Assembly: GCA_947449315.1 (NCBI GenBank)
Contig: CANFRC010000004.1
Location: forward strand, 62,001-126,000
Origin: Bacteroidota bacterium
GTDB taxonomy: Bacteria; Bacteroidota; Bacteroidia; 2-12-FULL-35-15
DNA: 64,000 bases
Direction of reading: 5' to 3'
Under the pieces are notes generated by a model, which was not told the origin of the DNA, did no database searches, and was given only the letters and a program-made list of their open reading frames with translations. This document shows positions 1 through 64,000 of this stretch, one piece after another (the stretch's first letter is position 1; the number at the start of each line of letters is the position of its first letter). The position numbers and the translations under genes were made by a program.

Positions 1-220
1 AAAAAGTGTGCAGTCCAATATCCTGTTCATTGAACTTCATCAAACTATCCTGATAATTCCCGCTCAACCAATTGTCTATATACAAAGTAGGCTTCACCAT
101 TTTTTTGATAGAACCTTGCAAGGGCTCCGCAAAGATGAATGGCCAATGCTGTTGAATTATTTCTGCAGACAGTACCAGAAAAAACAAAAGAAACAAACTG
201 TGTTTTATAGGTCGCATCAT
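1..220 (-). CDS. AlgX/AlgJ-like SGNH-type protein, N-terminal part only
   Basis: A stop-free reading frame runs leftward from an ATG pair at 218-220 and 215-217 and leaves the window at its left edge, so only about 73 residues are visible. It starts with a short basic segment (MMRPIKHS), then a hydrophobic stretch (about residues 9-19) that could be a signal peptide or membrane anchor. After that comes a W-L-S-G-N-Y-Q motif (about residues 51-57) followed by an I-G-L-H segment. This resembles the start of Bacteroidota AlgX/AlgJ-like SGNH-hydrolase proteins, which O-acetylate exported polysaccharides together with an MBOAT protein. That family assignment rests on memory of one short motif and is moderate. 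The catalytic region is outside the window. A plus-strand frame over the same bases is a shadow. Confidence 0.55.
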   Translation of the reverse strand, partial: MMRPIKHSLFLLFFLVLSAEIIQQHWPFIFAEPLQGSIKKMVKPTLYIDNWLSGNYQDSLMKFNEQDIGLHTF

Positions 221-338
221 ATTAAACAGGATGTGAGAGGTGTAAGGATAAAAGTAGTGATACTAAAAACCATGTTGGTAGCTTGTTTCTGGTATCAAAT
301 ATATTAAAATTACAATTCTCTAATTGAACAATTAGTTT

Positions 339-346
339 TACTTTTG
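339..346 (+). promoter_or_regulatory. -7 promoter element of glyS
   Basis: TACTTTTG fits the Bacteroidota -7 consensus TAnnTTTG and ends 8 bases before the glyS ATG. No TTG lies at the usual 17-21 base distance upstream. Transcription from here would give a leader of only a few bases. Confidence 0.5.
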
Positions 347-354
347 CACCTATT

Positions 355-1902
355 ATGGCAAATCAAGAAGATATTTTCAAGAACATTATTTCCCACTCTA
401 AGGAGTATGGATTTATTTTTCAAAGCAGTGAGATCTACGATGGTCTTAGTGCTGTTTATGATTACGGACAAATGGGTGTGGAGCTCAAAAAAAATCTTCG
501 CGAATATTGGTGGAAAGCAATGGTGCAGATGCACGATAATATAGTAGGAATTGATGCGGCTATCTTTATGCATCCAACAACCTGGAAGGCTTCCGGACAC
601 GTTGATGCATTCAATGATCCTTTGATAGATAACAAAGACAGCAAAAAACGTTACCGTGCAGATGTATTAATTGAAGAACATGTTGCAAAGATTGATGGGA
701 AGATCCAGAAGGAAGTTGACAAAGCAAAAGAACGTTTTGGTGATTCATTTGATGAAGCACAATTCCGTGCTACGAATGCGCGTGTATTGGAAAACCAAGC
801 AAAAGCGGATGCTATTCTTGCAAAGTTTAAGGATGCTTTGGAAAAAAATGATCTGGAAGCTGTTCGTCAGATCATCATCGATTGCGAAATTGTATGCCCT
901 ATTTCGGGGTCAAAGAACTGGACAGAAGTTCGTCAGTTCAATTTGATGTTCAGTACATCAATGGGTGCTGTGAGCGAAGATTCGAATGTAATTTATCTTC
1001 GTCCAGAAACGGCACAAGGTATTTTTGTGAACTTTTTGAATGTTCAGAAATCGGGAAGAATGAAAATCCCTTTCGGGATTGCACAAACCGGAAAAGCTTT
1101 CCGTAATGAGATTGTTGCGCGTCAATTCATTTTCCGTATGCGTGAATTCGAACAAATGGAAATGCAGTTTTTTGTGCGTCCTGGAACAGAAATGGACTGG
1201 TATCACCATTGGAAAGCTACACGGATGGCTTGGCATCAATCTCTTGGATTTGGTGATGCGAACTATCGTTTTCATGATCATATTAAATTAGCCCATTATG
1301 CAAATGCAGCATGCGATATTGAATTTAATTTCCCTTTTGGTTTTAAAGAATTGGAAGGAATTCATTCCCGCACCGATTTCGATCTGAAAGCACATGAACA
1401 ACATTCGGGAAAAAAACTGCAATATTTTGACCCTGAATTAAATCAAAATTATGTTCCATATGTGGTGGAAACATCTGTCGGTTTGGATCGTTTGTTTTTA
1501 GCTGTATTGTCTAAATCATTGCTGGAGGAAACCCTTGAGGATGGAACAACCCGTACCGTTCTTAATTTACCTGCATTTCTTGCTCCGATTAAAGTGGCAA
1601 TCCTTCCATTGTTAAAAAAGGATGGCTTGCCCGAAAAGGCACATGAAATCATGAATTTGCTTAAGTATGACCATGCATGCACTTATGATGAAAAAGATAC
1701 AATAGGAAAACGTTACCGCCGACAAGACGCCATAGGTACTCCATTCTGTATCACAGTTGACCATCAATCATTGGAAGATAATACCGTTACTATCCGCTAC
1801 AGAGATACCATGAAGCAAGAGCGTGTTTCCATGAATGCGCTAGAAAAGATTATTGATGACAAAGTAAGTTTCAAGAAAGCGTTGCAAGGATTGAAGGCTT
1901 AA
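355..1902 (+). CDS. glyS: Glycyl-tRNA synthetase, class II homodimeric type
   Basis: This 515-residue cytoplasmic enzyme charges tRNA-Gly with glycine using ATP. The N-terminal block (DIFKNIISHSKEYGFIFQSS, then YDYGQMG) is typical of the single-chain alpha2 GlyRS found in Bacteroidota, archaea and eukaryotes, as opposed to the alpha2-beta2 form. Class II signatures are visible: the RPETAQGIF segment, motif 2 (FRNEI...FRMREFEQME) and motif 3 (GLDRLFLA). The C-terminal anticodon-binding domain begins near PIKVAILPL. Length is normal for the family. The ATG at 355 sits just after a TACTTTTG element, so the mRNA may be nearly leaderless. The gene stands alone and ends in a strong hairpin terminator. 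Assignment is secure. Confidence 0.97.
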   Translation: MANQEDIFKNIISHSKEYGFIFQSSEIYDGLSAVYDYGQMGVELKKNLREYWWKAMVQMHDNIVGIDAAIFMHPTTWKASGHVDAFNDPLIDNKDSKKRYRADVLIEEHVAKIDGKIQKEVDKAKERFGDSFDEAQFRATNARVLENQAKADAILAKFKDALEKNDLEAVRQIIIDCEIVCPISGSKNWTEVRQFNLMFSTSMGAVSEDSNVIYLRPETAQGIFVNFLNVQKSGRMKIPFGIAQTGKAFRNEIVARQFIFRMREFEQMEMQFFVRPGTEMDWYHHWKATRMAWHQSLGFGDANYRFHDHIKLAHYANAACDIEFNFPFGFKELEGIHSRTDFDLKAHEQHSGKKLQYFDPELNQNYVPYVVETSVGLDRLFLAVLSKSLLEETLEDGTTRTVLNLPAFLAPIKVAILPLLKKDGLPEKAHEIMNLLKYDHACTYDEKDTIGKRYRRQDAIGTPFCITVDHQSLEDNTVTIRYRDTMKQERVSMNALEKIIDDKVSFKKALQGLKA

Positions 1903-1948
1903 TTTTTTTTTCTACACAGGAAATAATAATAACGGCTCTTAAAACAGA

Positions 1949-1980
1949 AAGCCTTACCAGGGTGTTGGTAAGGCTTTTCT
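1949..1980 (+). terminator. Rho-independent terminator after glyS
   Basis: Inverted repeat AAGCCTTACC / GGTAAGGCTT with an 8-base loop, followed by a short T-rich tail, 46 bases after the glyS stop. Confidence 0.8.
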
Positions 1981-2131
1981 GCCCTCTTCTCTAAACAAAA
2001 TTAAACTATCTAATCACAAAAGCCTGTTCTCTAATCCAGACTAATCATTAGTAGAATAATTCACTAAACAAAAATTAAGCACTTATCAACTACAACCATT
2101 TCGATTCTCCTTATTATGGTAAAAAGAAGGA

Positions 2132-2857
2132 CTATCTTTTTTCATTTGCGGACTTTACTTTTTTCAAACTGTCAACATTTTGTTTCAAAAGATCCCATCC
2201 GATAGGAGTATTTGATTTGGATTTCGCTGCTTTTTTAGTTCTATTCTTTTCTTTTGTTTCATAAATGACTCCTTTGGTAGAGTCGATCATATCTCCAAAA
2301 ATAGGTTCGTTTCCCATCACAGAAACGGATTGTTTTTTAGATGAATCTTTTGGAATAGACGATTCTATAACCTTTTTGTTTTTTTCTATTGTTGCTCCTT
2401 TTTCTAAAGCATCCGCTGTGGCAGTGTTATTAACATTCGTTTCCGGAGTTGTTGTATTCACTGCAGAAGCATTCTTTTCCCGTATTTTAATAACATTCTT
2501 TTTCTTATTGGCCGGTGTGCTAACTACCGGGGTTTCCTTTTTTGTAATACTTGGGAGAGGTGTCAGTGTTTTTTTCGAAGCAGCAGTTTTGTCAATCGGT
2601 TGAGGTGTTTCAACTGTCGTTTCGGTGGAAGTTTTTTGGAAGTATATGGTTTTATAAAGGATGATTCCCCCTGTTAAAAGAGCAATTCCAACAAAAACAG
2701 TCAGTGGCATTGTCCATCTGAAAGCGTTGGCTTTAGGAGCTACCGTTAACATGGCTTCCATTCTAGCCCAATCACCAGCATCAGAGGTCGCCTCATAATT
2801 ATTCAAGGTGTTCTTGATGGTTTCATCCAATTTACTATCAGGATTATTAATTCCCAT
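2132..2857 (-). CDS. Putative anti-sigma-like single-pass membrane protein
   Basis: A 241-residue protein whose start overlaps the last 11 bases of the upstream ECF sigma gene, indicating translational coupling. Residues 1-45 form a soluble N-terminal region (KLDETIKNTLNNYEATSD...DWARMEAML) that resembles the short helical segment heading many Bacteroidota anti-sigma or 'outer membrane' regulators. One membrane segment follows at about 47-69 (MPLTVFVGIALLTGGIILY), then a long Thr/Lys/Ser-rich low-complexity tail, presumably periplasmic. No zinc-binding anti-sigma motif or FecR domain is visible, so an anti-sigma role is inferred from position and topology only. It is the last gene of the minus-strand pair. 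Confidence 0.6.
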   Translation of the reverse strand: MGINNPDSKLDETIKNTLNNYEATSDAGDWARMEAMLTVAPKANAFRWTMPLTVFVGIALLTGGIILYKTIYFQKTSTETTVETPQPIDKTAASKKTLTPLPSITKKETPVVSTPANKKKNVIKIREKNASAVNTTTPETNVNNTATADALEKGATIEKNKKVIESSIPKDSSKKQSVSVMGNEPIFGDMIDSTKGVIYETKEKNRTKKAAKSKSNTPIGWDLLKQNVDSLKKVKSANEKR

Positions 2858-3413
2858 TGCGACTCGTTTTATTATGTTGCATAATATTTTTTCTCAAATT
2901 AAATTTTGCTTTCGAAAGATTTGATTTTGATGTCCCTTCACTGATATCAAGCATTTCAGCAATTTCTTTATGAGTATATTCTTCAATGACGTATAAGTTA
3001 AAAACAGTACGATATGCCGGAGTCAACTCCTGAACTGCTCTCAATATTTCTTCTTTTTCAATATGTAACGCAAGATCATCATCATCAATATTGTCAATTA
3101 CATTTGTCGCTTTCTCGTTTGCATAAACCGTGCTTACTATTAAATAGTTCTGTTTATTCTTACGTAAATGATCAATGGCGGTATTCACCATTATTCTTCT
3201 GATCCAGCCTTCAAATGAACCGTTAGCCTTAAAATTTTTAAGGTTGTCAAATACTTTTAAAAATCCTTCGTGGAGAACGTCTTTAGCATCATCACTGTTT
3301 TTGGAGTAGCGTAAACAAACACCTAACATTTTACTGTAAAATTGCTCATACAAGATTTTCTGACTTGCACGATCATTTTTTATACAACCTTTAATAATGT
3401 CGGGTTCATTCAT
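2847..3413 (-). CDS. ECF-type RNA polymerase sigma factor
   Basis: A 188-residue sigma-70 family protein of the extracytoplasmic-function class, which directs RNA polymerase to a specific promoter set. Region 2 is visible at about 25-90 (LYEQFY..MLGVCLRYSKN..DAKDVLHEGFLKVFDNLKNF..G SFEGWIRRIMVNTAIDHLRK). Region 4 follows at about 125-175 (LTPAYRTVFNLYVIEEYTHKEIA..LDISEGTSKSNLSKA). The gene overlaps the anti-sigma-like membrane gene downstream by 11 bases, the usual arrangement for a sigma/anti-sigma pair. A hairpin-like inverted repeat lies about 60 bases upstream. No consensus TAnnTTTG promoter was found in front of it, which would suit self-controlled transcription, though this is inference. 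Confidence 0.93.
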   Translation of the reverse strand: MNEPDIIKGCIKNDRASQKILYEQFYSKMLGVCLRYSKNSDDAKDVLHEGFLKVFDNLKNFKANGSFEGWIRRIMVNTAIDHLRKNKQNYLIVSTVYANEKATNVIDNIDDDDLALHIEKEEILRAVQELTPAYRTVFNLYVIEEYTHKEIAEMLDISEGTSKSNLSKAKFNLRKNIMQHNKTSRNGN

Positions 3414-3470
3414 AATTGAGCGCTTTCCTTAGCTAAAAACACTTCACTTATACGCAATAAGACGTAAAAG

Positions 3471-3499
3471 GTTTTAGAGGGTTGCCTCTGTTCTAAAAC
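3471..3499. promoter_or_regulatory. Interrupted inverted repeat upstream of the ECF sigma gene
   Basis: GTTTTAGAGG pairs with CCTCT-GTT-CTAAAAC across a 4-base loop, with three bases bulged. The element TGTTCTAAA recurs at about 3559. It sits between the divergent sigma and glycosyltransferase genes, so it could be an operator. No run of T marks it as a terminator for either gene. Confidence 0.35.
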
Positions 3500-3613
3500 T
3501 ATTTTATTTCACATTTACACGCAGGAATAAAAAAAGGCCATGTTATAATTTAAGGAATGTTCTAAACCTTATTCACCTGCATTTGTTTATATTTATAACA
3601 AAACAATAATAAA

Positions 3614-4261
3614 TTGACCGAGCTACGACCTGTCCCATATTTTTCTGTAATTATTCCTACGTTTAACAGAAAATGTATCCTGACTAAAGCGATTGATTCC
3701 CTTATTTCTCAAACCGAAAAAAATTGGGAAGGGATCATTGTTGACGATGGTAGCGATGACGATACGTTCGGTTATATCTCACATTATCTAAAGCGCGATT
3801 CCAGGATTCAATACATTCGGCAGGAAAATGCTGGCGCTGCTCTTGCAAAAAACAAAGGGATTGCCATTGCCTCAGGAGCTTTCTTGACATTCCTAGACTC
3901 TGATGATGAATATGAACCTACGCACCTTGAGTCAAGGAAAAATATTTTAGTTCAAAATCCAGACGTGAAATTTTTATATGGAGGAATAAAAATTGTTGGG
4001 AATCAATTTGTGCCTGATAGATTTGATACGGATAATAAAATTCATTTGGACGATTGCGTTATTGGGGGGACTTTTTTTATTGAAAGAGAACTTCTCCTTT
4101 CTTTACAAGGGTTTAACAATATTGTGATTGGAGAGGATGCCGAATTGTTCGATAGAATAAATTTAACGGATGCTATCAAATTGAAAACAAAACACCCAAC
4201 CTATATATATCAACACGATAGAGCGGATTCAGTGACGAATAGTTATAACGTAAGGCCATAA
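3614..4261 (+). CDS. Glycosyltransferase family 2
   Basis: A 215-residue GT-A fold glycosyltransferase that would transfer a sugar from a nucleotide-sugar donor, acceptor unknown. The N-terminal nucleotide-binding strand (YFSVIIPTFNRK), the VDDGSDDDT motif at 43-51 and the metal-binding DxD (LDSDDEYEP, D95-D97) are all present, together with the ENAGAALAKNKG segment typical of family 2. The start is TTG: a stop codon lies six codons upstream in frame and no ATG precedes the conserved VIIP strand. At 215 residues it is on the short side but includes a C-terminal GEDAELFDR motif, so it seems intact. It stands alone between a divergent sigma gene and the convergent helicase gene. Confidence 0.9.
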   Translation: MTELRPVPYFSVIIPTFNRKCILTKAIDSLISQTEKNWEGIIVDDGSDDDTFGYISHYLKRDSRIQYIRQENAGAALAKNKGIAIASGAFLTFLDSDDEYEPTHLESRKNILVQNPDVKFLYGGIKIVGNQFVPDRFDTDNKIHLDDCVIGGTFFIERELLLSLQGFNNIVIGEDAELFDRINLTDAIKLKTKHPTYIYQHDRADSVTNSYNVRP

Positions 4262-4271
4262 TACTAGTTTA

Positions 4272-6797
4272 TTATTTTCTTTTTTTCGGCCCGCGAACAG
4301 CCTCTGCAGTTAAAGGGTTTTCCGGCCAATGATGACGAGGATAGCGTGACAACAAATCTTTTCGCACTTCAAAATAGGTTTTATTCCAAAAGCTATTCAG
4401 GTCTTGAGTCACCTGAACAGGCTTATATCCGGGTGAAAGCAACTGCAGGATGACTTTGTTTTTCCCTTCATTAACAGAAGGGGTTTCAAATAAACCAAAA
4501 ACTTCTTGTAAACGGACCGCCATATCCACTTTGCTTCCATCGTTATAATAATTCAATTTAATGAGTGATCCGGTAGGGACTTTCATTTTTGACGGAGCAA
4601 GGGAATTAAATTTTTGAGAAAGTTCCCATGATAAAATGGAATGAATAATCGGATCAAGATCTAATTTTTGTAATTCTGTTAATTTATTTATTTTGATGAG
4701 ATAGGGAGCAAGCCATTCTTCGAGCGTTTCCAACAAATGCTCATTGGATACATCTGGCCACTCTTCTTGCGGGCGCCATTTTCGGAGGCTTAATACACGT
4801 GCTTGAAAGTCTTCCTGCGAGTCATTCCAATTTAATAATTTTAATCCCTCCTCACGAATCAGGTTGCAAATAACTTTTATGCGTTGCGCTTCATCAATTG
4901 TTTGAAGTGGTTTACTTTCCAATGTAATATTCCCGACACGTTTTTCGATTGTGCCTACAATCATTCCACGTTGTTTATCCCAGGAAATAATTTGTCGTTC
5001 CTCTGCGAGGTCCTTTAAGTCATTCGAATCGAAAGCAGCAGCCAAAAATATTTTTCCTTCGTTACTTCCTGCATCCAAATGCGCTACCGCCAGCCATTGT
5101 TCTTGCGCTAATACATCGGTCTCCAAAAGCTTTACGATTCTGCCATTTGCTAATCGGTAACGCAAACTGTTTTTATCGGCACGTTTAGCGATGCGTTCAG
5201 GATATGCAGTAGTAATTAGTTTCCCGATATTAAATACATTTGGCATGGTATTATCGACATCGATCTTTAATAGTTTTCTCCATGAAAGTGAAATACGCTC
5301 AATTCTGTCAAGTACGCGTCTGTCTGCATTTACACGTTCTCCTGTTCGGTACTTCCTTAGAATTTCTATTCGTAGCGATAGGTCGGCCCCGTTTTCTTTT
5401 TGCAACGGATCTCGTTCTTCCAGCAGTGCAGTGATATCACAAGCCAGTGCTTTAAAATTTTCAGCAGGATTATTTTTTTGAAATGCAATTGCTTCAATGA
5501 GCATGTGTGCCAGTCGAGGATGTGTTGGCATTTGTAACATTTCTTTTCCTCTTGCAGTAATTTTATTATTCTGAAGCGCGCCCAAAAGCGTTAGTAATTC
5601 AGTTGCTTGCGAAACAGCCCCGGTTGTTGGTGGTGAAAGCCATGCTAATTCATGGATGTTTTTTATTCCCCACTGACTTAGTTCCAGCATTAATGGAGCA
5701 AGATCGGCTTCTAAGATTTCAGGTTTTCGGTTAGGGATTAAATGAATATGTGACCCTTCACTCCAAAGGCGGATGCATGTTCCTGGACCTAACCGGCCTG
5801 CCCGACCTGCCCGTTGGTCAGCAGCATCTTTGGTCACTTTTATGGTTTCCAATCGTGTTAATCCTGTTTGAATATCAAAACGCGGTGAACGGGCATACCC
5901 GCTGTCGATCACCACTGTTATGCCTTCTATCGTTAAGGAAGTTTCAGCGATGGAGGTTGTGAGTACAATTTTCCTTTTCCCTTCAGGATTGGGTAATATA
6001 GCTTCTTGTTGTTTTTGTTGTGATAGATCACCATACAAAGGTTGAACACAGATGTCGGAATGCGCTTGCTCTAAAATTTCTTGTGTCCTGATTATTTCTC
6101 CTGCTCCTGGAAGGAAAGCTAGAATATCGCCTTGAAATTCTCTCGTGGCTTTTTTTATGGCATTTGCCATTCGAATATGCAGGGAACTGTTCTCGTCTGA
6201 ATTCAGATATTGAATTGAAACAGGGTATTGTCTTCCTTCGGAAGTGATGACAGGAGCATTGTTGAGCAGGGAAGATAATTTTGCGCCATCCAAGGTAGCA
6301 GACATAATTATAATACGCAGATCATTTCTTAAAACTTGCTGTACCTGATAACAAAGGGCAAGTGTTAGGTCGGCATTTAAACTCCGTTCATGAAATTCAT
6401 CAAAAATGACCATACCGACGTCGTCTAATGCAGTATCATTTTGAAGCATCCGTGTTAAAATTCCTTCTGTAACAACTTCTATTTTGGTGTTTTTACTGGT
6501 ACGGTTTTCAAATCGGATTCGGTAACCTATTGTTTGTCCAATGTCTTCATTTAATAGGGAAGCCATCCGCATAGCTACTGAGCGGGTGGCGAGCCTGCGG
6601 GGTTCCAGCATGACTATTTTTTTACTTGACTGTCCGGGAATCACCCCTTCCATCCATTTCTCGTTCAGTAATTCCAAAGGCAATACAGTCGATTTTCCTG
6701 CGCCGGGAGGAGCCTGCAAAATAATGATTGGCTGAGTTTTCAGCAGCTCTTTTAATTGCGGAATAATTTCTATGATTGGAAAATCGTGGTGATGCAT
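4272..6797 (-). CDS. hrpB: ATP-dependent helicase HrpB
   Basis: A DEAH-type superfamily 2 helicase of about 841 residues, matching HrpB length. Walker A (QAPPGAGKST, about 28-37), the DEFH box (about 133-136, followed by ERSLNADLTLAL), motif III (SATLDG) and the motif VI region (DQRAGRAGRLGPG) are visible. The HrpB-specific C-terminal region ends in the W-P-E-N-P motif (HHWPENPLTAEAVRGPKKRK). HrpB is widespread, but its cellular role and substrate are poorly known. The open frame could begin at a TTG at 6806, but that TTG is part of a TACTTTTG promoter element, so the ATG at 6797 is chosen. It converges with the glycosyltransferase gene with only 10 bases between stops. Confidence 0.95.
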   Translation of the reverse strand: MHHHDFPIIEIIPQLKELLKTQPIIILQAPPGAGKSTVLPLELLNEKWMEGVIPGQSSKKIVMLEPRRLATRSVAMRMASLLNEDIGQTIGYRIRFENRTSKNTKIEVVTEGILTRMLQNDTALDDVGMVIFDEFHERSLNADLTLALCYQVQQVLRNDLRIIIMSATLDGAKLSSLLNNAPVITSEGRQYPVSIQYLNSDENSSLHIRMANAIKKATREFQGDILAFLPGAGEIIRTQEILEQAHSDICVQPLYGDLSQQKQQEAILPNPEGKRKIVLTTSIAETSLTIEGITVVIDSGYARSPRFDIQTGLTRLETIKVTKDAADQRAGRAGRLGPGTCIRLWSEGSHIHLIPNRKPEILEADLAPLMLELSQWGIKNIHELAWLSPPTTGAVSQATELLTLLGALQNNKITARGKEMLQMPTHPRLAHMLIEAIAFQKNNPAENFKALACDITALLEERDPLQKENGADLSLRIEILRKYRTGERVNADRRVLDRIERISLSWRKLLKIDVDNTMPNVFNIGKLITTAYPERIAKRADKNSLRYRLANGRIVKLLETDVLAQEQWLAVAHLDAGSNEGKIFLAAAFDSNDLKDLAEERQIISWDKQRGMIVGTIEKRVGNITLESKPLQTIDEAQRIKVICNLIREEGLKLLNWNDSQEDFQARVLSLRKWRPQEEWPDVSNEHLLETLEEWLAPYLIKINKLTELQKLDLDPIIHSILSWELSQKFNSLAPSKMKVPTGSLIKLNYYNDGSKVDMAVRLQEVFGLFETPSVNEGKNKVILQLLSPGYKPVQVTQDLNSFWNKTYFEVRKDLLSRYPRHHWPENPLTAEAVRGPKKRK

Positions 6798-6803
6798 CGA
6801 AAA

Positions 6804-6811
6804 CAAAAGTA
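6804..6811 (-). promoter_or_regulatory. -7 promoter element of hrpB
   Basis: Read on the minus strand this is TACTTTTG, ending 6 bases before the hrpB ATG. A transcript would start at or next to the start codon. No -33 TTG is visible, because the neighbouring gene's terminator occupies that space. Confidence 0.5.
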
Positions 6812-6828
6812 AAGATTAAAAAGGCATA

Positions 6829-6860
6829 AAAAAGCCCCGCATAAATTGCGAGGCTTTTTT
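6829..6860 (-). terminator. Rho-independent terminator after the 90-residue gene
   Basis: On the minus strand AAAAAAGCCTCGC and GCGGGGCTTTTTT form a stem with one U-G pair around a 7-base loop, with a T run. It lies 15 bases past the stop of the gene at 6875-7147. Confidence 0.8.
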
Positions 6861-6874
6861 GAAAGAATTTGTAG

Positions 6875-7147
6875 TTATAAAAAATATTTTTCTTTTAGAA
6901 ATTCTGTGTAATCACCCAGGTTAGCCATCACCTGAAGTTCCTGATAACGCTTGTGAAAAGCCATATCATCCGTTTGTGCATTTAATACGTCCAAACGGAA
7001 ACGGTCAAAATTAATTAGCGCTTGTTTTTCTTCTGCAGGCAATGGCTCACCTTTCAATTCTTTTTCACGAATATCGTTGATACTTGGCGTTTCTTCGACA
7101 TCAGATTTTGCGAAATAACTATTTAATAATTTTGTTCTGTTTTCCAT
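6875..7147 (-). CDS. Small conserved soluble protein of unknown function
   Basis: A 90-residue, highly charged protein with no signal peptide, membrane segment or cysteine pair. The sequence MENRTKLLNSYFAKSD leads into predicted helices, including PLPAEEKQALINFDRFRLDV and a C-terminal LQVMANLGDYTEFLKEKYFL. I recognise no catalytic or nucleic-acid-binding motif and give no function. The reading frame is well supported by codon pattern, an ATG start, its own terminator and lack of a better frame on the other strand. It is followed by hrpB but separated by the terminator and the hrpB promoter, so the two are probably separate transcripts. Confidence 0.75.
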   Translation of the reverse strand: MENRTKLLNSYFAKSDVEETPSINDIREKELKGEPLPAEEKQALINFDRFRLDVLNAQTDDMAFHKRYQELQVMANLGDYTEFLKEKYFL

Positions 7148-7232
7148 AACGATTTATCTTTCATAAAAATACGGGAATAATCGAATATTGTTTATTAGAA
7201 TAGGGCTTATGTTATAAACAAGACGTTGTTAA

Positions 7233-7260
7233 TTGGATAAATTAAATTGTCTTATTTTTG
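7233..7260 (+). promoter_or_regulatory. Promoter of the SDR gene
   Basis: TTG at 7233-7235 and TATTTTTG at 7253-7260 are 17 bases apart, a good Bacteroidota promoter. It rules out the upstream TTG at 7258 as translation start, because that TTG is the end of the -7 box. Confidence 0.75.
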
Positions 7261-7305
7261 GATGTCATTAAAAGTACATGTGTATTAAAATTATTAAATT
7301 ACAGT

Positions 7306-8295
7306 ATGAGTAAAGTATTTGTAACAGGTCCGGATGGATTATTAGGGAGTAATATTGTAAGAGAGTTATTGGATCGGAAGTGTGACGTAAGGGCAATGGT
7401 TCTTCCGGGTAGAGATCCCATGACACTAAAAGGCTTGCCAATTGAAGTTGTTTACGGTGACATTACCAAAAAAGAAGATGTGATTGAACTTTCGAAAGGA
7501 TGCGATTTCTTTATTAATGTTGCCGCAATTACAGATATGTGGCCATCACGCGGTGAGATATATTTTCGTATCAATGTGAAAGGAACTGAGAATGCAATTG
7601 AAGCAGTTTTAGCAAATAAGATGAAACGGATGGTGCATATTGGCAGCGCTAGTTCATTTGGCTATGGCACCATAGAAAATCCGGGAAATGAAACTACTCC
7701 TTTCAAATCTGCGAAATACAAAGTTGATTATATTGAAAGTAAAAAATTAGGACAGGAAAAAGTAATTCAGGCAGTAAAGGAAAGAGGATTGCCAGCGATA
7801 GTTGTTTGTCCGACATTTATGATGGGCCCCTATGATTCTAAACCGAGTTCAGGGGCAATGATTATTGCTATTATAAAAGGGAAAATGCCTGCTTTTTCTT
7901 CCGGAGGAAAAAATTGGGTGTATGTAAAAGATGTTTCAAGAGGTGTATGTAATGCCTTAACTCTGGGGAGAGATGGTGAAGCGTATATTTTAGGCGGAGA
8001 AAATTTAACGTATGTGGATGCAGTAAAACGGATTTCAGTGGCTGTTGGACAGAAAAAAATTCCTCGTTTTGTTGCACCGGATCTTTTTTTAAAACTTTTC
8101 GGATTGTTAGGTACAATCAGTGGAGCGATCACCAAAAAGGCTCCGGCATTAACAATTAACCTTGCTAAGATTGCTTGTGACGGACATTATTTTAGTCCTA
8201 AAAAAGCGATTGAAGAATTACGGATGCCTCAAACACCAATTGAAGTAGGCGTGAAAGAGGCGCACCAATGGTTCATTGATAATGGATATCTGTAA
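7306..8295 (+). CDS. Extended SDR family NAD-dependent epimerase/dehydratase
   Basis: A roughly 329-residue oxidoreductase of the extended short-chain dehydrogenase family. The dinucleotide-binding motif is at the N-terminus (VFVTGPDGLLGSNIV, a TGxxGxxG pattern). The YxxxK catalytic pair follows (YIESK, in KVDYIESKKLGQEKV), preceded by a Ser-rich segment (IGSASSFG) supplying the third catalytic residue. The form resembles dihydroflavonol-reductase or 3-beta-hydroxysteroid-dehydrogenase-like enzymes of Bacteroidota; the substrate cannot be told from sequence. A longer frame starting at TTG 7258 is rejected because that codon overlaps the promoter -7 box. It is monocistronic, converging with the methyltransferase gene. 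Confidence 0.88.
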   Translation: MSKVFVTGPDGLLGSNIVRELLDRKCDVRAMVLPGRDPMTLKGLPIEVVYGDITKKEDVIELSKGCDFFINVAAITDMWPSRGEIYFRINVKGTENAIEAVLANKMKRMVHIGSASSFGYGTIENPGNETTPFKSAKYKVDYIESKKLGQEKVIQAVKERGLPAIVVCPTFMMGPYDSKPSSGAMIIAIIKGKMPAFSSGGKNWVYVKDVSRGVCNALTLGRDGEAYILGGENLTYVDAVKRISVAVGQKKIPRFVAPDLFLKLFGLLGTISGAITKKAPALTINLAKIACDGHYFSPKKAIEELRMPQTPIEVGVKEAHQWFIDNGYL

Positions 8296-8341
8296 GAGAA
8301 AAAATGGTTTGTTAGTTTTGGCGAATCACTAATTGCCAACT

Positions 8342-9079
8342 TCAGGAGTTTCGAACGATCATAACACTTCCTTTCCAATCGGGTAGCTCAATTAAACTTT
8401 CTGGTATTGTTGGTATAAATTCATCCAGCGCTTTTTTAACTCCTTCCCAGGTGTGATTATAATCGTGAATCATAATAACTCCTCCCGCAGAAAGTTTGGG
8501 ATAGAAAAATTTTAAGCCTTCGATGGTTGGTAAATATAAGTCCGCATCTAAATACACAAAAGCAAATTTCGTAGTATCTAAACCGATTGCTGTTGTTGGG
8601 AAGTAGCCAGGGTGATAAATTACATTTTCTCCCCCAGCAACATATTCTTTTACTGTTTCAAGATCTGTGTCAGAAAATTCTGCCGTTGAATATTTCCCTC
8701 CTTGTGTTTTTTCAAGTGCAAGATCTTTTTCATTAAATCCGTTAAACGTATCAAACAGATAAAGCGTTCTGCTTTTGTCCATCTCATATATTATTTTTGC
8801 GGTCTCTCCTTTGTGAACTCCTAGCTCAGCAAAATCACCAGCTATATTTCCCCTTTTGAGACGTTCGATCTGAAACCACATACTAAAAAAACGAATCTTG
8901 TCGTAGTAGTTGCGTTCTAATTTTATTAGTTCATCTGAAACGAGTTTGTTCTTTACTGCATGCTCCCATTTGAATGGTTTGTAAAGCTTATAGGTCCAAA
9001 AAGTTTCGAGATATTTGAACCCGATCACTAATAAAATTAGAACTAAAACTCCGGAAATAATATTGAAAATTAAATTCAT
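8342..9079 (-). CDS. TylF/MycF-family O-methyltransferase with membrane anchor
   Basis: A 245-residue protein with an N-terminal membrane segment (IFNIISGVLVLILLVIGF, residues 4-21) followed by a TylF/MycF-like SAM-dependent methyltransferase domain. Visible family features are DFAELGVHKGETAKIIY (SAM-binding strand), YLFDTFNGF, LDADLYLPTIEGLKFFYPKL, and the GGVIMIHDYN segment that carries metal-binding acidic residues. Family members O-methylate sugars of macrolides or surface glycans. Here the membrane anchor suggests action on an envelope sugar or lipid-linked substrate, which is inference. The gene begins 40 bases after the gliding-motility protein gene on the same strand and may be co-transcribed with it. 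Confidence 0.87.
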   Translation of the reverse strand: MNLIFNIISGVLVLILLVIGFKYLETFWTYKLYKPFKWEHAVKNKLVSDELIKLERNYYDKIRFFSMWFQIERLKRGNIAGDFAELGVHKGETAKIIYEMDKSRTLYLFDTFNGFNEKDLALEKTQGGKYSTAEFSDTDLETVKEYVAGGENVIYHPGYFPTTAIGLDTTKFAFVYLDADLYLPTIEGLKFFYPKLSAGGVIMIHDYNHTWEGVKKALDEFIPTIPESLIELPDWKGSVMIVRNS

Positions 9080-9119
9080 TTAGTTGAACACATCACATTA
9101 AAAAATTGGGATGAATTAT

Positions 9120-11516
9120 TTAATTGTGAATGATTTGAACGTAGCCTGGCAATACTTTCCCGCTTTCTAATGTCAGGATATAATAGTAGGTTCCGTCAGC
9201 AACTTTACTTGCATTCCAATCGTTCGTATAATTTGCTTTTTCATAAACTATTTTACCCCACCTGTCAAATACTTTTAGAGTATTGCTTCCAAAATATTCA
9301 AGATATTTAAAGTAAAGTTGTTCGTTTTGGTTGTCACCATTTGGAGTGATCACGTTCGGCAAAATAATTTCTGCAGGGATGATAGTGATCTCATTACAAA
9401 TGTTATCCACACAGCCATCAGACGTCTGTATCGAAAGGCAAACGGTATATTTCCCGGGAACGGGATAGCTATGTACCGGATTTTGTGTTGTTGCAAAAGT
9501 GCCATCACCAAAGTCCCAATTCCAGGAAGTTGCGGTGCCACCGTAAACAGAAGTGTTATCAGTAAAAACTCCCGGTGTATTTACAATAAGCGATTGAGGT
9601 GTAATAGAAAAATTGGCTACAGGCAAAGGATCCGTGTTTACAACAATGGTAACAGTGTCTGAAATGCAACCATTGCTCGTTGCTGTTATCAAATAGTTGG
9701 TTGTTGTTGGCGATGTTCCAGAATTAGTTATAGCATCAGTGATATTTGTTCCTGTGCCGCTACTTCCGTGTCCGCTCCAATTGATAGTACTGCCTGCAAT
9801 ACAAGAACTCAGAGAAATATTAAATGGCACATCAGAACATTCGGTTGTAGGGTTTGGTGTGGCCGTCACCGTAGGGGTTTCTTTGATATGGATGACCTTT
9901 GGCACTAATCCTGTAAGCAAAATTCCGCAAGCGTCTCTTACTGTTGGAGCCGGAACACTTAAAACAGAAACAGTGTCGCAGGTTAATGGACAGGTTGGAT
10001 TCGTAAGGTTCAACACTTTTGAAATACTTCCAGCGGAGCAGCCTGCAGGAGCTCCTGTTGTAGTTACGGAGCCTGTCATCCAAGGGTGAGTAATGGTATA
10101 CGGTGGAACTCCGTATCGCATATAAACAGTGCCTGTCAAATTGCATACATTCGAACAAATAGTTGAAGGGGAAACATTCCACCCCGGTCCGTATGATTCA
10201 ACTTTATGACCTTCTACATAAGCACTGAATGGATATCCCGAAAAGGGGTCGTGATAAATATAAGTCGTATTGCACCCCGCGCCGGGCCCTGTTCGAGATA
10301 TGTGCATCGTGAGATAGATGGTGCGCGCACTGCACGATTGAGGATAGCAGCATAACAATGGAGTATGCAGGTCATAAGCTGTTAAATACCCTGTTCCTGG
10401 CGAACTGCCGGTAGGTGCAGCAACTGTAAAGCTGGTGGAGGTATTGCATCTCGTGCTGAAAAACATGTTGCCGTCACTCATCACAGCAGTTGTAAAAGGA
10501 CTTGCATAATAACTTCCGCTCACAAAAAATCCTGTAACCGTGATCTGCGCAGGTATGGTAACTGCAATACTATCTGCACTTGAGGCAGGAGCAATGCATG
10601 AAGCAATATAACTTCCAAGCCATGTGCTTGTTGGTCCCGTCACTAAAGGATCGATGGTTATTGGATAAATTCTCGATGCATCGGAAAGCCATTTATTTGG
10701 AAGTATGATCTTTAATTTTAAAACACCATTTATGTTTTCAACTTTATATGCCGCTGTGCAATAATTTTTATTTGCATCAAAACAAACAGCGCCATTGATT
10801 CTGCTGATCTCCTCTCCCTTGCTAGATGTAACAGAAAGTACACCTGCCCATCCGTTTTCATTTTGTTGCCCATAGTTTTTGTCAGGCTTTATGGTTGCTC
10901 CTTCCGGCAGTGTAACATCTTCTTCGATAATAAAATCAGCTGACGAATTGGAAATAGGATGTGTTAACACATAATTGTATTTTAAACTGTTGAATCGAAA
11001 GTCAAATGTTTTATTTATGCCGGGAGCTATATCATTCATTGTTGCCATGTTGCCTTCAAGATTTAAAGCAGATGAGCTAGTAGCAACACCATTGATTTTA
11101 CAGTTGTCCGAATAGCGGATCTTTGTTTCTGCTACTGTACTTATTTCCACAGCTCCATTTTCTAAAACAGAAACAGGGAAAGGTTGGTTCAACGCGGAAA
11201 GACCGGATCTCGTTTTTGTGGGTGTGCAAATAATCGGTACAAGTTTTCCGGATGCATTGTAATAATTAAGCGGCTCTTTGCTATAATGTATAATTATTCT
11301 TCCGTCAGGTGTAGTATAGGTACTTGAATAGATGGCACGTTCACTTTCAATTTCTTCCCATTGTGCTTGGTCTTCAAGAATATTTCGTTGACCTTGCGCG
11401 TTATTTAAATTGGCTGCCAGTCCTTGGCTATTTTGCTGAGCGAACAGTAAATCGCTGTTGAAACAAAGAAGCATCAACAAAATATACGAGAGAAATATTT
11501 TTTTTTGGAGCTGCAT
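9120..11516 (-). CDS. Secreted PKD-domain protein with gliding-motility C-terminal domain
   Basis: A 798-residue exported protein. Residues 1-26 are a signal peptide (KKIFLSYILLMLLCFNSDLLFAQ). The middle is a long beta-rich, Cys/Thr/Ser-rich region. A PKD domain appears at about 640-715 (SWNWDFGDGTFATTQNPVHSY). The last 85 residues (LPNVITPNGDNQNEQLYF...LKVFDRWGKIVYEK...GTYYYILTL) are the gliding-motility-associated C-terminal domain (CHU_C, type B), a type IX secretion sorting signal. It is expected to cross the outer membrane through the SprA-containing machinery and stay surface-linked. The ligand or role is unknown; PKD and Cys-rich repeats suggest adhesion or structural use. A near-consensus promoter lies just upstream. 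Confidence 0.9.
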   Translation of the reverse strand: MQLQKKIFLSYILLMLLCFNSDLLFAQQNSQGLAANLNNAQGQRNILEDQAQWEEIESERAIYSSTYTTPDGRIIIHYSKEPLNYYNASGKLVPIICTPTKTRSGLSALNQPFPVSVLENGAVEISTVAETKIRYSDNCKINGVATSSSALNLEGNMATMNDIAPGINKTFDFRFNSLKYNYVLTHPISNSSADFIIEEDVTLPEGATIKPDKNYGQQNENGWAGVLSVTSSKGEEISRINGAVCFDANKNYCTAAYKVENINGVLKLKIILPNKWLSDASRIYPITIDPLVTGPTSTWLGSYIASCIAPASSADSIAVTIPAQITVTGFFVSGSYYASPFTTAVMSDGNMFFSTRCNTSTSFTVAAPTGSSPGTGYLTAYDLHTPLLCCYPQSCSARTIYLTMHISRTGPGAGCNTTYIYHDPFSGYPFSAYVEGHKVESYGPGWNVSPSTICSNVCNLTGTVYMRYGVPPYTITHPWMTGSVTTTGAPAGCSAGSISKVLNLTNPTCPLTCDTVSVLSVPAPTVRDACGILLTGLVPKVIHIKETPTVTATPNPTTECSDVPFNISLSSCIAGSTINWSGHGSSGTGTNITDAITNSGTSPTTTNYLITATSNGCISDTVTIVVNTDPLPVANFSITPQSLIVNTPGVFTDNTSVYGGTATSWNWDFGDGTFATTQNPVHSYPVPGKYTVCLSIQTSDGCVDNICNEITIIPAEIILPNVITPNGDNQNEQLYFKYLEYFGSNTLKVFDRWGKIVYEKANYTNDWNASKVADGTYYYILTLESGKVLPGYVQIIHN

Positions 11517-11537
11517 GATATGAATTATTTAGTCTTA

Positions 11538-11568
11538 CAAATATGATTAAAATTTTGCAGAAAAGCAA
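11538..11568 (-). promoter_or_regulatory. Promoter of the gliding-motility C-terminal protein gene
   Basis: On the minus strand, TTG (11566-11568) is followed after 20 bases by CATATTTG (11538-11545), one mismatch from TAnnTTTG. The predicted leader is about 15-20 bases. The rest of the intergenic stretch to the tRNA (11569-11788) holds nothing I can name. Confidence 0.55.
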
Positions 11569-11803
11569 GAGGCTCATTTTTCAAATGAAGCGTTTAAGCA
11601 TTGTTATAGAAACCGTGTTTTGAACAATTTTTTTACTGTATGAAATGTCGATTTTAAGAACCTTCAAAGAAATAACAGGCGGAGATACCATCGGTTTCGG
11701 GAGATCAAAAAACGCTATCCTTCCGTAATGTCTATTTGGTATAGAGTACGAATATTTAAAAAATAATCACTCCTGAAAATATTATTGATACTTTTGTGAT
11801 AAA

Positions 11804-11877
11804 GGGGGATTAGCTCATTTGGCTAGAGCGCTTCGCTGGCAGTGAAGAGGCGACCGGTTCGAATCCGGTATTCTCCA
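11804..11877 (+). tRNA. tRNA-Ala (anticodon GGC)
   Basis: A 74-base cloverleaf: acceptor GGGGGAT/ATTCTCC (two G-U pairs), D arm GCTC/GAGC, anticodon stem CTTCG/TGAAG with loop CTGGCAG giving anticodon GGC, 5-base variable loop, T arm ACCGG-TTCGAAT-CCGGT, and discriminator A. The CCA end is not encoded. A TACTTTTG -7 element at 11789-11796 puts the transcription start almost at the mature 5' end. Confidence 0.95.
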
Positions 11878-11900
11878 CGAATAGTTAAAAATGTTTCGTT

Positions 11901-12317
11901 ATGGCAGAAGACAGAATCAATTCAAGCAAAGCACCCGAGCCTGTTGGATCTTATCCACACGCTCGCAGGGTAGGTAATTTATTATTTCTTTCCGGTGTAG
12001 GACCGCGTGAACGGGGCACCAAAAAAATTCCGGGAGTTGAATTAGATGAACATGGTGCGATTGTTTCTTACGATATTGAAACACAATGCAGATGTGTTTT
12101 CCAAAACATAAAATATATTTTGGAAGATGCAGGTAGTAGTTGGGATAATATTGTGGATGTGCAGGTGTTTTTAACCAATATGAAGGACGATTTTGCGACG
12201 TACAATCGTGTGTATGCAGAATGGTTCAAGGATAATCAGCCATGTAGAACAACCATTGAAATCAATTGTTTGCCTACACCCATTGCAATCGAATTAAAAG
12301 TGATCGCTACAATCTAA
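11901..12317 (+). CDS. RidA-family protein, 2-aminomuconate deaminase-like
   Basis: A 138-residue YjgF/YER057c/UK114 (RidA) family protein. RidA relatives hydrolyse enamine/imine intermediates as trimers. The conserved arginine is present (PCRTTIE, R116), as are VDVQVFLTNM and LPTPIAIELKVIATI. The N-terminal segment PEPVGSYPHARRVGNLLFLS and the insertion RERGTKKIPGVELDE match, from memory, the 2-aminomuconate deaminases of the tryptophan-kynurenine or 2-nitrobenzoate pathways more closely than the housekeeping RidA. The ALDH at 22565-24010 resembles the preceding enzyme of that pathway, which supports the idea. The gene starts 24 bases after tRNA-Ala, so it may depend on the same promoter. 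Deaminase specificity is an inference; RidA family membership is secure. Confidence 0.85.
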   Translation: MAEDRINSSKAPEPVGSYPHARRVGNLLFLSGVGPRERGTKKIPGVELDEHGAIVSYDIETQCRCVFQNIKYILEDAGSSWDNIVDVQVFLTNMKDDFATYNRVYAEWFKDNQPCRTTIEINCLPTPIAIELKVIATI

Positions 12318-12518
12318 CAATTCCTGTCTTTTTCGTTTTCTTTCTGCTGTTGTCCTGTCTTTAATTGTCAACAGTGATTGGTCCGGTCATTATTACCAAA
12401 GCGGTAAAAATGCACAAAAAGATGCATTCTTCTAAAGCATAAGCCTTTAAGCAATAGGTTTTTACGGATAAATCACTACATTTGCAGTCCTTTTTAAAAA
12501 AAGAATCGTAGCATCATT

Positions 12519-15500
12519 ATGAGCAAAAATTATAAAACATATACAGGTCTAAATCTTTCGCAAACTGCGAAGGATGTTCAAAAATTCTGGGAAGAAGACA
12601 ATACGTTCGAAAAGTCGATTACTTCTCGTGACGGAAAGGCTCCTTTTGTTTTTTATGAAGGACCACCCAGTGCGAATGGCTTACCCGGTATTCACCATGT
12701 AATGGCGCGTTCTATTAAAGATATTTTTTGCCGCTATAAAACGCAAAAAGGGTTTCAAGTAAAACGGAAAGCGGGTTGGGATACACATGGTTTGCCAATA
12801 GAATTAAGTGTTGAAAAGGCTTTAGGCATTACCAAAGAAGATATCGGAAAGAAAATTACGGTGGAGCAATACAACATCGAATGTCGTAAGGATGTCATGA
12901 AGTATACCGATGTGTGGGCAGATGTGACTTCAAAAATGGGCTATTGGGTGGATATGGATCATCCGTATATCACCTACGAAAATAAATACATTGAATCGGT
13001 GTGGTGGCTGTTGAGTAATTTACATTCAAAAGGAGCTATCTACAAAGGATTTACCATACAACCGTACTCTCCAGCTGCTGGAACAGGATTGTCATCACAT
13101 GAATTAAATCAGCCAGGATGCTATCGCGATGTGAAGGATAGAACGGCTACTGTGATGTTTAAAGCCGTTCAACAATCAAAGTTAAAAGTAGAGGGTGATG
13201 TTTTCTTTTTAGCCTGGACGACAACTCCTTGGACTTTGCCATCTAATACAGCTTTAGCTGTTGGAAAAAATATTGACTATGTTTTGGTAAAAACATTCAA
13301 TCCCTTTTCTCATGCATTAACAAATGTAATTCTTGCAAAAGAATTAGTAGGAAAACATTTTCCAGAAAAAAATAAAGAATTAAAATTTGAAGAGTATACA
13401 GCAGGAGACAAAGCAATTCCTTTTCAAATTGTGGATGAATTTAAAGGCTCCGATTTAGCCGGAATCCAATACGAACAAATCTTACCATTCACACAACCAA
13501 CTGATGGCGATGCATTCAAAGTGATCATCGGAGATTTTGTGACTACATCCGATGGAACAGGGATCGTGCATATCGCACCGAGCTTTGGCGCAGACGATTT
13601 TAGAGTGGCGAAACAAAACGGAATCGGTTCATTGACGTTAGTTGATAAACGAGGAAAATTTTTACCAGAAGTAAAAGACGGTGTTTTCTTGTATGGCGAA
13701 GAATATGTGAAAGAAGCCTATTTGACAGATCAAGAAAAAGTGCATGAATTTCAGTTTCAGAAAAAAATATTAGAAGATAACGGAAAGATAAAAGAGTTGA
13801 AAGCCTATCTGAGCGTTGACGAACGCATTGTTCTGAAACTTCAGGAAGAAGGAAAACTTTTCAAAAAAGAAACCTACGAACACAGTTATCCGCATTGCTG
13901 GAGAACCGATAAACCTGTATTATATTATCCCTTAGATTCCTGGTTCATCAAAACGACCGATTACAAAGACAGAATGATAGCGCTGAACAAAACGATCAAT
14001 TGGAAGCCGGAATCGACCGGTACTGGCCGTTTTGGAAATTGGTTGGAAAATCTGAACGATTGGAATTTATCGCGATCCCGCTTCTGGGGAATTCCAATTC
14101 CTATCTGGACAAGTGAAGATAAATCTGAACAAATTGTTATTGGTTCAATAGAACAATTGCAAAAAGAAATTGAAAATGCGCTTGCAAAAAATGCAATGAC
14201 AGACAATCCACTTGCGAAATTTACAGCTGGAGATATGTCGGATACCAATTACAATACATTCGATCTTCATAAGCCTTACGCTGATAATATTGTGTTGGAA
14301 CGCAATGGCAAAAAGCTTTTTCGTGAACCTGACCTTATTGATGTGTGGTTTGATTCCGGAGCTATGCCCTATGCGCAATTGCATTATCCTTTCGAGAATA
14401 AAGAATTGATCGATCAGAAAAAATATTACCCTGCCGATTTTATTGCGGAAGGAGTGGATCAAACACGTGGCTGGTTCTTTACATTACATGCCATCGCAAC
14501 GATGTGTTTCGATTCTGTTGCCTTCAAAAATGTAGTAAGTAATGGGTTGGTATTGGATAAGAACGGACAAAAAATGAGTAAGCGTTTAGGTAATGCGGTC
14601 GACCCTTTCACTACCATTGAAAAATATGGACCGGATGCAACCCGCTGGTACATGATCACCAACGCAGCGCCATGGGACAATTTAAAATTTGACATAGAAG
14701 GCATTGCAGAAGTACAACGTAAATTTTTTGGAACTCTTCACAATACGTATTCGTTTTTCGCATTGTATGCAAATGTGGATGGCTTCAGCTACGCAGAGGC
14801 AGAGATACCTATGATTGAGCGTGCAGAAATTGACCGTTGGATCATTTCGGAATTAAATACGCTCGTTAAAAAAGTAGACGAAGCATACGCCGATTTCGAG
14901 CCACATCGTGCAGGACGATTGATTGAAAGTTTTGTAGATGAGCATTTAAGTAATTGGTATGTTCGTTTATGCAGAAGACGATTCTGGAAAGGGGATTATT
15001 CACCAGATAAAATTGCAGCGTATCAAACGTTGTATCGTTGTCTGGAAGTGATCGCTCAAATTTCAGCGCCTATTGCACCATTCTTTATGGATAGATTGTA
15101 TTCTGATCTTAATTCAGTTACAGGTCGCGATAAAGTATCGTCTATTCACTTGAGTGATTTCCCTGTTTCAGATACGTTCTTAATCGATAAAAATTTAGAA
15201 GAGCGAATGGAGTTGGCCCAGAAAATTTCTTCAATGGTTTTATCGATCCGTAAAAAAGAAAATATTCGTGTTCGTCAGCCATTGGAAAAAATACAAATCC
15301 CGGTTTTGGATGATTCATACAAAGCAAAAATAGAAGCGGTAAAAGAACTGATATTATCGGAAGTGAATGTTAAAAGTTTGGATCTGGTAGATGAGTCACA
15401 AACGCAAATTGTGAAAAATATGAAACTCAACTTCAAAACATTGGGTAAAAAATGTGGCAAGAACATGAAAGCAGTTCAAACTTTTGCGAATGAAAATGGA

Positions 15501-15947
15501 GCAGCAATAATTGCGGGAATCGAGAAAACGGGGAAATATGAAATGATAATTGAGGGAGAAACCATTTTATTGGAGACAGAGGATGTGGAAATCATCCCGG
15601 TTGACATCCCCGGTTGGAAAGTAGCAAATTCTGGACAATTAACTGTGGCACTGGATGTTACAATAAGTCCGACACTTCGTGAAGAAGGATTAGCCCGTGA
15701 GTTGGTTAATAGGATCCAAAACCTCCGAAAGGACAGTAATTTGGACGTTACAGACCGAATAGACGTGAAAATTCAGAGAAATTCTGCTATAAATTCTGCT
15801 ATCAATAATAATTTGGACTATATTTGCGCGGAAATTTTGGCATCCTCCTTAGAACTTGTTGATAATGTGGAAGCTACAAAAGGATTTGAGATTGAATTAG
15901 ACGAAGAGATCAAAACGTTAATTACGATTACTAAACTACTAAATTAA
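12519..15947 (+). CDS. ileS: Isoleucyl-tRNA synthetase, type 2 (eukaryote-like)
   Basis: A 1142-residue class I synthetase charging tRNA-Ile, with proofreading of valine. Landmarks are the PPSANGLP-GIHH segment at 50-60, GWDTHGLPIE, the CP1 editing domain (about 200-400, including TTTPWTLPSNTA), the VDQTRGWFFTL segment, and KMSKR at 685-689. The canonical HxGH signature is rearranged to G-I-H-H (residues 57-60), as described for a subset of type 2 IleRS linked to extreme mupirocin resistance. The C-terminal third (DUF5915-like, no Zn-finger cysteines) is also type 2. A TACATTTG -7 box lies at 12477-12484, giving a leader of about 30 bases. It is followed after 5 bases by the H1/DksA gene and then lspA, a common Bacteroidota order. 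Confidence 0.96.
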   Translation: MSKNYKTYTGLNLSQTAKDVQKFWEEDNTFEKSITSRDGKAPFVFYEGPPSANGLPGIHHVMARSIKDIFCRYKTQKGFQVKRKAGWDTHGLPIELSVEKALGITKEDIGKKITVEQYNIECRKDVMKYTDVWADVTSKMGYWVDMDHPYITYENKYIESVWWLLSNLHSKGAIYKGFTIQPYSPAAGTGLSSHELNQPGCYRDVKDRTATVMFKAVQQSKLKVEGDVFFLAWTTTPWTLPSNTALAVGKNIDYVLVKTFNPFSHALTNVILAKELVGKHFPEKNKELKFEEYTAGDKAIPFQIVDEFKGSDLAGIQYEQILPFTQPTDGDAFKVIIGDFVTTSDGTGIVHIAPSFGADDFRVAKQNGIGSLTLVDKRGKFLPEVKDGVFLYGEEYVKEAYLTDQEKVHEFQFQKKILEDNGKIKELKAYLSVDERIVLKLQEEGKLFKKETYEHSYPHCWRTDKPVLYYPLDSWFIKTTDYKDRMIALNKTINWKPESTGTGRFGNWLENLNDWNLSRSRFWGIPIPIWTSEDKSEQIVIGSIEQLQKEIENALAKNAMTDNPLAKFTAGDMSDTNYNTFDLHKPYADNIVLERNGKKLFREPDLIDVWFDSGAMPYAQLHYPFENKELIDQKKYYPADFIAEGVDQTRGWFFTLHAIATMCFDSVAFKNVVSNGLVLDKNGQKMSKRLGNAVDPFTTIEKYGPDATRWYMITNAAPWDNLKFDIEGIAEVQRKFFGTLHNTYSFFALYANVDGFSYAEAEIPMIERAEIDRWIISELNTLVKKVDEAYADFEPHRAGRLIESFVDEHLSNWYVRLCRRRFWKGDYSPDKIAAYQTLYRCLEVIAQISAPIAPFFMDRLYSDLNSVTGRDKVSSIHLSDFPVSDTFLIDKNLEERMELAQKISSMVLSIRKKENIRVRQPLEKIQIPVLDDSYKAKIEAVKELILSEVNVKSLDLVDESQTQIVKNMKLNFKTLGKKCGKNMKAVQTFANENGAAIIAGIEKTGKYEMIIEGETILLETEDVEIIPVDIPGWKVANSGQLTVALDVTISPTLREEGLARELVNRIQNLRKDSNLDVTDRIDVKIQRNSAINSAINNNLDYICAEILASSLELVDNVEATKGFEIELDEEIKTLITITKLLN

Positions 15948-15952
15948 ATACA

Positions 15953-16969
15953 ATGGCTAAAAAAGCGCAAAAAGGAAAACCAGCTAAGAAAGCTGCAAAA
16001 CCTGTTAAAAAAGCGGTAGCAAAAAAGCCTGCAAAAAAAGCTGCTCCAAAAAAACCAGCAAAACCAGCAAAAAAGGTAATAGCTAAGAAACCTGTAAAAA
16101 AGGTGGCAGCAAAACCTGCCCGTCCGGTAGGCGGGAAAGCCGCTCCTAAAAAAGCAGCAAAACCATCTAAAAAAGTAGTAGCTAAAAAACCTGTAAAAAA
16201 GGTGGTTGCTAAACCTACTAAGAAAGTTGCTCCTAAGAAAGCAGTTAAAAAAGTAGCACAAAAGAAAGTGGTTAAATCTGCCCGTCCAGCAGGCGGGAAA
16301 GTAGCTCCTAAAAAAGTAGTAGCAAAAAAGGTAGCAAAGCCAGTAAAAAAGGTAATCGTTAAAAAAGCGCCTGTAAAACCAGTTGCTAAAGTGGTTGCTA
16401 AAGTTGCTGCAAAGCCAGTTGTTAAACCTGCCCGTCCGGCAGTCGCGAAAGCGGAACCTGTTTCAAAGAAAAAACAACGTTTTGATTCAGACGATGATTA
16501 TAGTTCTGATGAAGCGCCAATGGTGGTAGAATACAAAACACCATCTATTCGCAGACCAATGGGCCCAGCTCCTAAACCGCATATCAATACAGATACACGT
16601 ACCCGTTACTCAGATTCTGAATTGAAAGAATTCAAAGAATTGATTCTTAAAAAATTATCGGAAGCTCAAAAAGATTTTGAATTATTGAAGAGCACACTTT
16701 CTCACAAAGATGATCATGGTACAGATGATACTTCTCCTACCTTCAAATTATTAGAAGATGGTTCGGATGTATTGTCAAAAGAGGAAACAGCGCATTTAGC
16801 CGGTCGTCAAGAGAAATTTATTCAAAATCTGCAAAACGCATTGATCCGTATTGAAAACAAAACATATGGTATTTGCAGAGCAACAGGAAAATTAATTTCT
16901 AAAGAGCGCTTAAGAAGCGTTCCTCATGCAACATTAGCAATAGAAGCTAAATTGCAGCAAAACAATTAA
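15953..16969 (+). CDS. Histone H1-like Lys/Ala/Pro tail fused to a cysteine-poor DksA/TraR-type domain
   Basis: A 338-residue protein. Residues 1 to about 172 are almost wholly Lys, Ala, Pro and Val, with repeated AKKPxKKV and ARPxGGK units, like bacterial histone H1/AlgP-type DNA-binding tails. A short acidic linker follows (FDSDDDYSSDEAP, about 180-192). The C-terminal part (about 215-338: ELKEFKELILKKLSEAQKDF...YGICRATGKLISKERLRSVPHATLAIEAK) matches DksA/TraR. In classical members four Cys bind zinc; here only the first Cys remains and the other positions are T, A and A, as in the usual short Bacteroidota homologue. DksA acts on RNA polymerase with ppGpp; the tail should bind nucleic acid. 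The gene lies 5 bases after ileS, and a terminator separates it from lspA. Confidence 0.85.
   Translation: MAKKAQKGKPAKKAAKPVKKAVAKKPAKKAAPKKPAKPAKKVIAKKPVKKVAAKPARPVGGKAAPKKAAKPSKKVVAKKPVKKVVAKPTKKVAPKKAVKKVAQKKVVKSARPAGGKVAPKKVVAKKVAKPVKKVIVKKAPVKPVAKVVAKVAAKPVVKPARPAVAKAEPVSKKKQRFDSDDDYSSDEAPMVVEYKTPSIRRPMGPAPKPHINTDTRTRYSDSELKEFKELILKKLSEAQKDFELLKSTLSHKDDHGTDDTSPTFKLLEDGSDVLSKEETAHLAGRQEKFIQNLQNALIRIENKTYGICRATGKLISKERLRSVPHATLAIEAKLQQNN
15959..16460 (+). repeat. Imperfect Lys/Ala/Pro coding repeats in the H1-like tail
   Basis: The coding sequence carries recurring blocks of AAAAAACCTGTAAAAAAGG type and three CTGCCCGTCC(G/A)G blocks at about 16116, 16278 and 16428. The repeated protein units are ARPVGGK, ARPAGGK and ARPAVAK, spaced about 50 residues apart. 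Such A-rich repeats are prone to length change, so tail length may differ between strains. Confidence 0.75.
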
Positions 16970-17003
16970 TCGTACATTTTAAAAAAGTAAAATTATTTAT
17001 ATA

Positions 17004-17040
17004 AGAAAGGTTACCGTTGTGTAACCTTTCTTTATTTTTA
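17004..17040 (+). terminator. Terminator/attenuator between the H1/DksA gene and lspA
   Basis: AGAAAGGTTAC and GTAACCTTTCT form an 11-bp stem with a 6-base loop, followed by TTATTTTTA. lspA starts only 23 bases later with no clear promoter of its own, so lspA may rely on read-through. Confidence 0.75.
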
Positions 17041-17062
17041 CAAAAAATTAAATACCCGCTCT

Positions 17063-17722
17063 GTGAGAAAAGCATTATCTATTGTATTCCTTGTACTCTT
17101 GATCGATCAGCTGATCAAGATCTATATCAAAACTCATTTTTTTCTTGGGGAAGAAGTAAATATTGCTGGAAACTGGTTCATTATTCATTTCACAGAAAAT
17201 AATGGAATGGCCTATGGACTTGAGTTTGGCGGTCAGTTTGGGAAATTGTTTTTAAGTACGTTCCGTATTGTTGCTGTAGGGGGAATTGGATATTACCTCT
17301 GGACCTTAACATCAAAGAAGGAAGATAAATTATACATTGTTTGCATTGCTTTGATTTTTGCTGGCGCTCTTGGAAATATTATTGACAGTGCTTTTTATGG
17401 AATGATATTCAGTGACAGTAATTATGATATCGCTAAATTTATGCCTGCGGAAGGGGGATATGCTACTTTACTGCATGGTAAAGTAGTGGATATGTTTTAC
17501 TTCCCGGTGATTGAAGGTCACTTCCCATCCTGGTTTCCAGTCTGGGGAAGCGAAGACTTTATTTTCTTTCGTCCAGTTTTCAATTTTGCAGATTTTTCCA
17601 TTAGCGTCGGTGTTGCAATGATTGTATTGTACCAAAAAAGGTTCTTTGGAAAGAACAAACAAGATATTTCTACTGAATCGATTGATGAGAACAAAATAGA
17701 GAACCCTCCAACTACTGAGTAA
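17063..17722 (+). CDS. lspA: Lipoprotein signal peptidase II
   Basis: A 219-residue inner-membrane aspartyl protease that removes signal peptides from diacylglyceryl-modified prolipoproteins. Four membrane segments are expected (about 4-20, 62-80, 90-107, 172-192). Catalytic aspartates are D108 (GNIIDSAFYG) and D177 (FNFADFSIS), with the ENNGMAYG segment at 45-52. A periplasmic insertion of about 50 residues between the two aspartates, and a C-terminal acidic extension, make it longer than the E. coli enzyme but normal for Bacteroidota. Translation starts at GTG (17063); no ATG precedes the first membrane segment. It follows ileS and the DksA-like gene, a conserved neighbourhood, but a hairpin terminator lies just before it. 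Confidence 0.96.
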   Translation: MRKALSIVFLVLLIDQLIKIYIKTHFFLGEEVNIAGNWFIIHFTENNGMAYGLEFGGQFGKLFLSTFRIVAVGGIGYYLWTLTSKKEDKLYIVCIALIFAGALGNIIDSAFYGMIFSDSNYDIAKFMPAEGGYATLLHGKVVDMFYFPVIEGHFPSWFPVWGSEDFIFFRPVFNFADFSISVGVAMIVLYQKRFFGKNKQDISTESIDENKIENPPTTE

Positions 17723-17772
17723 ACGAATCCTTAATTTCCTATGTATCAGCTTGAGTAAAGTGGGTAGGGGAG

Positions 17773-18759
17773 CTAGATCAATTTCTTAGCCATTAAATAT
17801 TCTGCAATCTGAATGGCATTGGTAGCTGCGCCTTTGCGAAGATTGTCAGAAACAATCCACATGTTCAATGTATTCGGTTGTGTTTCATCTCTCCGTATGC
17901 GACCTACAAATACTTCATCTTTATCATGCGCATCCATTGGCATCGGATATTTTAAATTTTTGATGTCGTCTACTAAAACTACACCAGGCGCGGTTTGTAA
18001 AATGGAGCGAACGTCATTTAGATCAAAGTCATTTTCAAATTCTACATTCACACTCTCGCTATGTCCTCCCATTACAGGGATACGCACTGTGGTAGCCGTT
18101 ACACGAATATTTTTATCCATGATCTTCTTTGTTTCATTCACCATTTTCATTTCTTCTTTGGTGTATCCGTTGTCGGTAAAAACATCAATCTGAGGAATTA
18201 CATTCAAGTCGATCGGATAAGGATACGCCATCTCCCCTTTAATTCCTTTACGTTCATTCATCATCTGGTCAACCGCTTTCACACCAGTTCCTGTGACAGA
18301 TTGGTAGGTAGAAACAACAATTCGTTGAATAGTATATTTTTTATGCAAAGGGTTTAATGCAACAACCAATTGAATCGTAGAACAGTTTGGGTTTGCAATA
18401 ATTTTATCGGTAGCAGTCAATACACCTGCATTAATTTCAGGAACAACTAATTTTTTTGTTTCATCCATCCTCCATGCAGAAGAATTATCGATGACAGTAA
18501 TTCCCGCAGCAGCAAATTTCGGAGCCCATTCCAAAGATGTTCCGCCACCTGCAGAGAATAGCGCAACATTAGGTTTCATATCAATCGCAGTTTGCATGGC
18601 AACAACCTTGTATTTTTTACCTGAATACGAAACTTCTTTACCAACAGATTTTTCGGACGCTACAGGGATTAGTGCTGTGATTGGAAAATTACGCTCTTCC
18701 AATACCTGAATCATTTTTGAACCAACCAAACCGGTTGCGCCTACTACTGCTACTTTCAT
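17773..18759 (-). CDS. asd: Aspartate-semialdehyde dehydrogenase
   Basis: A 328-residue NADP-dependent enzyme making L-aspartate semialdehyde from aspartyl phosphate, the branch point to lysine/diaminopimelate, threonine, methionine and isoleucine. The nucleotide-binding motif VAVVGATGLVGSKM (residues 3-16) and the catalytic cysteine C126 (NPNCSTIQ) are clear. The substrate-binding R/H region is around RVTATTVRIPVMGGHSESVN. Length is usual. About 170 bases of leader precede it, containing a consensus promoter, a 17-codon leader peptide and a strong terminator hairpin, so transcription is probably attenuated in response to aspartate-family amino acids (inference). It converges with lspA. Confidence 0.97.
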   Translation of the reverse strand: MKVAVVGATGLVGSKMIQVLEERNFPITALIPVASEKSVGKEVSYSGKKYKVVAMQTAIDMKPNVALFSAGGGTSLEWAPKFAAAGITVIDNSSAWRMDETKKLVVPEINAGVLTATDKIIANPNCSTIQLVVALNPLHKKYTIQRIVVSTYQSVTGTGVKAVDQMMNERKGIKGEMAYPYPIDLNVIPQIDVFTDNGYTKEEMKMVNETKKIMDKNIRVTATTVRIPVMGGHSESVNVEFENDFDLNDVRSILQTAPGVVLVDDIKNLKYPMPMDAHDKDEVFVGRIRRDETQPNTLNMWIVSDNLRKGAATNAIQIAEYLMAKKLI

Positions 18760-18806
18760 TTTATTTCATTTTTATTATTTCGCCACATTCATTTTTGAAA
18801 GGCGAT

Positions 18807-18838
18807 ATAAAAAAAGCCTCTCCAATTTGGAAAGGCTT
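18807..18838 (-). terminator. Leader terminator upstream of asd
   Basis: On the minus strand AAGCCTTTCC and GGAGAGGCTT form a 10-bp stem (one U-G pair) with a 5-base loop, followed directly by TTTTTTTATA. It lies 48 bases before the asd ATG and after the asd promoter. There is no other minus-strand gene it could serve. Confidence 0.8.
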
Positions 18839-18874
18839 AGGTGTTTATTTTATATATAAAACACTAGTTTACCT

Positions 18875-18928
18875 TTACGCTATGGAAACTTTTCTTGTTG
18901 TGTTTTTTATTTTACAGATCATTTTCAT
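18875..18928 (-). CDS. Putative attenuation leader peptide of asd
   Basis: A 17-residue frame, MKMICKIKNTTRKVSIA, starts a few bases after the predicted transcription start of asd and ends about 36 bases before the leader terminator. Twelve of 17 residues are aspartate-family amino acids (Lys 4, Ile 3, Met 2, Thr 2, Asn 1), the products or relatives of the pathway that Asd feeds. This is the logic of thrL-type attenuation, where stalling of the ribosome at scarce codons lets transcription pass the terminator. The frame, promoter and terminator are seen directly. The regulatory role is inferred, and I could not establish a convincing antiterminator by eye. Confidence 0.55.
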   Translation of the reverse strand: MKMICKIKNTTRKVSIA

Positions 18929-18937
18929 TTATTGCTA

Positions 18938-18968
18938 CAAAGCTAATTTGTTTTTATTTAATTGTCAA
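18938..18968 (-). promoter_or_regulatory. Promoter of the asd leader transcript
   Basis: On the minus strand TTG (18966-18968) and TAGCTTTG (18938-18945) are exactly 20 bases apart, matching the Bacteroidota consensus. The predicted start at about 18933 places the leader-peptide ATG almost at the 5' end. Confidence 0.75.
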
Positions 18969-19072
18969 TATTAATTTTAACATCACCCATTAATTAGTAC
19001 AAATTATTTAATCATTTCTTAATTCAGCTCTAATCACTTTTATATATATTTACTAGATATATAATGTAAGCT

Positions 19073-22000
19073 ATGCGCTCAATTGTTTTATTTTTTTTCG
19101 TTATTACTTCCTTTGCATCAGCTCAGGTGACCGATAATTTCAGTGACGGTGATTTTACATCTTCTCCTGTGTGGAGTGGTGATGCCGCTGAATACGTTGT
19201 GAATGCATCTCAGCAGTTGCAATTAAACAATACCATTGCAGGTGCTAGCTATCTTTCTTCTGCAAGTCCAGGTGCCTCAATCGATAATTTTCAATGGAAT
19301 TTTTATATTAAACAATCGTTTTCCCCTTCCGGAAGTAATTACGGAAGAGTGTATCTGGTTTCCGATCAAGCAAACTTGGAGGGCGCTTTGAACGGATATT
19401 ATTTACAATTTGGTGAAGCAGGAAGTTTGGATGCTGTTGAACTTTTTCGTCAGACAGGATTAACAAGCACTTCTGTTTGCCGGGGAACAAATGGAGAAAT
19501 TGCTGCATCGTTTTCGCTGGGTGTAAAAGTAACGCGTGATGCAGCTGGATACTGGAGTTTGTTTGTGGATCCATTAGGAGGAACTGCTTATGGGCTTGAA
19601 GCAACCGGAACGGATAACGTCTTCACATCCGCTAGTTTTTTTGGTGTTGCAGCTGTTTATACCGTTAGTTCATCAACCAAATTTTATTTCGATGATTTTT
19701 ATAATGGCGCAATTGTGGTTGATGTAACGCCTCCAACAATTCTTGCTTCTTCAGTTCTATCGAATACTACAGTAGATGTTTTGTTCAATGAAAATGTGGA
19801 TCTTACAACATCTCAAACAGTTGCAAACTATAGTGCAGATAATGGTTTAGGAAATCCTTCTGTTGCTTTGCGCGATGCAGCAAATTTAAGTCTTGTTCAC
19901 TTGACCTTTGCAACACCTTTTTCAAGTGGACTTTTAAATACCTTATCGGTTTTTAATGTTCAAGATCTAAGTGCGAATGCAATAACAACAACAACCGCTA
20001 CATTCATGTATGTAGCCCCTGTTACTCCACTTTATAAAGACATTATCATAAATGAAATTTTTGCTGATCCTAGTCCTGTGATAGGTTTGCCTGCAGTAGA
20101 ATTTGTTGAACTATTTAACCGCAGCGCCAATACATTTAATTTAAATGGTTGGAAATTTACTGATGGTTCTTCAACAGGTACAATTGGCAATGTTGCATTA
20201 GGTCCCAATCAATATTTAATTTTGTGTTCAACTTCTGATACGGCTTTGTTTACAGCATTTGGCAGCCGAATTGGGTTGAGCAGTTTTCCTTCTTTGAACA
20301 ATGCTGGAGATAATTTAAAATTATTGGATAATACATTAACTGTTATTGATTCAGTAAATTATTTGGATGCATGGTATCAGGATGTTATCAAAAAAGATGG
20401 TGGCTGGACGCTCGAATTAGTAAATCCGAATGCACCCGTAGGTTGTCCTGTATCTAGCAATTGGATTGCATCCTCAAATGCAATTGGAGGAACACCCGGC
20501 ATACAAAACAGCGTTTATTCAACGGTTGTTGATCTTATTCCACCAACCAGTGTAAGTGTTACTGTTGTTGATGCAACACATATGACTGTTTGTTTTTCGG
20601 AAGCGATTGATGCATTTCAATTACCAATTCCATCCAATTATTTAATTAGTAACGGCATCGGGAATCCCTTATCAATAAATGCAAATGCAACACTCACGTG
20701 TATCGACTTTCTTTTGAGTACTGCTCTCCTGTCTGATTCTACATATACACTTACCTTCACCAATATTACTGATTGCTCGGGCAACCTCCTTTCTCCGCTA
20801 TCAAGCACGTTTTCCTATTATAAGGTCAAACCTTTCGACATTGTGATCAATGAAATTATGGCTGACCCAGATCCTGTTGTTACAATTTTACCGAATAATG
20901 AATATGTAGAGTTATTCAATCGAACGGCCTTTCCCATCAACCTTAATAATTGGACATTTTCTGCCGGTACAAACACAAAAGTGTTACCTGGAATTATTGT
21001 TCCTGCCGACAGCTTTATTGTTTTAACATCTGTCTCCGGATTGTCAGGAATGCCTCCCGGAATCAATGCTTCAGCATTAGTGAGTTTTCCCGCATTAACG
21101 AATACGGGTCAAACGCTTACATTAAAAACGCCTGATGGAATAATTGTTTCAACAGTTTCTTATGCAGATAGCTGGTATCAGGATCCGATAAAAAAAGATG
21201 GAGGTTACAGTTTAGAACAAATTGATCCTACTAATCCTTGTGCAGGAATATCGAACTGGCGTGCCTCAACCAATTCAAATGGAGGAACACCCGGTGTTCA
21301 GAATTCAGTTGATGCAAACAATCCGGATCATACACCCCCACAAGTTTTGCGTGTTAGCGTCATTGCGGCAGATACGATTCAGTTGTATTTTAACGAAGCG
21401 TTGGATAGCACCTCGATGATCAATCCAGCAATTTACTTGATCGATAACAGTGTAGGAAATCCAATCCAAGTAAAGGTAATAGCGCCTGATTATAAAAGTG
21501 TGCGGTTAGCGTTAGGAACAGTATTAAATGTTGGAACAATTTATACCATTACCGTAAACAATACCATTACCGATTGTGTAGGAAATGCTTTGGGCACAGA
21601 CAATTCAGGTCGGTTTGCCATTCCTCAGCCTGCTGTGGCAAATGATATTGTGATTAATGAAATTATGTTTGATCCTAAATCGGGCGGATATGATTTTGTA
21701 GAAATTTACAACCGTTCGAATAAAGTTATTGATTTGAATACATTCACGTTGTCGAACTATGATACAATCACGAATATAATCACCAATCCCGAAACGATTT
21801 CGAATGATGGCTATTTGATCTTTCCGCAGGAATACATTGTATTAAGCGAAAATGGGGCTATCGTTCAAGCAAATAACACCACTACTAATCCGGAAGGGTT
21901 TCTAGATATGGGAAACCTACCTACTATGAGTATTGCTGGCGGAACGGTTTGTTTATCTACTGCAACAGGTATCATAGATAATTTTACCTATTATGACAAC

Positions 22001-22480
22001 ATGCATTTCGGTTTATTAACCGACACAAAAGGTATTTCTTTAGAGCGTATTAATTTTGATCGTCCTACACAGGATCGAACCAATTGGCATTCAGCAGCCG
22101 AAGCGGTAGGTTTTGCAACCCCCGCATATAAAAATTCACAATACCAGGATGCAGGAGAAACAGATAACGCCATTGAAATAACACCAGAAATTTTTTCTCC
22201 AGATGAAGATGGAATAAATGATGTAGTGAATATCAATTATCATTTTGATACCCCCGGATTTGTTGCAAATTTGACCATCTACGATAGCAAAGGAAGAATT
22301 GTAAAATTCCTTACACGGAATGAATTATTGGGTGTTAAAGGAACAATCTCCTGGGATGGAATTGATAATGATAGGGAAAAAGCGCGTATCGGAATTTATA
22401 TCATTTACTTCGAAGTGTTTGATCTGTCGGGCAAAGTAAAACATTACAAAAAGACGTGTGTATTGGCAGGAAATATATAA
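19073..22480 (+). CDS. Secreted protein with three Ig-like/lamin-tail domain units
   Basis: A 1135-residue exported protein with a signal peptide (MRSIVLFFFVITSFASAQ). After an N-terminal beta-rich region (about 20-215) come three units, each an SbsA-type Ig-like domain (starting with PPTILASSVL, PPTSVSVTVV and PPQVLRVSVI at about 220, 487 and 755). Each is followed by a lamin-tail domain (DIIINEIFADP, DIVINEIMADP, DIVINEIMFDP at about 322, 587 and 858, each with a VE(L/I)(F/Y)NR core). The C-terminal 100 residues (FSPDEDGINDVVNINY...LTIYDSKGRIVKFL...IGIYIIYFEVFD) form a FlgD/gliding-type Ig-like domain that may serve as a type IX sorting signal. Lamin-tail domains in bacteria occur in surface proteins and nucleases; no nuclease domain is seen here. 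Its role is unknown. Confidence 0.88.
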   Translation: MRSIVLFFFVITSFASAQVTDNFSDGDFTSSPVWSGDAAEYVVNASQQLQLNNTIAGASYLSSASPGASIDNFQWNFYIKQSFSPSGSNYGRVYLVSDQANLEGALNGYYLQFGEAGSLDAVELFRQTGLTSTSVCRGTNGEIAASFSLGVKVTRDAAGYWSLFVDPLGGTAYGLEATGTDNVFTSASFFGVAAVYTVSSSTKFYFDDFYNGAIVVDVTPPTILASSVLSNTTVDVLFNENVDLTTSQTVANYSADNGLGNPSVALRDAANLSLVHLTFATPFSSGLLNTLSVFNVQDLSANAITTTTATFMYVAPVTPLYKDIIINEIFADPSPVIGLPAVEFVELFNRSANTFNLNGWKFTDGSSTGTIGNVALGPNQYLILCSTSDTALFTAFGSRIGLSSFPSLNNAGDNLKLLDNTLTVIDSVNYLDAWYQDVIKKDGGWTLELVNPNAPVGCPVSSNWIASSNAIGGTPGIQNSVYSTVVDLIPPTSVSVTVVDATHMTVCFSEAIDAFQLPIPSNYLISNGIGNPLSINANATLTCIDFLLSTALLSDSTYTLTFTNITDCSGNLLSPLSSTFSYYKVKPFDIVINEIMADPDPVVTILPNNEYVELFNRTAFPINLNNWTFSAGTNTKVLPGIIVPADSFIVLTSVSGLSGMPPGINASALVSFPALTNTGQTLTLKTPDGIIVSTVSYADSWYQDPIKKDGGYSLEQIDPTNPCAGISNWRASTNSNGGTPGVQNSVDANNPDHTPPQVLRVSVIAADTIQLYFNEALDSTSMINPAIYLIDNSVGNPIQVKVIAPDYKSVRLALGTVLNVGTIYTITVNNTITDCVGNALGTDNSGRFAIPQPAVANDIVINEIMFDPKSGGYDFVEIYNRSNKVIDLNTFTLSNYDTITNIITNPETISNDGYLIFPQEYIVLSENGAIVQANNTTTNPEGFLDMGNLPTMSIAGGTVCLSTATGIIDNFTYYDNMHFGLLTDTKGISLERINFDRPTQDRTNWHSAAEAVGFATPAYKNSQYQDAGETDNAIEITPEIFSPDEDGINDVVNINYHFDTPGFVANLTIYDSKGRIVKFLTRNELLGVKGTISWDGIDNDREKARIGIYIIYFEVFDLSGKVKHYKKTCVLAGNI

Positions 22481-22564
22481 GTAGATTATTCAATTTTTTT
22501 ATTTTTTATTATAATTTTAACTGTTCTGCCTGTCATCATCTAGTTGATCAACTATTTCAATATT

Positions 22565-24010
22565 CTATTTCAGTTTTAAACAAATATTTTTGGGTTCCGT
22601 AAAGAAGTTCAGAGCTTCAAAACCCCCTTCACGTCCAACACCAGAACTTTTAACACCCCCGAATGGAGTTCTCAGATCGCGTAACAACCAGCAGTTGATC
22701 CAAACAATTCCTGCATGAATAGTATTGGCCATGCGATGTGCGCGCGTTAAATTTTCTGTCCATAGAATCGATGCCAAACCATATTGCGTTGCATTCGCAT
22801 AAAGCAATGCTTCTTCTTCCGTATCAAAAGGCATAATGGTTACAACAGGCCCAAAGATCTCTTCCATGTTTGTTCTGCAGTTATATGTTAATCCTTCAAT
22901 AACGGTTGGAGCAATATAATACCCTTCGGAAAATTCACCTTCAAGTTTCACTTGATAACCTCCGCATAACACGTTTCCACCTTCTTGTTTTGCCAATTCA
23001 ACAAACGACAAAACTTTTTCCATGTGTGGTTTTGAAACCACCGCACCCAATCTACTATCTTCGGCGGCCGGATTTCCTACTTTCATTTTTTGAACTCGAG
23101 AAACAAATTCGGTTTTAAATTTTTCATAGATAGAACGTTCCACTAAAATACGTGAGCCGCATAGGCAGATCTGACCTTGGTTTGCGAAGGAAGAGTTGAG
23201 TGTTGTTTTGATCATTTTTTCAAAATCACAGTCAGCAAAAATGATGTTTGGATTTTTTCCACCCAATTCAAGTGATAATTTTTTAAACATAGGAGCCGCT
23301 ACTCTTGCGATCTCAGCGCCGGTCTTTGTGCCTCCGGTAAAGGAGATCAATGGTATGTTAGGATGTGCTGTGATTGCTGAACCTACTTTGTGTCCATAAC
23401 CATGTACAATATTTAACACCCCTTTCGGTAAACCCGCTTCAATACATAATTCAGAAAGCAGATAAGCTGTCATAGGAGTGATCTCTGAAGGTTTTGCTAC
23501 CACACAGTTTCCTGTTGCAATTGCTGGTGCTATTTTCCAGGTGAATAAGTACAAAGGTAAATTCCATGGGGAGATGCAGCCCGCAACGCCAACCGGATTT
23601 TTCACAGTATAATTGATTGCAGTATCTTCCATCGCATGACTTTCTGAAGCAAAATGTAAAATAGCTGTTGCATAAAAATGAAAATTACTTGCCGCACGAG
23701 GAATGTCTACCAGTTTAGCCAATGAAACAGGTTTCCCATTATCAATAGATTCAGCAATAGCTAACCGGTCTAAATTTTTTTCTATCAACTCAGAGATCTT
23801 TAGAAGTATGCGTGAACGTTCATCTTTTGGGGTGTTACTCCAGGAAGGGAAAGCAGCTAATGCAGCTTTGGTTGCCAACTCAACATCCATCGCATCTGAA
23901 TCAGGAATCAGAGAATATACTTTTCCTGTTGCAGGATTGTAGTTGTCGATGTATTGTTTGCTTGTCGGTTCAATTAATTCCCCGTTGATATAGTTTTTTA
24001 TTTTTTGCAT
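22565..24010 (-). CDS. Aldehyde dehydrogenase, 2-aminomuconate-semialdehyde dehydrogenase-like
   Basis: A 481-residue NAD(P)-dependent aldehyde dehydrogenase. The general base is E248 (LELGGKNPN) and the nucleophile C282 (NQGQICLCGSR); the cofactor motifs SPWNLPLYLFTWKIAPA and SFTGGTKTG are intact, as is the FGPVVT segment. From memory the sequence is closest to the ALDH8/AmnC group, which oxidises 2-aminomuconate semialdehyde in tryptophan breakdown, or 2-hydroxymuconate semialdehyde. The RidA-like gene at 11901 would act next in that pathway. Start: an open frame begins 20 codons upstream at 24070, but homology begins at MQKIKNYING, so ATG 24010 is chosen. Upstream on the same strand is a terminator-like hairpin, so expression may depend on leader read-through. 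Confidence 0.92.
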   Translation of the reverse strand: MQKIKNYINGELIEPTSKQYIDNYNPATGKVYSLIPDSDAMDVELATKAALAAFPSWSNTPKDERSRILLKISELIEKNLDRLAIAESIDNGKPVSLAKLVDIPRAASNFHFYATAILHFASESHAMEDTAINYTVKNPVGVAGCISPWNLPLYLFTWKIAPAIATGNCVVAKPSEITPMTAYLLSELCIEAGLPKGVLNIVHGYGHKVGSAITAHPNIPLISFTGGTKTGAEIARVAAPMFKKLSLELGGKNPNIIFADCDFEKMIKTTLNSSFANQGQICLCGSRILVERSIYEKFKTEFVSRVQKMKVGNPAAEDSRLGAVVSKPHMEKVLSFVELAKQEGGNVLCGGYQVKLEGEFSEGYYIAPTVIEGLTYNCRTNMEEIFGPVVTIMPFDTEEEALLYANATQYGLASILWTENLTRAHRMANTIHAGIVWINCWLLRDLRTPFGGVKSSGVGREGGFEALNFFTEPKNICLKLK

Positions 24011-24104
24011 AGGATGGAATGCTGCTGATAGTTTTACTTGTATTATTGACCGAAGATGAAATGCCTCCAATTGTTCGATCTGCTAATTGTAAAAATACTA
24101 AATA

Positions 24105-24141
24105 AATATAAATAAAAAGAGACTCTTTGAGGAGCCTCTTT
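24105..24141 (-). terminator. Orphan minus-strand terminator hairpin upstream of the ALDH gene
   Basis: On the minus strand AAAGAGGCTC and GAGTCTCTTT pair (10 bp, one U-G) across a 6-base loop, then TTATTTATATT. It lies about 95 bases before the ALDH ATG and after a TATTTTTG box at 24240-24247. Because the neighbouring gene on the right is divergent, it would end either an ALDH leader or a separate RNA of about 120 bases. The rest of the 349-base gap 24011-24359 holds the kinase operator and promoter. Confidence 0.6.
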
Positions 24142-24268
24142 CTTCATGGTTGTTTGTGCGAAATCTTTGGATGGGAATGTAGATTTCAGAACAATGAGCA
24201 TTCATATTCCAAAACAAACTAAAAACTAAATAACTTCACCAAAAATAAGGAGCAAAATCAAGTGCGGC

Positions 24269-24305
24269 TGTTAAACACGTGTTAACACCTGTTAAATAAT
24301 GTTAA
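24269..24305 (+). promoter_or_regulatory. Four phased TGTTAA direct repeats, probable response-regulator operator
   Basis: TGTTAA occurs four times, starting at 24269, 24280, 24290 and 24300, that is every 10-11 bases or one helical turn. OmpR/PhoB-type regulators bind such direct repeats as head-to-tail dimers. The block ends 27 bases before the -7 box TATTTTTG (24333-24340) of the histidine kinase gene, which lacks a -33 TTG, and lies 21 bases from a minus-strand TATTTTTG (24240-24247). It is therefore well placed to activate one or both transcripts. Confidence 0.65.
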
Positions 24306-24359
24306 GGCCTTAAACGTTCTGTTGTAATCGCCTATTTTTGTTATAGTTTCAAACGCACG

Positions 24360-25973
24360 ATGAATAAAAGCAGTATTCGCACAATCACCGTAATTGCAAG
24401 CCTCGCATTGATGGGCTTGATAGGTATTCAGGTATATTGGATTGGCAACGCTATTGATTTAGGCAAAGAACGCTTTGAACAAAACGTGAACGAAGCATTA
24501 ACGAATGTTGTTTCCCGAATGGAAAAACTTCAGGCTGCTGCCAAGATCACTAAAAAGATAAAATTCAGAAAGCAAGGAATCTTATGGTACAGTGCTGATG
24601 GATCCCCAAAAAGTAGTTCCAAATTCATTAAAGATTCTATCACTGAAAAACATCCATTTGCTTTGCAAAACAACAAAGTGAATGTAAAAATTGTGGAAGA
24701 TTATGCTGCCGATTCTAATGGGATCATCGTTAAAAAAACGAGACAGAAAGATTATTCAAGTGATACAGCTTCCAGCAATTTCGATGCACGCGCCAAAAGT
24801 GATGGCCCTACTTTTTTTCAGCAGTTTGGTGGAATTGAGACGAATCAAAACTGGAACTCGCATAAAAGTGAAATGGTTAACGACATTTTTGACGAGCTGG
24901 TAAGTATCAATGTATACAATAACTATAATCATAAGATCGACACTTTGTTGTTGGATTCTATTCTGCATGTTGAACTGTTAGAAAAGGGAATCACTGCTAA
25001 ATATGTTTTTAGTGTTGTTGCCGAAAAAAAGGCTGCAGCTGATTCATCAGTGGGATCTGAAAATCCAGCAGCGATAGACAATCCTCCTTATCAAGTAAAT
25101 ATTTCTCCTGATAATATTTTTATCAAACCGCAATATTTATCTGTTTTCTTTCCGAATCAAAACAGGTATTTGCTTAGTTCCATGTGGGGATTATTGCTTG
25201 TTTCTTTTTTGTTTATGATGACGTTGATCTTTTCTTTTTACTATTCCATCTCCACCATTTTTAAGCAGAAAAAGTTGTCGGAAATAAAAAACGATTTTAT
25301 CAGTAACATGACGCATGAGTTTAAAACGCCAATATCTACAATCTCTTTAGCTGTTGAAGTATTGAATGATAAGTCGGTTGAGAAATCTCAGGAACGGGTA
25401 AGTAACTATGTAAAAATGATCGGGGATGAAAACAAACGTTTGAGTTTACTCGTTGAAAACATTTTGCAAACAGCAATTTTAGATAAAGGACAATTTAAGC
25501 TGAAGGTTCAAAACATCGACATCCATAATTTAATTGAACAAACAATTCAGAATATTAAACTGCAGGTTGAAAACAAAGAAGGGGAAATTGAAACAGAATT
25601 GAATGCGACTGAGCCTATGATTATGGCTGATCGGGTGCATGTAACAAATATCATCTTCAATTTGATTGACAATGCACTGAAGTATTCAAAAGAAAAGCCG
25701 CTCATAAAGATCACTACTAGCAACGGTAATGAAGGAATATTTATTGCTGTAGAGGACAATGGAATTGGTATCAATAAAGAAAATCAGAAGCGGATATTTG
25801 ATACGATGTATCGCGTTCCTACCGGGAACATTCATAATGTAAAAGGGTTTGGTTTAGGATTAAGTTATGTGAAAGCAGTAGTTGAAAAACATGGCGGTTC
25901 CATCATTGTGAATAGTGAAATAGGGAAAGGAAGCACGTTCACACTTTTTTTACCATATAAAACAGTCACTTAA
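24360..25973 (+). CDS. Membrane sensor histidine kinase
   Basis: A 537-residue two-component sensor. Membrane segment 1 is at about 9-28 (TVIASLALMGLIGIQVYWIG). A periplasmic sensor region of about 245 residues follows, without a recognisable domain, then membrane segment 2 at about 275-297 (MWGLLLVSFLFMMTLIFSFYY). The HisKA phospho-acceptor is H319 (NMTHEFKTPIST). The ATPase domain shows the N box (NLIDNALKYS), G1 (VEDNGIGI) and G2 (GFGLGLSYVKAVVEKHGG). It is the usual Bacteroidota sensor type paired with an OmpR-family regulator. The regulator gene follows 36 bases downstream in the same operon. Four TGTTAA repeats precede the promoter, suggesting autoregulation. The signal is unknown. Confidence 0.95.
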   Translation: MNKSSIRTITVIASLALMGLIGIQVYWIGNAIDLGKERFEQNVNEALTNVVSRMEKLQAAAKITKKIKFRKQGILWYSADGSPKSSSKFIKDSITEKHPFALQNNKVNVKIVEDYAADSNGIIVKKTRQKDYSSDTASSNFDARAKSDGPTFFQQFGGIETNQNWNSHKSEMVNDIFDELVSINVYNNYNHKIDTLLLDSILHVELLEKGITAKYVFSVVAEKKAAADSSVGSENPAAIDNPPYQVNISPDNIFIKPQYLSVFFPNQNRYLLSSMWGLLLVSFLFMMTLIFSFYYSISTIFKQKKLSEIKNDFISNMTHEFKTPISTISLAVEVLNDKSVEKSQERVSNYVKMIGDENKRLSLLVENILQTAILDKGQFKLKVQNIDIHNLIEQTIQNIKLQVENKEGEIETELNATEPMIMADRVHVTNIIFNLIDNALKYSKEKPLIKITTSNGNEGIFIAVEDNGIGINKENQKRIFDTMYRVPTGNIHNVKGFGLGLSYVKAVVEKHGGSIIVNSEIGKGSTFTLFLPYKTVT

Positions 25974-26009
25974 AGGGGTATTCAAATTTTAATTTATAAA
26001 ATCGATCGC

Positions 26010-26705
26010 ATGGAAAATACAAAAGTTTTATTGGTAGAAGACGATGCTAACCTAGGAAATCTTTTAAAAGAATATTTGGAAGCAAAAGGGTATTCTACTG
26101 TTCTGGCTGTAAATGGGAAACAGGGGTACGATTTTTTTTCCAAAGATAAATTTGGAATATGTATTCTGGATGTGATGATGCCCATCAAGGATGGTTATAC
26201 ATTGGCAAAAGAGATTAGAGCAATTGATACAAATATTCCAATTGTGTTTCTAACTGCAAAGTCAATGAAAGAAGATGCTATTGAAGGTTTTTCGGTTGGG
26301 GCTGATGACTACATCACAAAACCTTTCAGTATGGAAGAGTTGTTGTTGCGCATCAAAGCTATTTTGAGAAGAACAGCAGGTAACGCATCTAAAAATTCTG
26401 ATATCACTTCTTTTACTATTGGGGAATATAAATTTGATTATAAGCACCAGATTCTTGATCTGAAAGGTGTTCAGCATAAGCTGACAACTAAGGAAGCAGA
26501 ATTATTAAAATTACTTTGTTTACATGCAAACGAGGTATTGGACAGAAACTTTGCATTGAAATCCATTTGGCAGGATGATAACTATTTTAACGGAAGAAGT
26601 ATGGATGTATACATTGCTAAACTCCGTAAATATTTAAAGGATGATACAAATGTCGAATTGATCAATGTGCATGGCAAGGGTTTCAAGCTGTTATCGGGTA
26701 TATAA
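26010..26705 (+). CDS. OmpR/PhoB-family response regulator
   Basis: A 231-residue DNA-binding response regulator, partner of the kinase encoded 36 bases upstream. The receiver domain (about 4-120) has the acidic pair D11/D12 (VEDDAN), phospho-acceptor D54 (CILDVMMPIKDG) and conserved TAK (FLTAKSMKEDA) and KPF (YITKPFSMEELL) motifs. The winged-helix domain (about 135-230) includes LTTKEAELLKLLCLHANEVL and RSMDVYIAKLRKYLK. OmpR-type regulators bind direct repeats spaced by one turn, as found upstream of the kinase gene. Followed by a strong terminator, so the operon contains just these two genes. Confidence 0.96.
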   Translation: MENTKVLLVEDDANLGNLLKEYLEAKGYSTVLAVNGKQGYDFFSKDKFGICILDVMMPIKDGYTLAKEIRAIDTNIPIVFLTAKSMKEDAIEGFSVGADDYITKPFSMEELLLRIKAILRRTAGNASKNSDITSFTIGEYKFDYKHQILDLKGVQHKLTTKEAELLKLLCLHANEVLDRNFALKSIWQDDNYFNGRSMDVYIAKLRKYLKDDTNVELINVHGKGFKLLSGI

Positions 26706-26738
26706 AAAAAGTCTCGCCATTCGCGAGACTTTTTTTAT
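26703..26738 (+). terminator. Terminator of the two-component operon
   Basis: AAAAAAAGTCTCGC and GCGAGACTTTTTTT form a 14-bp stem with a 5-base loop, overlapping the end of the response regulator gene. Confidence 0.9.
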
Positions 26739-26820
26739 TCTGTATTCAAATGATTCTTTTGCTTGGTTCAGTGAAATAGAATCAGCTGCATTGTTTGAAA
26801 AGTGTGAGAATTGATAGAAA

Positions 26821-26860
26821 ACAAAAAGCCCTTAACTGTTGAAAGTCAAGGGCTTTTTGT
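26821..26860 (-). terminator. Terminator of tRNA-Gln
   Basis: ACAAAAAGCCCTT and AAGGGCTTTTTGT form a perfect 13-bp stem; on the minus strand it lies 10 bases past the 3' end of tRNA-Gln and is followed by a T-rich tail. Confidence 0.85.
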
Positions 26861-26869
26861 TTTATTCTG

Positions 26870-26942
26870 TTGTCCGACCAGGGCTCGAACCTGGACTCTT
26901 CTGGACCAAAACCAGACGTGTTGCCAGTTACACCATCGGACA
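26870..26942 (-). tRNA. tRNA-Gln (anticodon TTG)
   Basis: A 73-base cloverleaf on the minus strand: acceptor TGTCCGA/TCGGACA, anticodon stem TCTGG/CCAGA with loop TTTTGGT giving anticodon TTG, T arm CCAGG-TTCGAGC-CCTGG, discriminator A. CCA is not encoded. It has its own promoter and terminator. Confidence 0.96.
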
Positions 26943-26973
26943 ATCTACGATCGCATTTAAGCGATTAGGGGTG

Positions 26974-27002
26974 CAAAAATAATAAATTTAATTAACCTTC
27001 AA
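26974..27002 (-). promoter_or_regulatory. Promoter of tRNA-Gln
   Basis: On the minus strand TTG (27000-27002) and TATTTTTG (26974-26981) are 18 bases apart, about 31 bases upstream of the mature tRNA 5' end. Confidence 0.7.
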
Positions 27003-27142
27003 AATTTATTTAGAAATCTTATTGAATTTAGTGCTTCAAAGCCCATTGGCAATTAACAAATTTTAGGTTTAAAATAAATCTGCCTAATCAATTAATTATT
27101 TATCTTCGCAAGCATTAAAATACCACAATAAAAAGATAAAAT

Positions 27143-30100
27143 ATGAATAATACCTCTAATTATCAGCGTCTTAACAATATTATTGGCTGGCTTGTTTTCT
27201 TGGTTGCTGCCTTTACATATTTAAGTACTATGGAATCCACGGCTTCCTTTTGGGATTGTGGTGAATACATCGCCTGTGCCTATAAATTAGAGGTAGGTCA
27301 CCCTCCTGGAGCTCCTTTATTCCTTTTAATTGGTCGTTTCTTCAGTTTATTCGCTTTTGGTGATACAGCTAAAGTAGGACAAATGATCAATGCCATGTCT
27401 GCCTTATGTAGCGCATTCACCATTTTGTTTTTATTCTGGTCGATCACCGCATTGGCCCGTAAAATAGTGGATAAGGGGAAAGAATTTACCACCGGACAGA
27501 TGTATGCCGTATTCGGTGCAGGTGCTGTTGGTGCGTTGGCCTATACTTTTTCTGATTCTTTCTGGTTTTCTGCTGTTGAAGGGGAGGTGTATGCCATGTC
27601 GAGTTTCTTTACGGCTATCGTTTTCTGGTGTATCCTTAAATGGGAGCGCGAAGCCGACAATCCACATGCCGACCGTTGGATCATCTTGATCGCTTATTTA
27701 ATTGGTTTGTCTATTGGTGTCCATTTGTTGAATTTATTGGCTATCCCTGCTATTGTATTCATTTATTATTTCAAAAAGCACGAGAAAGTAACAGCCAAAA
27801 ATTTAGTAATTACCGGTATCATTTCCATCATTATTCTTGGTGGAATACAAGGCGGTGTTATCCCTATCATTGTGAAACTGGCTGCTAACATTGAAATTTT
27901 TGCTGTCAACACTTTAGGATTACCTTTTAACAGCGGTACCATTTTATACGGTATCCTTTTAATAGGCGGTATTGTTTGGGGTTTGCGTTACACAACAAAA
28001 AAGATCAAGCCGATCATGAATACCATCATACTTTGTTTCACCGTTATTTTAATTGGCTATTCTACCTTCCTAGTATTAGTGATCCGCTCGCAAGCGAATC
28101 CTCCGATGGACGAGAACAACCCGGAGAATGCCGTAAACTTATTATCCTACTTGAATCGTGAGCAATATGGTACCTGGCCAATTGTATATGGGCAGTATTT
28201 TTCTGCTCCTACTATTTCGTATGAAGATGGAAACCCTGTGTATGCGCAGGATATGATAAAAGGGAAGTATGTTATTGTTGACGACAGAAAAAATTCTCTT
28301 CCAGTGTACGATCCCGATTTTTGTACCGTCTTCCCTCGTATGTGGAGCAGCCAGTCGCAACACGTTGCAGGCTATAAAAGATGGACCAATCCAAGAAATT
28401 ATAAACACAAAACCATTACCGATCCGCAAACAGGAGAACCTACTTCGGCTGATATTCCTACGTTTGGCGAAAACCTGAAATTCTTCTTTGTATATCAAAT
28501 CGGACAAATGTATTCCCGTTATTTTCTTTGGAATTTCGTAGGCCGTCAAAATGATATTCAAGGTCACGGGAACTCTACTGATGGCAACTGGATAAGCGGG
28601 TTACCTGTATTTGAAAATCCGAATGTAGGAGTTCAACAAGGATTGCCGGACGGAAGAGATAACAATAAAGGAAAAAATATTTTGTGGGCGCTTCCTCTGA
28701 TCTTAGGATTAATAGGCTTGTATTACCACATCAAAAAAGACAAACGTAACGCTGCTGTTGTCGGACTTTTGTTCTTCTTCACCGGTGTTGCCATTGTAAT
28801 TTACCTGAATCAAAAACCAATGGAGCCACGTGAGCGGGATTATGCCTATGCAGCATCGTTCTACGCGTTTGCATTCTGGATCGGGTTAGGCGTATTAGCC
28901 ATTTATGATTTTATCTGTAAATATACAGCTCAAACAACTAGCGCTATTGCAGCAACAGCATTGTGTTTAGTGGCTGTGCCAGCAAGAATGGCGAACCAAG
29001 AGTGGGATGACCATGATCGATCGAACAGATATATTGCCCGCGATTTCGCTGCCAATTATCTGAACTCTTGTGCGAAGAATGCCATCTTATTCACCAATGG
29101 AGACAACGATACCTTCCCGCTTTGGTATGCGCAAGAGGTAGAAGGTATTCGTACGGATGTGCGTGTGATCTGTCTGGAACTTTTGAATACCGATTGGTAT
29201 ATCGATCAAATGGTGCATAAAGCATATGACTCAGACCCAGTTCCTTTTTCTTTGTCGAAAGATCAATACCGTCAGGGAACACGTGAAGCTACTTTCTTCA
29301 GCGATTATCAAGGTAAAAAAGTTCAAGGATTTATCGATGTGAGAGATCTTGTTGATTTTATGAAGCACGATGATACCGATCACAAAGTTCAAGTGTCGAA
29401 AGATACTTGGTACAACTTCTGTCCGACAAAAAACATGAGTGTGTCGGTAGATAGTGCTCTGGTAGTTGATAATGGAACAGTTCCGAAAGCATTGGCCGGA
29501 CGTATCGTAAAAAATATCGAATGGACAGCACCAGGAAGCTACCTTGGTAAAAACGACTTGATGGTGCTTGACTTATTAGCAAATAATAATTGGAAACGTC
29601 CTATTTATTTTGCTGCTACTGCACCTCCAAGTTCTTACCTGAATCTAGCTCCTTATTTGCAGCAGGAAGGTTTGGCTTACCGACTCGTTCCGATAAAACA
29701 GAACGAACAGGAATCGCAGCAGGAAACGCGAGTTGCTACTGACATCATGTACGATAACTTCATGAATAAATTCAAGTGGGGAAGTATGGATATCAAAGGA
29801 ACGTATCTGGATAATGTGTTCTTATCTTCTTGTGCGTTGAATGTCCGCAGAAGCGCAGGAACACTCGCTGCAGCGTTGGTTGATGAAAAGAAAAACGATA
29901 AGGCGATTAAGGTATTGGATAAATGCATGGAGGTTACACCACAGGAAAATGTTCCTTTCGACGCAACAGTTTATTCCATCACATTGGCTTATTACCAAGC
30001 GGGTGCAATGGAAAAAGCAAATGGATTGTCGAAACGATTGTTTGATAATTATGAAAATGATATCAATTACTACTATTCGTTAGACAGAAAACAACTTGCC

Positions 30101-30262
30101 TATTATAGAAGTGAATTGCGACAAGCGCAGGGAATTATGGAGCAACTTATTTCTTTCGCAAAATATTTCAAGCAAGATGCGTTGGATAAAGCATTGGAAG
30201 CTCGATACAGTCAGCTTTCCGAAAGATATAACTTGACACCTGCTTCGCAACAAGAACGTTAA
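27143..30262 (+). CDS. DUF2723 polytopic membrane protein (GT-C glycosyltransferase-like)
   Basis: A 1039-residue membrane protein. The N-terminal half has about 11-13 membrane segments; the first loop carries the acidic motif ESTASFWDCGEYIACAYKLEVGHPPGAP (residues 32-59), the hallmark of DUF2723, which is related to GT-C enzymes such as protein O-mannosyltransferases. The C-terminal half (about 620-1039) is soluble, starting with NGDNDTFPLWYAQEVEGIRTDVRVI and ending in TPR-like helices. Bacteroidota use lipid-linked sugars and GT-C enzymes for protein glycosylation and surface polysaccharides, so a transferase role is plausible but unproven for this family. A TATCTTCG box at 27111-27118 may be the -7 element. 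The gene is monocistronic and ends in a terminator. Confidence 0.88.
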   Translation: MNNTSNYQRLNNIIGWLVFLVAAFTYLSTMESTASFWDCGEYIACAYKLEVGHPPGAPLFLLIGRFFSLFAFGDTAKVGQMINAMSALCSAFTILFLFWSITALARKIVDKGKEFTTGQMYAVFGAGAVGALAYTFSDSFWFSAVEGEVYAMSSFFTAIVFWCILKWEREADNPHADRWIILIAYLIGLSIGVHLLNLLAIPAIVFIYYFKKHEKVTAKNLVITGIISIIILGGIQGGVIPIIVKLAANIEIFAVNTLGLPFNSGTILYGILLIGGIVWGLRYTTKKIKPIMNTIILCFTVILIGYSTFLVLVIRSQANPPMDENNPENAVNLLSYLNREQYGTWPIVYGQYFSAPTISYEDGNPVYAQDMIKGKYVIVDDRKNSLPVYDPDFCTVFPRMWSSQSQHVAGYKRWTNPRNYKHKTITDPQTGEPTSADIPTFGENLKFFFVYQIGQMYSRYFLWNFVGRQNDIQGHGNSTDGNWISGLPVFENPNVGVQQGLPDGRDNNKGKNILWALPLILGLIGLYYHIKKDKRNAAVVGLLFFFTGVAIVIYLNQKPMEPRERDYAYAASFYAFAFWIGLGVLAIYDFICKYTAQTTSAIAATALCLVAVPARMANQEWDDHDRSNRYIARDFAANYLNSCAKNAILFTNGDNDTFPLWYAQEVEGIRTDVRVICLELLNTDWYIDQMVHKAYDSDPVPFSLSKDQYRQGTREATFFSDYQGKKVQGFIDVRDLVDFMKHDDTDHKVQVSKDTWYNFCPTKNMSVSVDSALVVDNGTVPKALAGRIVKNIEWTAPGSYLGKNDLMVLDLLANNNWKRPIYFAATAPPSSYLNLAPYLQQEGLAYRLVPIKQNEQESQQETRVATDIMYDNFMNKFKWGSMDIKGTYLDNVFLSSCALNVRRSAGTLAAALVDEKKNDKAIKVLDKCMEVTPQENVPFDATVYSITLAYYQAGAMEKANGLSKRLFDNYENDINYYYSLDRKQLAYYRSELRQAQGIMEQLISFAKYFKQDALDKALEARYSQLSERYNLTPASQQER

Positions 30263-30281
30263 TAATTTTTTGAAATGAAAA

Positions 30282-30327
30282 AATAAAACGCTCCCGAATC
30301 ATTTTATTCCGGAGCGTTTTATTTTAT
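30282..30327 (+). terminator. Terminator after the DUF2723 gene
   Basis: AATAAAACGCTCC and GGAGCGTTTTATT form a 13-bp stem around a loop of about 16 bases, ending in TTTTATTTTA. Confidence 0.8.
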
Positions 30328-30340
30328 AGCCTGTTCATTC

Positions 30341-30952
30341 ATGTATATTGTACAACCTTCATTTTTACTCAGAAAAATATATCCGAAAGCGATATGGCGC
30401 ATCCCTGTCAAAGAAAAAAAAATTTATCTGACATTTGATGATGGTCCTATTCCGATAGTTACTCCGTGGATCTTGGACATTTTGAACGAATCGGAAACGA
30501 AAGCAACATTTTTTTGTGTGGGAGAAAATGTAGTGAAACATGCGGCCATTTATCAGCGAATTCTGGAAGAAAAACATGCAGTGGGCAACCACACCTTTAA
30601 TCATTTGAAAGGATGGAATTCGCATTCAAAAACATACATTAGGAATGTAAAAAAATGTGCGGAGGTGGTTGATTCAAAATTATTTCGCCCACCTTATGGC
30701 CGTGCAAAAAAATCGCAGATCAAACACCTTAGTGCACAGTATTCAATCATTATGTGGGATGTATTAAGCGGTGATTATGATAAAAAAACATCCCCGGAAG
30801 GTTGCCTAAAGAATGTAATAAGCAATGTGAGAAATGGTTCTATCATTGTTTTTCATGACAATGTGAAAGCCCAAAAAAATTTGGAATATACCTTGCCTAA
30901 ATTTATTGATTGGGCAAAAGAAAATGGATTTACTTTCGAGATTTTAAAATAG
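30341..30952 (+). CDS. Polysaccharide deacetylase (NodB/CE4 family)
   Basis: A 203-residue metal-dependent deacetylase of carbohydrate esterase family 4, acting on N-acetyl groups of peptidoglycan or another amino-sugar polymer. The motifs are complete: TFDDGP (31-36), the metal-binding H84 and H88 (GNHTFNH), RPPYGR, MWDVLSGDYD and the FHDN histidine. No signal peptide is obvious; the N-terminus (MYIVQPSFLLRKIYPKAIWR) is only weakly hydrophobic, as in many short Bacteroidota members, so location is uncertain. The gene begins 14 bases after the preceding terminator, and its stop is 21 bases from the convergent neighbour. Confidence 0.92.
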   Translation: MYIVQPSFLLRKIYPKAIWRIPVKEKKIYLTFDDGPIPIVTPWILDILNESETKATFFCVGENVVKHAAIYQRILEEKHAVGNHTFNHLKGWNSHSKTYIRNVKKCAEVVDSKLFRPPYGRAKKSQIKHLSAQYSIIMWDVLSGDYDKKTSPEGCLKNVISNVRNGSIIVFHDNVKAQKNLEYTLPKFIDWAKENGFTFEILK

Positions 30953-30973
30953 CGTTTTGGAGCTATTATTATC

Positions 30974-31606
30974 CTATTTTTCAGAGATAGCAATGTACTG
31001 TTTTAATTCAGTTTGTTTTTCTGCTTGTTTTATTAAAAAGTCTGCTACGTCAGCTCTATTAATTCCGCCAATATTAATCCCTTTGAATAATTTGTTTTCA
31101 ATACGGTATTTCTCTGTCAATTCTTTATCTAATAGCCTTCCTGGTCTCACAACTGTCCAATTCAGATCTGAATGAGTGATAATTTCTTCCATTTTAGTTT
31201 TGTCAGCATAAACATCTTTTAAAAAGTATTTTAAAAACAGCTTTACAAGCCAAGAAACATAATTTTTACTTTCTCCAGCTCCAAATCCTGTGACAAAAAT
31301 GAATGGAATATCTATTTTATTCGCTCGATGTAATTCCACAATTAATTTTGCAAAATCTGAAAAAAGGGTAGTCGCTTTCATATTCTTCCCCGTGCCCAAT
31401 GTTATAATTAGCGCATCTGCGTTTTGGATTGAATGGAATAGGTCCGCTTTATTTGTTGCATCACCTAGAATCATCTTTAGCGATTTTTTATCTTCTAGTT
31501 TAATTTCAGATCGAGAAAGGGTGGTGATCGAATGATTTCTAGTTAACCCTCTTTTTACTGTTTCTAATCCCAATCCAGCCGAGGCTCCTATGATAGTTAT
31601 ATTCAT
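30974..31606 (-). CDS. Atypical SDR / NAD(P)H-binding (NmrA-like) oxidoreductase
   Basis: A 210-residue Rossmann-fold protein. The N-terminal dinucleotide motif MNITIIGASAGLGLETVKRGL (GASxGLG), the D49-centred acidic turn (ILGDATNKADL), ALIITLGTG and FVTGFGAGESK fit the NAD(P)H-binding atypical SDR group, which includes flavin-reductase/biliverdin-reductase-B-like proteins. No YxxxK pair is placed as in classical SDRs. Substrate is unknown. It stands 69 bases downstream of the 177-residue gene on the same strand and may be co-transcribed with it. Confidence 0.83.
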   Translation of the reverse strand: MNITIIGASAGLGLETVKRGLTRNHSITTLSRSEIKLEDKKSLKMILGDATNKADLFHSIQNADALIITLGTGKNMKATTLFSDFAKLIVELHRANKIDIPFIFVTGFGAGESKNYVSWLVKLFLKYFLKDVYADKTKMEEIITHSDLNWTVVRPGRLLDKELTEKYRIENKLFKGINIGGINRADVADFLIKQAEKQTELKQYIAISEK

Positions 31607-31675
31607 GTTTCTTTTTTATTGATTTCTGTTTTGGCAGTCAACGTTTGTATTGGGCCGCATTGTATGTATCGATAG

Positions 31676-32209
31676 TTAATTTCTTCTCAAAGGGATATAC
31701 GTTTTCTCATTTTCTATAACAATATGGCCTTGTTCTTCAAGGCTTTTAATGATTTCATAGAAGAGCTCCTGCACCCTTGCGCTTTCTGCTTTCCAAAAAT
31801 AATCAACAGAAGCTTTGATGGAATCTTCGATCAGTTCAATCTTGTGGAATGCTATTCTGCCAAGGTAAAATACAGTCAAGTCAGATTTGAGTTGCAAGCG
31901 TTCATGTTCAGGCACTTTTTGTTCTGGAGCAGAAGACTCTTTTGCTCCGGTCTCTTTTGTTAATCCATCAATTCGTCTCACTGCCCAGCCACTGCCTCCT
32001 GCTATTGAACCGCAAGTAAATTTCATGTCATGATTCTTTTCAATGTATCGGACTAATGTGCTGGGACTAGCTTTGCGTTTCCAATCTTTTTGTTCAATTA
32101 ACAGCGCTTCGCCAATTTGTAAATTAACAATGGAATTAAATACATGAGAGCTACGACCTTTCCCTTTAATAGGCAATTGATCGAATTCATCGGCAGATAG
32201 TTTTTTCAT
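31676..32209 (-). CDS. Conserved protein of unknown function
   Basis: A 177-residue soluble protein without signal peptide or membrane segment. The N-terminal 80 residues (KKLSADEFDQLPIKGKGR, HVFNSIVNLQIGEALLIE, WKRKASPSTLVRYIEKNHDM, KFTCGSIAGGSGWAVRRI) look like a compact alpha/beta domain that I have seen in other Bacteroidota hypothetical proteins. A Glu/Lys/Ala linker and a helical C-terminal domain (VDYFWKAESARVQELFYEII) follow. The basic N-terminus and regular WKRK/RYIEK segments would suit nucleic-acid binding, but nothing specific is seen. A CAAATCTA box (minus-strand TAGATTTG) at 32239-32246 may be its -7 element. Nothing else is seen between 32247 and 32431. Confidence 0.75.
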   Translation of the reverse strand: MKKLSADEFDQLPIKGKGRSSHVFNSIVNLQIGEALLIEQKDWKRKASPSTLVRYIEKNHDMKFTCGSIAGGSGWAVRRIDGLTKETGAKESSAPEQKVPEHERLQLKSDLTVFYLGRIAFHKIELIEDSIKASVDYFWKAESARVQELFYEIIKSLEEQGHIVIENEKTYIPLRRN

Positions 32210-32431
32210 AAAGCAGAGCTTAATTGTTAAAATCCACTCAAATCTATGAAAATTTGTCTGTAAATTGCTATAAAAACTTTTTAATTGGCTTTTATATCTT
32301 ATTAATCATGCATAATAATGTTGTTTAATTGTTGTTTAAAGCTGTTGCTGCATGAACGCAATTAGTCAAATCAAAACAGATTTTTGATATTGAACAGGTT
32401 GAAAAATCTGAATAAAGGAGTTTTGCAGGGA

Positions 32432-32848
32432 TTATTTTTGTAGCAACATCGCTACATATTTTTCGGGAACAACTAGTTCGGAAGTGCAGTACTCGATCTT
32501 GTTTTGAATAGAAGCGGGAAAATTTTCAACGATCTTAAATTCGAAGGGGCTAAAGAAATTAGGGATGATACAAACCAGGTGAATTTCGGTTTCCGATCTT
32601 TTTATGAGTTCCAGAACGATGGCTTTTCCAATCCCTTTTTTACGATGGCTTGTCACTACTCCTAGCGAACACAGTTCGGTGCAATCGATGTGTTTTCTTA
32701 ATCGTCCAAATCCTACCAGTTCCTTATTCCTGAAAGCAGCAGTAAATTCTTCTTGCATTAATTCGCGGTCGTCCAGTTCAAATTCGCGGATGTGGTCACG
32801 GATCTGTTTGAATTCAGTAGTATCTGGTCTGCGTAATTCTAACGACAT
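32432..32848 (-). CDS. GNAT-family N-acetyltransferase
   Basis: A 138-residue GCN5-related acetyltransferase transferring acetyl from acetyl-CoA. The acetyl-CoA-binding loop is visible (LGVVTSHRKKGIGKAIVLELIKR, about 68-90, with the RKKGIGK motif), preceded by the strand VGFGRLRKHIDCTELCSL. The C-terminal part (FFSPFEFKIVENFPASIQNK) fits the fold's last strands. The acceptor cannot be predicted. The slyD terminator lies between this gene and slyD upstream, so it is probably transcribed from its own promoter or by read-through. Confidence 0.85.
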   Translation of the reverse strand: MSLELRRPDTTEFKQIRDHIREFELDDRELMQEEFTAAFRNKELVGFGRLRKHIDCTELCSLGVVTSHRKKGIGKAIVLELIKRSETEIHLVCIIPNFFSPFEFKIVENFPASIQNKIEYCTSELVVPEKYVAMLLQK

Positions 32849-32863
32849 AGGTTGAATAAAATA

Positions 32864-32902
32864 AAATTGGCAGCAGTCAATTTATATTGCTGCTGCCAAT
32901 TT
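32864..32902 (-). terminator. Terminator after slyD
   Basis: AAATTGGCAGCAG and CTGCTGCCAATTT form a perfect 13-bp stem with a 13-base loop; on the minus strand a TTTTATTTTATT tail follows. Confidence 0.85.
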
Positions 32903-32948
32903 AAATATTAATAGTGAATCAGTTATCGTTTTGCACGAAGCTGAAAGC

Positions 32949-33455
32949 TTAGTGTTGATGACCGTGTTCTCCGTGAACGTGACCATGAGCCAACTCATCT
33001 TCTGTTGCCGGGCGAATCTCCAATACTTCACCTTTAAAATGAAGATCAGTTCCAGCCAATGGATGGTTAAAATCCATTTTTACATGTTCGGCAGTAATTT
33101 CCATTACTTTTCCATACAATCGGTTTCCGTCATTGTCAACCATTGGGAGAGTTACTCCAACCTTAACATTTTCTTCGTCAAACTTCCCATCTTCTGAAGA
33201 AAAAGCTTCTGCAGGAATCATTACTACATGCTGTTCATCGCGAACACCATATCCACGTGAATGTTCAATGAAGAAATCAAAGGCGTCGCCTGCTTTTTTT
33301 CCACGTAAATTGTTTTCGAAATCTTCCAACAATCCACCTGTCCCAAATATAAATACGAAAGGATGCTCTTTGCTTGTTTGTTCTACTTGTTCACCAGTTT
33401 CTTTTACTGAAAGGGTATAGTTTACAGAAACTACCGAGTTGTTTTCAATTGTCAT
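32949..33455 (-). CDS. slyD: SlyD-like FKBP-type peptidyl-prolyl isomerase
   Basis: A 168-residue cytoplasmic prolyl isomerase/chaperone. The split FKBP domain surrounds an IF (insert-in-flap) chaperone domain: NSVVSVNYTLSVKETGEQVEQT, FVFIFGTGGLLEDFENNLRG and YGVRDEQHVVMIPAEAF belong to the FKBP part and its flap, and MDFNHPLAGTDLHFKGEVLEI closes it. The C-terminus is His-rich (HGHVHGEHGHQH), as in SlyD proteins that bind nickel, though the tail is short and has no cysteines. A minus-strand TATCTTTG at 33484-33491 is the likely -7 box. Monocistronic with its own terminator. Confidence 0.92.
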   Translation of the reverse strand: MTIENNSVVSVNYTLSVKETGEQVEQTSKEHPFVFIFGTGGLLEDFENNLRGKKAGDAFDFFIEHSRGYGVRDEQHVVMIPAEAFSSEDGKFDEENVKVGVTLPMVDNDGNRLYGKVMEITAEHVKMDFNHPLAGTDLHFKGEVLEIRPATEDELAHGHVHGEHGHQH

Positions 33456-33573
33456 GATATCAATTTTTTAAATTTTTAGTCCGCAAAGATAAACTTTTTA
33501 TGGAAACAATTAATTCTCAATAATTTCTGTCTCACTCATTAATATTTTATCTTTAAACTTTAAATCGCCTCCT

Positions 33574-34728
33574 ATGCATTATCCGAATTTAATAAATAGC
33601 AAGCTTCCGAATGTAGGAACGACCATTTTTACTGTTATGAGTAAATTGGCTGCTGACAACAATGCGATCAACCTTTCTCAGGGTTTTCCTGATTTCAATT
33701 GTAGCGAAGAGCTGGTTTCGCTTGTGAATAAATACATGAAAGCCGGTAATAATCAATATGCCCCCATGGCTGGTTTTATTGCATTGCGCGAAATATTGGC
33801 TCAAAAAACAGAAGCGCTTTACGGAGAAAAATATGATCCAGAAACGGAGGTCACTATTACTGCAGGTGGCACCCAGGCAATATATACAGCTATTTCTGCT
33901 ATGGTAAGAGAAGGGGATGAGGTGATCATTTTTGAACCGGCCTATGATTGTTACCAACCGGCCATTGAACTGAATGGAGGAAAAACCATTTATCTTCAAC
34001 TCAAAGCCCCCAATTACTCGATCGATTGGGAAGAAGTAAAAAAGAGGATCAATCACCGTACAAAAATGATCATCATTAATACTCCTCATAATCCTACGGG
34101 GAGTATCATGTCGGCAACCGATATGCTGGTGCTTGAAAAATTAACCCGCGATACGGATATTGTTATCATTAGTGATGAAGTATATGAACATATTATTTTT
34201 GATCAGCAGCAACATCAGAGTGTTGCCCGCTATCCCAAGCTGGCGGAACGTAGTTTTATCATTTCTTCTTTCGGGAAAACATATCATGCAACAGGTTGGA
34301 AGATGGGATATGTGGTAGCACCCAAAAATTTAATGAGTGAGTTCAGGAAGGTTCATCAATTTTTGGTTTTTTCTTGTAACACTCCTATACAATATGCCTT
34401 AGCAGAATTTTTAAAGCAAAAGGAACATTATTTGGAGTTGGGAAATTTCTATCAAAAGAAACGTGATTATTTTATCAGCCTTATCAGAAATTCTAAATTT
34501 GATTTCACTCCTTCTGCAGGAACCTATTTTCAGCTGTTAAACTATCAGAAGATGAGTAAAGAAAAAGATGCCGACTATGCAGTGCGCTTAACAAAAGAAT
34601 TCGGGATTGCATCTATTCCTATTTCTGCTTTTTATCATGAATCAATTGATAACAATGTATTGCGTTTTTGTTTTGCGAAAAAAGAAGAGACGTTGGAAAA
34701 AGCTGCCGCCATTTTGAATAGAATATAA
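33574..34728 (+). CDS. ybdL: Methionine/glutamine aminotransferase (YbdL/KAT type)
   Basis: A 384-residue class I PLP-dependent aminotransferase. The Schiff-base lysine is K235 (SSFGKTYHATGWKMGY), with D201 (ISDEVYEH) and N173 (NTPHNPTGS) contacting the cofactor. The N-terminal INLSQGFPDFNC motif and overall form fit the kynurenine/methionine aminotransferase group represented by E. coli YbdL. The next gene encodes an omega-amidase, so the pair probably carries out glutamine-driven transamination of 2-oxo-4-methylthiobutyrate (last step of methionine salvage), with removal of the 2-oxoglutaramate formed. Kynurenine is another possible substrate. Secure as an aminotransferase, moderate for the exact reaction. 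Confidence 0.9.
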   Translation: MHYPNLINSKLPNVGTTIFTVMSKLAADNNAINLSQGFPDFNCSEELVSLVNKYMKAGNNQYAPMAGFIALREILAQKTEALYGEKYDPETEVTITAGGTQAIYTAISAMVREGDEVIIFEPAYDCYQPAIELNGGKTIYLQLKAPNYSIDWEEVKKRINHRTKMIIINTPHNPTGSIMSATDMLVLEKLTRDTDIVIISDEVYEHIIFDQQQHQSVARYPKLAERSFIISSFGKTYHATGWKMGYVVAPKNLMSEFRKVHQFLVFSCNTPIQYALAEFLKQKEHYLELGNFYQKKRDYFISLIRNSKFDFTPSAGTYFQLLNYQKMSKEKDADYAVRLTKEFGIASIPISAFYHESIDNNVLRFCFAKKEETLEKAAAILNRI

Positions 34729-34828
34729 ATTTGCAAGACATTGTGAGGGAGCTGCTGGTATGCCATTCTCACTATGCTGAATTGTTTCTCTTTGTTTGCA
34801 ATAACGCGCTAATAAAAATACCGCTCTT

Positions 34829-35611
34829 ATGAATGATTTAAAAATAACCATCATCCAATCGGATTTACACTGGGAAGACAAATCAAAAAATCTTGAAATG
34901 TTTTCTCACAAGATCGCAGCTATTTCTGAAGCAACGGATCTGATTGTGCTTCCAGAAATGTTCACGACCGGCTTCAGCATGAGCCCCGAGAAGTTTGCTG
35001 AACCCATGAGTGGTGCCACAATAAATTGGATGAAACAAAAAGCGAAAGAAAAAAATTGTGTCATCACCGGAAGTTTTATTTGTGAAGAAGCAGGAAAATA
35101 TTTTAATCGTTTGGTGTGGATGAATGCTGATGGCGCCTTCAGCACGTATGACAAAAGACACCTGTTCCGAATGGGTGATGAAGACAATCATTACGGGTAT
35201 GGGGATAAAAAAATAATTGTTGTATTAAAAGGATGGAAAATATGTCCGCTTATTTGTTACGACCTGCGCTTTCCTGTATGGGCACGCAATACAAAACAGG
35301 AGCAGTATGATGTATTAATTTATGTTGCCAATTGGCCCGAAAGAAGAGCGTATCCATGGAAGTCATTGTTGGTTGCCCGCGCTATTGAGAATCAAAGTTA
35401 TGTAGTTGGCTTGAACCGTGTTGGCAATGACGGCAATGATATTTCCCATTCCGGCGATTCGCTTGTATTGAATCCAAAAGGGGAACCGATCAGCAAAATG
35501 AAATCGAACGAGGATACAATTGAAACAACCCTTTTGAATTATTCTGAGTTAGTTGAATTTCGGAAAACATTTCCTGCACTGTTAGATTCCGACGAGTTTA
35601 CGATTCTGTAA
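34829..35611 (+). CDS. yafV: Omega-amidase (nitrilase superfamily, YafV/Nit2 type)
   Basis: A 260-residue carbon-nitrogen hydrolase with the E43-K109-C143 triad (LPEMFTTGF, YDKRHLF, LICYDLRFP). The sequence form matches YafV/Nit2 omega-amidases, which hydrolyse 2-oxoglutaramate or 2-oxosuccinamate to the dicarboxylate plus ammonia. It begins 100 bases after the aminotransferase gene on the same strand; this pairing makes transamination with glutamine irreversible, a known metabolite-repair arrangement. Length is normal and no signal peptide is present. It converges with the lipoprotein gene 34 bases on. Confidence 0.92.
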   Translation: MNDLKITIIQSDLHWEDKSKNLEMFSHKIAAISEATDLIVLPEMFTTGFSMSPEKFAEPMSGATINWMKQKAKEKNCVITGSFICEEAGKYFNRLVWMNADGAFSTYDKRHLFRMGDEDNHYGYGDKKIIVVLKGWKICPLICYDLRFPVWARNTKQEQYDVLIYVANWPERRAYPWKSLLVARAIENQSYVVGLNRVGNDGNDISHSGDSLVLNPKGEPISKMKSNEDTIETTLLNYSELVEFRKTFPALLDSDEFTIL

Positions 35612-35645
35612 TTAAGGATGTCAATGCGAGGGAATAGTAATAACA

Positions 35646-37358
35646 TTACTCTATCTTCCATTCCAGTTCTGCATCCCAATTAGAGCGGATATTGATCAGT
35701 TCAGAATTGTAAATTACTTTTTCTGGTTGTACATGTTTCAAGTAATTTCCTGTATCCCATTTATGATTATTGTTTTCATCATAAATAAGTTTTAACCTGT
35801 ATTTTCGTGGATACAAATAGTCGTAGTTAATTACCTGCGACTTGGTAATATTGTCTTCTCTCAACATATTGCCGCCTTCATCCAGCAGCTGAACAATATA
35901 GTTCGTCTTGGTGTCAGGGATAGTAATGCTAAGTTTAACTGTTCCGTAATATTTTTCTTCTTTTGTTTTGAAATCTATTTTAATGGAATCATTTGTTAAT
36001 CCGAAAATATCGGTAAACGTTCCGGGAAGAATTAATAAATGATAGTTCGTGTTTTCTTTCCAATGTGCTAAAGATTTCCCTTCTACATTTATTACAGATT
36101 TTTTTAATCCTAAGGTGGTATCCCATTTTACAATTGATACCGTTTCGTTTTCTATGGAATAGTGGAGACTGGATGCTTTATTAACAAGAGGGATCGTATC
36201 TTCCTTTAAAGGGATATCCCCTTTTTCCCATGAACTAATTGGGTGATTAAATTTTAAATAAAATGTCCTATTCAGATCAAATGCTTGATTCCCATTCGGA
36301 CTGTTAAGAACGTCTAATTTCAATGGGTTTTTTTTGGACGTTAACGCTTCTTCCATTTTGATGCATTTGAATTCAACAGTATCCAAAATTATATTTCCAT
36401 TGTTCACCTGCATGATCAGAGAGTCTTTCATAAAATTCTTTACCCAATAAACCAATGTGTCTTTATTTTTCGAAAATTCTAAAAATTCCTGAACGCCTTT
36501 CATATCATTGTTTAATAGGTTGACACGTATACTGTCGGAACCTTGATTGAAGACAAAGGTTATCTTTCCATAGGAATCATGACTATGCTTTTTTAAATAA
36601 ACTTTTTTTACGGGTTCTTGAAACAGATCGATCAGAATCGTATTCTTTTCTGTCATGTCAATTGGAGCATCTACAAATCCAATTATCTCCGTTTCACCAT
36701 CGTATTTATAATTGGCATTTACATCTTTTAAAGCGGTCAGCTTATATTTCCCAGCTTTTATATTATTGATCTGAAATGTTCCGTCAGCATTGGTCTTTGC
36801 AAAATAATCTGGTTGTCCTTTGTAGACAGCGCTATCAGAAAAATCGCTGTATAGCATCACAACAATTCCTTTTTCTGTTGTAAGATTAGATCCATTTTGC
36901 ACCTTCCCTTTTAAAGTCAGTGAATCAATAAAACTTCCCGTAGAAAATATGTATTTAAAGTTTTCAATCGGGTTACTTTCATTCACATCCTGAATCGAAT
37001 TTCCGAAGCTGATACAATAGGTCGTGTTTGGTTTTAAAACTTCATCCTGATCGAAAACGATGGAAAGTGTTTTCTTTTCTAATGTTATTTCAGGAGTTTT
37101 AATAAGTGGTGGCGAAATGATCAATTGAGTATTCAAATTTTTCAATTGAATAAATTCATCAAAATTCATTAAAATATTTTTCGAGGTAAAATTAATAGAA
37201 GCACTATCGGGATTGTATTTTGTAATTCTTGGAGGAGTTGTATCCTTTTTCCCACCACCCGGAGCTACCACTTGTGCACATGAAAAAAGCAGCATACAGA
37301 TAAGCAGGTATGCAAATGTTGGTAGTAGTTTAATTTTAAAAAATTTAAACGAGCGCAT
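35646..37358 (-). CDS. Ig-like-domain lipoprotein of Bacteroidota
   Basis: A 570-residue exported lipoprotein. The signal peptide ends in a lipobox (LLICMLLFSC, about residues 18-27), followed by AQVVAPGGGKKDTTPP. An SbsA/Big_5-type Ig-like domain comes next (PRITKYNPDSASINFTSKNILMNFDEFI). A carboxypeptidase-regulatory-like beta domain lies at about 150-230 (LKGKVQNGSNLTTEKGIVVML...GTFQINNIKAGKYKL), and a large beta-rich C-terminal part ends in VIYNSELINIRSNWDAELEW. The GGG-K-D-T-x-PP head is a familiar mark of this family, whose role is unknown. The open frame has a GTG one codon earlier (37361), but the ATG at 37358 is preferred. It lies downstream of msrC on the same strand with 44 bases between. 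Confidence 0.87.
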   Translation of the reverse strand: MRSFKFFKIKLLPTFAYLLICMLLFSCAQVVAPGGGKKDTTPPRITKYNPDSASINFTSKNILMNFDEFIQLKNLNTQLIISPPLIKTPEITLEKKTLSIVFDQDEVLKPNTTYCISFGNSIQDVNESNPIENFKYIFSTGSFIDSLTLKGKVQNGSNLTTEKGIVVMLYSDFSDSAVYKGQPDYFAKTNADGTFQINNIKAGKYKLTALKDVNANYKYDGETEIIGFVDAPIDMTEKNTILIDLFQEPVKKVYLKKHSHDSYGKITFVFNQGSDSIRVNLLNNDMKGVQEFLEFSKNKDTLVYWVKNFMKDSLIMQVNNGNIILDTVEFKCIKMEEALTSKKNPLKLDVLNSPNGNQAFDLNRTFYLKFNHPISSWEKGDIPLKEDTIPLVNKASSLHYSIENETVSIVKWDTTLGLKKSVINVEGKSLAHWKENTNYHLLILPGTFTDIFGLTNDSIKIDFKTKEEKYYGTVKLSITIPDTKTNYIVQLLDEGGNMLREDNITKSQVINYDYLYPRKYRLKLIYDENNNHKWDTGNYLKHVQPEKVIYNSELINIRSNWDAELEWKIE

Positions 37359-37402
37359 CACGTATTCTTTTAATTAAATATTTTCATCACAAAATAGGTT
37401 CA

Positions 37403-37891
37403 TCAAACAGCGGAACATTTTCCAATCAATTCCATCACTTGTTCCAAATAAAAGCGATCTGTTTCATCAAAGGTAGCAAGATGTTCGCTATCTATATCCA
37501 AGATCAAATTAACGTCTCCGTTTTTCCCAAATGAGGGTAACACAATTTCGGACTTTGATAAACTGCTGCAAGCAATGTGACCGGGGAACTGATCTACATC
37601 CTTAACAATAATTGTTTTCTTTTCTTTCCATGCCGCACCACAAACTCCTTTTCCAAAGTCAATGCGTGTGCAAGCAACAGGTCCCTGAAATGGTCCCAGA
37701 ACCAATTGGTCGTTCTTCACAAAATAGATTCCTACCCAGAAAAAATCCATTCCGTATTTTAAGGCTGCCATGATGTTTGAAAGGTTGGCAATTGTATCAT
37801 TTTCTCCCTCGATCAATGCCTTAATCTGAGGCAGTAGTGATTCGTATTTTTCCTTTTTAGTTGTCCCGGAAACGGTGAATGATTCGGCCAT
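37403..37891 (-). CDS. msrC: Free methionine-(R)-sulfoxide reductase (GAF-type fRMsr)
   Basis: A 162-residue GAF-domain enzyme reducing free methionine-R-sulfoxide. The three redox cysteines, C74 (VACTRIDFG), C84 (GKGVCGAA) and C108 (GHIACSSLSKSEIVLP), keep exactly the spacing of E. coli MsrC (84, 94, 118). The substrate-pocket segments LGPFQGP and DIDSEHLATFDETD are intact. A minus-strand TATCTTTG box lies at 37913-37920. The upstream comF gene on the same strand ends 79 bases away. Assignment is secure because of the cysteine spacing. Confidence 0.95.
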   Translation of the reverse strand: MAESFTVSGTTKKEKYESLLPQIKALIEGENDTIANLSNIMAALKYGMDFFWVGIYFVKNDQLVLGPFQGPVACTRIDFGKGVCGAAWKEKKTIIVKDVDQFPGHIACSSLSKSEIVLPSFGKNGDVNLILDIDSEHLATFDETDRFYLEQVMELIGKCSAV

Positions 37892-37970
37892 TATTAGTTC
37901 TGATGATTTTTACAAAGATATGAAAAGGTTTTTGAGTAAAATGTTCCTCGCAAAACCGTTCGGAAAGAGT

Positions 37971-38654
37971 CTAGTTATGAGCATACGCAATGGTTGCTAT
38001 GCTGATCTTAACATCCGGGATCTTCAGCAATGTTTGAGCACAAGCCTCAAGGGTAGCTCCTGTTGTAATCACATCATCTACCAATAAAATATGTTTACCC
38101 GCTAAGAATTCTGCGTTTTTTAATTGAAAGATTGTTTCCACATTTTCCCATCTGCTGAACCTTGATTTTCTGGTTTGTGTCTGTGATTCATTGGCACGGA
38201 ATAAGCTGGTAAAATTCACTTCTGCATCCATCACGCTTGCTAATCCTTGGGCAAACGATTCACTCTGATTATACCCTCTTTTCTTTTCTTTTTTCGGATG
38301 CAATGGAACAGGGATAACAACATGTACGGTATTGAAATAGTCACTTTGTTTTAAATCGAAAGCGTATAGTTTCCCTATCGTGTATCCAATCTCTTTATGG
38401 CCTTTATATTTCAGCTGGTGAATAAGATGTTGCACCTTGCCTCCTTTATTAAAACCATAAAAAGCGGCAGCGGAGTGAATATTTATTCGTCCCCAGAAAA
38501 TTTTTGCAATAGGATTGTCGTTATCCAAATGGAAATTGGTTTTTGGTAAATGATATATGCAATAGGTGCAAATAGTTTGCTCGTTTTTGTATAAACTATT
38601 TCCGCAAGAGACACAAACTTGAGGAAATATCAGTGAAATAAAGTCGTTCAGCAT
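37971..38654 (-). CDS. comF: ComF-family phosphoribosyltransferase-like protein
   Basis: A 227-residue ComF/GntX family protein. The N-terminal zinc-binding cysteines are present (CVSCGN at 14-19 and CTYCIY at 29-34). The C-terminal phosphoribosyltransferase-like domain shows the PRPP loop ILLVDDVITTGATLEACAQTL (about 189-209) and the family motif VIPVPLHPKKEKKRGYNQSE. ComF is needed for DNA uptake during transformation in several bacteria, probably in single-strand DNA handling; in non-transformable species its role is unclear. Its ATG is divergent from the coiled-coil gene, with only 65 bases between starts, so their promoters overlap. Confidence 0.93.
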   Translation of the reverse strand: MLNDFISLIFPQVCVSCGNSLYKNEQTICTYCIYHLPKTNFHLDNDNPIAKIFWGRINIHSAAAFYGFNKGGKVQHLIHQLKYKGHKEIGYTIGKLYAFDLKQSDYFNTVHVVIPVPLHPKKEKKRGYNQSESFAQGLASVMDAEVNFTSLFRANESQTQTRKSRFSRWENVETIFQLKNAEFLAGKHILLVDDVITTGATLEACAQTLLKIPDVKISIATIAYAHN

Positions 38655-38660
38655 AGTTGT

Positions 38661-38692
38661 TGTGTGATAACGTTAAAAAGCATTACTTTTGT
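38661..38692 (+). promoter_or_regulatory. Promoter of the coiled-coil membrane protein gene
   Basis: TTG (38661-38663) and TACTTTTG (38685-38692) are 21 bases apart. The start codon ATG at 38720 lies 27 bases downstream; an earlier in-frame start at 38657 would lie upstream of the promoter and is rejected. Confidence 0.75.
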
Positions 38693-38719
38693 GTATCGAA
38701 AATAAACAATGATTTAATT

Positions 38720-39637
38720 ATGGAACCTAATCAAGAAGAAAAAAAATCGAACAATAAAATTTTGCTGCTTCTCTTGGCATTATTATTTGTTGGAAATGCA
38801 ACATTCGCCTACTTATGGTGGCAAGAAAAAAATAGAGCGAATACGGTAGTTGTTGAAAAACAAGAAGTGATTGTTGAGCGCGATAATGTAAAAGCCGATC
38901 TCTTGTCATTACAACAAGAATACGCAACGCTGCAAACATCTGATAAAAGCCTTCAGGCGGATCTGGAAGCAAAGAAAGCTGAAATAGCCGAATTAATTAT
39001 TCAGGCGGAAAAACATAAGGATGATGCTTATATCATTTCTAAATTGAGAAGAGAAACACAAACACTTCGTAAGATCATGCAGCATTATGTTGTGGAGATC
39101 GATTCTTTGAATACCCTTAATAAAACAGTTATTGCAGAGAAAGAAAAAATAGCGGTAGATCTTAATAAGGAAAAAGTGAAAACGACACAACTTTCTAAGG
39201 ATAAAGATGTGTTGCAAAGCACAGTAAATATGGGGTCTATCTTAAAGGCAGAAAACCCGACTGTAAAAGGGGTCAAGTTCAAGTCCGGTGGTAAAAAAGA
39301 AGTAGAAACAACAAAAGCTTCTCGTGTGGAACGCTTAAAAGTTTCCTTTGTTTTGGGTGAGAATAAAATTGCTAAGCGTGGAGTAAAGCCTGTTTATGTG
39401 CGATTGACTTCTCCTGATGGTAAAGAAATTTGCAAATCGGCTGATGAAGGTAACATGGTTAAATTCAATGGCTCAAAAGGTTATTTTGCTGCCAAACAAG
39501 ACGTGAATTATAAAAATGAAGAAGTTGCAGTTGACGTTTTATGTCCAAGTCCAACTGGTTTTTTACCGGGTAAATATTTAGTAGATATTATCTGTGACGA
39601 TGTTATTGTTGGTCAAACAAGCATAATGCTAAAATAG
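38720..39637 (+). CDS. Single-pass membrane protein with periplasmic coiled coil
   Basis: A 305-residue protein of unknown function. A short charged head (MEPNQEEKKSNNK) is followed by one membrane segment (about 15-32, LLLLLALLFVGNATFAYLWW). A long coiled coil comes next (about 40-170), rich in Lys, Glu and Leu, then a compact beta-rich C-terminal domain (about 205-305: VERLKVSFVLGENKIAKRGVKPVYVRL...FLPGKYLVDIICDDVIVGQ). The topology resembles envelope scaffolds or division/motility accessory proteins, but no named family is recognised. The start is chosen from the promoter position. Followed by a strong terminator. Confidence 0.8.
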   Translation: MEPNQEEKKSNNKILLLLLALLFVGNATFAYLWWQEKNRANTVVVEKQEVIVERDNVKADLLSLQQEYATLQTSDKSLQADLEAKKAEIAELIIQAEKHKDDAYIISKLRRETQTLRKIMQHYVVEIDSLNTLNKTVIAEKEKIAVDLNKEKVKTTQLSKDKDVLQSTVNMGSILKAENPTVKGVKFKSGGKKEVETTKASRVERLKVSFVLGENKIAKRGVKPVYVRLTSPDGKEICKSADEGNMVKFNGSKGYFAAKQDVNYKNEEVAVDVLCPSPTGFLPGKYLVDIICDDVIVGQTSIMLK

Positions 39638-39660
39638 TTAGCATTCCTGTTTTAAAGCGA

Positions 39661-39690
39661 AAAAGCATTCCACATCGGAGTGCTTTTTTT
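39661..39690 (+). terminator. Terminator before ruvB
   Basis: AAAAGCATTCC and GGAGTGCTTTT (one G-U pair) flank a 5-base loop, followed by a T run, 23 bases after the coiled-coil gene stop. Confidence 0.8.
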
Positions 39691-39721
39691 GTATCTTTGA
39701 TTTTGAAAATTGAATACATCG

Positions 39722-40753
39722 ATGAATCCGAATATAGATCCAGAGTCTGAAAATTTAAGCGCTTCCGAAAAAGAGTTTGAGAAGGTTTTGCGTCCTGCAG
39801 AATTTGAAGATTTTACAGGTCAGTATGAAGTAGTAGAAAATTTAAAGATCTTTGTAAAAGCTGCTAAACAGCGTAGTGAAGCACTTGATCATGTTCTGTT
39901 GCACGGCCCTCCCGGATTAGGAAAAACTACTTTAGCGAACATTGTTGCTGCTGAATTAGGAGTAAATATAAAAATAACCTCAGGTCCTGTTTTAGATAAA
40001 CCTGGTGATCTAGCCGGATTACTTACGAATTTGGAAGAATACGATGTATTATTCATTGATGAGATTCACCGTTTAAGTCCGATTGTTGAAGAGTATTTGT
40101 ATTCTGCCATGGAAGATTATAAGATCGATATCATGATTGATAGCGGCCCTAACGCGCGCAGTGTTCAGATCAAATTAAATCCATTTACATTGATAGGCGC
40201 TACAACCAGAAGCGGTTTGTTGACTGCTCCTTTGCGTGCCCGTTTCGGAATTAATTCGCGTTTGAATTATTATGATTCAGCACTATTGAAGAAAATTATT
40301 ATACGTGCCGCTAGCATTTTAAATGTTCCAATTACAGACGATGCTGCTGCAGAAATATCCAGACGAAGCAGAGGAACTCCCCGTATTGCAAATGCTTTAT
40401 TAAGACGTATCCGCGATTTTGCGCAAATAAAAGGCAATGGGTCTATTGATTTAGAAATAGCACATATCGGACTTTCTGCATTGAATGTAGATAAGAATGG
40501 ATTGGATGAAATGGATATCAGGATCCTCTCTGCCTTGATCGAAAAATTTAAAGGAGGGCCTGTTGGACTAACAACTATTTCTACTGCTGTTGGGGAAGAA
40601 GCCGGAACGATTGAAGAGGTATATGAACCATTTTTAATTCAAGAAGGTTATTTGGTGCGCACACCGCGCGGACGTGAAGCAACAGAACTTGCATACAAAC
40701 ATCTTGGAAAAATCCCACGTGCTCATAAAGGAAGCTTATTTGATACCGATTAA
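39722..40753 (+). CDS. ruvB: Holliday junction branch-migration ATPase RuvB
   Basis: A 343-residue AAA+ motor that, with RuvA, drives branch migration of Holliday junctions in recombination and repair. Walker A ([10 protein letters not shown]), Walker B (LFIDEIHRL), sensor 1 (IGATTRSG), the arginine finger region (PLRARFGI) and the C-terminal winged helix ([22 protein letters not shown]) are present. The open frame extends to a TTG at 39710, but the ATG at 39722 fits the usual N-terminus (MNPNIDPE) and a TATCTTTG -7 box at 39692-39699. ruvA is in the same window at 54230 and not in an operon with ruvB, as usual for Bacteroidota. A 46-codon frame follows directly at its stop. Confidence 0.97.
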
Positions 40754-40894
40754 ATGAGATCAGGAACCGATTTTTGGTATGATACCATTTCTCGATATAC
40801 CCCCTTTGTTTGGACGCAAAATAACTTAGCTTGTCAGCTCGTGTATTCTTCTTTTCAGAAAAAAAATTTCGAGGCCCAGACGGAGTTTGATTAA
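40754..40894 (+). CDS. Possible 46-residue protein coupled to ruvB
   Basis: An ATG directly follows the ruvB stop codon (TAAATG) and opens a 46-codon frame, MRSGTDFWYDTISRYTPFVW..., ending 14 bases before the queG start codon. It has no signal peptide or recognised motif, and is rich in aromatic and polar residues. The length could arise by chance in AT-rich DNA, so the only support is the tight coupling and that it fills the 155-base gap. Confidence 0.3.
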   Translation: MRSGTDFWYDTISRYTPFVWTQNNLACQLVYSSFQKKNFEAQTEFD

Positions 40895-40908
40895 ATTAAT
40901 TAACCATT

Positions 40909-41832
40909 TTGAACCAGTTAGCCACCAATACTAAACTTATAAAATCTGAAGCCAAACGTTTAGGTTTCGATTATGTTGGTATTTCCAAAGCAGATTTTTT
41001 AGAAGAAGAAGCCCCCCGTTTAGAAAATTGGTTGAACAAAAATATGCATGGACAAATGAGTTACATGCAAAATCATTTTGATAAACGATTGGATCCGCGG
41101 TTGCTTGTTCCTGGAGCAAAATCAGTCATTTCGTTGTTGTTGAATTATTATCCCTCCGAAGAACAAAAAGATGCTGCAGCGCCAAAGATTAGTAAATATG
41201 CGTATGGGAAAGATTATCACGATGTGATAAAAGAAAAATTAAATCTCTTGTTGGAATTTATCAGAGAAAATATTGGTGAAGTGGATGGACGCGCATTTGT
41301 TGACTCAGCACCTGTTTTAGATAGGGCTTGGGCAAAAAAAAGCGGTTTAGGCTGGATCGGTAAAAACAGCAATCTTATCAATAAATCAAGCGGCTCCTTT
41401 TATTTTATTGCAGAATTAATTATTGATCTGGAATTAGCATACGATAATGCTGTAAAAGATTATTGCGGCACCTGCACAAAATGCATCGATGCATGTCCTA
41501 CTGACGCCATTATTGCACCTTATGTGGTGGATGGTAGCAAATGCATTTCTTATTTTACCATAGAGCTGAAAGAAAATATTCCGAATGGTGTAAAAGGCAA
41601 ATTTGATAATTGGGCTTTCGGTTGTGATATTTGTCAGGATGTTTGCCCCTGGAACCGGTTTTCAAAACCGCACACAGAGCCGTTGTTCCAGGCGAATGGC
41701 GAGCTGCTACAAATGAAAAAGGATGATTGGTACGAATTGACAGAAGAAACGTTTAAACGAGTGTTTAAGAATTCAGCAGTAAAGCGAACAAAATTCAGCG
41801 GACTAATAAGGAACCTAGCGTTTTTAAAATAA
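40909..41832 (+). CDS. queG: Epoxyqueuosine reductase QueG
   Basis: A 307-residue cobalamin- and iron-sulfur-dependent enzyme that reduces epoxyqueuosine to queuosine in tRNA wobble positions. Two 4Fe-4S cluster motifs are intact: [12 protein letters not shown] (C186-C196) and CDICQDVCP (C239-C246). The catalytic aspartate segment [26 protein letters not shown] (D132 region) and the KYAYGKDYH cobalamin-pocket stretch are present. The protein starts with TTG at 40909; no ATG occurs before the conserved LGFDYVGIS strand. It is somewhat shorter than E. coli QueG because the C-terminal HEAT-like part is reduced, normal in Bacteroidota. Likely co-transcribed with ruvB. Confidence 0.95.
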
Positions 41833-41866
41833 ATTAAAGCCTGTCGCTAGAAGCGAATACGAAGGC

Positions 41867-42061
41867 TTACGATTTAATCACCGACTTATAAACTTCGTTG
41901 ATCACATCCTTGTATTGATGTCCGAATGTTGTTAAACACCAAATCATCAATAATCCTTTCTCTTCTGGTTTCAGCCATTTAACAGCTTTGGTCAATTCTT
42001 TGCGAAAGAGCGATTTATCAAAACTCACTTTTTCAAGTATATTTTTACTTAATTCGAACAT
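41867..42061 (-). CDS. Small conserved Bacteroidota protein
   Basis: A 64-residue protein, MFELSKNILEKVSFDKSLF..., predicted all-helical with conserved Trp (VKWLKPEE and MIWCLTTFGH). I recall near-identical small hypothetical proteins in other Bacteroidota, which supports this as a real gene. No function, signal peptide or membrane segment is evident. It converges with queG, and the 147 bases upstream to ubiX hold no clear signal. Confidence 0.72.
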   Translation of the reverse strand: MFELSKNILEKVSFDKSLFRKELTKAVKWLKPEEKGLLMIWCLTTFGHQYKDVINEVYKSVIKS

Positions 42062-42208
42062 GATGCTGTTGTATTAAGAGAGTATTAATTTCTGTTATAC
42101 TAATTTACTATTACTTCAACGAAATGTCACGGCCAAAGTTACTTCAGAGTCAAACAATTTGCAGAATAAAGCGTGTTAAAAAATGATAAAAATTTTAGTT
42201 TCTTTAGT

Positions 42209-42793
42209 TTAAGCATTATCTCCCCAACGATAGCTCCTTTGGTCCAACCCAGCTAAATCCAAAACCCTATCAATAACAGTAGCGGCAAGGTCTTCAAGAG
42301 TTTTAGGTTTGCTGTAAAAAGAGGGGCTAGCAGGACAAATAATTCCACCTGCTTCTGTTACTGTTTTCATATTGTTGATATGAATCAGGCTTAAAGGGGT
42401 GTCGCGAGTGACGAGGATCAATTTTCTGCGTTCTTTCAAAATAACATCTGCAGCACGGGTTGTTAAATCGTTGGAAATACCACTTGCTATTCTTGCTAAC
42501 GTTCCCATAGAACAAGGGCAAATAATCATGGTGTTGAACTTTGCGGAGCCGGAAGCAAACGGAGCAAAAAAATCGGTTTTGTCATAGATCTTGAAAGGGA
42601 AATTTTCATAGTCGGAATTGTCAAGTTCAAATTTCCAAACATCTTTTGCATTGTCACTCATCACAATCCCCACAGTTTCTATCTGATCTTTCAGCTGATG
42701 TAATTTCTGCAGTAAAATGTTTGCATAGATCGAACCGCTGGCACCAGTAATTGCAATTACTATTTTATGTTTATTCTGTTTCTGCACTTCCAA
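42209..42793 (-). CDS. ubiX: UbiX-family flavin prenyltransferase
   Basis: A 194-residue flavoprotein that makes prenylated FMN, the cofactor of UbiD-type decarboxylases, from FMN and dimethylallyl phosphate. The N-terminal GASGS motif (IAITGASGSIYANILL), CPCSMGTLARIASGI and the RRKLILVTRDTPLSLIHINNM segment are diagnostic. The first codon is TTG (42793), lying inside the end of the upstream PorT-like gene (23-base overlap); a GTG at 42787 is the alternative. This overlap implies translational coupling. No ubiD gene is in the window. Confidence 0.93.
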   Translation of the reverse strand: MEVQKQNKHKIVIAITGASGSIYANILLQKLHQLKDQIETVGIVMSDNAKDVWKFELDNSDYENFPFKIYDKTDFFAPFASGSAKFNTMIICPCSMGTLARIASGISNDLTTRAADVILKERRKLILVTRDTPLSLIHINNMKTVTEAGGIICPASPSFYSKPKTLEDLAATVIDRVLDLAGLDQRSYRWGDNA

Positions 42794-43391
42794 AGGTATA
42801 AGTTGCTGTAAATGAAATAACGTTATTGCGTTGCCCCGGGTTGTACCAGGTACTTGCTCCTGAATAAAATCCTCTTATTGGTAAAAGCGAATTTGTAAAT
42901 CGCCAATTGATACCAAAATTTTTATAAACTTTGTAATTAATTCCTATGCTAGCATTCATCTCTGTTTTATAAAAAGGCAATGCATTCACAATAAGACCAA
43001 CTCCATCATATTCTTTTCCACTAATTAAATAAGCAAATCCTGGTCCTGCTTCAAAGGTAAATTTCTTTTGAGTGTATTGTATTAACAAAGGAACTTCAAT
43101 ATAGTTTAATTGCATTAAATAATAACTGTAATCTCCTTTATTTGCATCTCCCACATGTTTGCTGCCTTTCTGGACAAAAAGCATTTCTAATTGAGCACTC
43201 CACTTGTTATTGAATTTTACATGGATGCTTGCACCGCCATCAAATCCTGCTTTATCAAAACCTCCATAGGTGTCGCCTTCTACTTGACTGGTGCTCACCC
43301 CTACTTTTAGTCCTGCCTTAAATCGTTCCTGTGCGCTTGACTGGTATGTCGAACAGGCGATAGACAATACTATAAATAGGATTCTTTTCAT
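42771..43391 (-). CDS. PorT-family outer-membrane beta-barrel protein
   Basis: A 206-residue exported protein with a signal peptide (MKRILFIVLSIACSTYQSSAQ) and an eight-stranded-barrel-like pattern of alternating hydrophobic residues (FKAGLKVGVS, WSAQLEMLFVQKG, YIEVPLLIQYT, FTFEAGPGFAYLISG, NASIGINYKVYKNFGINWRF, NVISFTATYTFG). This is the broad PorT/outer-membrane beta-barrel family, which includes the type IX component PorT/SprT but mostly holds proteins of unknown role; I do not claim it is SprT. The frame is open further upstream to 43445, but the ATG at 43391 starts the signal peptide and is 5 bases from a TAACTTTG box, so a leaderless transcript is likely. Overlaps ubiX. Confidence 0.85.
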   Translation of the reverse strand: MKRILFIVLSIACSTYQSSAQERFKAGLKVGVSTSQVEGDTYGGFDKAGFDGGASIHVKFNNKWSAQLEMLFVQKGSKHVGDANKGDYSYYLMQLNYIEVPLLIQYTQKKFTFEAGPGFAYLISGKEYDGVGLIVNALPFYKTEMNASIGINYKVYKNFGINWRFTNSLLPIRGFYSGASTWYNPGQRNNVISFTATYTFGSAETE

Positions 43392-43396
43392 AGTGA

Positions 43397-43428
43397 CAAA
43401 GTTAAATAAAATACAAACGCCTGCACAA
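43397..43428 (-). promoter_or_regulatory. Promoter of the PorT-like/ubiX operon
   Basis: On the minus strand TTG (43426-43428) and TAACTTTG (43397-43404) are 21 bases apart. The -7 box ends 5 bases before the ATG, so transcription would begin at or beside the start codon. Confidence 0.7.
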
Positions 43429-43465
43429 ATTATGCAGGCGCGCATACAATTAGAAAAATTGTTAT

Positions 43466-44359
43466 CTAGGGAATTATTTTTGCTTCCTCTACTTGCAATA
43501 TCTCTTTTGTAGCATCATTATAAATAAATGCAACAACATAACAGTGATTAGCATCACAAACCGTTGAACTAGGCCCCCCGGCAGCTGGATAGGTAGCAGG
43601 TAATGTATACACATAATTTTTAGAAATTACAGTGTTGGCTACCAAGGTCCCTGTTACTAAATCGTCTCCCCACGTTCCATTAACATTAATATTGTCTCTA
43701 AGCACATGTCGGTGAACATAGGTAGGTACATAAACGCCAGCATCTAACTGGTCTGCTACAATACTATCCTGAACAATCATTGCAGTTAATTTGTATGGCC
43801 CGCCTGATAAGGTGTCATATAAAAATGTAGCGTTGACTGTACAATTCAGAATCCTTGTTGTTGTATTGTAAGTGTTGGAAAATTCAATCTTTGCCAGAGC
43901 AGGTTTCGCTAATTCTGCTGCCACTTCTGCTGCCCACGTTCCATAAGACTTAACATGAACAGTTGTTGAAGCTGTATAATCTTTTCTGTTGATCATTCCA
44001 TTTGGGTTTCCAATTGCTGAAATTCCAAAATAAGTATCGTAAGCTGTCCCGGCTGTTGTTCTGAAATCTTGAAGGTATTGCGTTCCTGTGGTCATTGGAG
44101 ATGCAAAAAAGCCGGCGTGTACACCAATGGCAATAACATTTTCGCCATTGTTAGCAATAATTGTATTTGCAGTTACTGCAGCCGGAGGGCAAGCTGTGCA
44201 TTTATGACCAGTATAGTCCTCTATTAATACTTTGTGTTTAACAGTTGAGGTTGTTGTATCAACCGTTGTGCCTGCTTGTTCAGGAATTGTTACAAAATCA
44301 CAAGAGGAGATTGAAACAATACAGCTAAACACAAAAGAAGCTATAAATAATTTTTTCAT
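43466..44359 (-). CDS. Omp28-family outer-membrane lipoprotein with CxxC
   Basis: A 297-residue lipoprotein: signal peptide ending in the lipobox SISSC (C20), then an Omp28-like domain. The segment LIEDYTGHKCTACPPAA carries a thioredoxin-type C54-x-x-C57 pair at the end of a strand, followed by helices and IAIGVHAGFFASP, as in a thioredoxin fold. The C-terminal half is beta-rich (LNCTVNATFLYD, YVVAFIYNDATKEILQVEEAKI). Omp28 was named in Porphyromonas gingivalis as a surface adhesin; its redox capability is unexplored. Third gene of a tight minus-strand operon after tlpA and the DUF6029 gene (17-base gap). Confidence 0.87.
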   Translation of the reverse strand: MKKLFIASFVFSCIVSISSCDFVTIPEQAGTTVDTTTSTVKHKVLIEDYTGHKCTACPPAAVTANTIIANNGENVIAIGVHAGFFASPMTTGTQYLQDFRTTAGTAYDTYFGISAIGNPNGMINRKDYTASTTVHVKSYGTWAAEVAAELAKPALAKIEFSNTYNTTTRILNCTVNATFLYDTLSGGPYKLTAMIVQDSIVADQLDAGVYVPTYVHRHVLRDNINVNGTWGDDLVTGTLVANTVISKNYVYTLPATYPAAGGPSSTVCDANHCYVVAFIYNDATKEILQVEEAKIIP

Positions 44360-44376
44360 GGTCTAATTTTTATAAA

Positions 44377-46044
44377 TTAAAAACTACTTGTTACGGATAA
44401 TGTTACTCCATTAGAAGCAGGAACATTACGGCAAACGCCACCAACACAAAATATTCCTTCACGTTGCTTTCCGTAACTTAATGTAATACGATTTGCATTT
44501 TTTGTATAGCCTACATTTCCCATATAGTAGTGGTAACGTTCGTGAGAAATTTTGTTTCCATAATTGTATTGATCTCCGGCAGCAACAAACCAGTTTTCGT
44601 TAATAGTATATTCTAATAAGGCATATGCCCAATCCTGATGATCTTGTTTGGTTTGCAGGTTTTGCAATTCTAAACGTAAAGCACTTGTTGCTTTTAATTT
44701 ATAAGTAATGTCAGCTACAATGATGTTAGAATAAATAGTAGGAGAACCCGGTTTTTGAATAATTGATTTATTATAAACTTGGTTCGCGTATACGATTGTT
44801 CCTTTCCAGGTTTTATTTATTTTTTTTGTGATCTCCACGTACAGATCTCTGAAATACACTTCTTTCCCTATCCCTAAATAATTAGAAGTATACCCTAAAT
44901 GTTTTGTATCTGTTCCTTTTATTTGAGTGGTGTCTAAGCTATTGGCACCAGAAAAATTCACAGTGATCTCTGTTCCGTATTTTCCACCTAATGCTGTTTC
45001 TTTTTTAATTTTATATTTTACTTCGCTGGAAAATTCCATTTCGCCTCTCGATTGAGAAGCATATGGATAAAATGCAAGAAGGCTATATGTTTGCTGCTTA
45101 GGTAATGCAGGGATGTAGTTGATCAATAAATTTGTGAGTTGAGCTGTTCTGTCAGAACGGTAGCTCATATTATCAATGCGTGATCCGCTCAGCGACACTG
45201 CGAATCCTTTTACAGCATAGCTGGCTTGTAAAAGCGCTGCATCACCATATTTGTAATTAAAATTATTATCGGAAGAAGGGTCATTTATTTTGTAGGCATA
45301 CTCTCCGTTAATTCTAAAATTATTTCTTGTCACTTCAAAACGACCGGCGGAATTACCAACATTTTGGGGCAATACAAGAGTAGGGTCCGCATCTGTTTGG
45401 AATTTACTTACAAAGCTTCCACCCAGTGTAACAATTGTTTTTTTCTCTGCTAATTTTTTAAATGCTTCATTCAATTGAATCTCTCCATCAAAACCACGCA
45501 CTAAACCAGCTGTTGTAAAATAAGTACGTTGCTTTCCTACTAAGGCTTTTAAATAGACTCCTTTGAACGGCTCGAATTTTAAACGAACACCATCCAATGC
45601 ATTGTCCAATCCTAAGTTGCGCTCTTCGTATGCCCTTAATGTTAATCCATTTCCAAATTGTTCATAAAAGCTACCCACAGTAACTTCTAATGCATCGGAT
45701 TTATAAGTTGCAAAACGATATGGAATACCTGTTCCTTTGTAACCGGTAGGGTAGCCTTGTAATCCATTCAGATAAGTTTCGTAGCGGATACCTGCTGTGA
45801 ATTTTCCTTTTGTGTATATGATGTTTGCGAAACCATTCATTAACATTTTTTCAGGTGCAGCAGCAGCACCAATTGTTGAGTCGGGGATGTAGTATTGTGC
45901 ATTGGCCTGAAAATTACCATGCACCTCCCCTAGGTTAAGGTTGTTGAGATTATTTAAATTTAATTGTGCAACAGCTAAGTTGCTATAGATTACTGCTACA
46001 ATAAATGCAGTTGCTTTGATCAGTCGAAAATATTTTTTTATCAC
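44377..46044 (-). CDS. DUF6029 outer-membrane protein
   Basis: A 555-residue exported protein with a signal peptide (KATAFIVAVIYSNLAVAQ) and an Asn/Leu-rich start (LNLNNLNNLNLGEVHGNFQ). The rest shows the alternating pattern and aromatic girdles of a large beta-barrel (TYLNGLQGYPTGY, GVYLKALVGKQRTYF, WFVAAGDQYNYG). The C-terminus ends in V-T-L-S-V-T-S-S-F, a typical barrel end with a terminal Phe. Function is unknown; I recognise it as DUF6029. It lies between tlpA (14-base gap) and the Omp28 lipoprotein gene (17-base gap), so the three are surely one operon, pointing to joint function in thiol redox or metal handling at the outer membrane. Confidence 0.85.
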   Translation of the reverse strand: MIKKYFRLIKATAFIVAVIYSNLAVAQLNLNNLNNLNLGEVHGNFQANAQYYIPDSTIGAAAAPEKMLMNGFANIIYTKGKFTAGIRYETYLNGLQGYPTGYKGTGIPYRFATYKSDALEVTVGSFYEQFGNGLTLRAYEERNLGLDNALDGVRLKFEPFKGVYLKALVGKQRTYFTTAGLVRGFDGEIQLNEAFKKLAEKKTIVTLGGSFVSKFQTDADPTLVLPQNVGNSAGRFEVTRNNFRINGEYAYKINDPSSDNNFNYKYGDAALLQASYAVKGFAVSLSGSRIDNMSYRSDRTAQLTNLLINYIPALPKQQTYSLLAFYPYASQSRGEMEFSSEVKYKIKKETALGGKYGTEITVNFSGANSLDTTQIKGTDTKHLGYTSNYLGIGKEVYFRDLYVEITKKINKTWKGTIVYANQVYNKSIIQKPGSPTIYSNIIVADITYKLKATSALRLELQNLQTKQDHQDWAYALLEYTINENWFVAAGDQYNYGNKISHERYHYYMGNVGYTKNANRITLSYGKQREGIFCVGGVCRNVPASNGVTLSVTSSF

Positions 46045-46058
46045 AATGCCTTGATTTT

Positions 46059-46580
46059 TTATTCTGTAATTTTTTCTCCTTTTACAACTTTTCTAAGAAT
46101 TTCTAAAATGTGTGCTTCTCCACCGTCAACATATCCATTGTGCTGCCATACAATCTCTCCTTTGCCATTTACGACAAACACCTGAGGGATATCTCCCACA
46201 TTTAAAGCGCGTTTGAAATCCTGATTTTCATCAAGATATACTTCATAATCCCACCCATGCGTTTTTGCAGTCATTGCTGCATTCCCTGAACTGCGAGAAT
46301 CATCAATTGAAATGGCAATTAATTTTACGCCTGTTTCTTTTTGCCAGTCAGCATATTCTTCTGAAATAGCATCTAATTCTTTTTTACATGGTTTGCACCA
46401 GGTGGCCCAAAAATCAATGATCATTGGCTTTCCATCATTGGCAAACGTAGAGGTGTTCATTGTTTTTCCGTCTACTGTTTTTACATCAGCAGAAGGAATA
46501 GATCTTCCTTCGGAAGATTGAATAATTGTTGCTGAAGCGAGCGCTCCGATCACGAACAAACCAAGTACAATCTTTTTCAT
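46059..46580 (-). CDS. TlpA-like periplasmic thioredoxin
   Basis: A 173-residue exported thiol-disulfide protein. Signal peptide MKKIVLGLFVIGALASATII, then a TlpA/ResA-type thioredoxin domain with active site W-C62-K-P-C65 (IIDFWATWCKPCKKELD), the AISIDDSR strand and cis-proline region GDIPQVFVVNGKGEIVW. Such proteins reduce disulfides of exported partners or of c-type cytochrome apoproteins. First gene of the operon with DUF6029 and Omp28, whose Omp28 member has its own CxxC, so it may be the substrate (inference). Confidence 0.93.
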   Translation of the reverse strand: MKKIVLGLFVIGALASATIIQSSEGRSIPSADVKTVDGKTMNTSTFANDGKPMIIDFWATWCKPCKKELDAISEEYADWQKETGVKLIAISIDDSRSSGNAAMTAKTHGWDYEVYLDENQDFKRALNVGDIPQVFVVNGKGEIVWQHNGYVDGGEAHILEILRKVVKGEKITE

Positions 46581-46608
46581 ACAATCTTAATTTTAATAAT
46601 TAATAAAA

Positions 46609-46660
46609 AAATAAATCAGCAGTGGAATGTCAAATAACAGGCCAAACTGCTGATTTATTT
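46609..46660 (-). terminator. Terminator of the CGPC type IX cargo gene
   Basis: AAATAAATCAGCAG and CTGCTGATTTATTT form a 14-bp stem with a 24-base loop; on the minus strand it is followed by a T-rich tail and lies 14 bases past the stop of the gene at 46675. Confidence 0.75.
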
Positions 46661-46674
46661 TTTAGTACTATTTA

Positions 46675-48585
46675 TTATTTATTGATAGATACTTTTTTAG
46701 TAACTGTGCTGTTTCCAACACGGATGTTTACAAAGTATAAACCATTGTTTAAATTAGAAGCATCTAATGAATAGTTTTGTTCACCAGCAGTTAATGTTCC
46801 TAAATTAGTTGAAGATACTACTTGTCCAAGTGCATTTACCATTTCAATAGTAACCATGTTAGATTCAACCAAGTTGAAGTTAACTGTTGCATTGTTTGAA
46901 ATTGGATTTGGATACACAGAAACATTGTTAGCTAAAGCAGCGATGTTATTAACACCAGCAGAACCGTTTAACAAATTAATATCATCAATGAAAGCGTTGT
47001 TACCGTAACCGCTGGTAGCAACAAATTTAACGATAACACTAGATTGACCAGCAAATGCATTTAAGTTAATCACTTCGTGTCTCCATTGTGTAGCTGTTGG
47101 AGTATAAGCTGAAGTTACAAATGCACCACCGTTTGTTGCTAATGCAGTACCATTTTTACTATATACATTTGTCCATGTAGCACCACAGTCAGAAGAAACT
47201 TCTACATCTAACTGATCCGTATAACTTGCAGAGTATTGAGCATAAGCAACATTGAAAGTTAATGTCGCAGTTGCTGTACTAGAGTAGTCAACGTTTTTAG
47301 CATAGAATTCATCTACTGCACCAGCAGGAATGCTATAAAAATCGATCTTAGAACAAGCTGTAGAAGTTCCGAATCCACCAGCACCAGTTTGTCTAGCCCA
47401 AGTACCACCACCATCAGGGTTGTTTAAGAACCACCCTGTTGGAGGGAATGCAGCAGCTGTAAAGCCTTCCGCTAAAGGCGCAGCCGAACCGGTAGCACTA
47501 ACGATTGCGAAAGAGCTTACTTTTTGGTCGTTTGCAGCATCAAAATCTAATCCACCATTTGGAGCTGAAGTGTAGCTTGTAAATGTGTGTCCGCCGGCAG
47601 CAGCAGTAACAGCAGGTAAAGTAACATTTGTTGTTGCTCCTGTAGCTAAAGAACCAGTCCATGGTGCTGTTAATACAGTTCCAGCATCCACTTTGTAATT
47701 AATAGTACAGCTAGTTAAAGTTGTTGTACCAAAGTTTTTGATTGTAACCGTTGGTGTGAAAGAAGTTGAGCATTGGAAAACAGGAACACCTGTAATCAAT
47801 GTTGTTCCAATATCAGAAGATAATGCTAGTGTAGCATCTTGTCCTGCTTGTTGAACATGTTTATCTCCATCACTTTGCACATAAGCAACAAATTTTATTT
47901 GGCTTTTGCTATAAATATAGGAAGGGATTGGAGCTCCAAATGAAATGGTTTGAGTTTGACCAGCTGTCCATGTTCCAGCAAGCGCTGTTCCTAGTGCAGA
48001 TGGATACATTTTACGCAATACATTATAAAAATCTGTTTCTCCGTTTGTTCCTGGAGCAGAGTTAAAATGAATTGTTTCTTCAACCATTGCAATTCTAGCA
48101 TACAAAGCACCTACTGAAGTGTAGGCTTGAGAAGCAGTAATAACACATGTTACAAACACTGAATCGTAGTCAGAAGAAAAAGTATGGTTGATGGTTAATG
48201 TAAATGGCGATGATACTGCATATTCTGCATCAATCATTGCTTGCGTTACATTTGCAGGAGCACCAAGATAACTTGCGCCAGCTGGTTCTACACCGTCTTG
48301 AGGGGCATCAGGCACTCCAGAAATACCATAATAACTTACGCGGGTTGCAACGTCTGTTGGGTTTTGTGCATTCATTGGGTCAACTCCAGGCCAGCTTGTT
48401 TGGTGTTTAATGGATACCACTTTAGTAGTATTTGCATTCAACAAGGTATTAAATGCAGGATTTTGAGCAGCACAAGGTCCGCAAGAAGCTTGCGTAAATT
48501 CTTCTTGTAACACTGTTCTTTGTGATTGAGCCATCCCGATGCTTGTTATTGCAAAAGTGGCTACTAATAGTGTAATTTTTTTCAT
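46675..48585 (-). CDS. Type IX-secreted Omp28-like protein with CGPC motif
   Basis: A 636-residue exported protein. Signal peptide MKKITLLVATFAITSIGMAQ; an N-terminal Omp28/thioredoxin-like domain with C35-G-P-C38 (EEFTQASCGPCAAQNPAF) and ISGVPDAP. A CARDB-like beta domain is at about 255-360. A MAM/choice-of-anchor-J-like jelly roll follows at about 370-545 (FPPTGWFLNNPDGGGTWARQ...FIDDINLL). The type A C-terminal sorting domain closes the protein (VSVYPNPISNNATVNF...NNGLYFVNIRVGNSTVTKKVSI). It should be exported through SprA and anchored to the cell surface or released. It has its own promoter and terminator but sits next to the TlpA-DUF6029-Omp28 operon, with which it shares the Omp28-like CxxC domain. 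Confidence 0.92.
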   Translation of the reverse strand: MKKITLLVATFAITSIGMAQSQRTVLQEEFTQASCGPCAAQNPAFNTLLNANTTKVVSIKHQTSWPGVDPMNAQNPTDVATRVSYYGISGVPDAPQDGVEPAGASYLGAPANVTQAMIDAEYAVSSPFTLTINHTFSSDYDSVFVTCVITASQAYTSVGALYARIAMVEETIHFNSAPGTNGETDFYNVLRKMYPSALGTALAGTWTAGQTQTISFGAPIPSYIYSKSQIKFVAYVQSDGDKHVQQAGQDATLALSSDIGTTLITGVPVFQCSTSFTPTVTIKNFGTTTLTSCTINYKVDAGTVLTAPWTGSLATGATTNVTLPAVTAAAGGHTFTSYTSAPNGGLDFDAANDQKVSSFAIVSATGSAAPLAEGFTAAAFPPTGWFLNNPDGGGTWARQTGAGGFGTSTACSKIDFYSIPAGAVDEFYAKNVDYSSTATATLTFNVAYAQYSASYTDQLDVEVSSDCGATWTNVYSKNGTALATNGGAFVTSAYTPTATQWRHEVINLNAFAGQSSVIVKFVATSGYGNNAFIDDINLLNGSAGVNNIAALANNVSVYPNPISNNATVNFNLVESNMVTIEMVNALGQVVSSTNLGTLTAGEQNYSLDASNLNNGLYFVNIRVGNSTVTKKVSINK

Positions 48586-48640
48586 TTCGAAATAATTTTA
48601 GGGATTATAAAAATTGTTGGTGTACTTAATTTATCAGTTA

Positions 48641-48671
48641 CGAATTTAGAATAAAATTTAATATATGACAA
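48641..48671 (-). promoter_or_regulatory. Promoter of the CGPC type IX cargo gene
   Basis: On the minus strand TTG (48669-48671) is followed after 20 bases by TAAATTCG (48641-48648), one mismatch from TAnnTTTG. The predicted leader is about 50 bases. Confidence 0.6.
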
Positions 48672-48788
48672 ATTATTGTTTTTTTTTCAATTTTTTTTAA
48701 TACACGAGCTGGGACAGTTTGATTTTTCAGAATGTCCATAATAGCTTCAAATCGTTTCCTTATTTTACTAAGTTTTGTATTAATTTTA

Positions 48789-48819
48789 TTGGAATAGTTT
48801 GAAACAAACACTAAATTTG
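48789..48819 (+). promoter_or_regulatory. Promoter of the 251-residue type IX cargo gene
   Basis: TTG (48789-48791) and TAAATTTG (48812-48819) are 20 bases apart; the ATG follows about 41 bases after the -7 box. Back-to-back with the minus-strand promoter at 48641-48671. Confidence 0.75.
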
Positions 48820-48860
48820 TAAGTGTTATCTAGAAAAGTACCATTTTTAAAAATTAAAAT

Positions 48861-49616
48861 ATGAAAAAAATTCTTACTTCTATTTTTGCATTCCTAATAG
48901 CATCTGTCGGTTTCGGTCAAAGTATCCATATTTGGGACAGTGGCATTGATGTAACAGGAGATACAGTTATTGTTCCTATCACTGCAGGTTCTGCCAATTT
49001 AAATGATCTTGAATTACACAATACAACTGCAGTTATCGTAAATTTTCAATGTAACAGAACGATTACACCAATTGATTCCTGTGCAAATGTATATTACTGT
49101 ACCGGTGTTCAGTGTTATAGTCCGCACACACAACCAACATGGACTCCAACAGGTCCAAGTGAATCAATAGGCGCAAGTGCTATCTTACCAAGCGGCCCAG
49201 GAACTTATGGAATAGCAGCTCACTACGATGCTTGCCCGACTATTTGTAACGACATATATGTATTGTATCGGGTTTATAATACCGGAGCTAGTAATGATAC
49301 AGCTCGCGTAACACTTCATTACATGTGTACATCAGCAATCCATGAAGAAGAACAAGCGATCATTAGTTCATCGATCTTTCCTAACCCTTCCAGCACAACT
49401 GCCTCTATAAGCTATGAAATGAAGGAGCAATACAGTCATGGAAAAATTGTCGTTTACGATATGTTAGGAAAATCTGTTAAAGAAATTGCCATTGCTGATA
49501 AACAAGGGGTTGCTAGATTAAATGTGAGCGACTTGAATGAAGGTGTTTATTTCTATTCGATCGTTGTAGATAACATAGCAATTACTACCAAAAAATTAAT
49601 TGTAACGTCAAAATAA
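48861..49616 (+). CDS. Secreted protein with type IX (type A) sorting domain
   Basis: A 251-residue exported protein. Signal peptide MKKILTSIFAFLIASVGFGQ, a beta-sandwich-like domain of about 140 residues with seven cysteines between residues 55 and 160 that may form disulfides (CNRT, DSCANVYYCTGVQCYSP, DACPTICNDIYV, HYMC). The type A C-terminal sorting domain follows (IFPNPSSTTASISYEM...VYDMLGKSVKEI...NEGVYFYSIVV...TTKKLIV). The domain resembles short Bacteroidota surface proteins of unknown role. It has its own promoter and is separated from the next cargo gene by a terminator. Confidence 0.88.
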   Translation: MKKILTSIFAFLIASVGFGQSIHIWDSGIDVTGDTVIVPITAGSANLNDLELHNTTAVIVNFQCNRTITPIDSCANVYYCTGVQCYSPHTQPTWTPTGPSESIGASAILPSGPGTYGIAAHYDACPTICNDIYVLYRVYNTGASNDTARVTLHYMCTSAIHEEEQAIISSSIFPNPSSTTASISYEMKEQYSHGKIVVYDMLGKSVKEIAIADKQGVARLNVSDLNEGVYFYSIVVDNIAITTKKLIVTSK

Positions 49617-49633
49617 GTCACAGTAAGACAACT

Positions 49634-49672
49634 AAAAAAGCCAATATTTGCAATAAATATTGGCTTTTTTTA
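49634..49672 (+). terminator. Terminator after the 251-residue cargo gene
   Basis: AAAAAAGCCAATATTT and AAATATTGGCTTTTTT form a 16-bp stem with a short loop and T run. The next gene begins 11 bases later. Confidence 0.9.
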
Positions 49673-49682
49673 ATAAAATAAA

Positions 49683-51107
49683 ATGAAATACTTTTTGTTT
49701 TTTTTATTGATTCCATTTTACTCTTTTGGTCAACCCGATTACTTTGAAAAAGTTTTTGGTACTTCCGGAAATGATATTTCCCGTTCAGTAAAACAAATCA
49801 ATTCAGGAAGTATTTATGTTTTAGGCAATTCAGATTCAGGAACTTTTGGGCTGAATGATATCTCGCTGACAAAACTTGATAATCATGGAAATGAACTGTG
49901 GACAACCTATTACGGAACAGCAAATACAGAGAACGGATTTTATTTAAATACAACAGCTGATGGAAATCTTGTTTTTGTTGCAGAGAGTGAAACAGCAGTA
50001 AACAATCTCGATATTTTTATTTATAAAGTGGATACTGCAGGTGCAGTTATCTGGAATAAAATATATGCAACTCCGGTGAATGAAACTCCAAAATACATTG
50101 AGCAAACAAGTGATGGAGGATACATTATTGCGGGCTCGCAGAATGATGTTTATGGATTTTATGATATTCTTGCTTTGAAGTTGAATTCGAATGGGAATTA
50201 TCAATGGCATCAAACGTATGGAAGAGATCAGAACGAGTATGGCGATATGATTCACCAAAGAAACAGCAATTATATTTTAACAGCCGACACAAAAAGTTAT
50301 GGTGCCGGGGGCTATGATGTAATTCTGTATACTATCGATTCTTTGGGAATAGAAAACTGGTCGTTCACCTATGGCGATTCGCTACAGAATGGTTGCCAGG
50401 GTGTATTGTTGACTTCTGATGGAAACTATTTATCCTATGGAGAAACAGAAGTGTTTCCTTCGTCACCGTATGATTTTTATTTAGAAAAAATTGATTCTGC
50501 AGGAGCCAGTATGTGGCGAAAAAAATTGGGAGGAACCGGAACAGATGCCTTTTTTTCGGTGAAAGAAGATGTAGATGGAGGATTTATTTGTACCGGATAT
50601 AGCAACAGCTACAATGGCGGAGCGCCTTTAGATCTGGTAATTTTAAAGACGGATGCGGCAGGAAATTTTATGTGGAAACAAACGTATGGGGGTCCTGGAA
50701 TTGACATCGGATACGAAATAATAAAATCGGTCGATAACAATGGATTTATTATTACCGGAAAAACATTTACGACAACAGAAGACTACTACTTGTTGAAACT
50801 CGACAACAATGGAATTCTAAGTGGGATAGATGATCAACAATCCAATAGCAGTTCACTCTCTGCTGCTTTCCCGAATCCTGCTCAAGAGCAAATTTCTATC
50901 AAATATAATTTTAAAACATCAGATAAATTAGCAAATCTGATCATCACAGATGTGCTTGGAAAAACCTTGAAGTCAATTGTTTTGGATCCTTCCCAAGATG
51001 AAATTACCATCGGTCTTCTCGATCTTAGTTCAGGAATATATTTTTATTCTATTCAGGAAACTGGCGGACCTAGGGCAACAAAGAAGTTCGTTGTGAGTAA
51101 AAAATAG
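49683..51107 (+). CDS. Secreted beta-propeller-like protein with type IX (type A) sorting domain
   Basis: A 474-residue exported protein. Signal peptide MKYFLFFLLIPFYSFGQ, followed by seven repeats of about 50 residues with the pattern (W/F)xxxYGxxxxDxxxxxxxxxxGgyixxGxxxxxxxxxDxxxxKlDxxGxxxW, for example QTSDGGYIIAGSQ, KEDVDGGFICTGYS and KSVDNNGFIITGKT. This is like the repeats of bacterial beta-propeller proteins. The type A sorting domain ends the chain (AFPNPAQEQISIKYNF...LIITDVLGKTLKSI...SGIYFYSI...ATKKFVV). Binding partner unknown. It starts 11 bases after a strong terminator, so either that terminator leaks or a promoter overlaps it. Confidence 0.88.
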   Translation: MKYFLFFLLIPFYSFGQPDYFEKVFGTSGNDISRSVKQINSGSIYVLGNSDSGTFGLNDISLTKLDNHGNELWTTYYGTANTENGFYLNTTADGNLVFVAESETAVNNLDIFIYKVDTAGAVIWNKIYATPVNETPKYIEQTSDGGYIIAGSQNDVYGFYDILALKLNSNGNYQWHQTYGRDQNEYGDMIHQRNSNYILTADTKSYGAGGYDVILYTIDSLGIENWSFTYGDSLQNGCQGVLLTSDGNYLSYGETEVFPSSPYDFYLEKIDSAGASMWRKKLGGTGTDAFFSVKEDVDGGFICTGYSNSYNGGAPLDLVILKTDAAGNFMWKQTYGGPGIDIGYEIIKSVDNNGFIITGKTFTTTEDYYLLKLDNNGILSGIDDQQSNSSSLSAAFPNPAQEQISIKYNFKTSDKLANLIITDVLGKTLKSIVLDPSQDEITIGLLDLSSGIYFYSIQETGGPRATKKFVVSKK

Positions 51108-51117
51108 ATCAACTACT

Positions 51118-51804
51118 CTATTTCAAAAGATCCTTAACAAGCATTGGCAAACCTACGCTGGCCTTCTCTTTTATGATAGTCAGATTTGCGATTCCATTTA
51201 TTTTTACATCGCTTGGATCAATTAAATATTTAGGAATTTGTGGAGGTGAATAATCAATTAGTCCTGCTGCAGGATACACCGCCATCGATGTTCCGACAAC
51301 CATAAAAATAGCTGCTTTTTCAACCCGAATAATTGCATTGTCCATCATGGGCACCGCTTCTCCAAACCACACAATGTGAGGACGAAGTTGAGACCCTTTT
51401 TCGCACTTATCTCCTAGTCGTATCTCAGCATTTTTTATTTTGTAAACCAAGGATGGATCAACAGTACTGCGACTTTTAGTTATTTCGCCATGAAGATGAA
51501 GTACTTTTTTTGAACCTGCACGCTCGTGAAGGTCATCAATATTTTGTGTGATGATTTGCACATCGTATTTTTCTTCCAGCTCAACCAATGCATCATGTGC
51601 TTTATTGGGTTGTGCCTCTAAAATCTGTTTTCTTCGTTTGTTATAAAAATCGAGCACCAAGGCTTTATTTTTCTCCCACGCTTGTGGTGTTGCAACCTCG
51701 TTTATGTCGAATTCTTCCCACAGTCCGTCACTGTCGCGAAAGGTTTTAATACCGCTTTCGGCACTGATTCCTGCTCCTGTAAAAACGACTAATGTAGGTT
51801 TCAT
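51118..51804 (-). CDS. cobB: Sir2-family NAD-dependent protein deacylase, zinc-less form
   Basis: A 228-residue class III sirtuin. NAD-binding motifs GAGISAESGIKTFRD (10-24) and TQNIDDLHERAG (86-97) and catalytic H105 (HLHGE) are present. The Y54-x-x-R57 pair (FYNKRRKQ) corresponds to the acyl-carboxylate-binding Tyr-Arg of CobB/SIRT5-type desuccinylases and demalonylases. The four zinc cysteines are absent: only C134 lies in the segment between HGE and RPHIVWFGE. I recall the same loss in other Bacteroidota sirtuins, so this looks like a lineage trait. It would remove acyl groups from lysines, consuming NAD. It converges with the cargo gene upstream (10-base gap). Confidence 0.93.
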   Translation of the reverse strand: MKPTLVVFTGAGISAESGIKTFRDSDGLWEEFDINEVATPQAWEKNKALVLDFYNKRRKQILEAQPNKAHDALVELEEKYDVQIITQNIDDLHERAGSKKVLHLHGEITKSRSTVDPSLVYKIKNAEIRLGDKCEKGSQLRPHIVWFGEAVPMMDNAIIRVEKAAIFMVVGTSMAVYPAAGLIDYSPPQIPKYLIDPSDVKINGIANLTIIKEKASVGLPMLVKDLLK

Positions 51805-51868
51805 TTATTGCTAAAGTAAAAATTAATATTTAAAATGCTTTTTTAGGGGTCTATTTCAACTCAAACTC

Positions 51869-51897
51869 TTGTATTTATTGAGAAATTGTTATATTCG
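51869..51897 (+). promoter_or_regulatory. Promoter of maeB
   Basis: TTG (51869-51871) and TATATTCG (51890-51897), 18 bases apart. The in-frame TTG at 51886 lies before the -7 box, so translation must begin at the ATG at 51919. Confidence 0.6.
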
Positions 51898-51918
51898 CAA
51901 TTCATAAAATTTAGCACA

Positions 51919-54189
51919 ATGGCAAAATTAAGAAAGCAAGATGCATTAGATTACCATTCGCAAGGCCGGCCGGGGAAAATAGAGGTTATTCCGACGAAAC
52001 CACATAGCTCTCAAAGAGACTTATCATTAGCCTATTCACCGGGTGTTGCAGAGCCGTGTTTGGAGATAGAGAAAAACCCCGAAGATGCCTATAAATATAC
52101 AGCAAAAGGGAATTTGGTTGCTGTAATATCCAATGGAACCGCTGTTTTAGGACTAGGAAATATTGGCGCATTGGCTTCTAAACCGGTCATGGAAGGTAAA
52201 GGCTTGTTATTTAAGATCTTTGCTGATATTGATGTTTTTGATATCGAAGTAGATGCGACAGATATCGACCTTTTTGTCAATACGGTGAAAGCGATTGCTC
52301 CGACGTTCGGAGGAATAAATTTAGAAGACATAAAAGCGCCTGAGTGTTTTGAAATAGAACGTAGGTTAAAGGAAGAACTGAATATACCCTTGATGCATGA
52401 TGATCAGCATGGAACTGCAATTATTTCTGCTGCGGCTTTGTTGAACGCATGTGAAGTGGCAAAGAAAAAAATTGCGAAAGTAAAAATCGTTGTTAACGGT
52501 GCAGGGGCATCCGCAATATCCTGTGCCAAGCTTTACATTGCTATTGGCGCGAAAAAGGAAAATATACTGATGCTGGATAGCAAAGGGGTTATCAGTGTTG
52601 ATCGTACAGACTTAGATGGGCAGAAAAAGTTTTTTGCAAGCACCAACAAAAAAGCAAAAACCTTGGAAGATGCCATGAAAGATGCTGATGTATTTGTTGG
52701 CCTTTCAAAAGGAAATGTGGTGAGCCAGAAGATGATCCAATCGATGGCAAAAAGTCCTATTGTATTTGCTTTGGCAAACCCTGACCCTGAGATTCCTTAT
52801 GCTTTAGCAATGGCTGCTCGCCCAGATATTATTATGGCAACAGGTCGCTCCGACCATCCTAATCAAGTGAATAACGTGCTTGGATTTCCGTTTATTTTCC
52901 GTGGCGCTTTGGATGTGCGTGCTACGCAAATCAATGAAGCAATGAAATTGGCTGCTGTGTATGCAATTGCAAATCTGGCGAAAGAGCCTGTTCCTGAAAC
53001 AGTAAATCTAGCGTACGATTCAAAGAATATCACCTTTGGTCCCGAATACATCATTCCGAAACCCATTGACCCTCGTTTGATTTATACGGTTGCTCCTGCT
53101 GTTGCGAAAGCCGCAATTCAATCGGGTGTGGCACAACATAAGATCACCAATTGGGATGCGTATGTTCAAGAATTAATCAATCGTTTAGGTTTAGATAATA
53201 AGCTGATCCGTAACATCACCAACAAAGCAAAACAAAACCCAAAACGTGTAGTATTTGCTGAGGCGGATCACTATAAAATTTTAAAAGCTGCTCAGCAAGT
53301 AAATGATGAAGGCATTGCAAAACCGATATTATTAGGGGATGTAGAAAAAATCAGAAAATTAATTACAGAAAACAATCTTGACCTGGGGGATATTGCAATC
53401 ATTGATCCAAGGAGCAAAAGTGAAGACGACAGAAGAAGTGCTTTTGGAGATCTGTTCTTCAAAAAGCGTCAGCGCAGAGGTATGACATTGTATGAAGCAA
53501 AAAAAGTGATGAAAGAAAGAAATCACTTTGGTGCGATGATGGTGGAAACAGGAGCTGCTGATGCAATGATATCAGGCCTTACACGAAAATATGCGGACCC
53601 TATCCGTCCGGCATTACAAATAATTGGTGTACAGCAAGGAGTGAAAAAAGTAGCTGGTATGTATATCATGAATACCAAGCAAGGGCCATTCTTTTTTGCG
53701 GATACAACAATGAACGTAGATCCTACGGCACAAGAGATTGTTGATATTACCGTGCTGACTGCGAATAGCGTAAAACAATTTAATATCACTCCTCGGATTG
53801 CTTTGTTGTCCTACTCTAACTTCGGTTCTGCTGAAGGAGCGGTTCCTAACAAAATGCGAGAAGCTGTCGAGATCCTGCACAAAAATTATCCTGGAATGAT
53901 TGTCGATGGAGAGATGCAAGCCAACTTTGCATTGAACAATGACCTGATGAAAGAACAATTTCCTTTTGCCGATGTGGTAGATAAAAAAGTAAATACATTG
54001 ATCTTCCCTAATCTTGCTTCCGGAAATATTGCCTACAAATTAATTCAGGAAATGGGAGGTGCTGAAGCGATTGGGCCGGTATTGATAGGAATGAAAAAGC
54101 CCGTTCATATTTTACAACTGGGTAGTTCTGTTCGTGAAATTGTGAACATGGTTACGATTGCAGTAATGGATGCTCAGGCAAAAAAATAA
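51919..54189 (+). CDS. maeB: NADP-dependent malic enzyme with phosphotransacetylase-like domain
   Basis: A 756-residue MaeB-type enzyme that oxidatively decarboxylates malate to pyruvate. N-terminal malic enzyme domain (about 1-425): the catalytic tyrosine region [13 protein letters not shown], the [10 protein letters not shown] segment, divalent-metal-binding ECFEIE and MHDDQHGTA, and the NAD(P) motif [16 protein letters not shown]-terminal phosphotransacetylase-like domain (about 430-756: [19 protein letters not shown]...[14 protein letters not shown]), which in E. coli MaeB senses acetyl-CoA. It is first in the run maeB-ruvA-sprA; the gap to ruvA is 40 bases. Confidence 0.96.
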
Positions 54190-54229
54190 GCAACCATTTT
54201 TTTAAATTGAGTCTAATAAAATTAAAAGA

Positions 54230-54817
54230 ATGATTTATCATATTGAAGGAAAATTAGTAGAGAAGACACCAACATATGCAGTGATTGACGCTGGTGGTGT
54301 AGGTTATGTAATGCAGATCTCATTAAATACATTTTCAAAGATCAGTGAATCAGAAAAATGTAAACTATATACCGAACAGCTTTATGTGCGTGACGATATG
54401 CCGCGTTTCTTCGGATTCGCAGATATTGCAGAACGCAATTTATTCAGACTTCTAGTTTCTGTTTCTGGTGTTGGAGGAACAAGTGCACTTTTGATGCTGT
54501 CATCGTTGAGCGCAACGGAGATACAAACTGCTATAGCAACAGCAAATGTTGCCGTCATTAAAAGTGTGAAAGGAATCGGAGAAAAAACAGCACAGCGTGT
54601 GATTGTTGATTTGAAAGATAAAATGGGGAAAAGTGATTTCTCTTCAGAAATTTTTCATGGCGCAAACAATACATTGAAGGAAGAAGCGTTATCTGCTCTT
54701 GTAATGTTGGGCTTTAATAAATTAGCAGCCGAAAAAGTGCTTGATAAAATTATCAGAACAGAAGGAACAGGACAAACAGTTGAACAATTGATCAAATCAG
54801 CACTTAAAAATCTTTAA
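54230..54817 (+). CDS. ruvA: Holliday junction-binding protein RuvA
   Basis: A 195-residue protein that tetramerises on Holliday junctions and loads RuvB. Domain I (OB fold, 1-63, MIYHIEGKLVEKTPTYAVIDAGGVGYVMQIS), domain II with helix-hairpin-helix motifs (about 70-140, SVSGVGGTSALLMLSSLS and VKGIGEKTAQRVIVDLKDKM) and domain III (about 150-195, EEALSALVMLGFNKLAAEKVLDKI) are complete. It is followed only 8 bases later by sprA, an order conserved in Bacteroidota. Confidence 0.97.
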   Translation: MIYHIEGKLVEKTPTYAVIDAGGVGYVMQISLNTFSKISESEKCKLYTEQLYVRDDMPRFFGFADIAERNLFRLLVSVSGVGGTSALLMLSSLSATEIQTAIATANVAVIKSVKGIGEKTAQRVIVDLKDKMGKSDFSSEIFHGANNTLKEEALSALVMLGFNKLAAEKVLDKIIRTEGTGQTVEQLIKSALKNL

Positions 54818-54825
54818 AATTTATA

Positions 54826-57800
54826 TTGAGTTTGACGAAGTTGGTTACAAAATATATCTTTGTTGGTGGTGTTTCTATCGGAATGCTTTCGCTTATCGTA
54901 AACTCTGATGCAAAAGTCAGTTCTTTCGATCATGCAGCATCTGTAGAAGTTGTTCCGCCTACCATTGTGATTGATACACCCATTACAACACCCATCACGC
55001 TCCCTTATAATTTCGAAGATCAATCTACCGGTGACCCACTCAATTATCCGAATGGCGGAAGTTTGATGTTGAACAATCCTTCCAATGTTACCACCGATGT
55101 GCAGTATGACCCGACTACCGGAAATTATAATGTGAATCAGAATATTGGAAGCTTGGATTATCGACCTCCAACGTATTTAGAAAGTGAAGAATATCAAAAA
55201 TTAATGTTCGATAAACAAGTGAAAAGCTATTGGAGCCAACGGTCACATGCTGAATCACAAAACTCACAAACCAATACAGCGATTCCTAAATTACACGTGG
55301 GGGGTGAAGTATTCGACAGGATCTTTGGTGGTAACACCGTTGACATTCGTCCGAATGGTTCTGCGGAATTAATTTTTGCATACAATGGAACGAAGACAGC
55401 GAACCCATCCATCCCAGTAAAAAACAGAAAAACGAAGACCTTTGAATTCAATGAGAAAATTCAGTTGAATGTGGTTGGTAAGATCGGAGATAAATTAAAA
55501 TTAACAACATCCTACAATACCGAAGCGACATTCGATTATGAAAATCAAATGAAGCTAGAATACACCGGTTATGAAGATGAGATCATCAAAAAGATAGAAG
55601 CTGGAAATGTGAGTTTGCCTTTGAACGGAACATTGATCACTGGAAGTCAGACCTTGTTCGGTATCAAAACGCAATTGCAGTTCGGTCGTTTAACAGTGAC
55701 AAGTATCTTGTCGCAGCAGAAAGGAAAAAAATCGGAAGTGAATGTTACCGGTGGTGCGCAGGTAAGTAAGTTTAATATTGCTGCTGATGCCTATGAATCG
55801 AATAAACACTTTTTCCTTGGCCAATATTTTCGAGATAATTATAACACAGCGCTATCACATTTACCTTTTGTAAATTCACAGGTAAATGTAAATCGTGTGG
55901 AGGTATGGGTAACCAATTCCAATTCAGCAACAAATGATATAAGATCAGTTGTTGGTTTTGCAGATTTGGGGGAAGATAAAGGCCCTGCTTCTAATCCACA
56001 CATTCCTTTAGATCAATTGGCATATATAAACGATGCCACGACAGATGTATATCCTTACAATGATCAAAATGATTTGTATCAGAAAATGGTTTCTGCTGCT
56101 ACCACTGCTAATAATCCCAGAAATTTCAGTCAGACTGTTACAGCCATTAATACACTTTCTTCTGGAATCATGAAGCAACAAACAAATTTTGAATTTGTAG
56201 GTAGTGCCAGAAAGTTGCAAGCTTCAGAATATACTTTGAATGCAAAGTTGGGTTTCATTTCCTTAAATCAACAATTGAATCCTGATCAGGTATTGTGTGT
56301 TTCTTATCAATATACATTGAATGGAGTTGTATATACTGTTGGAGAATTTTCTGATGGGGGTGTTGCAGCTCCTCAAGTTTTGTATGCCAAGATGTTAAAA
56401 AGTAGTTCGGCCAATGTGAAACAACCTATTTGGGATTTGATGATGAAGAACGTTTATTCGATTGGTTCATATCAGATTAATTCAAAAGATTTTAAACTAG
56501 ATGTTTATTATACCAACTCTGCAACGGGCACAGACATCAACTATTTGCCAGTTTCCGATTGTCAGACGAACATAAAAGGAAAACCTTTGATTCAGGTGTT
56601 GGATGTGGATAGGTTAAATCAGCAGAGTGATGCACAACCCGATGGAATGTTCGACTTCATTGATGGAGTTACGATTAACGCAACAACAGGGAGGGTATTT
56701 TTTCCGGTACTGGAACCATTTGGTAGTTTCCTAGAATCGAAATTTATTGGTTCCTGTTCTGCAACCGAGCAGAATGCATATGCCTTTGATCAGTTGTACG
56801 ATTCAACGATCACCAATGCACGTATGTTCCCGAATTTGAACCGCTTTAAATTAAAAGGATCGTATCAATCCACTTCCGGTTCCGAAATTTCATTAGGTGC
56901 TCCTAACGTTCCGCAAGGCTCTGTTACTGTTACAGCTGGTGGTGTTCCTCTTCAGGAGAATGTTGACTATACCGTAGATTATACATTGGGGCGTGTGAAA
57001 ATTATCAATGAAGGGGTTTTGAATTCCGGTTCCCCTATTAAAATTTCATTGGAGAGCAATGCCTTATTTGCCATTCAACAAAAAACATTATTTGGAACAC
57101 ATTTAGATTATCGGATCAACAAGGATTTTACAATTGGTGGTACCATTTTAAATTTGACAGAACGTCCGCTTACAAAAAAAGTAAATATTGGTGATGAGCC
57201 CATTTCCAATACGATTTGGGGGTTAGATGGAAATTACAGAACAGAAGCACCATTTTTAACCCGCATGGTCGATGCGATCCCTTTTATTGAAACAAAGGAA
57301 ACAAGTACCATTACTGCAGCCGGTGAATTCGCCTATTTAATTCCAGGGCATAGTAAAGCGGTTGGTAAAAGTGGAAATGCTTACATCGATGATTTTGAAG
57401 GCAGTCAGTCTGAAATCGATCTTCACTCTCAAAGTGCCTGGAGCTTGGCAAGTACGCCACAAGGACAACCTGCTATGTTTCCTGAAGGGGCGCTTGCAAA
57501 TAACTTAGCAAATCGTTTTAATGTGGCCAAGTTGAGCTGGTATCAAATGGATCCATTGATGTTGCGACCTTCTTCATTAACGCCATCCAGTATTGATCTT
57601 GCTGCCATGTCAAATAACTTTGCACGTGAAATTCCCGAGACAGAAGTATTCCCAAATAAACCTTCCACATCGGGAGTGCCAACCTTATTGTCAACGTTAG
57701 ATCTTGCTTATTATCCGAGTGAACGCGGACCTTATAACTATGATTCCGCTTCTGGTCCAACACCCTTTTCAAAAGGATTAGATGCAAATGGAAATTTGAA

Positions 57801-60800
57801 TAATCCGGATACACGTTGGGCAGGTATCATGCGTTCTATCAATACCAACGATTTCGAATCTGCAAATATTGAATACATTCAGTTTTGGGTGATGGATCCT
57901 TATAATAACGATAACCCTGTTGCAAACTGGAACAACTCGGGTGAATTGTATTTCGACCTTGGAAATATTTCAGAAGATGTGTTAAGAGATTCTTATAAGA
58001 GTGCAGAAAATGTTTTACCTGCTCCGAGTACACAAGCTCAGAATAACGGAAACAATCTTCCAACAGATACTACATCGTGGGGAATTGTTCCCTCTGTTCA
58101 GCCTTTGGTTAATGCATTCAACAGCGATGAAGCAGATCGTCCATTTCAGGATGTTGGGTTGGATGGTTTAAGTGATTCGCAAGAGAAAGTATTTTTTAAT
58201 TCCTACTTATCCTCATTGTCTCCAACCCAGGCAAATAATATGAAGGACGACCTTTCAGCGGATGACTTTCATTATTTTTTGGGAGATGATTATGATACAC
58301 AAGGTTTAAAAACATTAGACCGTTATAAAAAATGGGGTGGTGTGGATGGAAATTCTCCTATCACTGTTGGTAATAATATTAGATCCAATAATCAATCCCC
58401 AACAGTTGAAGATATCAATCACGATAATAACTTAAGTACTGTAGAAAGTTATTTCCAATATCATGTGGGATTGAAGAAGAGTGATTTTGATGGTGGTGTT
58501 GGAACAAATTATATAACGAATGTATATCATACAACAGGTCAGAATATAAAAGACGGAACATCAAAACCGATCACTTGGTATCAATTTAAAATACCTATCA
58601 AAGATCCCAATGCACAAAGAATAGGGGCTATTGATAATTTTCAATCAATCCGTTTCATCCGCATGTTCCTAAAAGGATGCGACAAACCTATTGTGTTGCG
58701 TTTTGCAAAATTGGAATTAGTACGTGATGAATGGAGAAAATACGGATTCGATTTATTACAGCCAGGAATGTATCAGCCAAACGATGATGCAGGAACTCAA
58801 TTTGATATTGGGGCTGTTAATATTGAAGAAGATGGAAGTAAATCGCCTGTTAATTATGTGTTGCCTCCGAACATTGAGCGCGAAATAAATACAGGCTCTG
58901 CAAATCTCGTTGCATTGAATGAACAATCGATGTCATTAACTACTTGTAATTTAGAAGATGGTTATTCCCGTGCGGCATACAAGAATACGGATTTGGATGT
59001 ACGTAATTATAAAAAATTAAAAATGTATATCCATGCAGAAGCTTCTGCTAACACTGCGGATCCATTAAATAACAATGATCTTCACGCTTTCATCCGTTTA
59101 GGAACGGATTATACGGACAATTATTATGAATATGAGATTCCTATAAATGTAACTGCGCCGGGTAATTACAACGGAACCAATACCGATGATCAATACAAAG
59201 TTTGGCCGGAAGCAAATGAAATGATCCTTGAATTTGAAAAGTTGCAGGCTGCAAAACAACGAAGAAATATCGATTTGTTCAATGGTGTTGCTCACGTTGC
59301 GCTTACATCAGAATATACTGTTTTCGATGGTAATAGAAAGATTACGATCAAAGGAAATCCGAATTTAAGTGCCATCAAAACGTTGATGATTGGAATTAGA
59401 AATCCGAAAAAAATTGGTTCAACAGATGCAGATGATGGCAAACCAAAGTGTGGTCAAGTGTGGGTGAATGAGTTGCGCTTAAGCGACTTTGACGAAAAAG
59501 GAGGCTGGGCTGCTAATGCGCGTGTAACAGCTAAGCTAGCAGATTTTGGAAGTGTTTCCTTGTCAGGCAATATGTATACTCCCGGTTTTGGTAGTATTGA
59601 AAATAAATTAACAGAACGTAAAAAAGAAACCTTAAAACAGTATGATATCTCTTCCAGTTTCGAGTTAGGAAAGTTTTTACCGGAGCAGTATAATATTCAT
59701 ATTCCGATGTATGTAGGATATTCAGAGACCTTTATTACTCCACAATACAATCCTTTAGATCCGGACATTTTACTAGCCCCAGTTTTAAAAGATGGCAGCA
59801 TTGATAAAGCAGAACGCGACATCATAAAACATGAGACGCAAGATTATACTAAACGAAGAAGTATAAATTTTAGCAACGTAAAAAAAGACAAAGGGAAGAA
59901 TGCTAAAAAAAGCAGGGTCTATGATATCGAAAACTGGGCCGCTTCTTATTCCTTTACAGAAGCGTCTCATCGAAATGTGAACATTGAATACAGCTCCCAA
60001 ATAAATTATCGTGGGGGATTGATTTATTCGTTCTCGCCTACCCCTAAAAATATTAAACCGTTTGCGAAGACAAAAATATTTCAATCGAAATATTTGCAGA
60101 TCATCAAGGACATAAATTTTTATTTGTTGCCTACGAAGCTTGGTTTTTCAACCGATGTAGAACGAGGTTTTAGCACAGCAAAAAACAGAAATACTACCGG
60201 AGGAGATCTGATCATTCTTCCGACGTTCAATAAAAACTTTACTATGAATCGTAATTATGATTTTAAATACGATATCACAAAAGGGTTGAAATTGGATTAT
60301 ACAGCAACAAATGATGCGCGTGTATTGGAGCCTCCTGGAGCAATTGATACGAGAGAGAAAAAAGATACGCTAAGAGAAAACTTTAAGCATTTAGGAAGTA
60401 CCACTCAGTTCAATCAGCAAGTCGGATTGAATTATACAATTCCAATCAATAAATTACCGTTGCTGGATTTCACATCTGCTTCCGTTAGATATGGAGGAAC
60501 ATACAGTTGGGAGCGCGCTCCTTTCAATGCGGATACATTAGGGAATACCATAAAGAATTCGCAAGCAATTAATTGGAACGGACAATTAAATATGGTCACG
60601 CTCTATAATAAGATTCCGTACTTTAAAAAATTGAATCAAAAAGGAAACAATTCAAATAAAGGCGGTAAATCGGCTGGTGTAACAAAAATCAATGTTCCAA
60701 AAACGCCAAAAGAAATTGCTGATTCAACAAAAAAGGCAAAAGAAGACAAATTCCAAATTCTCGAATATGTTGCCCGACTCGTCATGAGTGTCAAGACGGT

Positions 60801-62118
60801 CACAGTCACCTATGCCACCACGCGCGGAACAATTTTGCCAGGTTACGGAAAATCAACATCTGTTTTTGGAATGGATCCGCAATTACAAGGCCCTACTCCT
60901 GGATTTGTTTTTGGTAGTCAAAGAGATATCCGTGGCGAAGCTATTCAAAAGGATTGGCTTGTAAAAACGCAATCGCTCAATACGCCATTTGCAACAACCT
61001 TAAGTCAGAATTTAAATATTCGTGCTAACGTTGAGCCATTGCCCGACTTAAAGATCGAGCTTACAGCAACAAGAACGAAAGCGAAAAGTAATTCAGAATT
61101 CTTTAAATGGAACGGTTCCCGATTTGATACCTTGTCTCGCATGGAAACGGGTAATTTCAGTATGTCGTTCTTATCCTATAAAACAGCTTTTGAGAAAGAT
61201 GGTGAAAAAACATTCCAGCGCTTTTTAAATATTCGTCCAAGTATTTCGGCGCGGTTGGGTGCAGACAATCCGAATTCGAATGGTACCATCGGAGGCATTT
61301 ATCAGGAAGGTTACAATCCTACATCTCAAGATGTATTGATACCTGCATTTTTAGCGGCTTATTCCGGCAAAAATGAAAACACTGTAACCTTGAATCAATT
61401 TCCTAAAATTCCAAAACCGAACTGGAGAATCACCTATGACGGATTATCGAAATTGGAAAAGATCAAAAAATATTTTAAATCTTTTACCCTGAGTCATGCT
61501 TATCGTTCGTCTTATAATGTTGGAGGATACAGCTCCAATTTGTTATACGGTGAAAAGGATGGTTTTTCTGTCATAAAAGAAATTGTTTCTTCCACCCCTG
61601 GCAATCCGAATTTTTATTCACAAGACCTCATCAGCACTGTAACCATTTCAGAGCAATGGGCTCCATTGATCAAATTAGATATGACCATGAAGAATAGTAT
61701 TTTGGTAAGTTTTGAGTTCAAAAAGGACAGAAATTTATCATTAGGCTTGACCAGTAAAACAATAACAGAGATTGGTGGAAAAGAGATTATTGGCGGATTA
61801 GGATACAGGATCCCTAGTTTAAAATTGGGTAAACTACAGATAAAAGGGAAGCCGATCAAGAGTGATTTGAATCTTAAATTTGATCTTTCTTTCCGCAGAA
61901 ACGAAACGATTATCAGACGAATTGTGGAAGAAGTGAGCCAGTCGACAGCCGGCACAAATATTATCTCTATTAAGTTTTCTGCCGACTATGTGATCAGCGA
62001 TAAGATCAATATCCGATTGTTCTACGATAGAATTATGAACAAACCTGTTATTTCTTCTTCTTTCCCGACAGCAAATACCAATGCAGGGTTAAGTTTGAGA
62101 TTAACATTGGCGAATTAA
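54826..62118 (+). CDS. sprA: SprA/Sov, outer-membrane translocon of the type IX secretion system
   Basis: A 2430-residue beta-barrel protein, the export pore of the type IX system and needed for gliding motility in Flavobacterium. SprA is among the largest single-chain barrels known (36 strands). Signal-peptide-like N-terminus (KYIFVGGVSIGMLSLIVNSDA), then the family segments EKIQLNVVGKIGDKLKLTTSYNTEATFDYENQMKL, GYEDEIIKKIEAGNVSLPL, VGKSGNAYIDDFEGSQSEIDL, WAGIMRSINTNDFE, WVNELRLSDFDEKGGWAANAR, GLKLDYTATNDARV and a C-terminal barrel end ADYVISDKINIRLFYDR...NTNAGLSLRLTLAN. Length is normal. Translation starts at TTG (54826); no ATG precedes the hydrophobic segment. Position after ruvA and before gcvH is the conserved Bacteroidota order. 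Confidence 0.97.
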   Translation: MSLTKLVTKYIFVGGVSIGMLSLIVNSDAKVSSFDHAASVEVVPPTIVIDTPITTPITLPYNFEDQSTGDPLNYPNGGSLMLNNPSNVTTDVQYDPTTGNYNVNQNIGSLDYRPPTYLESEEYQKLMFDKQVKSYWSQRSHAESQNSQTNTAIPKLHVGGEVFDRIFGGNTVDIRPNGSAELIFAYNGTKTANPSIPVKNRKTKTFEFNEKIQLNVVGKIGDKLKLTTSYNTEATFDYENQMKLEYTGYEDEIIKKIEAGNVSLPLNGTLITGSQTLFGIKTQLQFGRLTVTSILSQQKGKKSEVNVTGGAQVSKFNIAADAYESNKHFFLGQYFRDNYNTALSHLPFVNSQVNVNRVEVWVTNSNSATNDIRSVVGFADLGEDKGPASNPHIPLDQLAYINDATTDVYPYNDQNDLYQKMVSAATTANNPRNFSQTVTAINTLSSGIMKQQTNFEFVGSARKLQASEYTLNAKLGFISLNQQLNPDQVLCVSYQYTLNGVVYTVGEFSDGGVAAPQVLYAKMLKSSSANVKQPIWDLMMKNVYSIGSYQINSKDFKLDVYYTNSATGTDINYLPVSDCQTNIKGKPLIQVLDVDRLNQQSDAQPDGMFDFIDGVTINATTGRVFFPVLEPFGSFLESKFIGSCSATEQNAYAFDQLYDSTITNARMFPNLNRFKLKGSYQSTSGSEISLGAPNVPQGSVTVTAGGVPLQENVDYTVDYTLGRVKIINEGVLNSGSPIKISLESNALFAIQQKTLFGTHLDYRINKDFTIGGTILNLTERPLTKKVNIGDEPISNTIWGLDGNYRTEAPFLTRMVDAIPFIETKETSTITAAGEFAYLIPGHSKAVGKSGNAYIDDFEGSQSEIDLHSQSAWSLASTPQGQPAMFPEGALANNLANRFNVAKLSWYQMDPLMLRPSSLTPSSIDLAAMSNNFAREIPETEVFPNKPSTSGVPTLLSTLDLAYYPSERGPYNYDSASGPTPFSKGLDANGNLNNPDTRWAGIMRSINTNDFESANIEYIQFWVMDPYNNDNPVANWNNSGELYFDLGNISEDVLRDSYKSAENVLPAPSTQAQNNGNNLPTDTTSWGIVPSVQPLVNAFNSDEADRPFQDVGLDGLSDSQEKVFFNSYLSSLSPTQANNMKDDLSADDFHYFLGDDYDTQGLKTLDRYKKWGGVDGNSPITVGNNIRSNNQSPTVEDINHDNNLSTVESYFQYHVGLKKSDFDGGVGTNYITNVYHTTGQNIKDGTSKPITWYQFKIPIKDPNAQRIGAIDNFQSIRFIRMFLKGCDKPIVLRFAKLELVRDEWRKYGFDLLQPGMYQPNDDAGTQFDIGAVNIEEDGSKSPVNYVLPPNIEREINTGSANLVALNEQSMSLTTCNLEDGYSRAAYKNTDLDVRNYKKLKMYIHAEASANTADPLNNNDLHAFIRLGTDYTDNYYEYEIPINVTAPGNYNGTNTDDQYKVWPEANEMILEFEKLQAAKQRRNIDLFNGVAHVALTSEYTVFDGNRKITIKGNPNLSAIKTLMIGIRNPKKIGSTDADDGKPKCGQVWVNELRLSDFDEKGGWAANARVTAKLADFGSVSLSGNMYTPGFGSIENKLTERKKETLKQYDISSSFELGKFLPEQYNIHIPMYVGYSETFITPQYNPLDPDILLAPVLKDGSIDKAERDIIKHETQDYTKRRSINFSNVKKDKGKNAKKSRVYDIENWAASYSFTEASHRNVNIEYSSQINYRGGLIYSFSPTPKNIKPFAKTKIFQSKYLQIIKDINFYLLPTKLGFSTDVERGFSTAKNRNTTGGDLIILPTFNKNFTMNRNYDFKYDITKGLKLDYTATNDARVLEPPGAIDTREKKDTLRENFKHLGSTTQFNQQVGLNYTIPINKLPLLDFTSASVRYGGTYSWERAPFNADTLGNTIKNSQAINWNGQLNMVTLYNKIPYFKKLNQKGNNSNKGGKSAGVTKINVPKTPKEIADSTKKAKEDKFQILEYVARLVMSVKTVTVTYATTRGTILPGYGKSTSVFGMDPQLQGPTPGFVFGSQRDIRGEAIQKDWLVKTQSLNTPFATTLSQNLNIRANVEPLPDLKIELTATRTKAKSNSEFFKWNGSRFDTLSRMETGNFSMSFLSYKTAFEKDGEKTFQRFLNIRPSISARLGADNPNSNGTIGGIYQEGYNPTSQDVLIPAFLAAYSGKNENTVTLNQFPKIPKPNWRITYDGLSKLEKIKKYFKSFTLSHAYRSSYNVGGYSSNLLYGEKDGFSVIKEIVSSTPGNPNFYSQDLISTVTISEQWAPLIKLDMTMKNSILVSFEFKKDRNLSLGLTSKTITEIGGKEIIGGLGYRIPSLKLGKLQIKGKPIKSDLNLKFDLSFRRNETIIRRIVEEVSQSTAGTNIISIKFSADYVISDKINIRLFYDRIMNKPVISSSFPTANTNAGLSLRLTLAN

Positions 62119-62132
62119 TTCTTAACAATATT

Positions 62133-62161
62133 TTGATGTTATGGAATTAACTATAAATTTG
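62133..62161 (+). promoter_or_regulatory. Promoter of gcvH
   Basis: TTG (62133-62135) and TAAATTTG (62154-62161) are 18 bases apart, 29 bases before the gcvH ATG. gcvH can thus be transcribed apart from sprA. Confidence 0.75.
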
Positions 62162-62190
62162 TGCTTCAATAAAATTTAAACTAGTAGAAT

Positions 62191-62571
62191 ATGAATTTCC
62201 CTGAAAATTTAAAATACACAAAAGATCACGAATGGGTTCGTGTAGAAGGTAACAATGCTTTTATCGGCATTACAGAATTCGCTCAAAGCGAATTAGGAGA
62301 TATCGTTTATGTGGATATTACCACTGAAGGTGAAGCGCTTGCTCACGAAGAGATCTTTGGAACAGTGGAAGCTGTTAAAACGGTTTCTGACCTTTTTATG
62401 CCTGTTTCAGGAAAAGTTGCTGAAGTGAATAAAGGGTTGGATACAAATCCGGAAGCAGTGAATAAAGATCCTTACGGAGCAGGTTGGATGATCAAAGTGG
62501 AGATGAAAGATGCTGGTGAGATCAGTGCTTTATTAAGTGCTGCTGATTACAAAGCATTGATAGGACACTAA
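62191..62571 (+). CDS. gcvH: Glycine cleavage system H protein
   Basis: A 126-residue lipoyl carrier protein shuttling the aminomethyl intermediate between the P, T and L proteins of the glycine cleavage complex. Lipoylation lysine K63 lies in [15 protein letters not shown]. Other family marks are [20 protein letters not shown] and NPYGAGWM-like [13 protein letters not shown]. Full length. It has its own promoter after sprA and is followed one base later by the vanZ-like gene, so those two share a transcript. Confidence 0.97.
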
Positions 62572-62572
62572 A

Positions 62573-62968
62573 ATGTTTTTCAGATATACGAAATGGTCTA
62601 TGCTCTGGGCATTGATCATATTGGTTTTATGCGGAATGCCTGGAAAGGACATTCCGCATATTTCATTTCTAGAGCTCCTGAGTTTTGATAAATTTGTTCA
62701 TGCGGGTATTTTTTTCGTGTTGATTCTTTTAACTGTTCGCGGTTTTTTATTGCAAACACGTTTTATAAAATTTCAACATTCAGCAAGATCATTCGCTTTT
62801 GTAATTTGTATCGTCTATGGCGGCTCCCTAGAAATTATGCAGGGAACTATTTTTACTGATCGTAGTGCTGATATTTTTGATTTTATTGCCAATAGTTTCG
62901 GCAGTGTAATGGGTTTGGTGTTTTACAATTGGATTGATAATTTAGTGTTAAAAAAACTGGTAAAATGA
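62573..62968 (+). CDS. VanZ-family membrane protein
   Basis: A 131-residue integral membrane protein with about four membrane segments (12-22, 41-58, 72-92, 108-124). The conserved VanZ features are LSFDKFVHAGIFFVLI and the acidic GGSLEIMQGTIFTDRSADIFDFIANSFGSVMG. VanZ raises teicoplanin resistance in enterococci by an unclear mechanism; in Bacteroidota it is found after gcvH with no proven role. The start is one base after the gcvH stop, and its end overlaps the start of the next gene by 4 bases (ATGA). Confidence 0.92.
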   Translation: MFFRYTKWSMLWALIILVLCGMPGKDIPHISFLELLSFDKFVHAGIFFVLILLTVRGFLLQTRFIKFQHSARSFAFVICIVYGGSLEIMQGTIFTDRSADIFDFIANSFGSVMGLVFYNWIDNLVLKKLVK

Positions 62969-63414
62969 AAATTAACTGGGAATTAAAAACATTTAACGAG
63001 CTCTCAGTAATGGAGCTGTATACTATTTTGCAATTGCGTGCTGAGGTGTTTGTGGTAGAACAAAATTGTCCATACTTAGATACAGATGGAAAAGATTTGA
63101 AGTGTTTTCATTTGATGGGTTATGATGAAAAGGCAGCGTTGATTGCGTATTCCCGCATAGTGCCTGCAGGCATTTCTTTCAAAGAAGTTTCTATCGGAAG
63201 AGTTGTTTCTTCTCCTAACGTTCGGAATACGGGTGCAGGAAGAGCATTGATGCAAAAAGCAATCGAAGAAATAAAATTAAAGTTTGGTGAGACCCCCATC
63301 CGAATAGGTGCTCAATTATACCTTCAGAAATTTTACGAAAGTTTTGGTTTTGTATTAGCGAGCGACGAATATTTAGAAGATAATATTCCTCATATAGAAA
63401 TGCTTTTAAACTAA
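62965..63414 (+). CDS. elaA: ElaA-family GNAT acetyltransferase
   Basis: A 149-residue GCN5-like N-acetyltransferase. ElaA hallmarks: LYTILQLRAEVFVVEQNCPYLDTDGKDL near the N-terminus and the acetyl-CoA-binding stretch GRVVSSPNVRNTGAGRALMQKAI. The end IGAQLYLQKFYESFGFVLASDEYLEDNIPHIEM matches family members. Substrate is unknown. Coupled to the vanZ-like gene by a 4-base overlap, so gcvH, vanZ and elaA form an operon. It converges with cysN. Confidence 0.93.
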   Translation: MKINWELKTFNELSVMELYTILQLRAEVFVVEQNCPYLDTDGKDLKCFHLMGYDEKAALIAYSRIVPAGISFKEVSIGRVVSSPNVRNTGAGRALMQKAIEEIKLKFGETPIRIGAQLYLQKFYESFGFVLASDEYLEDNIPHIEMLLN

Positions 63415-63425
63415 AAAAATAAATT

Positions 63426-64000
63426 TTATACAATCATTCCGGCACCAACAGTTACATTGGTAGCTTCATCAATCAAGATTAAACTTCCTGTATTTCTGTT
63501 TTGACTGTATTTATCAATAGCAATAGGAGCGGTTGTTCTTAATGTGATACGTGCAATATCGTTTAAGCCGATACTTTTATCTTCTTCGTTTTTTTCTAAT
63601 GTGTGGATGTTTATTTTATACTGAATATCCTTCACAACACACCGCACATCTTTAGAAGCATGCTTCAAAGCATATTTTCCATTTACCTGTAATTTTTTAT
63701 CTGCTAACCAGCAAATCATTAGTTCAATATCTTGTGTTGTTTCCGGTTGGTTGTCCGTTTTTACAATCATATCGCCGCGGGAAATATCAATCTCGTCTTC
63801 CAAGGTTAGTGTAACACTCATTGGAGAGAAAGCCTCATCCAACTGTCCCTCAAGCACATCAATTGATTTTATTTTTGATGTAAAACCACTTGGTAAAACA
63901 GTAATGGCATCTCCTTTTTTAAAAACTCCTCCGGCAATCCTGCCTGCATAACCCCGATAATCGTGATGTTCAGAAGTCATTGGGCGGATCACATATTGAA
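63426..64000 (-). CDS. cysN: Sulfate adenylyltransferase subunit 1 (CysN), C-terminal part
   Basis: The frame stays open to the right edge of the window, so about 191 C-terminal residues are seen. QYVIRPMTSEHHDYRGYAGRIAGG is the junction between the GTPase domain and the EF-Tu-like beta-barrel domains of CysN. VFKKGDAITVLPSGFTSKIKSI, LEDEIDISRGDMIV, ICWLADKKL and NRNTGSLILIDEATNVTVGAGMI follow as in the large subunit of ATP sulfurylase. With CysD this GTP-driven enzyme activates sulfate to adenosine phosphosulfate. An apparent GTG start at 63992 is internal, since the frame extends past it and the GTPase domain must lie outside. Whether a CysC kinase domain is fused cannot be seen, but the C-terminus ends without one. 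Confidence 0.93.
   Translation of the reverse strand, partial: QYVIRPMTSEHHDYRGYAGRIAGGVFKKGDAITVLPSGFTSKIKSIDVLEGQLDEAFSPMSVTLTLEDEIDISRGDMIVKTDNQPETTQDIELMICWLADKKLQVNGKYALKHASKDVRCVVKDIQYKINIHTLEKNEEDKSIGLNDIARITLRTTAPIAIDKYSQNRNTGSLILIDEATNVTVGAGMIV

Follow-up and report, generated by a model that had tools for sequence, protein, structure and literature searches.

A phased TGTTAA array as the probable operator of an RprX/RprY-like operon in Bacteroidota, with Cpx-like genes near related sites

Four in-phase TGTTAA half-sites lie between the promoter of a two-component operon and a divergent promoter in a 64,000-nucleotide stretch of DNA from a Bacteroidota bacterium (the whole stretch analysed, termed the window). 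The array is probably the operator of the RprY-like regulator encoded by the operon, which would activate rprXY and the divergent unit; a two-site form would act at htrA/degP, and RprXY would represent a Cpx-like envelope-stress system. The analysis established the sequence, conservation, geometry, and gene context of the array, as well as its contrast with a paralogous system. The features of the element and the operon were as follows.

24269..24274, plus strand: half-site 1, TGTTAA, exact match, 11 bp to the next; the 11-10-10 array is kept in relatives
24280..24285, plus strand: half-site 2, TGTTAA, exact match, 10 bp to the next
24290..24295, plus strand: half-site 3, TGTTAA, exact match, 10 bp to the next
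24300..24305, plus strand: half-site 4, TGTTAA, exact match, 27 nt to the plus-strand -7 box
24333..24340, plus strand: -7 box TATTTTTG of the kinase-regulator operon, 27 nt past half-site 4
24240..24247, minus strand: divergent -7 box TATTTTTG, 21 nt from half-site 1
24360..25973, plus strand: RprX-like sensor histidine kinase, 537 aa, HisKA and HATPase_c, membrane
26010..26705, plus strand: RprY-like response regulator of the OmpR/PhoB family (NCBIfam RprY), 231 aa, proposed array binder

The operon is RprX/RprY-like. The regulator contained Response_reg (2.5e-28) and Trans_reg_C (1.8e-16) domains, which fits the OmpR/PhoB family, and its gene adjoined an RprX-type kinase gene, as the kinase and regulator genes do in other Bacteroidetes. 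RprY of Porphyromonas and Bacteroides was by far its best NCBIfam match (NF051850, 353.4 bits; next best PhoB, 178), although the score fell slightly below the curated cut-off of 370; the protein is therefore named RprY-like rather than a strict RprY member. It is not a CpxR ortholog (127 bits with the CpxR model, against a cut-off of 341). Many Bacteroidota, gut and oral species among them, have the RprXY pair. Gel shifts showed the distant ortholog in P. gingivalis to bind its own promoter (PMC3646045), and here the array was conserved at the regulator's own operon. On the other hand, P. gingivalis lacks RprX, and the RprY targets in the literature comprise oxidative-stress and sodium-pump genes as well as genes for cytoplasmic chaperones.

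An earlier note on this DNA had placed TGTTAA at 24269, 24280, 24290, and 24300 with periods of 11, 10, and 10, and all four were confirmed on the plus strand. The -7 boxes that it had described, one preceded by the repeats (24333-24340) and one facing them on the minus strand (24247-24240), were both present, and both lacked a -33 TTG. Pairs of the form TGTTAA-N4/5-TGTTAA occurred three times in the window, all at 24269-24305, compared with 0.06 in dinucleotide shuffles. Lone TGTTAA was not enriched (75 found, 71.7 expected); the unusual property is the phasing of the hexamer and not its count. In the whole genome, the N4/N5 pair was found 17 times, versus six for a reversed control pattern, and three or more repeats were present only at the rprX array and at one pst locus. 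The shuffles, together with the conservation of the array in relatives, bear out the view that four in-phase repeats did not arise by chance.

Comparison with the regions upstream of orthologous kinases, as proposed in the earlier note, revealed that the repeats were kept across the phylum, with their phase and their distance to the -7 box preserved. The exact 11-10-10 array was found upstream of the kinase in most of the genus, with differing spacer bases. Among de-duplicated loci (24 from the genus and 72 from wider Bacteroidota, including Algoriphagus, Roseivirga, Dyadobacter, Marinifilum, and Anaerophaga), the sense strand upstream of rprX carried two GTTAA motifs spaced by exactly 10 bp in 16/24 and 46/72, respectively; the controls gave 0.08-0.09 (shuffles), 0-1 (spacings of 5-9 and 12-19), and 0-2 (reverse strand). 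The gap between the last site and TAnnTTTG was 27 nt in 12 of the 16 genus loci, and in the 46 wider loci it was 27 nt in 19 and 28-29 nt in a further ten, of which 7 had 28 nt. The 11-10-10 arrangement was the commonest geometry in the genus (13/24 loci) and the best of 216 geometries on 66 distant loci, with 10-10-10 a close second. The array was absent, having been lost, in a sub-clade that carries an ABC-F-type ATPase gene directly upstream of the kinase gene. Conservation at the orthologous operons thus gives good support to a putative autoregulatory site for the encoded OmpR-type regulator, as the note had proposed, whereas the link that it drew to an aldehyde dehydrogenase (ALDH) gene was not upheld (see below). 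In ten loci (L100, L101, L106, L107, L108, L116, L122, L135, L138, and L141), exactly 4 nt separated TAnnTTTG from the rprX start codon downstream of it, and the rprX mRNA may therefore be leaderless in distant Bacteroidota.

Phosphorylated RprY probably occupies all four half-sites in head-to-tail fashion, along a single face of the helix, and would then recruit RNA polymerase to the promoters on either side, neither of which has a -33 TTG. The right-hand output would be the rprXY operon itself (autoregulation), and the left-hand output would be the divergent unit. A two-site version, with GTTAA at 10 bp approximately 28 nt before the -7 element, would place htrA/degP under RprY, and further conserved copies lie next to genes with periplasmic folding, redox, and wall roles. 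In Flavobacterium psychrophilum, the -7 box is located at -12 to -5 (PMC9723704); if this also applies here, the expected transcription starts are close to 24345 on the plus strand and 24235 on the minus strand. The array would then lie upstream of both, ending about 40 nt short of the plus start, with its nearest site some 34 nt from the minus start. These positions, together with the lack of a -33 element, suit an activator that touches polymerase on both sides. Autoregulation has a precedent in the binding of P. gingivalis RprY to its own promoter (PMC3646045). RprY binding, the sign of control, and the nature of the stress signal are putative here. RprY could instead bind the array and mainly repress the operon, as a repressor role was proposed for the P. 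gingivalis protein, for which groES, clpB, and dnaK, but not htrA, were the tested targets (PMC3646045); this is improbable, however, because the array is situated upstream of both -7 boxes, no site overlaps a box or a start, and the -33 TTG is absent. Furthermore, when P. gingivalis was depleted of sodium, the rprY transcript dropped along with the amount of RprY.

Activation by RprY would extend beyond its own operon. The genome scan for TGTTAA-N4-TGTTAA that the note had envisaged as a way to define the regulon yielded sites at rprX and at envelope genes, and these clustered in relatives. In the genome of the window, 10-bp pairs were located at rprX, htrA, and genes for an M23 peptidase, a PpiC-type peptidyl-prolyl isomerase (PPIase), MoxR/truA, gldF, and DsbD, and one more was intragenic; N4 sites across ten relatives clustered at the same PPIase, M23, MoxR, gldF, and DsbD genes. 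As read from sequence, these neighbors are a Cpx-like gene set. Among 33 sampled on-phase TGTTAA pairs, 31 were intergenic and 24 belonged to conserved clusters, compared with 9/30 and none, respectively, for off-phase N6/N7 pairs (12-13 bp). Many of the kept sites were antisense in orientation to the envelope gene. The 10-bp GTTAA pair at htrA/degP was present in 28/30 same-genus loci, even where the rprX array was lost, and a contig end cuts one of the two loci without it; the distance from the pair to an A..TTTG element was 27-29 nt in 25 of the 28. In genome G020, the htrA pair was kept and no close RprY ortholog was among the matches from this fragmented assembly. Outside the genus, a class-wide sample contained the pair in just 8/26 loci, which rules out the htrA box as a class-wide feature and indicates that the regulon changes beyond the genus. 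Six htrA upstream regions without a sense pair (L322-L326, L330) contained an antisense TTAAC-N5-TTAAG-like pair at 10 bp.

The gene set resembles that of CpxAR in Escherichia coli, for which degP, ppiA, and dsbA were the first known targets and the box is GTAAA-N5-6-GTAAA (PMC9600279). Both systems have direct-repeat 5-mers about 10 bp apart (here GTTAA-N5-GTTAA, an analogous box and not GTAAA), and in both the box occurs at the system's own operon, at degP/htrA, and at PPIase and Dsb-type genes; autoregulation, which is proposed for RprXY, would be a further shared trait. These similarities suggest that the little-studied RprXY pair may run an envelope-stress response resembling Cpx. RprY autoregulation was already known in P. 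gingivalis, but neither a defined DNA box nor a regulon for RprY was found in the literature searched. The phylum-wide candidate RprY box, its Cpx-like neighbors in this group, and the apparent reduction of the divergent unit to a short RNA in some lineages were likewise not found there and seem to be new. With a box so defined (GTTAA at 10 bp, roughly 27 nt from TAnnTTTG, and with htrA, PPIase, and DsbD as neighbors), the regulon could be predicted from sequence, and the phylum would gain a candidate envelope-stress response.

The divergent side of the array contained three further features.

24114..24143, minus strand: intrinsic terminator at the end of the divergent unit, separating the array from ALDH
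24090..24097, minus strand: TATTTTTA, a -7-like box between the terminator and ALDH, with a similar TTAGTAnTTTTA in L161, L176, and L167; outside the element
24110..24235, minus strand: predicted short divergent RNA of about 126 nt, remnant of a lost secreted gene (reading-frame end plus 3' UTR)

The divergent -7 box is part of the element: in 35 loci with the array, a minus-strand TAnnTTTG stood 20-23 nt away from the position of the first site, versus 0-1 loci at other positions. The proposal that the array is shared by a divergent ALDH leader was not supported, because the box is fixed to the array and not to ALDH, the terminator (24143-24114) intervenes, and a separate ALDH-proximal -7-like box exists. 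The distance from the divergent box to ALDH ranged from 177 to over 1200 nt among loci, and ALDH was rejected as the divergent target. The -7-like box at 24097-24090 lies beyond the terminator, which argues that ALDH has its own promoter and that the divergent -7 box probably does not serve it. In several relatives, the divergent promoter reads a gene whose secreted product has a T9SS sorting tail; in some distant loci, unrelated-looking secreted genes or a pgi-like gene occupied this position. The secreted gene was absent from the window, G001, G016, G024, G029, and G033, in which a strong terminator followed 110-165 nt after the box. Only weak T9SS-tail matches were detected elsewhere in the genome, and a relocated copy of the lost gene was thus rejected. 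The module preceding the terminator in the window matched the 3' UTR of intact loci of the same clade, and its 5' arm matched the final codons of the reading frame that was lost. A kinase tree suggests at least four losses of the secreted gene, or two insertions.

The helix of this 3' module was paired in 92.9% of cells and was found independently by RNAalifold; its covariation score was reached by 9/500 shuffles, and the window's own copy contained two mismatches. Strong matches to the module occurred only at the rprX locus, as a single copy in 11 genomes, although the RNA model gives only rough E-values and was itself trained on most of the strongly matching sequences. Based on this distribution, a dispersed repeat was ruled out. 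No Rfam match was obtained for 23900-24500. In E. coli, the exported-protein gene cpxP is divergent to the cpx operon, and an exported-protein gene is similarly placed beside rprXY; the protein here differs in its T9SS sorting tail, which was its sole match, and no CpxP family match was obtained. The small RNA CpxQ, from the cpxP 3' UTR, is described as the most conserved part of cpxP (PMC9438474), and the divergent mRNA here also ends in a conserved hairpin and terminator. In contrast to CpxQ, the RNA is a prediction, its helix carries two mismatches in the lineage of the window, and this lineage lacks the coding part. The resemblance to cpxP/CpxQ is one of layout, and any shared function of the divergent RNA would be conjectural. 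A tentative extension, of which we are doubtful, is that RprXY corresponds to Cpx in Bacteroidota and has two divergent outputs, namely an exported protein with a T9SS tail and a small RNA derived from the 3' UTR. Several lineages, including that of the window, would have independently deleted the coding part and kept the promoter, 3' hairpin, and terminator, leaving a stand-alone small RNA under RprY control.

A paralogous kinase-regulator pair (L305-L308, L341-L355) harbored its own TGTTA[AT] array, in steps of 11 bp and typically with four sites. This array was present in 14/14 readable loci, close upstream of the -7 box and with a gap similar to that of rprX. The paralogous regulator is about 48% identical, and it was absent from the regulator matches of the window's own genome. 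TGTTAA-N5 pairs or triplets (11 bp) also occurred at pst genes and in front of genes resembling phoB. The paralogous pair thus shares the half-site but has its own 11-bp array, so that spacing probably separates the regulators: the half-site would be common to them, and the spacing would give specificity. This contrast between paralogous systems offers a clean case of possible insulation by site spacing. The WalR box is TGTWAH-N5-TGTWAH, and the PhoP boxes of Bacillus subtilis are TTAACA repeats, the reverse complement of TGTTAA; both have an 11-bp spacing, compared with 10 bp here except for the first step, and their regulons are different.

The near-identical half-site of PhoB and of the paralogous regulator is the main weakness of a purely sequence-based assignment of the array to RprY. 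A different OmpR-family regulator, either PhoB or the paralogous system, might bind the array and cross-regulate rprXY, given the same half-sites at pst, phoB-like, and paralogous loci and the 11-bp first step of the rprX array. This is quite improbable, because the PhoB and paralogous sites are spaced by 11 bp whereas rprX and htrA are fixed at 10 bp, the array is present in a genome without the paralogous pair among its regulator matches, and rprX alone accompanies the array consistently throughout the phylum. Origin by chance or mutation, as a slipped tandem repeat or an AT-rich coincidence, is negligible, for although the lone hexamer is as common as expected, the phasing, the fixed gap, and the conservation with variable spacers across distant genera all oppose it, and off-phase control sites were not conserved. 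Besides the sites near rprX, three TTAACA repeats at 11 bp were observed upstream of a pst permease gene in L003 (G000:C3:108595-108622) and L181, and this triplet is a likely Pho box of the group. A conserved TGTTAACTAAATGTTAA pair, also at 11 bp, was located upstream of a gene whose sequence resembles that of DNA gyrase B (L313, L314).
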